Source: a virus
Length of the DNA: 30,034 nucleotides
IMG/VR virus record: IMGVR_UViG_3300012964_000043
Location: 1 to 30,034 of that record
Direction: 5' to 3' (one strand)
Part shown: positions 1 to 30,034 of the stretch, piece after piece
Numbering within the stretch: position 1 is the stretch's first letter
Layout of the letters: each line of letters starts with the position of its first letter
Position numbers and translations under genes: made by a program
Notes under the pieces: model-generated
Told to the model about the DNA's origin: nothing
The model's input: only the letters and a program-made list of their open reading frames with translations
Database searches by the model: none

Positions 1-1084
1 ACTCGAGCCGGTTCCTGCGCGCGATCGCCTGCCAGTAATCCGCCGCCCCGTAATACCTTACCGATACGTCGTGCAGCGTCTCGCCGTCGACGGCGACGTG
101 CGCCGGTACGTTCATGTCGGCGCCCTGCTCGACGCGGGCAAGCGTGCGGTCCAGGACGCTCAGCTCGCGCCGGATATCCGTCAACGCCATCTTGACCTTG
201 CGGAAAGCCCGCGCCGCTTTCAGGTCCTCCGCCCGCGCACTCGAGAAGGTGGGGTCGGACGAGCCGCCCTTGCCGCCCGGGCCGCGGCCGCGGTGCGGAT
301 CCTTGCTGCCGCCGCCGTATTTTTCCTCCAAGTCGGCGAAGCGTTCGAGCGTGTCGACGACGTCCTGCTTAACGTCGTTGACCGTGCCGCGGACGTACGC
401 CGCCAAGTCGGCCGGCATTTCCATGATGTCGGCGAAGACCTCGCCGATGTCGGTCATCATATCTACGATCGAGGCGACGCCGTCGACGAGGCCGGTGACG
501 GAGCCTACCAGGTTCCGCATCATCCCCTTGAACTTGTTCACGGCGCCGAGGATATTGTTCAACAGCGCCAGCAGGCCGCCCGGCTTCCACTCCGGCCAAA
601 CGCGGACCTCCGGTTTGAATTGGCTCGAGACGTCCTCGAACTCGACCAGCTCCATGTCGTACCAGAACTCGCTGAGCGAGCGGAGCCGCCAGCGGATGTC
701 GCGGACCGCGACGACCTTGTTGATCGGGCCGTATACCAGCGTGAAGACCGTGCCCTCGCGCTTCCACCGCTCGAACATCTGGTAGTCGGTGTAGGCCTCG
801 GCGCCCTTCAGCACGCCGTGCATCGCGAGCCGCTGCTCGCCCGGGCCCATGAACTGGTACATAGGCTTAACTCCCGGCGTCTCCTGGGCGACGTAGACCC
901 CCTCGCCGGCCGGCTCGAGCGCCTCCTCCGGCAGGATCTCGAACTCGTACTCGTCGCCCTCCTCAGGGATCAGGATGACGCGCGGCGCCTCGGCCTTTCT
1001 CACGTCGTCGAGGTGGGCGAGGACACTATCGCCGAGGCCTAAGAGCGACCCGACCTTGCCCAATGTCTCGGTAAGAGGGCTCAT
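1..1084 (-). CDS. Tail/baseplate protein with C-terminal LysM-like domain (partial, cut at left edge)
   Basis: I translated this from the ATG at 1084-1082; it stays open for 361 codons to the window edge, so the C-terminus is missing. It begins MSPLTETLGKVGSLLGLGD. The middle (about residues 160-250) is rich in short hydrophobic and amphipathic stretches, followed by a Gly/Lys-rich linker (about 255-275). Near the edge comes a LysM-like segment, ETLHDVSVRYYGAADYWQAI, of the type found in phage tail and baseplate hub proteins (P2 gpX and related LysM tail proteins). It starts 3 nt after the tape-measure stop, the usual place for the first baseplate or tail-tip protein of a myovirus. The assignment rests on the LysM-like segment and on synteny; the N-terminal part has no family I can name. 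Confidence 0.75.
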   Translation of the reverse strand, partial: MSPLTETLGKVGSLLGLGDSVLAHLDDVRKAEAPRVILIPEEGDEYEFEILPEEALEPAGEGVYVAQETPGVKPMYQFMGPGEQRLAMHGVLKGAEAYTDYQMFERWKREGTVFTLVYGPINKVVAVRDIRWRLRSLSEFWYDMELVEFEDVSSQFKPEVRVWPEWKPGGLLALLNNILGAVNKFKGMMRNLVGSVTGLVDGVASIVDMMTDIGEVFADIMEMPADLAAYVRGTVNDVKQDVVDTLERFADLEEKYGGGSKDPHRGRGPGGKGGSSDPTFSSARAEDLKAARAFRKVKMALTDIRRELSVLDRTLARVEQGADMNVPAHVAVDGETLHDVSVRYYGAADYWQAIARRNRLE

Positions 1085-1087
1085 CGC

Positions 1088-2872
1088 TTATGGCGACTGG
1101 CGCGCGCCGGTCCGCTTTACCTGCCTTTTGATCGCCGCGGCGATCTCCGCCGCGATCGAGTTAGCGTCTTTGGCCTGCGTCGTAATATTGATGCCGCCGC
1201 TGATATTCACGTCGCCCGCTCTCTCGACAACTTTCTTGCCGGATTCGTAAACCCCCTTGCCCGCGGCCATCGCCATCCCCGGCGTCGTACCGCCCAAGAG
1301 GTAGGCGAGCGTTTCGTGGCCCCCCAGCATTTTGGTCAATTCCTCGTGGTACGTCTTGCCGCCCCCCATCGGCAGCCCGCCCGTCGCTTTGCCGGTTGCG
1401 TACGCGGCTAGGCCCCCGACACCGGCCCACCCGGCATAGCGACCCACCTTGCCGAGGACGCCGCCCTTCTTGGCCGCCGCGCCCGCGACGCCGCCGCCCC
1501 CCATCGCCGCCGGGTTCGTCTCGTAGACCGGCGCTGCCCCGAGGCCGCCGGTGCCGGCGAGCCCTTTTATCCCTTTCGCCAAACGGTATTGCATCAACAT
1601 GCTGTACCCGGTCATCGCCGGCCCGGCCACGGACCCGGCGACGCCGCCTACCGCCATCCCCGTCCCGACCAGCGTCCGCGCCCAGTCCGGGAGCTCGTTC
1701 AGCGCGTCCATCAGCTTGGTGAGCTGGTCTACGGCGTGGTCGACTACTTTGTTGTCCTTCATCAGCGAGCCTTTAAATATCGTCCACGAGTCGGACAACC
1801 GCTCGAGCTTCGCGCCACTCGTGCCCTCCAAAGCCTTGGCCATATCCTCGGCCGACCCCTTGGAGTTTTTCATCTCCTTGGTCGTGGCTCGCAACGCGTC
1901 CTCCATCCCCCAGAGGGCCATGATCGCCCGGCTGCCCTCGTCCCCGAACGCGTCCGCGATCGCCGCTTTGGCCTTCTTGTTGTCGGCGATGTTGTCGCCG
2001 TACTTCTTGTGGAGGGCTTCGATGACGTTCGCGAACGCATAGGTCCCGTCGGCGTTTTTCTTGAACTGGAGGTTGAGCTTATCCTCGGCCTCCAGCAGTT
2101 GCCGATGCGTCGCCATCAGCGCCGTGCCGGCCATCTCCGCTTCGAGCCCCTGCTTGGACAACAACCCCAGGGTCGCGACGCCTTCCTCGAGGGACATTGC
2201 CCAGGTCTTCATCGGCGCGATCGCGTACCGCATACCGAGCGCGAGCGCCGGCCCCGTCTCCGGCGATATCTGCGTAATACGCGCAAACATGTCCGCGACG
2301 TACTTGATCTTGTCACCCTCCGTCTTCCCTGGGAGGTTCTTCCCGAAGTTCGAATACGCCATGCCTACCGCCTTGGCGGTATCCTCGGCGTTGCCGCGCA
2401 TGGCCGTATTCGCCCACAGGATGGTGTCGGCCGACTCCTCGAACGTGTCGACGTCGATGCCGATCGATGCCATCCGATACCACGCGTTGCTCACGTCCTC
2501 GGCGGTCCCGCGGTGCTCGATCGTAAGCCGCTCGAGCGTTTTCCTCACGCGCGGCTCCATCCGTACCCACTCGGCGTTCGTGGACGCGGCCGCTAAGCCG
2601 ACGGTCCCGACGGCTTCCTCGATCTGCTTGTTGGCGTCGACGAGTTTCACCGAAAGTATCGACAGGCCGGCGCCGGCGGCGGTGATGCCGGCGCCAATCT
2701 TCATGCCGCGGGAATACCGCTCAAGCTGCCGGAGTTGCCCCTGAAGACCAGCGAGCTTTGCTTTGGCCACGTCCGTGTCGGCCTTCACGCGGCCCATCTC
2801 GGCTTTGAGGAGGTTTTTGGCCTCCAGTACCACGCCGAGTTGGAACCCGCGCGTTCCGCCGAACCCGAACAT
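1088..2872 (-). CDS. Phage tail tape measure protein
   Basis: The protein is 594 aa. Its N-terminus is a coiled-coil-like helix (about residues 15-55, with LAGLQGQLRQLERYSRGMK), followed by a Gly/Ala-rich hydrophobic stretch. A region typical of the TIGR01760/PhageMin_Tail core follows (about 75-350), with EESADTILWANTAMRGNAED and later DAFGDEGSRAIMALWGMEDA. The C-terminal third is Gly/Ala-rich and ends in helices. Tape measures set tail length and occupy the tube lumen before DNA ejection. At roughly 0.15 nm per residue, the family rule of thumb, this predicts a tail near 90 nm, short to average for a myovirus. The ATG at 2872 overlaps the TGA of the frameshifted chaperone frame as TGATG, so translation is probably coupled. 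No lysozyme or peptidase domain is seen. Confidence 0.93.
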   Translation of the reverse strand: MFGFGGTRGFQLGVVLEAKNLLKAEMGRVKADTDVAKAKLAGLQGQLRQLERYSRGMKIGAGITAAGAGLSILSVKLVDANKQIEEAVGTVGLAAASTNAEWVRMEPRVRKTLERLTIEHRGTAEDVSNAWYRMASIGIDVDTFEESADTILWANTAMRGNAEDTAKAVGMAYSNFGKNLPGKTEGDKIKYVADMFARITQISPETGPALALGMRYAIAPMKTWAMSLEEGVATLGLLSKQGLEAEMAGTALMATHRQLLEAEDKLNLQFKKNADGTYAFANVIEALHKKYGDNIADNKKAKAAIADAFGDEGSRAIMALWGMEDALRATTKEMKNSKGSAEDMAKALEGTSGAKLERLSDSWTIFKGSLMKDNKVVDHAVDQLTKLMDALNELPDWARTLVGTGMAVGGVAGSVAGPAMTGYSMLMQYRLAKGIKGLAGTGGLGAAPVYETNPAAMGGGGVAGAAAKKGGVLGKVGRYAGWAGVGGLAAYATGKATGGLPMGGGKTYHEELTKMLGGHETLAYLLGGTTPGMAMAAGKGVYESGKKVVERAGDVNISGGINITTQAKDANSIAAEIAAAIKRQVKRTGARQSP

Positions 2873-3305
2873 CAGCCGCCTTTCTCCATGTCGTTAACGA
2901 TGTCGCACCACCCGATTAGCTCTACCGGGGTCATTTTCATTATCACGTCGTACGAGAACCCGAACCGAATCAGCTTGGCGACGACTCGGTTGCGGGGGTC
3001 TCGAAAAAACTTTCGATCTCCGCCCGCAGTTTAGGCGTCAGCGAGTTCAGGGTATTCCAGAAACGCAAGAGGTACGCGCCGTCCTGGCTTGCTAAGCCGA
3101 TGAGCTCGTCTCCCTTAAGGGGGCCCCTCTTCTCGCCGAGCTGGACGATCGTCCGCCCGATAAGGGCCCACGGCCGGAGCGCCTCCTTGGCGCCCTCCTG
3201 CGAGAACTCGTCGTCGTTGACGACTTCGTCCATCAGCGCCGAACGCCGCATCACGACTTTTTGCTTCGACACCGGTAGCGTGAACTCGAACCGTTCCGCA
3301 TCCAT
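2872..3305 (-). CDS. Tail assembly chaperone, -1 frameshifted long form (G-T type)
   Basis: The first 101 codons are shared with the short chaperone. At codons 100-101 the zero frame reads T TTT TTC, a canonical X XXY YYZ slippery heptamer at 3009-3003. A -1 slip continues in a frame open for 43 more codons, starting RDPRNRVVAKLIRFGFSYDV and ending NDMEKGG, then TGA at 2874-2872. The product would be 144 aa. The stop overlaps the tape-measure ATG by one base. This is the arrangement known from lambda G/GT and from Mu-like and P2-like tail chaperones. The extension is seen in the sequence; that it is used is inferred from family behaviour. Confidence 0.82.
2970..3305 (-). CDS. Tail assembly chaperone, unshifted form (gpE/Mu gp41-like)
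   Basis: This 111-aa protein begins MDAERFEFTLPVSKQKVVMR, then has a helical region including EALRPWALIGRTIVQLGEK. Size, composition and position between tail tube and tape measure match the short tail-assembly chaperone of Mu- and P2-like phages, which coats the tape measure during tail assembly and is absent from the virion. A GAGG Shine-Dalgarno precedes the ATG at 3305 by 6 nt. The normal frame stops at 2970-2972, 97 nt before the tape measure. That gap is filled by a -1 frame extension, listed separately. The family name is by position and pattern, since these proteins diverge quickly. Confidence 0.82.
   Translation of the reverse strand: MDAERFEFTLPVSKQKVVMRRSALMDEVVNDDEFSQEGAKEALRPWALIGRTIVQLGEKRGPLKGDELIGLASQDGAYLLRFWNTLNSLTPKLRAEIESFFETPATESSPS
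3003..3009 (-). promoter_or_regulatory. Programmed -1 ribosomal frameshift site (U UUU UUC)
   Basis: Read on the minus strand the heptamer is TTTTTTC, in the correct register (T TTT TTC) for tandem slippage of the P- and A-site tRNAs. It lies 11 codons before the zero-frame stop. The -1 frame is open from here to the start codon of the tape measure. I did not establish a downstream stimulatory hairpin by eye. Confidence 0.82.
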
Positions 3306-3328
3306 GTTTTACCTCGCCTTTCCGCCCT

Positions 3329-3363
3329 GGGCCGAAAAAGGCCCGTAGGCGCGTCGTCGCGCC
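3329..3363 (-). repeat. Two tandem hairpins between tail tube and chaperone genes
   Basis: The 166-base gap between the tube stop and the chaperone start holds two perfect small stem-loops. Bases 3348-3363 form GGCGCG/CGCGCC arms around a 4-nt loop. Bases 3329-3333 pair with 3340-3344 (GGGCC/GGCCC) around a loop that is TTTTTC on the transcribed strand. The rest of the gap is very GC-rich with no open frame of note. No U-tract follows, so this is more likely mRNA processing, stability or expression tuning after the abundant tube gene than a classical terminator. Confidence 0.4.
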
Positions 3364-3471
3364 GGGACGTATTCGCGGTCGCCCGGGGCCCCACGCGCGG
3401 CGTTTAACCGTGGGCTATCGTGGGCCGGCGTGTTTCAAGCGCGGGCCGGCGCGGCGCCCGGGCGTTCGCCG

Positions 3472-3912
3472 CTATTTGACTTCGTTCTCCCACTTCTCGC
3501 CGACCCAGTCGACGGACTGCTCGACGAGCTCGCCCTCGCGAATGCGCTCCTCGATCTTGGTGAAGAGCACGTCGCCGTAGGTATCGGTGCCCTTCGTGCC
3601 GTCGAGGAAGTTCTTCGTGACGGTCAGTATGTACCGCGGCGATTCCTCGGGGCTTTTGCCGCGCTGGATCTGGTACTGGCCCCAGATCATCCGCGCGAGG
3701 TTCTCGTCGAACTTGCCCTGCGAAAGGCTGCCGCTGAATTTCCGCGTGCCCTCGACGTACATCGGCACTTCTTCGCCGATGCCGAGGTACTCCTTAGCGT
3801 CGACCTCGCGCGTGTGGGAGAATTCGTTGAACAGGCCCACGTCCTCAGGACCGTACGGCCCCTGGACTTTGACCTTAACGTGCTTACTGCGTATCGGCTT
3901 CTTCTGCGGCAT
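3472..3912 (-). CDS. Phage tail tube protein
   Basis: The protein is 146 aa, beginning MPQKKPIRSKHVKVKVQGPY, and is rich in beta-strand-like alternation (for example RKFSGSLSQGKF). It lies directly downstream of the tail sheath and upstream of the tail chaperone and tape measure, the conserved order in contractile tails. Tail tube proteins polymerise as stacked hexamers inside the sheath and form the DNA channel. The GGAG Shine-Dalgarno is 4 nt from the ATG at 3912. The length is typical of myoviral tubes (about 120-190 aa). The call rests mainly on position and fold-like pattern. Confidence 0.82.
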   Translation of the reverse strand: MPQKKPIRSKHVKVKVQGPYGPEDVGLFNEFSHTREVDAKEYLGIGEEVPMYVEGTRKFSGSLSQGKFDENLARMIWGQYQIQRGKSPEESPRYILTVTKNFLDGTKGTDTYGDVLFTKIEERIREGELVEQSVDWVGEKWENEVK

Positions 3913-3970
3913 CTATCTCCACCTGCCTTGGCAAAAGAGAGGGTAGGGAGCGGGAGTCCCGCCCCCGTCG

Positions 3971-5449
3971 CTAGCTTATCGTTACCTCGCCGGTCGTGAG
4001 CAGCTTCTCGACCTCGAAGATGACGAAGTCCGCCGGCTCCTGGAACTTGATCCCGAGTTTTCCCTTGCACTTACTCTGGTTGATGACGTCCTCGGGGTTC
4101 GTCTCCTCGTCGCACTTAAACCAGTAGTCGTAGACCTCGCGCTCCCTCTTCATCGGGTCAAGCAACGAGGCCACCGACTTCCGGAGCGGCGACCACAGGT
4201 CTTCCTCGTTGTTGTTCTCGGAGATGGCCCACTGCGTGCCTTCGTAGATTGACTCCTCGATCTGGTCGGCCTTACGCCGGTGGGCGCCCTGTTGCCAGCG
4301 CGTGTCGGTCGTGAGAGCGTGGTCGCAGCGGAACCGGTATCCGCGGCCGCGGACCTTCGTGATCGAGGTGATCTGGTTGGCGAAGAGGTCGCCGACCTCG
4401 GCCCGTGTTAGGTCGCGTTCGAGGCCGACGATCCCCTGGACTTCCTTGTTCGAGAGCGACTTATGCGCCGGGATCACCGACAGCCGCCCCGCCGCGAACG
4501 CCGCCGGCGCGATCGTCACGTTTTCGCCCGCCCAGGCGTCGAAGATCGTGACCCAGGGGTAGTAGAGCCGCGCCCGCGCGCTGTTGTAGTTCAGCCGGGT
4601 CGACTTCACGGCGTTGGGCGACTGGTTCTTCGCCGGGTTAAGGCCGACGATCCGGTCGCCGAGCAGTTCGGCGTGTTCGATCAGCCCGCCATTGAGCGTT
4701 TGGAGATCCGAGTCGCCCTCGAGGCCGGAGCCGGCGATCACGATCGAGACCTCGTCTACCGTCTCCATCAGCTTCAGGCCTGTTCGCGCCCCCGTCTGGC
4801 CGTCCACGGTCCCGATGTAGCCCGCCGGTGTAACGGCCGTGCCGTCGTTGCCGTCCGCGAAGTTGGTCTTCGCGAGTGGCTTCGGGTTCGTCGTCGGCGT
4901 GCCGACCGCTGTCGCGGTAACGCCGAGCTGCGAGTTCTTGTTGACGTACGAGACGAGGTAGTTGCTCGCGGTCGTGTCGGCCATCTGCACCGCCTTATGC
5001 TGCTCGACGGTGTTGCCGAAGTAGAAGACGACGTTCACGGTCCCGCTCGCCACCGTGCTATCGCCGATCTCGACGGCGAACGCGTCGCCCAGCACGCCCT
5101 CGTACGGCGCATCGAACGTCACGACGTCGACCGCGGTGGCGTCCTCGCACGTGATCGACGCCTTGGCTGCGCCCGAGCCGACGACGCGGATGATCCGGAA
5201 CGCGCGGGCACCCTGCTTCAGCATCGCCAGCAGCGCGAACGGCCCCCTGTGGTTGGCGTCGGGCTCGCCGAACGTCTTGACGGCTGCGGTCAGGTCGCCG
5301 ACCGTCGTAGACTCGTTCACAGGCCCCCAGGGGAACGCGTCGACGACGCCGACGATCCCCGTCGGCACCGCCTTGATCACCCGCGGCCCTGTCTCGATCT
5401 CCCAGATGTAGATATCGGGGACGTCGAGGTAGGTGGATCGATTTATCAT
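3971..5449 (-). CDS. Contractile tail sheath protein
   Basis: The 492-aa protein starts with a sheath-like N-terminus, including PDIYIWEIETGPRVIKAVPT and the typical GIVGVVDAFPWGPVNE segment. A long variable middle domain follows. The C-terminal region has a conserved YPWVTIFDAW-type motif, then AHKSLSNKEVQGIVGLE and an RGYRFRCDHALTTDTRW stretch characteristic of the sheath C-terminal domain (PF04984 family). Sheath subunits surround the tube and contract on infection, which makes this phage a myovirus. An AGGAGG Shine-Dalgarno lies 9 nt before the ATG at 5449. The length matches Mu- and P2-type sheaths. Confidence 0.94.
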   Translation of the reverse strand: MINRSTYLDVPDIYIWEIETGPRVIKAVPTGIVGVVDAFPWGPVNESTTVGDLTAAVKTFGEPDANHRGPFALLAMLKQGARAFRIIRVVGSGAAKASITCEDATAVDVVTFDAPYEGVLGDAFAVEIGDSTVASGTVNVVFYFGNTVEQHKAVQMADTTASNYLVSYVNKNSQLGVTATAVGTPTTNPKPLAKTNFADGNDGTAVTPAGYIGTVDGQTGARTGLKLMETVDEVSIVIAGSGLEGDSDLQTLNGGLIEHAELLGDRIVGLNPAKNQSPNAVKSTRLNYNSARARLYYPWVTIFDAWAGENVTIAPAAFAAGRLSVIPAHKSLSNKEVQGIVGLERDLTRAEVGDLFANQITSITKVRGRGYRFRCDHALTTDTRWQQGAHRRKADQIEESIYEGTQWAISENNNEEDLWSPLRKSVASLLDPMKREREVYDYWFKCDEETNPEDVINQSKCKGKLGIKFQEPADFVIFEVEKLLTTGEVTIS

Positions 5450-5454
5450 CTCGG

Positions 5455-6033
5455 CTAGCCTCCTTGGTCGTAATCCTCGAGCGTGATCTCAACGCCCGCA
5501 GAAGGTTTCAGGGTGGTGACTTCCTCAATGTCCTGTCCCTCGACGGTCAGCGTCAGCGCGTAAACGAAGAAGTCTCCTTCCGGCTCGACGTTCTTTCCCG
5601 CGACGGACAGGATCCAAATATCGTTCCCGGTCGTCGTGTCGCCCGCGACGCAGGGGATGATCTCGTTGTCTTCGAAGTAGCGCTCAAGGCACCTAGCCAG
5701 TAACCGCTTCCAGCGGCGCCGGCGCGCGTAGACGCGGCACTCCACCGTAAAGACCCGCTTGTCGACGACGACCAGGTCGGCGTTCGACGTCGAATCCGCG
5801 GTCCGCGAGTAAAGCTCGCCCTCGACGAACCGAGGGCTCGGCTCGTCGCCGACGATCTCCAGCGCGATCGCCGCGGACGTATCACCCTCCTCGACGCGTT
5901 CGACGTACCGCGAATCAGGGTCCTCGACGTGGACGTCGGCCTCGGTCAGGAACTCGAACTCCGGGACGACGTCCTCAAGGATCCGCGTCCGCAGCGTCAG
6001 CAACAACTCTTCCTGGTAGTCAACGGCCGGCAC
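5455..6033 (-). CDS. Putative tail terminator/completion protein
   Basis: The protein is 192 aa and begins MPAVDYQEELLLTLRTRILE. It carries an acidic segment, then an Arg-rich helix (VYARRRRWKRLLARCLERYF), then a beta-rich C-terminus (FFVYALTLTVEGQDIEEVTT). I do not recognise a named family. The position immediately before the tail sheath and after a gp10-like protein is where tail terminators (such as Mu gp37 or lambda U analogues) are encoded, and the alternating helix/strand pattern is compatible. It abuts the upstream gene with no spacer and precedes the sheath by 5 nt. Confidence 0.55.
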   Translation of the reverse strand: MPAVDYQEELLLTLRTRILEDVVPEFEFLTEADVHVEDPDSRYVERVEEGDTSAAIALEIVGDEPSPRFVEGELYSRTADSTSNADLVVVDKRVFTVECRVYARRRRWKRLLARCLERYFEDNEIIPCVAGDTTTGNDIWILSVAGKNVEPEGDFFVYALTLTVEGQDIEEVTTLKPSAGVEITLEDYDQGG

Positions 6034-6477
6034 TTACGCCCCCTGGACCGTTCGCTCGAACGCCTTCATCCAGTTGTCTATACACTTTTTCTTCGCTCGC
6101 TCGAGCGCATCGCGGACGAAGTGAAAACGCTTCTCGTGGAACTGCGGCACGTTGAACCCCTTCGCGTACCGCTTGATCCCGACGACCGCCGCGAGCAGCC
6201 CGATCATCCGGTACTCGAACGCGCCGACGAGCTGGCCGCTCCAGATGAGGGCCTTGGTCTTGCCGCGCTTCTTTTTCCGCCATCGCGTCGCAGCCTTCAG
6301 CTTCGAGAACTTGACCTCGCCCTTCTGCTGGAGTATCTGCTTCTTCATCTCGCCTACCGCGTACTCGGCGTTCTGCCGCGTCGCCCGGGCCATGTTTCGT
6401 TCGAGGCGGTCCGAAAACGTCGCGACCTCGCGCTCGAACTTGTCCCAGTCGCCGTAGAAGCCTGGTCGGTTAACCAT
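6034..6477 (-). CDS. HK97 gp10-like / Mu gpG-like head-tail morphogenesis protein
   Basis: The protein is 147 aa from the ATG at 6477 (MVNRPGFYGDWDKFERE...). It contains a helical N-terminus (VATFSDRLERNMARATRQNA), a basic middle (ATRWRKKKRGKTKALIWSG) and the motif LIWSGQLVGAFEYRM, which resembles the 'TG-L-S' core of minor tail-completion proteins of the HK97 gp10 and Mu virion-morphogenesis type. A longer frame to 6549 exists but would bury 80 nt of the upstream methyltransferase; the 6477 start overlaps it by only 8 nt. The protein likely joins the tail to the head connector. Confidence 0.62.
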   Translation of the reverse strand: MVNRPGFYGDWDKFEREVATFSDRLERNMARATRQNAEYAVGEMKKQILQQKGEVKFSKLKAATRWRKKKRGKTKALIWSGQLVGAFEYRMIGLLAAVVGIKRYAKGFNVPQFHEKRFHFVRDALERAKKKCIDNWMKAFERTVQGA

Positions 6478-7216
6478 CGCTTTGCGCCGGCGCCACAGGT
6501 TTCCGCGCCCACGTCCAGAAGTCGTCGCTCTCAGCGCCGCCGTCGACAACTTTTAAGCCGGCTTTCTCCGCCAGCACACGGATAGTGTTTTCGTCGAAGA
6601 ACGTGATATGTTCCGCGGCGTTCATCGGGTCGAAATGTATCCAGCCCGGGCCGTGGACGTCCGGCCGCCACGCCCGGACGTTGGGTTGGTAGTTGAACCA
6701 TAGCCCGTCGGGCGTAAGCATCTTCGCGATCTTCTTTACCGCCGCCACCGGGTCGACGATGTGCTCCAGGACGTGGAACGTAACGACGTAGTCGAACCGC
6801 CCGGGCGGCGGCGGCACCCGCATCTCCTCGAACGGCATGACCTTTACGTCCAGACCTTCGCAGTAAGCCGCTAATGCCTGACCCACCTCGACGCCCCGCA
6901 CTGTAAAGCCCAACTCGGCCAGCCGGCGCAGGAGATGACCGTTACCGCACCCGACCTCGAATAGGCGGCCGCGCGCTTTCCCGCCGAAGAACCGATCGGC
7001 GTAGCTCCGGATGAGCTTCACCAACTCCGGCTTTTCGTACCCCTTGGCGTAATCCTCGTCGTAGATCGAGAAGATCTTGTCGTCGTCGTAGTACTCTTTG
7101 CCGTATACGAGGCCGCATACGCATTCGTAGAGGTCGTAACCCTTTGCGGTCGTAACGAAATGCCTAACCGCGTCGGCTGGCGCCCCGCACAACGGGCATT
7201 CTTCCCGCTTACGCAT
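6470..7216 (-). CDS. Class I SAM-dependent methyltransferase with N-terminal zinc motif (sugar/glycan type)
   Basis: The protein is 248 aa. The N-terminus has a Cys cluster (CPLC at 7-10, CVC at 32-34). A Rossmann methyltransferase follows, with motif I FEVGCGNGHLL (86-96), an acidic residue after strand 2 (GVEVG), HVLEHIVDP (about 150-158) and a late EHITFFDENTIRVLAEKAG. This is the pattern of Methyltransf_23-type enzymes in polysaccharide and sugar-tailoring clusters. There is no DPPY/NPPY or PC motif, so it is not a DNA methylase. AAGGAG lies 7 nt upstream of the ATG. It sits inside the head-tail gene block with three other glycan-type genes. Confidence 0.85.
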   Translation of the reverse strand: MRKREECPLCGAPADAVRHFVTTAKGYDLYECVCGLVYGKEYYDDDKIFSIYDEDYAKGYEKPELVKLIRSYADRFFGGKARGRLFEVGCGNGHLLRRLAELGFTVRGVEVGQALAAYCEGLDVKVMPFEEMRVPPPPGRFDYVVTFHVLEHIVDPVAAVKKIAKMLTPDGLWFNYQPNVRAWRPDVHGPGWIHFDPMNAAEHITFFDENTIRVLAEKAGLKVVDGGAESDDFWTWARKPVAPAQSDG

Positions 7217-7233
7217 TAAGTTCTCCTTTCACC

Positions 7234-7935
7234 TCAAGCACACCTTTTCCGCATCGACTCGTTTACACCGACGTGGAAGGCAAACGGTTCCGCCAAAGCG
7301 AAGACGAGGTGGTCTTTCTTTTTTAATACCTCCTCGTAATACCAATCTTCGGCGCCGCAGTCGCAATAACGCAAATCCGGCAAACCGTAACGATTGAAAA
7401 AGTCGGGCCGGAATACCCAAACGGCAGCGCCGAGATTCCGTTTCACCAAAACGCGAACGTCGCCCGCGAGCAAAACCTCTTCCGTCACAGGATGGTTAGT
7501 ATCGTGAATTGGCGATGCCACAGCCACGCGCCCCGGCCATCGCTGCTCCGCGAGCTCGAGCGCGCGCCGCGACTCTGCCAACCAGCCAGGGCGCAGATCT
7601 AAGTCGTTGTCGACGATGGCCACGAGGTCCGCGCCGCGCCGGAAGCTTTCGAGCTCGAGCAGCTTTGCAAACTGCGCCAGCATCACCGCTTTGCCCCACG
7701 GATAACCGCCCGTAGTCCGCTCCGTGTTGACCGCCAGGAACGCCAGCTTGCCCCTCTGGCGAAGGCTCTCGTAAAGGTCCCAGAGCCGGCCGGCGTCGAC
7801 GCCGTCGGACCGATCATCGAAGATGCAGAGGTCGACCGGTTCGCCGGCCCGGTGAATTATCCCGGCGATCGTCGCCGCGGTGTAGTTGAAGCGGCCGCGG
7901 ACCGACAGAAATACCTTTGCGCGAGGTTCCGTCAC
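7234..7935 (-). CDS. GT-A type (family 2-like) glycosyltransferase
   Basis: From the GTG at 7935 the protein is 233 aa, opening VTEPRAKVFLSVRGRFNYTA. It shows an early CIFDDRSDG strand-turn, a DxD-like metal/nucleotide-sugar motif in VAIVDNDLDLRPGW, and a late acidic motif CGAEDWYYEEVLKKKDH resembling the acceptor-side ED of GT-A enzymes. It probably transfers a sugar from a nucleotide-sugar donor. The GTG forms a GTGA overlap with the TGA of the upstream methyltransferase (7934-7932); the longer ATG at 7968 would add 11 Arg/Gly-rich residues and a 37-nt overlap. It is part of the four-gene cassette; the acceptor is unknown. Confidence 0.78.
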   Translation of the reverse strand: MTEPRAKVFLSVRGRFNYTAATIAGIIHRAGEPVDLCIFDDRSDGVDAGRLWDLYESLRQRGKLAFLAVNTERTTGGYPWGKAVMLAQFAKLLELESFRRGADLVAIVDNDLDLRPGWLAESRRALELAEQRWPGRVAVASPIHDTNHPVTEEVLLAGDVRVLVKRNLGAAVWVFRPDFFNRYGLPDLRYCDCGAEDWYYEEVLKKKDHLVFALAEPFAFHVGVNESMRKRCA

Positions 7936-8471
7936 GCCCGCTCGACCTCCTCGCCGGGTGCCCACCATACAGCTATTGAGCCGGGCAGCGGCGTACGGTC
8001 GCCGAATAAAAACGAGAGTTGTGGATAACGTTCTTTCACCCGCTCCTCGGTCAAATCCGGTTGGAGATGCCGTTCGGCTTCCACGCCGCCGAAAGCATCC
8101 TGAGGGTACATATACGGAACCACGACCAGCACGTCAGACCCGGACGCCAGACATCGCGAAAGGACTCCCTGGGCATCCTCCGGCGAGAGGTGTTCAAAGA
8201 CGTCCCCGAAAATGGTCAACTGGTACTTCCCCTTTACGAAATAGAATTGCTGAATTGGCTGTATATATACGCGCCGATATTTTTTCGCCAGACTGAACTC
8301 GTCGACGTACGGCCCGTGTACCTCTACCGCGTCCATCCGGTATTCCGGCAGTAGTGCCGCGTACGTTCCCTTGCCCGGTCCTACGTCCAGAATCGACGTG
8401 CTCGCGAAGGGGTAACGGCCTAAAACCCAATCGCGAACCTGCTGCTTGTATTTGTCCGCACTTTCAGGCAT
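7932..8471 (-). CDS. Class I SAM-dependent methyltransferase (small)
   Basis: The 179-aa protein has motif I SILDVGPGKGTYAALL (about 26-41), an acidic strand-2 end (DAVEVHGPYV), and motif IV-like TIFGDVFEHLSPEDAQGVLS. The last resembles the D-EH-L signature of sugar, lipid or small-molecule methyltransferases rather than DNA enzymes. It lacks the C-terminal substrate cap of larger family members. Its ATG overlaps the end of the GT9 gene by 8 nt and its stop overlaps the next gene by 4 nt, so the cassette is translationally coupled. The substrate is unknown; O-methylation of a glycan made by its neighbours is the simplest guess. Confidence 0.82.
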   Translation of the reverse strand: MPESADKYKQQVRDWVLGRYPFASTSILDVGPGKGTYAALLPEYRMDAVEVHGPYVDEFSLAKKYRRVYIQPIQQFYFVKGKYQLTIFGDVFEHLSPEDAQGVLSRCLASGSDVLVVVPYMYPQDAFGGVEAERHLQPDLTEERVKERYPQLSFLFGDRTPLPGSIAVWWAPGEEVERA

Positions 8472-9597
8472 CGCTTTTTACGCTGCCTCTCTTCGCTAGA
8501 ACCGTAAGCGCCGCCTTCAAAACGATCTCGGGCTTCAGGTTGCGCAGACAAGGGCTCGCCGCATCCCTTTTCGCTTTCGGGCACGGCAAGTGGCCGTGCG
8601 CGAAGCACGGCGTGCAAGATTTAAGGCCGAGCCACTTACGCTTCTTCCCCTCGAGCGTTATGCAGTCTGGGTAATACTTCGTTCGCACCGCCCCGGGGAA
8701 CGGCCCGTAGAGCGCTACGGTCGGCACGCCCGTCGCCGCGGCGATATGCACGAGCGCCGAGTCCGGGCCGATAAGCAGGTCCATCTTGGAGAGGAACGCC
8801 GCGGTCCCGTCCATCGACTTGAACCGGCCGCACAGGTTCGTCACGTTCTTTAGCTTGACGAGCGTCTCCCGATCGACGCCGACAATCTCGTCCCAATCTC
8901 TCTTCGTCCCCAGCAAAAACACTTTCGCGCCGCCGAGCCCGAGCGCCGCGGCCACGCGCAAACTGCTCCCGGGCGGGTAATTCCGGAGCGGCGACGACGA
9001 CCGCAGGTGAACCGCGATCTTCACGTCGCCGGGCTTCATGTCGAACTCGTAGCGCAGGATGTTCTTAACCTTGTTTGCGAGGCCGCGGTCAACCTCGTAT
9101 TCGAGCATACGGTCGCCAAGGTCGTGGACGCCGGCGTGCCGTGCGAAGAGGTCGACGGCGTGGAGCTCCGGGTCCTTGCTGTTCTCGATCGTTCCCTCGA
9201 AGCAGAGCTGGTAGTCGTAGGAGACAAAGTCCTTGAGGCGAACCGGGTACGTGTGGACCCGGCGGACGCGGCGATTGCGCAGGAAAACCCCCTCGTACTT
9301 CCGGCCGCACCCGACGGCGATCCCGGCGTGCTCGTACTTTTCGTCCAGGTAGCGGATCAGCGGCGTCAGGAACAGCAGGTCGCCGAAGCCGCCGTTCCGT
9401 AAGAGCAGGAGCGACTTGCCGGTCAAGTCGTGGCCGTCGTACTTGTTGTAGTTGCCGTCGAGGTCGCCGAATTCGGCGAGCCCCGGATACCGGGTCGCCA
9501 GCTGCGCCGCGGTGCCGTCGGGCAATACCCGCGGCGCGTCGGGTTTAACGTCGACGGCGCCGAACTGTCCTGCCTGTTTGAACGTCGCTACCTTCAT
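8464..9597 (-). CDS. Glycosyltransferase family 9 (heptosyltransferase-like)
   Basis: The protein is 377 aa. Around residues 60-85 it has SLLLLRNGGFGDLLFLTPLI, the N-terminal GDxL-type signature of ADP-heptose:LPS heptosyltransferases. The C-terminal half has LLIGPDSALVHIAAATGVPT and ALYGPFPGAVRTKYYP, the nucleotide-sugar binding site of GT9. A Cys cluster near the end (SCTPCFAHGHLPCPKAK) is also seen in many GT9 proteins. In bacteria these add heptose to lipid A core; here the gene lies among phage head genes and starts within an ATGA overlap with the connector gene at 9594-9597. It may glycosylate the virion or alter the host surface. Confidence 0.9.
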   Translation of the reverse strand: MKVATFKQAGQFGAVDVKPDAPRVLPDGTAAQLATRYPGLAEFGDLDGNYNKYDGHDLTGKSLLLLRNGGFGDLLFLTPLIRYLDEKYEHAGIAVGCGRKYEGVFLRNRRVRRVHTYPVRLKDFVSYDYQLCFEGTIENSKDPELHAVDLFARHAGVHDLGDRMLEYEVDRGLANKVKNILRYEFDMKPGDVKIAVHLRSSSPLRNYPPGSSLRVAAALGLGGAKVFLLGTKRDWDEIVGVDRETLVKLKNVTNLCGRFKSMDGTAAFLSKMDLLIGPDSALVHIAAATGVPTVALYGPFPGAVRTKYYPDCITLEGKKRKWLGLKSCTPCFAHGHLPCPKAKRDAASPCLRNLKPEIVLKAALTVLAKRGSVKSDA

Positions 9598-9986
9598 GGC
9601 TTACCCTCGTTGAGGGCCACCAGCACGCTGGCCGGCGACCCGCCGTAATACCTCGTCGGTTGGAACTTCGTCACGTGGTACGTTTTGCCCCCTACGGTGA
9701 ACACGTCTTTGTCCTTCAACGAAACGCCCTTCGCTTCTAACTCCGCTGTCGAGAGCTCGAGCACGCACGAATACTCGACGTCCTCGCCGATGGCAGCCAG
9801 TACCCGCTCCGTAAACTCGTACGTGACCAACGCCGTCAGCGAGACGGCCTCGTCGAACGCGTCGACGCCCTCCTCCCAGCCCTCGAACTTCTCGCTCGAC
9901 GCCAGGTCGAACGGCAGATACGAGACCGCTTCCCCTTCCATGCGAAGGAGCCGAACGAACATCGCGTGTCCCCGAAGGGCGCTCAT
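9594..9986 (-). CDS. Putative head-tail joining (neck) protein
   Basis: The 130-aa protein from the ATG at 9986 (MSALRGHAMFVRLLRMEGEA) has no family I recognise. It has a mixed composition and a beta-like C-terminus (KDVFTVGGKTYHVTKFQPTR). The phrase 'FTVGGKTYHVTKFQP' resembles stopper and neck proteins, whose last strands describe a measured physical property, but this is weak. It follows the gp6-like connector with a TGATG overlap, where head-closure proteins are usually encoded. A GTG one codon upstream (9989) is an equally possible start. Confidence 0.55.
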   Translation of the reverse strand: MSALRGHAMFVRLLRMEGEAVSYLPFDLASSEKFEGWEEGVDAFDEAVSLTALVTYEFTERVLAAIGEDVEYSCVLELSTAELEAKGVSLKDKDVFTVGGKTYHVTKFQPTRYYGGSPASVLVALNEGKP

Positions 9987-10576
9987 CACACCGCCCCTAT
10001 CGCCGCCGGCGCCGCGTACATCGCGAGGATCGCGTCGATCTCCGGATCGCCGGTCGGGCCGCCGCTCTGTGCCAGGTCCGAAAGCCGATAGGAATAGTCA
10101 CGTATCGACTCCTGGACGATCATCCCCTGCCGGCGCCGGTCGACGGCCTCTTCCGTCGCGGCCTTAGGCGCGTTGCGGATTACGAGCAGCACGCACGCGC
10201 GCTTGATCAGCGCCGGCGTCTCGCCGTCATCGAGACAGCCGAAGTCGGCCTCGACGACGACGTTGCCGGGGCCCCGCGGGAAGACGGCGCTACGGCGCAC
10301 GAGCCGCCGATTGTCTACGACGAACGCGGCCAGGTCCGGCGCAGTCGCGTCGTCGATCACGACGCGCACGAGGTCGACGATCGGCACGCGGAAGAAGACG
10401 GTGTCGACGCCCGGGCCGTCCAGGACGTAGGTCTGGCGCCGGCTCTCGAAGAATTGGCCCGTGACGCGGTCGATGTACGAGGTCGCAAGCTGTATCAGCG
10501 TGACGACCCGGGCGTCATCCGCACTGCTCGAGTCCACGCCCTCGGCGCGGACGTCGTCAATCTCGCAGTAAGCCAT
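9986..10576 (-). CDS. Head-tail connector (gp6-like adaptor)
   Basis: The 196-aa protein begins MAYCEIDDVRAEGVDSSSAD and has an N-terminal helical segment, VVTLIQLATSYIDRVTGQFF, typical of the gp6/YqbG-type connector family in which helices around an 'I-R-TG--F' turn are followed by strands. The middle has RVPIVDLVRVVIDD, and the C-terminal helix is preceded by IVQESIRDYSYRLSD. Such proteins form the dodecameric ring below the portal. The gene lies just after the major capsid gene, in the canonical position. Confidence 0.8.
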   Translation of the reverse strand: MAYCEIDDVRAEGVDSSSADDARVVTLIQLATSYIDRVTGQFFESRRQTYVLDGPGVDTVFFRVPIVDLVRVVIDDATAPDLAAFVVDNRRLVRRSAVFPRGPGNVVVEADFGCLDDGETPALIKRACVLLVIRNAPKAATEEAVDRRRQGMIVQESIRDYSYRLSDLAQSGGPTGDPEIDAILAMYAAPAAIGAV

Positions 10577-10596
10577 ATCCCGCCTTTCGGTTGTCG

Positions 10597-10626
10597 GAGG
10601 GGGACCCGCTAAAGCAAGCCCCCCTC
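10597..10626 (-). repeat. Stem-loop after the major capsid gene
   Basis: Bases 10597-10603 (GAGGGGG) pair with 10620-10626 (CCCCCTC), with a 16-nt loop. It lies in the 57-base gap between the capsid stop and the connector start. There is no U-tract after it on the minus strand, so it may act as an mRNA 3' stabiliser or partial attenuator after the most highly expressed gene rather than as a full terminator. Confidence 0.4.
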
Positions 10627-10633
10627 TTCACGC

Positions 10634-11578
10634 CTATGACGAGGCGAGGGTATGCTTGATGTTCTTGCCCTCGACGACGGCGTCCTCTTCCTCGTACTGG
10701 ACGTCTGTGTAGAGGGTGCCCGTCACCGCGACGTACTGCTCGCGGAACTTCTCCTCGGCCTTGATGATGATCTCCTGGAACACGCCGTAGAGGATGTTCT
10801 TCGGGTGAACCAGAAGCGACGAGGAAGTCGCGGTCGCGCCGCTGCCCGAGGCGATGATCATCGGCACGCCCATAACCGGGATCCCCATGTAGAACACGGG
10901 GATGTCCTCGAGCAGGTAACGGTCGCCAGCGCCGGTCAGGCGGTCGGCAAGCCACTGCCGGTAGAGCAGTTCCACTTCCTCGTGGACGTAGAACCGCCAC
11001 TCGGCCTTGCGCCGTAGGTACTTCTTGGGGAGCAGGTCGAGCATCCCCTTGAAGACCATGTGCGGCGCGAACGCCGTCGAGTCTTGGTTATACTCGTGCG
11101 ACGTCGCCAGCTTGAGGAGGCCGTCGTTTATCTGGTAGAACGTCTCGCCCGACGTCGAGTCGCCCATCAGGATAAGCTCCTCGAGGTCCTCGCCGGCCTT
11201 CTCCGCCATCGCGGTGATGATCGTGTCTTTGATGCGATCGCGCTCGATGTTCTTCTTGAAGACGTCGAGGCCGATATCGACCGCCATGATCGCCTTGACC
11301 GCGGTCAGCGTGACCTTGCCGGTCGCGGGGTCGACGCCGCTCGTGGTCGTCTCGTACGTCCCGCTCGGCTTCTGGAGTACCCGGCTCGCGAAGCCGATCT
11401 TGTGGAACTCCTCGACGTGGCGGTCCATCGTCTCGTACCGCGCCTCTTTGAGGATCACGGTCTGCGCGACGGCCGCGCGGATGAACTCCTCGTGTTGCTC
11501 GGGGTTGAGCAGGCCCCCGGACGCGAGGTCCGAGACGGCGAACTTTACCGCCTCGATAAGTTCCCGGTTGTCCTTCAC
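10634..11578 (-). CDS. Major capsid protein, HK97 fold
   Basis: The 314-aa protein starts at GTG 11578, preceded by a GGAGG 7 nt upstream. The N-terminal helix region (MKDNRELIEAVKFAVSDLAS) is followed by an E-loop/P-domain-like region (AVKAIMAVDIGLDVFKKNIE and AEKAGEDLEELILMGDSTSG, the usual long spine helix and following loop). Next come WRFYVHEEVELLYRQWLADR, IPVMGVPMI and LLVHPKNILYGVFQEIIIKA, the A-domain and late P-domain signatures of HK97-type capsids. There is no long N-terminal delta domain; the scaffold function is carried by the upstream gene. Order (protease-scaffold, capsid, connector) supports the call. Confidence 0.93.
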   Translation of the reverse strand: MKDNRELIEAVKFAVSDLASGGLLNPEQHEEFIRAAVAQTVILKEARYETMDRHVEEFHKIGFASRVLQKPSGTYETTTSGVDPATGKVTLTAVKAIMAVDIGLDVFKKNIERDRIKDTIITAMAEKAGEDLEELILMGDSTSGETFYQINDGLLKLATSHEYNQDSTAFAPHMVFKGMLDLLPKKYLRRKAEWRFYVHEEVELLYRQWLADRLTGAGDRYLLEDIPVFYMGIPVMGVPMIIASGSGATATSSSLLVHPKNILYGVFQEIIIKAEEKFREQYVAVTGTLYTDVQYEEEDAVVEGKNIKHTLASS

Positions 11579-11644
11579 GTTTTTACCTCCGGCCTAAAGT
11601 CGGTTCGTTGGTTTCGGTCTATGCGCTTCCTCGGCGCCCCGACG

Positions 11645-12040
11645 CTACTGGCGCGGGAGCGAGAGGAAGATGGTGTCGAGGACGCCGCTCCACTTCTCTT
11701 TCTTCTCCCCGGGCGAGGGGTCTTGGCCGGCGGCCGCGCGGCTCTTGCCGGCCTCGAGGTCCTTGAGCCGGTTCCGGATGTCGTCGAGCTTCTCGCCGAG
11801 ACCAGCCTCGGTCTTGAGCTCTTCGACTTTCCCTTCCAGCTTCTCGCCCTCGGGATTCGCGGGCGCGGCGCCGGCGGGTTCGAGCGCCTTATCGCCCTCG
11901 GGTTCGGCCGGCTTCTCCGGCTCCCTCGCCGGCAGCGCGGCTTTGATCTCGTCGAGCTTCCCGCCGAGCTCAGCCAGGATCCCGGCCTTGGCCTTGCCGA
12001 CTTCCTCGGTTACCAGTTTCCGGGTTTGTTCCTCGTTCAT
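11645..12040 (-). CDS. Nested scaffold protein (in-frame internal start)
   Basis: The ATG at 12040-12038 lies in the same frame as the protease and would yield 131 aa, starting [20 protein letters not shown], with Pro/Glu/Ala-rich linkers and a helix ([20 protein letters not shown]). A GAGGAGGA Shine-Dalgarno sits 7 nt upstream (12055-12048), stronger than those of many genes here. This matches the lambda C/Nu3 logic, in which a protease-scaffold fusion and a free scaffold come from one reading frame in different amounts. The ribosome-binding site is seen directly; use of the start is inferred. Confidence 0.72.
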
Positions 12041-12943
12041 GTCGCTATCCTCCTCGGTTGAAGCTCCCGCCGAGATTTTGGCGAGAAGCTCGTTTACGTC
12101 GCCCAGGGCCAGGAACTCAAGCGCCCTCATCAGAAACCCCAGGGCCTTGAACTCCGGGACCTCCTTGTCAAACTCGCCGTAATGTTTCTTTAGGTGTGCG
12201 TACGCGGGCTTCCGATCCTTCTCCGGAAGGTCGACGCCGCCCCGAGCGCCTAAAAGTGCCGCCATCGCCGCCGCGACGCCCCGCCACACCAGCGTCCCAT
12301 CCGGTGTATGGTGGGGAAGCTTGCAGTCGCCTTTCGTCAACCCCTCCGGCACCTCGCCCCCGTGCGGGTCCGATACGCCCTTTACCCACGCGCATGCGCG
12401 CACGAGCTGCTCGAGCTCGTAGTCCGCAGCGCGGAACTTCCACGGCTCGTCCTCCGGCGCCTTCGGGAATTTAAACGAGACCTCGGCGTCGACGTCGTCA
12501 CCGGCGCGCTTAACGATGCTGTAGACGCATTCCGGGTTGGCCGGGCGGTCCACGAGTGAGATCTCGATCAAGCGGTACTTCGTTATCCGCCACGCCTTCT
12601 TGACGGCGTCCCAGATCCAGTCGAGGACGTAGAAGCCGATGCTGAACGCTTTCAGCACGCCCTCCTTGACCTTGACCCAGCACTCGTCGTCGACGACCTT
12701 GACCTGGACGTAGAGACCCTTCTCGTCGACGTACATCTCCTTAACGACGCCGACGGCGTGTGCCTGGTGCATGTAGCGGACGTTGCGCCAGTGCGAGTAT
12801 TCCTCCATCGCCTCACGCGTTGCCTCGAGGTCGACGATCTCGCCGTCGAGGTCCACGGCGTCGGTGGTGGCGTAGCCCTCGACGAGACGTTGTTCCTCGT
12901 CGATTTTGGTGATCTCGACGAATAACAGCCGGTCCCTTTTCAT
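11645..12943 (-). CDS. Prohead maturation protease (XkdF-like) fused to scaffold
   Basis: The protein is 432 aa from the ATG at 12943, chosen because GGAGGAA lies 6 nt upstream; a longer frame to 12988 would run through a hairpin. Residues 1-140 are a serine prohead protease domain, with [10 protein letters not shown] (candidate catalytic His), KAFSIGF (Ser 101) and [12 protein letters not shown] middle segment (about 180-265) has [10 protein letters not shown] and [20 protein letters not shown], a small helical domain found in other phage proteases. From residue 302 on it is an acidic, Ala/Glu/Lys-rich scaffold. The protease cleaves scaffold after procapsid assembly. The scaffold part can probably be made alone from an internal start. 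Confidence 0.9.
12048..12055 (-). promoter_or_regulatory. Internal Shine-Dalgarno for nested scaffold
   Basis: On the minus strand these bases read GAGGAGGA, followed by a 7-nt spacer and the ATG at 12040. Within a coding region, this combination at a clear domain boundary marks a deliberate internal translation start. Confidence 0.7.
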
Positions 12944-12961
12944 ATCGTTCCTCCGCTGGCG

Positions 12962-13001
12962 AAAAGCCCGGTCGCCGTGGTTGTCCACGATCGCCGGGCT
13001 T
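12962..13001 (-). terminator. Likely intrinsic terminator/attenuator between com-like gene and protease
   Basis: On the minus strand an 8-bp stem AAGCCCGG/CCGGGCTT (13001-12994 with 12971-12964) encloses a second stem, CGTGG/CCACG, closing on a small ACAA loop. It runs straight into TTTTC. It lies in the 81-base gap between two genes, and the protease start with its own strong ribosome-binding site follows immediately. It probably lowers or resets transcription between packaging genes and capsid genes. The U-run is short (four), so partial termination is more likely than complete. Confidence 0.6.
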
Positions 13002-13024
13002 CGCGAGCCTCTGCGCGGTAGCGG

Positions 13025-13222
13025 TTAAGTCCTAGCCAGTTTCATCCTATCCGGCCGCGCCAGCTTATCCGCGGCACGGCGCCGGCCGCCGTCGAAGACG
13101 GTTATCTCCTTGCAACGCGGGCATTTTATCTCGACGTAGCTACCGGCTGAGACTTTGCCCAGGAGCCGGCCACATCCGTCGCAACGGACGTCGACGGTTA
13201 CATTTCGGGCAGCGTTGTACAT
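13025..13222 (-). CDS. com: Com-like zinc-finger translational regulator
   Basis: The 65-aa protein has CDGC (14-17) and CPRC (34-37), spaced as in the Mu Com family: V-RCDGCGRLLGK, then EIKCPRCKEITVF. Com in phage Mu is an RNA-binding protein that unmasks translation of mom, the DNA-modification gene. Here the gene overlaps the Mu gpF-like gene by 25 nt and precedes a hairpin and the protease. No Mom-like gene is visible in the window, although a DNA glycosyltransferase is. The family match rests on the paired CxxC plus the RC-GC-LLGK pattern; the target RNA is unknown. Confidence 0.75.
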   Translation of the reverse strand: MYNAARNVTVDVRCDGCGRLLGKVSAGSYVEIKCPRCKEITVFDGGRRRAADKLARPDRMKLART

Positions 13223-14151
13223 CTACACTTCCCGTGGAACTGCGGCAACCGCGTCCCGTTCATCATCTGGCGATCCGTCACCCTCGACGCTTCCTCCGGG
13301 TTCATCCACGGGAAATATTCCTTGATAGCCTTCGGGTCGTCGTCGTTAAGTAACTGGTCGAGCCGCTTTGACACTTTGGCCACCGACACTCGCCGGCCAT
13401 TCATCGGCCGGCAGGTCGGGCATACGTCGTCGTCGCCCATCGTCGCGATGACGAGCGTCTCGATCTCCGCGGCGGCGTAACCGCGGACCCGGGCGAAGTT
13501 CCGCGCCCGGTTGACGGCGGACGAGGCCACCGTCTCCCAGTAGCTCTCGCTCCGGCCGTACTTCCCGCTCAGGAGCGCCCGCAGCGACTCGCCGAGTTCC
13601 TCGATCGACTGGCCCTCGCGGAACGCTTCCTCGCGAGCGGTTGTCGCGATCAGTTGGCCGAGGTCGGCGTCGACGTGGTTGTAGACCCAAAAGTGGGTGT
13701 CGTTCTTCAACCACTCGAGCGTCGCCTCATCCACCAACCCGAACGACACGCCGGCCGGGGCGCCGGACTCGAGCACCGCGAGCTCGCGGCCGAGCTGATA
13801 CATCTCGGTCAGGTGAGCACCGATAGGTTCCGCGACCGCCCCCGGCAACGGCGCCAGCGCCGCCCGGTACTTCGCCACGAGCTCCTCGACGGCCAGGTCC
13901 ACGTCGCTGGCGCGCAACCCTTGCATGAACGCCTCGATCGCGACCTCGGTCCCCTCGCCGAACAGCTCCGCGTACTTCTCGACGAGTAGCGCCCTGATGC
14001 GGAGCTCGAGCGCCCGGGCGGCCGTAATGTCCTTCGGCGGCCGCCTCTTCTTCGCGCCGTCGATTATCCCGATCAGCTCGTCAACATCGTCGACCAGCAA
14101 CAGAAGGTCCTTCGTGGCCATCGATTTAAGTTGTGCGTCGAGCGAGTTCAT
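13198..14151 (-). CDS. Mu gpF-like head morphogenesis protein
   Basis: The protein is 317 aa. The N-terminal two-thirds are helical (for example MDSLDAQ-type start and LELRIRALLVEKYAELFGEG). The C-terminal domain (about 200-317) carries the gpF signature: ETVASSAVNRARNFARVRGY, then CPTCRPMNGRRVSVAK, and near the end LPQFHGKCRCTTLPEM, in which the G-H/C-CRCT end is diagnostic of Phage_Mu_F (PF04233). The family includes Mu gpF and SPP1 gp7, minor head proteins bound to the portal and present in a few copies. The gene overlaps the portal by 26 nt. Confidence 0.92.
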   Translation of the reverse strand: MNSLDAQLKSMATKDLLLLVDDVDELIGIIDGAKKRRPPKDITAARALELRIRALLVEKYAELFGEGTEVAIEAFMQGLRASDVDLAVEELVAKYRAALAPLPGAVAEPIGAHLTEMYQLGRELAVLESGAPAGVSFGLVDEATLEWLKNDTHFWVYNHVDADLGQLIATTAREEAFREGQSIEELGESLRALLSGKYGRSESYWETVASSAVNRARNFARVRGYAAAEIETLVIATMGDDDVCPTCRPMNGRRVSVAKVSKRLDQLLNDDDPKAIKEYFPWMNPEEASRVTDRQMMNGTRLPQFHGKCRCTTLPEM

Positions 14152-15625
14152 CGTAGATTGCCGACTTCATTATCTCTAGCGAGGCGGCCAAGCTCTTACC
14201 GCCTTCGTCGAGAGCGACGCCGCCGAGTTGAAGTTGGATTAACGCTATTGGTAGCGGCAGGTCGGCCCAGGGCGCCTCGATCGCCTCGAGGTTCCGCGCG
14301 CGGCGGATGTCGTTGATCGTGTAACCGCCGGCGCCCGCGAGGCGGGCGATCTCCTCGGCCTGCTCGCCCGGGTCGCCGAGCTCCGGCCCGACGAACCGGA
14401 ACCGCCAGTTCTGGATCCCCATGTCCGCTACGACCGTCGCGTTTATGATGTAGTTCAGCGTCCGCCGCATCGGGCCGAAAACCTGCTCTTCGCCGAGCTT
14501 ACGGGCCTCGATCGCATTGGCACGGTTCACGTCGTGGACCTGGCCGACGAAGATCGGGTGCAGGCGGTAGACACCGCGGATCTCGTCGTCGTTGGCCTGC
14601 CGGTATTTCAAGAAGCTCGCGTCCTCGGCGACGCCGACCGTCAGCTTCTCGATCCTGACGGTAGCGCGGCCGGTAAACCGCGCCGCAAGCTGCTCGTTCA
14701 CCGCCGCCTCGAGCACGAGGACTTTGTGGGCGTTCGTGACGCCGCGGGTGTTGGCGGTGAGATATTCCTCGATGAACTTGACCGAGTCCTTCGAGAGGGT
14801 GCCGCCGTTAACGAGAATCGCTAGCCGCGGCACGCCGTTGTTGACGAAGAAGTAGTAGTTATATTCGGCCGCCTCCCTCGAGCCGAGGATCGCCGGGATC
14901 GCGGCGACGTGCCGCGGGATCCCGTAGTAGTCCGACCGCGGCGAGTATTGCATGATGTGGATGACCTCGTTGGCCCGGCGCCTCGGTTCCTTCACACCCT
15001 CCTTGCCGGTCTCGTAGTCTATGTCGCGGTCGTCGCCGAACTCCTTGAAGTAAACCTTCTTCCCGCTCCGGATCTGGACGAAGCCGCCCGCGGGCCGGAC
15101 CCGCATCGTATGCCCGGGCAGGTGGGCGAAACCATCCACTTCCCCCTTGCGGTTCCGAAGAACCTCCAGGTAGCCGTTGCCGAGCGCCAGGTCGTCGGTA
15201 ACCCAACGCGCGGCGATCTCGACGAACGGCAAACGGTGCCGCGGGTCGACGACGATCTCGCCCTCCTCGCCGGGGAAGAGCGCCTGTAGCCGCGCCAGCT
15301 CCTCCTTCACCTTCGCGTTGTTGACGTCGACATTGGCGCCGGCCGGGGCAAACTCAAAACCGTGGCGGACAACGTTAGTTACGATGGCGTCCACCGAGGC
15401 CGAGAGCGTCGAGTTGATCTCCAGATGCTCGGCGAGCTTCGCGACGTCGTACGGCGGCTTGGCGACGTCGCTAGCCTCGTACAGCTTGCTCCACGGGTCC
15501 TCCTTCATCCCCGTGGATTCGCCGCGGCCCTCGGCGTCGACGGCCTTGACCTCGGGGCCTACCAGGTAAGCCCGGGCTACCGCTTCGTCGACTTCGACCA
15601 ACCCTGTCTTTTCGTCCTCAGGCAT
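14126..15625 (-). CDS. Portal protein (PBSX family)
   Basis: The 499-aa protein has an early KPPYDVAKLAEHLEINSTL segment, then DDLALGNGYLEVLRNRKGEV and AHLPGHTMRVRPAGGFVQ, all typical of PBSX-type portals (PF04860). The middle has VIHIMQYSPRSDYYGIPRHV followed by NYYFFVNNGVPRLAILVNGG, the wing-to-stem transition. The C-terminal region includes YRLHPIFVGQVHDVNRAN. Portals form the dodecameric DNA gate at one capsid vertex. The gene directly follows the large terminase with adjacent stop and start, the standard order. Confidence 0.93.
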   Translation of the reverse strand: MPEDEKTGLVEVDEAVARAYLVGPEVKAVDAEGRGESTGMKEDPWSKLYEASDVAKPPYDVAKLAEHLEINSTLSASVDAIVTNVVRHGFEFAPAGANVDVNNAKVKEELARLQALFPGEEGEIVVDPRHRLPFVEIAARWVTDDLALGNGYLEVLRNRKGEVDGFAHLPGHTMRVRPAGGFVQIRSGKKVYFKEFGDDRDIDYETGKEGVKEPRRRANEVIHIMQYSPRSDYYGIPRHVAAIPAILGSREAAEYNYYFFVNNGVPRLAILVNGGTLSKDSVKFIEEYLTANTRGVTNAHKVLVLEAAVNEQLAARFTGRATVRIEKLTVGVAEDASFLKYRQANDDEIRGVYRLHPIFVGQVHDVNRANAIEARKLGEEQVFGPMRRTLNYIINATVVADMGIQNWRFRFVGPELGDPGEQAEEIARLAGAGGYTINDIRRARNLEAIEAPWADLPLPIALIQLQLGGVALDEGGKSLAASLEIMKSAIYDELARRTT

Positions 15626-17368
15626 TTACCCGATCACCCTCGCCCTCGCCGCCGGCTCGCTCGCCGACACGATGAACGTCCCCAGCATCTCCAGCGCCGC
15701 GCGGTCGTAGTTGACGGCGTGGCGATAGTGGTCCGGCTTTCCGCCCTCGCGGTACACGGCGCGTTTGTTGCCGTCGGGTGCGTCCTCCAGGACGCGAACT
15801 GGCGCCGTCATGTGATTGTAGTACTCGGGGATCTCGCGGGCATTCGCCGGCAGCAGGTCCCGGCATTCGAGGATGTCCTGGCCCGATACGTCAAGCGAGG
15901 CCGTCCGGTCCAGCTTTATAACGCGGCTCGCCGGCCAGTCAGGCCCCTCCTTGAGCCAACCGGCGCCGCGGGGGTGCGTATCGTACTCAGCGAGAAAGAC
16001 GCGGCCGGGGAAGCGGGCGGCGAAGTCTTCCGTAGCCCGCGTCTCCGGCAAATGGTCTACGACCATCGCGCGGACTTTGTACCGCGCCATCAGTTCGGCT
16101 ACCTCGTCGAACGTGTCAAGCGTACCGATAAAGACGGCCTTGCGAACCGTCGCACCGGCGGCCGTGTCGCCCGTTACCTCCGAGACGCGGACGTGAAGCC
16201 GGGCGCCGACGTCGACGCCAGCGGTGCAGGCGGCATCGTTCACCGACGGCATCAGGTACCCGTCGAGGCAGCAGCGGTCCAACATCGCGTAGTCGACCCG
16301 GGCCCCCTTCGGCGTGTACGGCTCGCCGAGGTCGAAGTTGTAGAAATCTTCGGTCTTCGTAGGGTTGCCGATTGCCTTGAGGTACGTGCATACGAGCTCG
16401 GCGACAGCATTCGTGCTGCTCATCAGTTTCGAGATCTTAAACCCTGGGACGACGCTCCGGAGGTTCTGCGGCGTCCACCGCCCGGACGCCAGCCGCTCGA
16501 GCGGCGCGCCGCACGCCTTGCAGTACACGTTTACGTCGCGCCCGAGTTCGGCGAGAAGCCAATCCCACTCCAGCTCCTTTGGGTCCGTAACGCCAGCCAA
16601 GACCGCTGCGGCGTCCGTATCCCGCGGCTGCCTATCCTCGGGGTTAGCGAATACGTCGCCGAAGAACCGCATCTCCTGGTACTCACCACACACCGGGCAA
16701 GGCACCTCCCAGAAGCGCCGGTCGCTCTTGAGATACTCGGCGTTGATGCCGAGCTCGTCGATCGTGGGCGTCGATACCTGCTGCATCCCCTTGTAGCTCG
16801 AGTGCCCGAGCCGGCGGTCTACTTTGCCCAAGTGTTCTTGTTCGCAGAAGTCGAGCTCGTCGATTATCACGTTGTCGATCGGCGCCGCCAACACGTCGAG
16901 GACAGTCTTTGAGCCAGCGAAGTAAACGGCGCCGTCACCGATATGCTTCAGTCCTACCTGGTCGCGCGCCTTCGTTACCAACTCGCCGTCCTTATGGCGC
17001 ACTGCCGCTTTTATGCTGGGGCTGTCGTTTATCGCCCGGTCCACGCGGTCCGCGACGAACTTCGCGAGCTGGTGTTGGGCGGGGAAGAGGTAGAGGACGC
17101 GTAGCGCGTGCTCTTTCGCCAGCCAGAACGCCAAGCAGATAAGCCATGTCGAGACGCCGCACTGCGCTGACTTCTGGACGACGATCCGCCGGCTCCGGCA
17201 AGCGTAGATTTCGCGCAAGTACTCGTGGCCGTCGAAGCGGAACGGCCTGCGCTCGAGCCGGAAGTTCGCGAGCGCCCAGAGGGCAAGGTTCGCGCGGATG
17301 CGCTGTCTAACCAGCGCCCTCGCTAGTGCCTGTCTGTCCGGCGACGATAATTTTTTCGATAACTGCAT
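15626..17368 (-). CDS. terL: Terminase large subunit (GpA-type)
   Basis: The protein is 580 aa. It has a Walker A-like VVQKSAQCGVSTW (about 63-75), a Q-motif-like YLFPAQHQLAKFVADRV, and Walker B NVIIDELDF (166-174). A zinc-knuckle region, PCPVCGEYQEMRF followed by CKACGAPLERL, is characteristic of the GpA family (PF05876). The C-terminal nuclease half has AACTAGVDVGARLHVRV, with the first catalytic Asp, and MVVDHLPETRATEDFAARF. The enzyme cuts and translocates DNA into the prohead. It overlaps the small subunit by 62 nt; the start is not certain but no better ATG is close. Confidence 0.93.
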   Translation of the reverse strand: MQLSKKLSSPDRQALARALVRQRIRANLALWALANFRLERRPFRFDGHEYLREIYACRSRRIVVQKSAQCGVSTWLICLAFWLAKEHALRVLYLFPAQHQLAKFVADRVDRAINDSPSIKAAVRHKDGELVTKARDQVGLKHIGDGAVYFAGSKTVLDVLAAPIDNVIIDELDFCEQEHLGKVDRRLGHSSYKGMQQVSTPTIDELGINAEYLKSDRRFWEVPCPVCGEYQEMRFFGDVFANPEDRQPRDTDAAAVLAGVTDPKELEWDWLLAELGRDVNVYCKACGAPLERLASGRWTPQNLRSVVPGFKISKLMSSTNAVAELVCTYLKAIGNPTKTEDFYNFDLGEPYTPKGARVDYAMLDRCCLDGYLMPSVNDAACTAGVDVGARLHVRVSEVTGDTAAGATVRKAVFIGTLDTFDEVAELMARYKVRAMVVDHLPETRATEDFAARFPGRVFLAEYDTHPRGAGWLKEGPDWPASRVIKLDRTASLDVSGQDILECRDLLPANAREIPEYYNHMTAPVRVLEDAPDGNKRAVYREGGKPDHYRHAVNYDRAALEMLGTFIVSASEPAARARVIG

Positions 17369-17834
17369 CGAGTACCTGTTTTGTTTCCTCGCCTAATCCG
17401 ATTTCAAGGTATTTCGTAACTTCGCTGTGTACGTCGGCGTTAACATCGACCTGGTTCGTCGCCAACCCGAGCGCCTGGCGTTCAACGTCCGTGGTGTTCT
17501 TAAGGGCTTTAGATAAACGCTCGATGTCGAGCGTATTCGGACTCGCGGCGACGAGAAGCCGTTGGAGCTTTTTCGTTATCGCCCCGCGAATGCCGCGCGC
17601 CACTTCGAAGTGTCCCTTAACGGCTTTCGCCATTTCGCGGGCGCGCCAGGTGTCGGTTTTTTCGGTCGCTTTTTCGACAGTTTTTTGACGGCGTTCTTTC
17701 CAACCGTATTTTTCGATCCAGTCGCCAACGGTTCGGGCGCGTTTGATTTTTAACGCCCTAGCGATCTGTTCCTGCGTCTTACCGTCGCAGTAAAGCGCGA
17801 ATGCCTTTTCTCTCGTTTTGGTTTTGTAACCCAT
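17307..17834 (-). CDS. terS: Terminase small subunit
   Basis: The 175-aa protein has an N-terminal helix-turn-helix of the type seen in phage small terminases (CDGKTQEQIARALKIKRART, then VGDWIEKYGWKERRQKT). A helical oligomerisation region follows, and the C-terminal tail (IGLGEETKQVLDAVIEKIIV) could contact the large subunit. It recognises the packaging site and directs the large subunit. It directly precedes terL and follows a 23-bp pure A/T run. No clear Shine-Dalgarno is seen before the ATG (CGAG only). Confidence 0.86.
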   Translation of the reverse strand: MGYKTKTREKAFALYCDGKTQEQIARALKIKRARTVGDWIEKYGWKERRQKTVEKATEKTDTWRAREMAKAVKGHFEVARGIRGAITKKLQRLLVAASPNTLDIERLSKALKNTTDVERQALGLATNQVDVNADVHSEVTKYLEIGLGEETKQVLDAVIEKIIVAGQTGTSEGAG

Positions 17835-17838
17835 CTCG

Positions 17839-17861
17839 TTTATATATAATTAATATATATA
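17839..17861. promoter_or_regulatory. A/T-only tract upstream of terminase, possible late promoter or melting site
   Basis: Twenty-three consecutive A/T bases in an otherwise GC-rich phage lie 5-27 bases upstream of the terS start. It contains several TATATT/TATAAT-like hexamers but no clear -35 (TTGACA) at the right spacing. It is low-complexity and not a true palindrome. It may provide a -10 for the packaging genes, or a flexible site for terminase recognition. Confidence 0.4.
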
Positions 17862-17891
17862 GCTGGAGCAGCCGGGCCGGTTTCGCATCGC

Positions 17892-18788
17892 CTATCGGGA
17901 TAACCCATACACTAGCTCGTTTAATTCCTTGCTTTTAATCTCCGGCGCAACCTGGACCAATTTCATGCCGTATTCGTCCGTCCGCCTCCCAGCCAAGTTA
18001 ATCCCGCGTTTTAACTTCAAGCGCGTTTTAAACGGTTTCCATGCATCCTTCACGTAATGCTGCGGCCTTCCGTATCTTCGCCCCGTCGTCACGACTCCAG
18101 GCCACAGCCTTTCGAGCGAACGAGCCATTTTCAATCGGCCGTCGGCCTTGTATAAATCGTCCGTATTGCCGCCCTTCATGGTCATCGTGCGCATCTTATC
18201 TATAAGAAACGCGTTAACTAAAACAGTACACCACCCCCCGGATAAGACCTGCAAGCACAAATCCGTGTCTTCGTTGTACCGCCCCCGCCATCTATATGGC
18301 AGCTTATTATTAATTAATAAACATGAATATACGTGATTGTTGAGATAAAAGGGCGCCATCTTGTTCGTTTCCGGCGCGAACATCTTGTACTGCAACCCCG
18401 AAATACCGATGTTCTCGTAACGATCCGTAAAATCCTCGACGATCGCTAACCCTATCCCGCTATCGCAACGAATGCGCTTGCCCTTGTACCGCCTGTATAC
18501 CGCACGTATATTGTCGTCCAATATCCAGTGGCGTTCGTGCCCCTTACCCAACGCATCCTCCCACACCCAATTACGCGCCGGGACCGACCCCAAGCCGAGG
18601 TTGCTGAACGGTAGTATCGCGACCCATTTCGGGTCAAATGCCGCCGCGTAATCGTCGTATTCCTGCGGCTCCACGACCAACGTGAACGGTACTCCCTCTT
18701 TGACGAACATCTTCGCCGTGAGGCAGTTTTCAAAACGGCCTTTTGATATAACGTATACGGGGTAACGCGGTAGTCGTTTCTTGCTCAC
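17892..18788 (-). CDS. TET-associated DNA base glycosyltransferase (TAGT family)
   Basis: The protein is 298 aa from the GTG at 18788 (AAGGA 5 nt upstream). It has the TAGT signature: YPVYVISKGRFENCLTAKMF, VPFTLVVEPQEYDDYAA, LGLGSVPARNWVWEDAL, then HERHWILDDNIRAVYRR, with DDN at 91-93 as the GT-A metal/nucleotide-sugar motif, and RYNEDTDLCLQVL (EDTD 173-176). TAGT enzymes are known from phage neighbourhoods where they glycosylate oxidised 5-methylpyrimidines made by TET/JBP-like dioxygenases. The gene is locally more AT-rich than neighbours (for example near 18304-18321), suggesting later acquisition. No TET or C5-cytosine methylase is seen here, so the base substrate is open. Confidence 0.88.
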   Translation of the reverse strand: MSKKRLPRYPVYVISKGRFENCLTAKMFVKEGVPFTLVVEPQEYDDYAAAFDPKWVAILPFSNLGLGSVPARNWVWEDALGKGHERHWILDDNIRAVYRRYKGKRIRCDSGIGLAIVEDFTDRYENIGISGLQYKMFAPETNKMAPFYLNNHVYSCLLINNKLPYRWRGRYNEDTDLCLQVLSGGWCTVLVNAFLIDKMRTMTMKGGNTDDLYKADGRLKMARSLERLWPGVVTTGRRYGRPQHYVKDAWKPFKTRLKLKRGINLAGRRTDEYGMKLVQVAPEIKSKELNELVYGLSR

Positions 18789-18790
18789 GA

Positions 18791-19489
18791 TTATCCTTCG
18801 AACCTCAAGGCTTTAAAATCTTGTCGGTCCTTGGGCGGCCACCACGCGCTATACGTATTGCTGTGCCGCGTAAAAGAAAATTCCTTCTTAAATTTTTTCA
18901 TAAAATTATCCCTGTCGGCTTCGTTTCTAAAACGAATAATTATCTGCTTAAATTTTTCGCCCGGTTCATATTCGGGTAAACCCACCCAGGCGGCAGCGGC
19001 ATCCAAATCGCCGATTTCTTCTTCAGTACGAGTTATTAATACTAGATTAGCGAGCATCATCTCGTCGTAACCCGTCCCCAAAAGGCCCACCTCGTCGCTG
19101 TCCTTAATCTCCTTCAATAAGTCGGCCAACTCGCGGTCGTTGATTTCGGCTAGGTGGCGGAGCTCGTTGTCGCCCGTGAGAACTTTAAGCGCCGCCGGCG
19201 AGTCGGATTTTACGTTAAGCCGAACCACCGGAACCTTCGTCATCCCCTCTTTTTTCGCCGCCATCACGACGCCGTGGCCGGCGAGGATCGTCCCATCTCT
19301 CGCGATGATTATATTGCGATAGATACCGTGCTGCCGAATGCTCTGGACGATGTGCTCGACCTGGTCGTCGGGGTGCTCTACGTAATTTCGCGGATGCGGT
19401 TTAAGGTCGGCAACGTTGACTATTTCGATTTGGAATTTACGGCGTTTCGAGCGGACGACCTTCCGGCCGTTCGGCTTTTTGGGAGCCAC
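18791..19489 (-). CDS. ParB-domain protein paired with TAGT
   Basis: The 232-aa protein starts at GTG 19489 with GGAGAAGAGG just upstream. Its ParB/Srx-fold core spans about 20-115, with VADLKPHPRNYVEHPDDQVE, SIRQHGIYRNIIIARDGTIL and AGHGVVMAAKKEGMTKVPVV. After it come the usual GDNELRHLAEINDRELADLL helices and a small C-terminal domain ending HSNTYSAWWPPKDRQDF, seen in other phage ParB-domain proteins. Such proteins may bind DNA, act as nucleases, or act as CTPases or kinases; which one cannot be read here. It sits 2 nt upstream of the TAGT gene, so a shared role in base hypermodification is likely. Confidence 0.85.
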   Translation of the reverse strand: MAPKKPNGRKVVRSKRRKFQIEIVNVADLKPHPRNYVEHPDDQVEHIVQSIRQHGIYRNIIIARDGTILAGHGVVMAAKKEGMTKVPVVRLNVKSDSPAALKVLTGDNELRHLAEINDRELADLLKEIKDSDEVGLLGTGYDEMMLANLVLITRTEEEIGDLDAAAAWVGLPEYEPGEKFKQIIIRFRNEADRDNFMKKFKKEFSFTRHSNTYSAWWPPKDRQDFKALRFEG

Positions 19490-19539
19490 GACCTCTTCTC
19501 CGTTGACCGCTCCGGCGCCCCGTGCTACCCTGACCGCAA

Positions 19540-19629
19540 CCCACGCGTGGGCCAGGGGCGGGCGGCGGCCTTGCGGCCGGTCTGGGGTCCGTTATACCCC
19601 GTGACGCGGAGGCGAGGTTGCGACTCGCC
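19540..19629 (-). ncRNA. Run of hairpins in the leader of the ParB-TAGT operon
   Basis: Within 90 bases there are four stem-loops: a 12-bp palindrome CCCACGCGTGGG (19540-19551), CGGCC/GGCCG around a GNRA-like loop (19566-19579), GGGG/CCCC (19584-19600), and GGCGAG/CTCGCC (19611-19629). They lie in the 273-base gap between the HTH and ParB genes, about 50 bases upstream of the ParB start. This could be a structured 5' leader, a small RNA or a protein-binding (pac or regulator) site. It is not a recognisable tRNA or known riboswitch. The function is inference. Confidence 0.4.
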
Positions 19630-19651
19630 AAAACCCGCTTGTCCCGCTATC

Positions 19652-19714
19652 AAAGAGCGTCCGTGCTTCAGGCTATTACCGCTTACATTAAGCCTTTAGC
19701 ACAGGGCGCTCTTT
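19652..19714. repeat. Long imperfect inverted repeat
   Basis: A left arm at 19652-19674 and a right arm at 19691-19714 pair over about 19 bp, with one mismatch, one bulge and a small internal loop; the outer 8 bp are AAAGAGCG/CGCTCTTT and the inner 5 and 4 bp are GTGCT/AGCAC and GGCT/AGCC. The 16-nt loop is flanked by TAAT. The right arm contains the candidate -10 hexamer of the promoter listed next. It may be a weak bidirectional terminator, an operator, or a structured RNA formed only by read-through transcripts. Confidence 0.6.
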
Positions 19715-19721
19715 CTGTCAA
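19693..19721 (-). promoter_or_regulatory. Candidate sigma-70-like promoter for ParB-TAGT-terminase genes
   Basis: On the minus strand TTGACA (19721-19716, perfect -35) is followed after 17 bp by TAAAGG (19698-19693) preceded by TG-C, an extended -10. The -10 matches the consensus only partly. It points to the ParB gene, and the predicted start of RNA would be near 19686, inside the loop of the inverted repeat. Confidence 0.55.
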
Positions 19722-19746
19722 ATCGGGGAGGGTGTTTTAGGGGGGT

Positions 19747-19784
19747 ACGTTATATGGACGTTTTATACACGTTTGGGGTACGTT
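19747..19784 (-). repeat. Four AACGT boxes at exact 11-bp spacing (candidate operator array)
   Basis: On the plus strand ACGTT occurs at 19747, 19758, 19769 and 19780. The outer two are extended to GGGGTACGTT. The 11-bp period places all four on one face of the helix. The array covers the last codons of the small HTH gene and ends about 25 bp upstream of the TTGACA. This resembles the direct-repeat arrays bound by small excisionase or repressor proteins, and the adjacent 71-aa HTH protein is the obvious candidate binder. Confidence 0.65.
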
Positions 19785-19978
19785 TTAGTACCTTTTGATA
19801 CCCTTTTTCGCAGCCACGTATCTATATCCTCTTTCAAGGCCCGGGCGCGGCCGTCCTCGTCTATCGAAACCGGCAACCCATAACGTCGCGCCTTCCGTTT
19901 CGCCACCCGGTCGGAACACCCGAGGTAAGCGCCGATCTCCTTCCAACCGACGAGAACGTTCGAGCCGTTACCCGCCAT
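19763..19978 (-). CDS. Small helix-turn-helix DNA-binding protein (excisionase/MerR-like)
   Basis: The 71-aa protein starts MAGNGSNVLVGWKEIGAYLG, followed by CSDRVAKRKARRYGLPV, which together form a winged HTH of the excisionase/HTH_17 type: 'GWKEIGAYLG-S-R-A-R--R-GLP'. A wing-like ALKEDIDTWLRKRVSKG ends it. Such proteins bind phased direct repeats as regulators or recombination directionality factors. No integrase is in this window, so a regulatory role is more likely. The gene overlaps the upstream methyltransferase by 11 nt and its end overlaps the AACGT array. Confidence 0.82.
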   Translation of the reverse strand: MAGNGSNVLVGWKEIGAYLGCSDRVAKRKARRYGLPVSIDEDGRARALKEDIDTWLRKRVSKGTKTYPKRV

Positions 19979-20585
19979 GGCGCCCCCTCTTTTCGAACAC
20001 CCAAAAATAGCAGTGATACTTGCGGGCGTGGACCTGCTTATAGAGGTTATATTGGATCGGGCGACTCTTAGCGAGGAGGATAAAAAGATCGCGCGGCCGA
20101 AACCCGACCGCCCGGGCCATATCGTGGATCATCACGTGGACGAAGGCGTTGTGCCGGCCGTCGACGATATCCTGGCACTTGAAGTAAAGGATGCCGCCCG
20201 GGTGAAGGACCCGGTATATTTCCGCCATAGCTTCAACGTAAAATTCCACCAAGTCCTTTATCTGACCGGGTACGGTCGAATATTTTTTGGCCATCGTACT
20301 GTCCCGGCGCCGGGCCGTAAACGCACCGTACAGGAACGGTGGGTCAAACATCACGGACCCGACCGCGGCGTCGCTTAACGGTAGCCAGCGGACGTCGGCC
20401 GCCACGACTCCGCGGCGCCGGGGCGCGATGTCGAACATCAGCCGCGGTGGCTCGAGCGTATAGCGGTAGAACATACCCCGGCCGCAAGTGACATCGCACT
20501 CGATAACGCCGCCCGAGTGCAACCCCACCATCGACGCCAAAAGCTCGTCCTGATCGTCGTAAACAGATTTAACAAGCCGGGTCAT
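19968..20585 (-). CDS. DNA methyltransferase-like, N6-adenine/N4-cytosine type (DPPF)
   Basis: The protein is 205 aa from the ATG at 20585 (MTRLVKSVYDDQDELLASMV), chosen because the longer frame to 20645 overlaps the ATPase gene. It has a motif I-like IECDVTCGRGMFY (about 29-41), an acidic turn (MFDIAP), and motif IV VMFDPPFLYGAF. DPPF is the catalytic motif of amino-methyltransferases acting on adenine or cytosine N4. A GGILYFKCQDIVDGRHNAF strand-helix follows. There is no endonuclease partner, so it is an orphan modification enzyme, perhaps protecting phage DNA. Confidence 0.8.
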   Translation of the reverse strand: MTRLVKSVYDDQDELLASMVGLHSGGVIECDVTCGRGMFYRYTLEPPRLMFDIAPRRRGVVAADVRWLPLSDAAVGSVMFDPPFLYGAFTARRRDSTMAKKYSTVPGQIKDLVEFYVEAMAEIYRVLHPGGILYFKCQDIVDGRHNAFVHVMIHDMARAVGFRPRDLFILLAKSRPIQYNLYKQVHARKYHCYFWVFEKRGRHGG

Positions 20586-20592
20586 TTTTTTC

Positions 20593-22311
20593 TTAGAATA
20601 GCTCCCCGCTCGCGCGTACCATTCCCCGCGCCGGCGACGTAACAAGTTGCCTTGACCGAAGTCGTTTCAGATAGGTATTCTTGCTCGTCTCCTTGTATCC
20701 CGTTTCGTTTTTAACCATCTCGTGCGTCACCGAATTAGGATAGGCGGCGACGATAACCTCAAGGCACTTTCGTTCTCCCGCTGGTAGTCTTTGCCGCCAA
20801 TATTCGAGTAATGCCGCACCCGTGGGCAACGATTCGAATGTGGCGCCGAGTACCGCGAGGCCCGCTTCCGTTACTTTTATAGGATCGCGCCCATCGATTA
20901 ATCCTTTACTGCGTAAAAGCTTTAAATAAGTAGTGCGCGATGTCGGCCGGTATCCCGTAAGCACAGCTAACTGCGCTTGTGTCACACCGGCGACGTATTG
21001 CGCGATGGCCGTTAGTACCTTCCGTTCGCCGGCTTTTATCTCGTTATCTCCCTCTTCGTTCACTGCGGCCCGGGCGGCCGGGACCTCCCGCACCGCCGGC
21101 GTAGACGGTCGAGCCGGAGCCGACCGCGGCGTTGGACATCCGTCGGTTTTCGCCGTCGCTGCCGCTATCGTCGCCATCGCCCGCTCGAGCGCGGCTTTTT
21201 GGGCGTTGAGAACCGCTTCCAAATCGTAGGCGACGGAAGCCAACGCCATCTTCGTCTCGACGGTCGCCTTCTCGAACGCTTTAAGGTCTGCGTCGAGCAC
21301 TATCGGGACCTCGACGTGCTCGACCTTCGGCTCGGGCGTCGCCGCCGTCTTCCGCTTGTTCAGTTCGCGCTCGAGCTCCGTTATCCGCCGGCGAAGCACG
21401 GCCGGGTCGGACGCCTGTTGCCGCTCGATAGCCGCGGCGAGTCGGCTCTGGAGGATTTCGGGGTCGATACGAGCGAACGCCCGCGGCTGCACCCGCCGCT
21501 CGCCTGGCGTCGGCGTCGCCGAGCTATTGAACGTGTGGCGCTCGCGCACGTGTATCCGCTTGAAAAGGTCGAGCCACCCCGCACTCATCACCCAGGCGTC
21601 GCCCTTCGGGAGCTTCGCCAGCGAGGCCTCCACGTCGCGCATCTGTTCCGGCGTGGCGTGTACCTTCATCCACTCGAGCACGGGCGCCCGGTCGCGCGGG
21701 TGCGTCGTCCGGAGAACGATAAGGACCTCCGTTTGCGTAAGGACGTCCTTGTTCAGGACGGCGGACCGTTGAGTTACGAGGGTACACCCCAGCCCCCGTA
21801 TGCGACCCCGGCGCACGATCTCGTCTATCGCCCCGAGCATCCGCATCTCGTCCGGCCGCGGCTTCTGGGGCGCGAATGCGTCGGCCTCGTCGATGATGAG
21901 GTGCAGCGGTTCGCGGTTTTTCTCGTATAGCCGCTCCGCGAAGTCGGCGACGAATCGGCGCATCGCGCTCTTCGACAGGCGCGACAGGTCGATAACGAGC
22001 GGCGGCGCGTCCTCCGCGAGCATATCAGCGATGACCTTCCCGGCTGTTTCCTCCAGTGGCGCATCAGCGTGGTCGCCGCCGATAATCATCACCGGGTAGC
22101 CCTCTCCCTTCCCGTCCGCCGTCGCGCGGAGACCCCACCAGGCCCCCGTGGGGTCCAGAACCGCGAAGGGCAAACCCGCGTTGCAGAACTCTTCGGCGAG
22201 GACGGATGCCGTATAGGTCTTGCCGACGCCCCGCATCGCAAGGATCGCGAACGTCTGCGTGACGGCTTCTAACGGGAGTTTTAGGATAGAGGATATTCGT
22301 AGTCTTTTCAT
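20593..22311 (-). CDS. HerA/DUF87-like ATPase fused to tandem winged helices
   Basis: The protein is 572 aa. The N-terminal P-loop domain has MRGVGKTYTASVLAEEF (Walker A about 27-33), LPFAVLDPTGAWWGLR, and Walker B LHLIIDEADAFAPQ (136-149), followed by GLGCTLVTQRSAVLN, an arrangement seen in HerA-like DNA translocases. A helical coiled-coil-like region lies at about 300-400. The C-terminus holds two similar winged-helix units, each with GERK..L, then TGY..TS..TYLK.LRS (about 427-470 and 507-560). The ATPase could move or open DNA, with the C-terminal units providing sequence recognition. No NurA nuclease partner is seen. An ATGA overlap links it to the resolvase. Confidence 0.85.
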   Translation of the reverse strand: MKRLRISSILKLPLEAVTQTFAILAMRGVGKTYTASVLAEEFCNAGLPFAVLDPTGAWWGLRATADGKGEGYPVMIIGGDHADAPLEETAGKVIADMLAEDAPPLVIDLSRLSKSAMRRFVADFAERLYEKNREPLHLIIDEADAFAPQKPRPDEMRMLGAIDEIVRRGRIRGLGCTLVTQRSAVLNKDVLTQTEVLIVLRTTHPRDRAPVLEWMKVHATPEQMRDVEASLAKLPKGDAWVMSAGWLDLFKRIHVRERHTFNSSATPTPGERRVQPRAFARIDPEILQSRLAAAIERQQASDPAVLRRRITELERELNKRKTAATPEPKVEHVEVPIVLDADLKAFEKATVETKMALASVAYDLEAVLNAQKAALERAMATIAAATAKTDGCPTPRSAPARPSTPAVREVPAARAAVNEEGDNEIKAGERKVLTAIAQYVAGVTQAQLAVLTGYRPTSRTTYLKLLRSKGLIDGRDPIKVTEAGLAVLGATFESLPTGAALLEYWRQRLPAGERKCLEVIVAAYPNSVTHEMVKNETGYKETSKNTYLKRLRSRQLVTSPARGMVRASGELF

Positions 22312-22832
22312 AATTTACCCTCCGCGGCAAGCGCCACCGCGCACGCAACGGCGTCGGCTTCGTGATAGCTGAGATCCGCAAGGCCAAAACGCGCCTCGAC
22401 GGCGTTCTTAACCGCTTCCTTAGCCGCGTTCCGCGCCGGCCGTGGCTCGCCCTTCTTGCGGCGCGCTATCTTTACACCGACGGCCGCCTTAGCTGTGTTT
22501 TGCACGACAAGGCGCCACGTCAAACCGGCCGCGGCGACCGCTTCCTTGCATACGCCCCGGACCTCGCCTGCGAAGCCGTCGAATTTCCGATTGTACGCCG
22601 GCGCCTCGAGTGCGATACGAGTAACGCCGTCCGCCTTCATTACGTCGAGTATCGCCCCGAGCTCGCGCCGCGTCGTCGTCAGCACGTCCCCTTCACTCGG
22701 CGGCGCCCCCGCGGCCGCTATGACGCCGTAGTCCAATACGTATACGATGCCGGCGCCGTTCGCTTCGATGAGCGCCCAGCCGGTTGTTTCGCCCGGGTCT
22801 AGCCCGACGATGCGTATTTTATTCGTCGCCAT
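22308..22832 (-). CDS. RuvC-like Holliday junction resolvase
   Basis: The protein is 174 aa from the ATG at 22832 (MATNKIRIVGLDPGETTGWA), which is better than the upstream ATG at 22868 because motif 1 then starts at the usual distance. Acidic residues of an RNase H fold are visible: D12 in GLDPG, E in RIALEAPAY, and D in YHEADAVACA near the end. A basic segment ARRKKGEPRPARNAAK lies between. It would cut branched DNA before packaging or in recombination. It overlaps the membrane-protein gene by 14 nt. Confidence 0.88.
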   Translation of the reverse strand: MATNKIRIVGLDPGETTGWALIEANGAGIVYVLDYGVIAAAGAPPSEGDVLTTTRRELGAILDVMKADGVTRIALEAPAYNRKFDGFAGEVRGVCKEAVAAAGLTWRLVVQNTAKAAVGVKIARRKKGEPRPARNAAKEAVKNAVEARFGLADLSYHEADAVACAVALAAEGKL

Positions 22833-23394
22833 TTCCGGCCCCGGCCGGTATAGTACCGTCCTCGTCATCTCCAGCCCGGGCAGGCTTCTCCCTTTTCCGA
22901 AGGCCCCACTCTTCTTTCGCCATCGCCTTCATCTCGTCGACGGAGACGACTCGAGCACGTTCGCTCCCCGTAAGTACCGCCGGGTCTTTGAAGTGGAAGA
23001 CGAGGCCGCCGCTCTTATTACGTTCCCATACGATCGCGGACCCGGGCGGGTTCGGCGGGCCGGCGCCAAAGTTGAGGTCTACGTCCGGTTCGACGTTCTC
23101 GAGCGCGGGTAGCGGTGTGACGGCACCGTCCTCGGCCCGGCGGTTTGCCGGCAGACCGTACAGCGCCGCGACTAGCTTGCGGGTCTCGGCGTTTTCGGCC
23201 TGAATGTTGACCGTTTCCCAGTACGCCAGGCCGAAGACGGCCGCGGCGAGCTTCGCGGCCTCGGCGTCGTGGTCTGCCGTCCGGGCCTTCGCTTTCCAAT
23301 TCGCTGCACGGCGCTCGGCGTCCGTCACCCAAAAGACTAAGGCAATTATCGCCAGCGCGCCGATGGTTAATATTACGGCAATAGTCCGGTTCAA
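22819..23394 (-). CDS. Single-pass membrane protein of unknown function
   Basis: The 191-aa protein opens MNRTIAVILTIGALAIIALV, one strong N-terminal membrane helix (about 4-24), with no cleavable signal site obvious. The rest is Ala/Glu-rich and helical to about 85, then Pro/Gly-rich, ending in an acidic tail (DDEDGTIPAGAGNGDE). It does not look like a holin (one helix, large soluble part). An N-in spanin-like topology is possible, but no outer spanin or lysin is nearby. No family is recognised. Confidence 0.65.
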   Translation of the reverse strand: MNRTIAVILTIGALAIIALVFWVTDAERRAANWKAKARTADHDAEAAKLAAAVFGLAYWETVNIQAENAETRKLVAALYGLPANRRAEDGAVTPLPALENVEPDVDLNFGAGPPNPPGSAIVWERNKSGGLVFHFKDPAVLTGSERARVVSVDEMKAMAKEEWGLRKREKPARAGDDEDGTIPAGAGNGDE

Positions 23395-23399
23395 AGCTG

Positions 23400-24020
23400 C
23401 TACCTCCCGCTTAGGCGCGCGAGGACTTTATCGGTCAGCTTAGCGGCAACTTCGGCCTTGATCTCCGCCTGGAGTTTGGCCGGTAGGTCTCGTAGCCTTA
23501 CTTTGACGTTCACTTCGACTACGTCGCCGTCGTCGCCCGCCCGCGCCTGGCGTACCTGCGCCGCGCGCCGGCCGGGCTGTTTTTTCTTATACCCCGGGCG
23601 CTCGGCGACTGGGAATTGGCTTAACGTTCCGGCGTTGCGGTGCTTCGAATAGCACTTTGTACAGAGCCCGCGTCCTATATTCGGGCGGTCCGTCGTACCG
23701 CATTCGCGGCAACGCTTATACGTCTCGCCCCAACTTTTGTGAGGGGCCGCCGCGCGTTCCTTTTCCTCTTCCTTTTCCGCCATACGAACAACCTCCTTCT
23801 TCCGCTTCTCGCGGTCGATTAATTCCAATCCTTTGGCCTCCGCGGCCGTTATCTCGGCGCCGATGAAGTAGCCCAGGCCGCAACCCGGATTTCGACACTC
23901 CAACGCCCGCTTGTAGACTTTCTTTCCGTCCGGCTTTTTGACGATATAGCCCCGCGTCCACTCTTTACCGCAAGCGGGGCAGGCCTTGGAGGCGTTGGCC
24001 GGTAATTTAAGATTTTTCAT
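23400..24020 (-). CDS. Zinc-binding phage protein with two Cys clusters
   Basis: The protein is 206 aa. The N-terminus has KACPACGKEWTRGY followed by ECRNPGCGLGY, a four-Cys cluster. A Lys/Glu-rich helix separates this from a second one, CRECGTTDRPNIGRGLCTKC, a small finger common in phage early proteins. The C-terminus is basic then helical, LPAKLQAEIKAEVAAKLTDK. It probably binds nucleic acid. Its start overlaps the next gene upstream in an ATGA. Confidence 0.72.
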   Translation of the reverse strand: MKNLKLPANASKACPACGKEWTRGYIVKKPDGKKVYKRALECRNPGCGLGYFIGAEITAAEAKGLELIDREKRKKEVVRMAEKEEEKERAAAPHKSWGETYKRCRECGTTDRPNIGRGLCTKCYSKHRNAGTLSQFPVAERPGYKKKQPGRRAAQVRQARAGDDGDVVEVNVKVRLRDLPAKLQAEIKAEVAAKLTDKVLARLSGR

Positions 24021-24319
24021 TCCGCAGGTTTTACGATAAGGTGGCCCGTCGGCGTCCCATAGCCGTCTTGCTGCGGTGGTTTAAAATCCTCAGGAAGTAA
24101 TTCTACTCGTCCCTCTGGGACTCTACTTATTTGTTGGCAATATCTGCCACCGCATAGTGGACACTGGAAGATTTTTACCAGTTTGAGACCGCCGTAGTTT
24201 TCTACGACTCGCATAATGCTACCTTTATCGAATATCGTCCCGGCGCGGTTTTCTTTTTCCACAAGTAACCGGACGTAACGGCCCGCCCATTCTTTTTTAA
24301 GCCGTGGTTTTTTTACCAT
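24017..24319 (-). CDS. Small conserved phage protein with CPLC motif
   Basis: The 100-aa protein has a basic N-terminus, MVKKPRLKKEWAGRYVRLLV, a GTIFDKGSIMRVVENYGGL segment and CPLCGGRYCQQISRV. The pattern 'GRYVR-L-----GTIF-KG--MRV' appears SH3-like and is recurrent among phage early genes of unknown function. It overlaps the upstream DUF488-like gene by 23 nt. I cannot assign a role. Confidence 0.68.
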   Translation of the reverse strand: MVKKPRLKKEWAGRYVRLLVEKENRAGTIFDKGSIMRVVENYGGLKLVKIFQCPLCGGRYCQQISRVPEGRVELLPEDFKPPQQDGYGTPTGHLIVKPAE

Positions 24320-24668
24320 CGTTCGTTATCTCCTCGCACTCGATGCCCGCGACGCGGAACCACGCGGCCACGAGCTGGCGGTGGCAGAATTCCTCCGGCT
24401 CTTCCCAGCACAGCAGAACAGGCTCGCCGAAGACGAGGCGGACGAGGTCGGCATAAACCGCCCGGGGGTCGAGGCTGATAAGGATGGCGTTCCGGTAAAG
24501 GGCCGCGTATTTTTCCTGCGTAATTAGACCGCGTTTATAGTTCTCGACGTAGTCACGTGGCGGCGCAAGCGGCGGATAACTTGGACCACGGAACCCGCGG
24601 GGCACCGTTACCGAGATCGAGATCGCGCCCGGGTCCTTACCCGCATTCCTGTAGTTCGACGTCTTCAT
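24297..24668 (-). CDS. DUF488-like protein
   Basis: The 123-aa protein begins MKTSNYRNAGKDPGAISISV and near the end carries VLLCWEEPEEFCHRQLVAAW, the CWE-x-x-x-x-FCHR-x-L signature of DUF488. In full-length DUF488 proteins this motif lies near the C-terminus, as here. The biochemical function of the family is uncertain. It overlaps the upstream gene by 32 nt, unusually long for this phage, but both frames look coding. Confidence 0.82.
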   Translation of the reverse strand: MKTSNYRNAGKDPGAISISVTVPRGFRGPSYPPLAPPRDYVENYKRGLITQEKYAALYRNAILISLDPRAVYADLVRLVFGEPVLLCWEEPEEFCHRQLVAAWFRVAGIECEEITNDGKKTTA

Positions 24669-25080
24669 AACCCGCGGCCCCCAAACAGGCGGGGTTGCTG
24701 CACAGGTCGTACTCGACCCACGAGCACGAGCCGTCGCCGGTGTCGCAGGGTTGCCCCTTGGTGCAGCCGCATATCCGGCACCGCCGTTCGCCGTCCTCGC
24801 GGGTATCCTCCCGGTCGATTTCGTCCAGGACCGGCCGCAGCGTGTCGTCGCCGGCGTAAATTTCCCGGATCTCGTCCTGGTATTTCCTCGCCGCCCGGGC
24901 CAGCGTCTCGACGCGATGCATGGCCCGTGCTCCTCGCCCGTAGAGCGTCGGGTCGACGACCGGCCCCACCGTATCCGCCATGCTTATTGCGTTCAGGAAT
25001 TCAGCGAGCGGCAAACGGAGAACGAGGGTTGCGAGTAACCCGACTTGCTGTTGCGTCGCGATGTACGTTTCCGTGTCCAT
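24637..25080 (-). CDS. Hypothetical protein with C-terminal Cys-rich motif
   Basis: The 147-aa protein has a helical N-terminus (MDTETYIATQQQVGLLATLV) and a C-terminal cluster RRCRICGCTKGQPCDTGDGS followed by CSWVEYDLCSNPAC. This 'CRICGCT---PC-----CSWV--DLCS-C' segment recurs in phage and plasmid proteins and is probably a metal-binding knuckle. Function unknown. The ATG overlaps the stop of the upstream MazG-like gene (TAATG). Confidence 0.72.
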   Translation of the reverse strand: MDTETYIATQQQVGLLATLVLRLPLAEFLNAISMADTVGPVVDPTLYGRGARAMHRVETLARAARKYQDEIREIYAGDDTLRPVLDEIDREDTREDGERRCRICGCTKGQPCDTGDGSCSWVEYDLCSNPACLGAAGYEDVELQECG

Positions 25081-25493
25081 TAGCGTTTTACCTCCTTAAG
25101 TGGAAGCGCGAGGTCGCTCAGCGTCCGGACCGCCATCGCCGCGAGCTGGACCGCCTCGCGGGCGACGCCGGCCGGGTCAACGTCGCGTTTGAATATCTCA
25201 TGTTCGAATTCCAGATACTCCTCGCGGACGACGGCCAGGGCATGATGGAGCGACGGGAACACCCCGTGGCCCTTGCGGGCCCGGCGGAGCTCGGCGACGA
25301 CGGCAATCAACACCTCGCGGTCCGCGGGCCACTGCGGCCGCCCGAGCGTCGCGAGCACGTCTTCGGCGAGTTCAAGCAGCGTCGCCCGCCGCACGTATCG
25401 CTCGAGCGGCCCGGCCTCGTTGCCTTGGAGGCCCACGACCGTAAGCTTGCCCAGGCGGTCCGCGATTGACCCTATCGTCCTGTCGTCCGTCAT
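25080..25493 (-). CDS. MazG-like / all-alpha NTP pyrophosphohydrolase-like protein
   Basis: The 137-aa protein ends with an all-helical segment, VVREEYLEFEHEIFKRDVDP then AREAVQLAAMAVRTLSDL, matching the 'EE--E---E------EA-Q-AAMA-R---DL' pattern of phage MazG-like and dATP/dGTP pyrophosphohydrolase relatives. The N-terminal half (IADRLGKLTVVGLQGNEAG) is less typical. Only part of the acidic metal site (E-E-E, later D) is seen, so activity is uncertain. It may clear non-canonical nucleotides. It overlaps the ParB-domain gene by ATGA. Confidence 0.65.
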   Translation of the reverse strand: MTDDRTIGSIADRLGKLTVVGLQGNEAGPLERYVRRATLLELAEDVLATLGRPQWPADREVLIAVVAELRRARKGHGVFPSLHHALAVVREEYLEFEHEIFKRDVDPAGVAREAVQLAAMAVRTLSDLALPLKEVKR

Positions 25494-27250
25494 GCCTTCG
25501 ACTTCTTTGACGTCCGGGCCTTCGCGTTGACTTTGACTTTCGCCGCCCGTTTCTTCGGCGTCGCCGGCGCGAACGGTTTGAGGTGGTGCCGCCAGTCGTC
25601 GGCGATTACTTTAGGCAACTGCCCAGGCAGCCACGCCTTCGCGACAGCCTTTTGTACCTCGGCCTTCTTAGCTGTCGGCTTGACCTCGATTTTTTGCTCG
25701 CGGGCGATCGCGACCAGCGCCCCCTTCGTGAAGCCGGCTTCGTCCAGGAACTCGTCGGTCAACTGATAGCCGGGCTCCCGCTCGATTCCCGCGGCTAAGC
25801 CGGCGGCGTACGGCCACGCGTCAAAGGCCCGACGCAGCGCGAGTTCGCCGGTTATGAATCGTAGTTTTTCCCGGGCCGCGTCGTCCATGCCGATGACGTC
25901 GTGCAGGAGTTTGTCCTCGTCGCTCGATAGGCCGAGGTCGTGCCAGAACGCCCGGTTTTTCCTAATATCCACGTGGTACGGTTCTACGGACGGCGCTACC
26001 GTCTCGAAAGCCCGGGCCAAGATGATCGCCTCGAGCAGCCGCGCGTTTTTCTTCGTAACAAGCGCCGTCGCCAGCTGCATCTGCAACCATCCCCGCTCGT
26101 GGGCGTGGACCCGCTCGCGTACCGCCCGGGCGTAAAGCTCCGCGGGTTCTCCCGAATCCTCGGCGACTTCCCGCGTTTTCTTCTCGGCGCGTTTCTTGGC
26201 GGCGATTTTCTTTTTATAGCAGTCGCGGTCCGTGCATACCTCGGCCGCCGTCTCGAGTACCAGACCGCGCTTCGGGCACGGTACGCACTCCGCCTTGAAC
26301 GCCTCGGCGCCGACATCGCGTTTGACGTCGGCGAGCGTCGGCCATAGGTCCCCGGGCGAATGTACGCCACGCGGCCGGCCGCCCTTCTCTATGATTTCCT
26401 CGTACGAAAGGGCTACCAAACCCTTTTCCTCGGCGCGTTTGGCGAATTCGGCGCGCCTTTCCTTGAGCTTATTGCCGAGACACGATTTGTTGTAACAGTG
26501 CCACTCCTCTTCCGGGCGCCGCCACTTCTCGACGTCGAAAAGCGTCGGCAAGTTATCGCCTCGCTGCGGGCATGCGCGGCAAGCGGCGTCGTCGCGCAGC
26601 CATCGCGGGATCCTATCCGCGCCGTGGTCCCGGATCCATTCCAGGATGTCGACGGCCTTTTTCCCTTCTTCGGCGAGCTTGACGGCGCCGTCGATGATTT
26701 TTTCGTCGTGGGCCCGCAGCAACGCCAGCCCTACGCCCACGGGCCATGCGCCCTCGGCCAGCCGTTGCTTGACGGGAGCCGGAAGTTTCAGCAAGGCCAG
26801 CCGCTCCGTTATGAAACGGTCCGACTTGGCCCACAGCGCCGCGATGGCGTCGACCGGCCAGCCGTCCTCGATGAGCGCGTTGATGGCCTCGGCCTCCTCG
26901 ACCGGCGACAGCGGCCGGCGGTCGACGTTCTCCGCCAGCGACGCCGCGGTGAGGCCGCCGTCCGTCATCTCGGCGTGGACCACCGCCGGCACCTTTTCCC
27001 AGCCGAGTTTTTTTACGGCCTCGAGCCGGCGCCGGCCGGCGACGAGCTCGTAGCGGCCGTCCTTCTGACGTACGACGATCGGCTGCAGCAGCCCGAGCGC
27101 CTTTATGGACGTCACGAGCTCCGCGTCCGGGGCCATCCGGACGTTGCGGCCGGCGTCGATCGCGGCCACCGGCACCGCCGCCAGCTTCGTTATCATCGTC
27201 GCCTCGACGGGCGGCGCCGCGGCCTTTCCTTCTACCCTCTGCTTCGTCAT
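25490..27250 (-). CDS. Large ParB-domain protein with two Cys clusters
   Basis: The protein is 586 aa. Residues about 22-110 form a ParB N-domain, with LLQPIVVRQKDGRYELVAGR and GRRRLEA (72-78), then ASLAENVDRRPLSPVEEAEA, the CTP/DNA-binding region. An HTH-like section (about 125-165) follows. Then come two similar clusters, C224-x2-C227...C252-x4-C257 and C322-x2-C325...C339-x4-C344, as in plasmid PRTRC-type ParB proteins. The C-terminus is Lys/Ala-rich. No ParA is nearby, so plasmid-like partition is unproven; roles in transcription or DNA organisation are equally possible. AAGGAGAAAGGT precedes the ATG. Confidence 0.88.
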   Translation of the reverse strand: MTKQRVEGKAAAPPVEATMITKLAAVPVAAIDAGRNVRMAPDAELVTSIKALGLLQPIVVRQKDGRYELVAGRRRLEAVKKLGWEKVPAVVHAEMTDGGLTAASLAENVDRRPLSPVEEAEAINALIEDGWPVDAIAALWAKSDRFITERLALLKLPAPVKQRLAEGAWPVGVGLALLRAHDEKIIDGAVKLAEEGKKAVDILEWIRDHGADRIPRWLRDDAACRACPQRGDNLPTLFDVEKWRRPEEEWHCYNKSCLGNKLKERRAEFAKRAEEKGLVALSYEEIIEKGGRPRGVHSPGDLWPTLADVKRDVGAEAFKAECVPCPKRGLVLETAAEVCTDRDCYKKKIAAKKRAEKKTREVAEDSGEPAELYARAVRERVHAHERGWLQMQLATALVTKKNARLLEAIILARAFETVAPSVEPYHVDIRKNRAFWHDLGLSSDEDKLLHDVIGMDDAAREKLRFITGELALRRAFDAWPYAAGLAAGIEREPGYQLTDEFLDEAGFTKGALVAIAREQKIEVKPTAKKAEVQKAVAKAWLPGQLPKVIADDWRHHLKPFAPATPKKRAAKVKVNAKARTSKKSKA

Positions 27251-27268
27251 ACCTTTCTCCTTTCCGGT

Positions 27269-28240
27269 TTATTTATTTCCGAGCGGCGAGGGCCGCTCGT
27301 CCCATATTTCGCCGTCAAGGTACCGACCGGCATTTTTCTTGCCGACGCGCCGCATAACGACACAATCAGCCGAAACGTGCGTACTTATCCTTACCGGTCT
27401 TTCGTGATGCCAAAAGATATTCGGGTACGGGCCGTAATTGGCCAAGGTTATATCGCCCTTTTTCGATAATCCCTTCTCGATCACGGCCCACTCGCCCCAC
27501 TGTTTGAAGCAGAACGGGATGCCCGCGGCTTTGGCTTGGTCGCGGAGGGAGCGCACCCAATCCGGGTGCGTTGGCCGGGCGTCCGGGCCGCTCTCCCCAC
27601 CGGTGATAACCCAACCGAAATTACGGAATGTTTTATCGTATTGGAAAAACGGCGGGGTTATATGAATCGGGCCTAATCCGGGTTCCCACGATAGGAAGTG
27701 CAGCGCCGCGGGAATCGAAAGAATAATCGGGCCCCGTTCGTCGAGCCGCGCCTGGTTCTCCGCCGTAACGCCGAGCGCGACGTGCGGCCACGGCCAGCCT
27801 TCCGGCAGCCGCGCCACGATGAGCTCGGGCCGCTTTGTAAGAATCAGCCACGTATGCTGCGGGCAACGCCGGATAACGTCCCAGGCCTCAGGCCGCCACT
27901 CGTCCCCGGCCGGGTGGAAGAAGTCGCCCCAGGAGCAAGCGAAGATGTACCGGGGCTCGCGCCATTTCAACGGCGCGTAGAAGGTCTTGTCACTCGAGCG
28001 CACGACCTTCGCTGGGTCCTGGCCGAACTGCCGCTTCTCGCGGTACATGTAGCAGTGGGCGCAGCCCTCGCTAACGGGCGTGCAGCCGTGCCAGAAATTC
28101 TCTGTCGCATCGGTCCAGGTGATTTTGCTCTTCTCGGCCGTAATTAACCTCTCGCGGTTCCGGTTACTGTACCCCGTCGAAAAGGCCGAGGGGTTGATGC
28201 GTTCCGCGTATACGCGCCCTGGCGTTGACGTTTTCCGCAA
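27269..28240 (-). CDS. Phage Gp37/Gp68 (DUF5131) family protein
   Basis: The core starts KITWTDATENFWHGCTPVSE, then GCAHCYMYREKRQFG: the C-x7-C-x2-C motif of DUF5131, a family distantly like radical-SAM iron-sulfur proteins. Further signatures are FFHPAGDEWRPEAWDVIRRC, TWLILTKRPEL, WVITGGESGPDARPTHPDWV and CFKQWGEW. The longest frame (323 aa, ATG 28240) overlaps the upstream small gene by 77 nt. Homologues start close to KITWTD, where no ATG, GTG or TTG exists; ATT or ACG near 28149-28144, after GAGAGG, is the alternative. Function unknown; common in phages. Confidence 0.88.
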   Translation of the reverse strand: MRKTSTPGRVYAERINPSAFSTGYSNRNRERLITAEKSKITWTDATENFWHGCTPVSEGCAHCYMYREKRQFGQDPAKVVRSSDKTFYAPLKWREPRYIFACSWGDFFHPAGDEWRPEAWDVIRRCPQHTWLILTKRPELIVARLPEGWPWPHVALGVTAENQARLDERGPIILSIPAALHFLSWEPGLGPIHITPPFFQYDKTFRNFGWVITGGESGPDARPTHPDWVRSLRDQAKAAGIPFCFKQWGEWAVIEKGLSKKGDITLANYGPYPNIFWHHERPVRISTHVSADCVVMRRVGKKNAGRYLDGEIWDERPSPLGNK

Positions 28241-28379
28241 ACCCCTCGGCGATTACCTTTATAGCGCAACCCTTGCCGTTGATATAAAGGGCGCAAATAT
28301 CCGAACACGGCGACTCGTAAGCCCCGTCGCGGAAGGCCGCACCAAGTATGGTAAAAGGACATATCTTTTCGTCGTCCAC
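28164..28379 (-). CDS. Small Cys-containing phage protein
   Basis: The 71-aa protein from the GTG at 28379 (GAGAAG 6 nt upstream) has KICPFTILGAA, then SPCSDICALYINGKGCAIKV, a spaced CP...C---C---...C pattern seen in many small phage proteins beside DUF5131 genes. It may hold a metal or cluster. The C-terminal 20 residues overlap the longest version of the next gene. Function unknown. Confidence 0.68.
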   Translation of the reverse strand: MDDEKICPFTILGAAFRDGAYESPCSDICALYINGKGCAIKVIAEGFAENVNARARIRGTHQPLGLFDGVQ

Positions 28380-28382
28380 GTT

Positions 28383-28778
28383 TTACTTCTCCAGCGGCGC
28401 CGCCGGCTTCGGGTCGAGCCAGCCGCCGACGATTTTTATGTAATGCCAACGGGGGACGCTGAGGACATATTGGAACGAGCGCGGCGCTTTCCAGGGTATC
28501 GGCTCAATCCACGTCCACGATTTCGCATCCATCATTATGCGGACGGCTAGTACCTTACCCGTGTCGTGGTCGCGGACGCGCTCGACGCCCGCGACGACGG
28601 CGAAGCCGCGTATGTAGCCGTCTTCGACGTAGTAGACGCGGTCGCCGATATCGACCCGAGGGATCCGCGGCGTCCGGTAATCGCGGTAGTACCACCCGCC
28701 GCCGGCCTCGATGATCTCCTCGGCCTCGCGGGCCGCCTCGGCCATCCGGTCCTTGGGCGTCGTTACGATGATGTCCAC
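28383..28778 (-). CDS. Hypothetical protein, possibly PUA/ASCH-like
   Basis: The 131-aa protein starts MDIIVTTPKDRMAEAAREAE and continues with IGDRVYYVEDGYIRGFAVVA then MMDAKSWTWIEPIPWKAPRS. The GD-VYYVEDGYIRG opening strand with a later W-W-P region is typical of small PUA-like (ASCH/EVE-type) nucleic acid or modified-base binding folds. This is a pattern-level guess. It overlaps the helicase loader gene by 16 nt. Confidence 0.65.
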   Translation of the reverse strand: MDIIVTTPKDRMAEAAREAEEIIEAGGGWYYRDYRTPRIPRVDIGDRVYYVEDGYIRGFAVVAGVERVRDHDTGKVLAVRIMMDAKSWTWIEPIPWKAPRSFQYVLSVPRWHYIKIVGGWLDPKPAAPLEK

Positions 28779-29608
28779 GGTATGCTCCCTTGTCCCCCAA
28801 ACTTCAAGTTCGGCGCGACTTGAACTTCGGCTAGCCGCCGCGCGATCGGATCTGCCTCGTCGCCGAATCTTTCCCGGAGTTTCTCCTCGAAGTCGTAGTT
28901 GGTCGTAATGAGCAGCACGCCGCCGCGCTCGAAAGACCGCAGTAAGCGGATGTAATGGCCTTCGACGACGCCCCCCGGCTTTATTCGCTCGTTGCCAAAG
29001 TCGTCAATAACAACGAGGTCGTTGTTGCGGAAGTCGTCGATGTACGTTTGCACATCCTCAACCGAAATCGCCCGGCGCTCGACGCCGAAACAGAAATCCT
29101 GAGAGTTGACGAACGCGGCCGTCCGTTTCGCGTCCGTAACGGCACGGATGGCGGCGACGGCAATGTAAGTTTTGCCGGTACCCGTCTCGCCCTCGAATAT
29201 CAACACGCCTCCTTTACCCGCGAGCACGGTGTCGACGAGCTTCTGGGCGGCCTCAAGCGCCTCCACTTTGTAAGGGACGTGGCGGTGAACTCCCTCGAAA
29301 CGCGCGGCCGCGAGCGGCCGAGGAAGGTTGCGGACCGCGGCGTGGAACCGCCGCTCCCGGGCCTTAAAATCCAAGCAACTGCAGGGGCTCGCGAACGTCA
29401 CCGCGTACCCGCCGGCCTCGGCCCTTTCGAAACCGCGTTCTTCGGCCCGCGTCATCTCCCCCGGTTCGATGCCGAAGTGCCGGCAAAACTCTTCCGCGGT
29501 CCGGAACTCAAAAACTACTACGCCGGCATCGAGGCACTTCGGGCAGACGTCCGGGTCTTCTTCGCAAACGTGCTCGGGCAATTTGTAACTATCCGCGATC
29601 TGTTCCAC
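28763..29608 (-). CDS. DnaC-type AAA+ helicase loader
   Basis: The protein is 281 aa. The N-terminal region has a Cys cluster, C22-x2-C25 and CSC at 76-78, probably binding zinc. The AAA+ core has Walker A GETGTGKTYIA (140-150), Walker B NDLVVIDDFGNERI (196-209), and sensor I region LLITTNYDFEEKLRERF. A late IARRLAEVQ holds the likely Arg finger. Members load the replicative helicase at the origin. It overlaps the replisome-organizer-like gene by 20 nt, and the pair forms the replication-initiation module. Confidence 0.92.
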   Translation of the reverse strand: MEQIADSYKLPEHVCEEDPDVCPKCLDAGVVVFEFRTAEEFCRHFGIEPGEMTRAEERGFERAEAGGYAVTFASPCSCLDFKARERRFHAAVRNLPRPLAAARFEGVHRHVPYKVEALEAAQKLVDTVLAGKGGVLIFEGETGTGKTYIAVAAIRAVTDAKRTAAFVNSQDFCFGVERRAISVEDVQTYIDDFRNNDLVVIDDFGNERIKPGGVVEGHYIRLLRSFERGGVLLITTNYDFEEKLRERFGDEADPIARRLAEVQVAPNLKFGGQGSIPWTSS

Positions 29609-29942
29609 GGCTCAAAAACCTCCTTCCGCCGCCGACCTTGCCCGTATGGCGGGTACTTCCGGAGACTATCGGCCCGGGCAAGAACTGCTCGACCTTCGCG
29701 CCTTCGCCCCGCGAGAGGAACACGTCCAGGGTCCAGCCGCGTTTACGCTCTCGCCAGTCGACCCAAAACCCGTCCGTCGAGTCGCCGTAATTCCGGATTG
29801 CCGCACAGATCTCGTCGACGGAGTACGTTTTAAGACGGGCGGATACGCCTTTCCGCATCGCCGTTGTAAACGCGCGGTGCTTCGGTTTAATTTTCGGGTG
29901 CGCGTTCCACTCGTCGAAAATCCGTTGTTCTTCGGCTTTCAT
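29589..29942 (-). CDS. Replisome organizer C-terminal-domain-like protein
   Basis: The 117-aa protein begins MKAEEQRIFDEWNAHPKIKP, followed by RKGVSARLKTYSVDEICAAI, FWVDWRERKRGWTLDVFLSR and VEQFLPGP. This matches the C-terminal domain of phage replication-initiation (replisome organizer) proteins, which contacts the helicase loader. Here the domain appears alone; the usual N-terminal winged helix is missing. GAGGGA lies 4 nt before the ATG. It is the first gene after the right-edge leader. Confidence 0.72.
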   Translation of the reverse strand: MKAEEQRIFDEWNAHPKIKPKHRAFTTAMRKGVSARLKTYSVDEICAAIRNYGDSTDGFWVDWRERKRGWTLDVFLSRGEGAKVEQFLPGPIVSGSTRHTGKVGGGRRFLSRGTDRG

Positions 29943-29966
29943 TTTTCCCTCGCGTGCGCCCTTTCG

Positions 29967-29996
29967 TTTTGTATGTTTTTCTTTTGTATGTTTTTC
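29967..29996. repeat. Perfect tandem 15-bp direct repeat upstream of the replication genes
   Basis: The unit TTTTGTATGTTTTTC occurs twice back to back (29967-29981 and 29982-29996). On the transcribed strand it is A-rich (GAAAAACATACAAAA). It lies between the right-edge inverted repeat and the first early gene. It may be part of a leader, a regulator-binding array, or a small iteron-like element next to the replication genes. Confidence 0.7.
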
Positions 29997-30008
29997 TTTT
30001 ATAATGTA

Positions 30009-30030
30009 GGGTAAACGATTTCGTTTACCC
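30009..30030. promoter_or_regulatory. Perfect inverted repeat (candidate operator) over the early promoter
   Basis: GGGTAAACGA (30009-30018) and TCGTTTACCC (30021-30030) are exact 10-bp arms separated by TT. On the minus strand it is followed within 5 bases by TATAAA (30003-29998), a possible -10 for the early genes, with the -35 position falling inside the repeat. This is the layout of a repressor operator. The arms have no U-tract after them, so it is not a terminator. Confidence 0.65.
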
Positions 30031-30034
30031 CCTC

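Follow-up and report, generated by a model that had tools for sequence, protein, structure and literature searches.

The locus analysed here raises a simple question: what, if anything, reads a row of four identical short boxes that borders the longest non-coding gap among the gene models of a 30-kb virus fragment? In the window, by which we mean the whole stretch of 30,034 nucleotides, ACGTT occurs on the plus strand at 19747, 19758, 19769 and 19780, giving four ACGTT boxes separated by N6, with a period of exactly 11 bp, or one helical turn (span 19747–19784). The first-pass annotation had described both this period and an extension of the outer two boxes, and exact pattern matching bore out each point: the extended box GGGGTACGTT is found in the window at 19742 and 19775 only, with 33 bp between the copies. 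The composite GGGGTACGTT-N23-GGGGTACGTT was present in no other viral contig.

We considered the possibility that the array is a chance repeat without function. ACGTT as such is no commoner in the window than expected (68 copies versus 67.9). When the window was simulated 60 times with a second-order Markov model and searched for any k-mer at any period from 8 to 24 bp, one equal array appeared in total; window-wide odds of about 1 in 60 are not astronomical. By contrast, local tests were stronger. No other 5-mer in the window occurs in four copies at one period within 8–24 bp, and the array has the highest four-unit periodic identity of the window at periods of 7–24 bp. That identity was reached in 0.25% of first-order Markov trials with the local base composition (periods 7–24), and an exact fourfold 5-mer was reached in none of 3,000 such trials. 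Its location, too, speaks against coincidence: the array borders the largest intergenic gap and has a winged-HTH gene and a TTGACA as neighbours. Being the sole 5-mer of its kind, with one case in 60 simulated windows and with these local tests, the array is unlikely to be due to chance, and a functionless repeat is a very improbable account of it. Positions 19763–19784 code for the last six residues and the stop codon of the HTH protein; because 11 bp is not a multiple of three, the array does not simply mirror a repeat in the protein.

The main genes of the fragment lie on the minus strand. From right to left they encode DnaD-like and DnaC-like proteins, a large ParB, a RuvC-like resolvase, a HerA-like ATPase, a methyltransferase and the 71-aa HTH protein; after the gap follow ParB-like, TET-associated glycosyltransferase (TAGT), small and large terminase, portal and head, tail sheath and tape measure genes (Table 1). 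At 273 bp, the gap is the longest without an ORF among the gene models, the larger apparent gaps containing ORFs, and it has replication, recombination and methyltransferase genes on one side and genes for modification, packaging and the head on the other. The array at its edge thus stands before the ParB-like, glycosyltransferase, terminase and structural genes, in agreement with the earlier proposal that it faces modification genes. The annotation had also placed the array between the HTH gene and a TTGACA; the exact TTGACA does lie downstream, whereas the array is not separate from the HTH gene but overlaps its 3′ end. No match to TET/JBP was found in the record.

Table 1 Features of the array and its surroundings (window coordinates)
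Feature	Position	Strand	Basis
Four exact ACGTT boxes (AACGT on the minus strand), 11-bp period	19747..19784	.	Pattern match, simulations
Extended box GGGGTACGTT, copies 1 and 2	19742..19751; 19775-19784	+	Window search
Two degenerate units (CCTTTT at 19791 and 19802); 11-bp phasing of T/A-tracts kept, ACG lost	19785..19812	.	
Standalone winged HTH, 71 aa (HTH_17/excisionase-like)	19763..19978	-	Profiles, predicted fold
DNA methyltransferase, overlaps HTH gene start	19968..20645	-	phrog_24333, E 1.6e-53
Non-coding gap from HTH gene to ParB-like gene, 273 bp	19490..19762	.	Gene models
Candidate -35, TTGACA (exact), about 25 bp downstream of array	19716..19721	-	
Candidate weak -10, TAAAGG (3/6 match), 17-bp spacer	19693..19698	-	
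Imperfect inverted repeat/hairpin, 63 nt, starts beside -35	19652..19714	-	MFE -29.2, z -3.9
ParB-like (ParB_N), first gene of downstream run	18791..19489	-	Family matches
TAGT, next to ParB-like gene	17892..18788	-	E 5.5e-45
Terminase small subunit (probable)	17307..17834	-	Family matches
Terminase large subunit, GpA type	15626..17368	-	Family matches

Two further elements were seen at the far end of the window. A perfect palindrome, GGGTAAACGA-TT-TCGTTTACCC, occupies positions 30009–30030, adjoining TATAAA and ahead of the early genes; it is the only one in the window with 10-bp arms and a short spacer and is probably an early operator. A 15-bp unit, TTTCTTTTGTATGTT, is present in 2.5 copies at 29962–30000, directly upstream of the DnaD-like gene.

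The gene that the array overlaps had been described as encoding a small HTH protein, and the predicted fold agrees with this. A single-sequence model (pLDDT 77) gave a winged HTH (wHTH) with helices at residues 12–19, 23–33 and 49–62 and a beta wing; it contains no coiled coil, and the chain ends after the wHTH. As modelled from this single sequence, the protein has the size and fold of a BldC-type regulator, that is, a standalone wHTH of about 70 aa. Its match to the HTH_17 profile was weak and below the cut-off, and PHROG 66 (excisionase and transcriptional regulator) matched with an E value of 2e-4. The best matches among solved structures were BldC–DNA complexes (Z 6.8, 6ama), RdfS (5.7), Pukovnik Xis (5.5) and P2 Cox (5.4); the packaging-motor entries 7lwr (6.3) and 7lxs (5.8) and the packaging redirector 6hn7 (6.8) also matched. 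These Z scores of 5.4–6.8 all fall in the range where a common fold reveals no function, and a phmmer search of PDB sequences with the 71-aa protein matched no BldC chain.

The resemblance to Xis- and Cox-type wHTH folds (Z 5.4–5.7 to RdfS, Pukovnik Xis and P2 Cox), together with the PHROG 66 match, would suit a reading of the boxes as the arm repeats of an attachment site for an excisionase, or recombination directionality factor. RdfS-type wHTH recombination directionality factors are small and oligomeric and are also transcription regulators (PMC11963761), but RdfS itself is without a consensus repeat. Here, no tyrosine or serine recombinase was found in the record, a 30-kb fragment, and the array lies amid lytic genes. 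We therefore regard an attachment site as the least probable of the explanations considered.

In line with the earlier suggestion, binding of phased direct repeats by wHTH proteins is documented (PMC5859096, PMC9304148). BldC of Streptomyces, a protein of 68 aa, binds head-to-tail to direct repeats made of an AT-rich tract, 4 bp and a C (PMC5859096). Like the 71-aa protein, it is a standalone wHTH of similar size, and it is the closest match to the predicted fold; its operators, like the array, combine AT-rich tracts with a spaced C in direct repeats, and its head-to-tail binding is cooperative. However, the BldC repeat is 9 bp long rather than 11 bp, which counts against the operator reading set out below, the identity in the structural alignment is 14–15%, and BldC acts in development, not in a phage; by this analogy, binding by the 71-aa protein is a proposal. 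The 9-bp spacing of BldC operators is replaced here by a period of 11 bp, and three of the four units, as read from the sequence, have a spacing of the TATA-TGGA-C type. The MerR-type domain of CarH provides a second precedent, in which three or four tandem 11-bp repeats are bound at the −35 (PMC9304148). Tandem 11-bp repeats near a −35 are also what we found here, with the array 25 bp upstream and not overlapping the −35. By contrast, a B12-binding oligomerisation domain is part of CarH, whose consensus is nnnnTnnACAn, whereas the protein here is a bare wHTH and the box is ACGTT; the boxes read ACG, and the T of the consensus is rightly placed in two of four units. With head-to-tail BldC repeats and 11-bp CarH repeats both known, an operator at this site would be mechanistically ordinary.

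The periodicity is not confined to the exact boxes. Phased T/A-tracts run two units past the array, to about 19812, making six T-runs in all. Both AA-wedge models (10.5 and 11 bp) place this segment at the top of the window for curvature, a fuller dinucleotide model with manually entered parameter values places it second, and its simple curvature score was reached by about 0.1% or fewer of local shuffles. One possible explanation is that the phased A-tracts simply bend the DNA, as in an UP-like element, and that ACGT is read by no specific protein. Curvature by itself could account for the phasing, which counts against an operator. However, ACG precedes four of the six phased T-runs compared with 3% of T-runs window-wide, and the chance that four of six share a preceding trinucleotide is about 5e-4 for any trinucleotide. 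This argues for sequence-specific content beyond the A-tracts. An exact pentamer is, moreover, unnecessary for curvature. A-tract phasing alone thus does not explain the ACGTT boxes, and we consider a purely structural element quite unlikely.

We favour the reading that the array is a promoter-proximal operator bound by the 71-aa wHTH protein, which would activate the late and modification genes, and we put the probability of this model as a whole at roughly 0.4. The model starts from the observed repeats, their spacing and phasing, and the gene order, together with the predicted wHTH fold; from these we infer binding of the protein at this site, use of the TTGACA, the timing of the genes, and activation rather than repression. 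The wHTH protein would coat the array head-to-tail with one protomer per 11-bp unit, in the manner of BldC and CarH, each protomer making major-groove contacts to ACG(T) and contacts to the next A/T-tract through its narrowed minor groove. Centred at about −63, −74, −85 and −96, with the degenerate units at −107 and −118, the boxes would place a row of protein that bends the pre-curved DNA just upstream of the TTGACA and so brings RNA polymerase to a promoter whose −10 is poor. The ParB-like, glycosyltransferase, terminase and structural genes would then be turned on after the early genes. Activation is suggested by the position of the array upstream of the −35 and by the poor −10, and it is the weakest step of the model.

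The layout resembles that of a late-operon activator in geometry only, the site lying between the activator gene and the late promoter and upstream of the −35. A sigma-70 promoter scan called no promoter at TTGACA/TAAAGG, and this result and the poor −10 both count against the operator model. Protein p4 of phi29, acting at the late promoter A3 (PMC3100819), is similar in that the A-tract-rich DNA read by this small early protein lies upstream of a late promoter with a faulty element, but p4 binds inverted repeats with an N-hook, and A3 is without a good −35, whereas the promoter here is without a good −10. An independent parallel for a late promoter with an 11-bp array comes from two contigs found as methyltransferase relatives (L036:8541-8620 and L038:9412-9490), in which four TTCGCT boxes (TTCGCT-N5) at 11 bp run into TTGAAG-17-TATAAT, a promoter directly ahead of the small terminase gene (TerS-TerL). 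The first-pass annotation had gone further and proposed an autoregulated switch. That proposal did not hold up: the array follows the HTH gene, at its 3′ end, and there is no second array in the window and none upstream of the HTH operon, which leaves autoregulation unsupported.

We then asked how the gene and the array are distributed. The HTH protein had no relatives in viral contigs or named phages, and a genome scan returned only host Acidobacteriota proteins, in which the domain is fused to long chains and arrays are absent. Searches found no close relatives that keep the HTH gene, no relatives of the large terminase and no DNA similarity to named phages; the HerA-like gene had one relative, with a neighbourhood not in common. 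The ParB–TAGT pair is common, but its relatives are without the HTH gene, and none of the loci listed has an 11-bp array upstream of the pair, so that the absence of both elements from these relatives counts against the operator model. So does the finding that, among 40 small HTH_17 genes of Acidobacteriota, one was flanked by an exact array at period 11 (and none at other periods). A search for HTH_17 next to the arrays of viral contigs with this ACGTT pattern gave any match in only 7 of 33 records. In one Acidobacteriota genome, an exact 11-bp array (CCTCGCGCACT; L115:1233-1278) precedes an HTH_17 gene by about 370 bp, and an integrase-like ORF follows that gene.

Those 33 viral contigs carry the same four-box ACGTT array with an 11-bp period, and in at least 14 of them it lies inside a gene of a replication-initiation, primosomal, DnaD-like or replisome-organiser family (L003, L004, L008, L009, L010, L011, L014, L017, L021, L022, L024, L026, L027 and L029). 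The count is a lower bound over the 33: the first ten genes were chosen for their initiator look, a second ten gave three more, and L024 was included through sequence in common with L004. The families represented are DUF1376, Phage_rep_org_N, DnaD-like and O-like, and the arrays encode peptide repeats, for example NGRSTNVQRTF. The ACGTT arrays in these initiator genes are probably origin iterons. In L008, array and initiator gene overlap at the 3′ end of the gene, just as array and HTH gene do here. A control pattern with a 13-bp period occurred in 13 contigs, none of which was apparently initiator-borne when judged by eye.

With at least 14 of 33 arrays in initiator genes and, by eye, 0 of 13 for the control, replication-origin iterons are a serious rival to the operator. 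A phage initiator, either the 71-aa wHTH protein or another, would bind the boxes and open the adjacent DNA, and the 63-nt hairpin, which matched no Rfam family, would possibly be a single-strand initiation site. Since the DnaD-like protein (29589-29942) covers only part of its family profile, a domain that binds the origin could lie elsewhere. Although the ACGTT core and the 11-bp period are common to the 14 contigs, the array here lies outside the replication region, at a wHTH gene that precedes those for modification and packaging. The DnaD-like and DnaC-like genes are about 9 kb away, the array adjoins the packaging and structural run, the overlapping gene encodes a wHTH only, and the GC skew makes no turn at the array. 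We consider an origin at this site possible but doubtful.

Arrays of ACGTT boxes also occur near terminase genes. Four boxes with a 13-bp period and variable spacers are kept in four contigs (L126:4187-4230, L136, L137 and L138), 87 bp upstream of an apparent terminase gene. These arrays and a periodic ACGTT array in L006, taken with the fold matches to 7lwr, 7lxs and 6hn7 and the GpA-type large terminase, are consistent with a packaging recognition site (cos or pac), at which the small wHTH protein would mark the cut site ahead of the terminase genes. However, the fragment has a separate small terminase gene beside the large one, and two genes intervene between the small terminase gene and the array, making a packaging site distinctly unlikely.

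Position and distribution point in different directions. The place of the array, beside the only large gap, ahead of modification and packaging genes and upstream of a −35, speaks for a promoter operator, whereas the population of equal arrays in other contigs favours an origin; elsewhere, ACGTT arrays with an 11-bp period are found most often within replication-initiator genes and not at late promoters, which counts against the operator. In favour of the operator count a real and phased array, its ACG content, its position beside the gap, the predicted wHTH fold, the BldC and CarH precedents and the arrays of L036 and L038.

The array is real and well placed, but regulatory or replication repeats are already known and it is a variant of these. 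A more far-reaching possibility, which we think unlikely, is that a bare BldC-like wHTH protein without an oligomerisation domain polymerises on curved 11-bp-repeat DNA to time the glycosylation and packaging genes, and that the ACGTT/11-bp code, shared with the iterons of unrelated phages, might couple replication and late transcription. If the operator reading is right, the locus would be a short, testable case of a phage using a minimal DNA-binding protein to delay its genes for DNA hypermodification and packaging. As a side result, the 11-bp ACGTT array in the initiator genes of many uncultivated phages offers a simple sequence marker for predicting phage origins.
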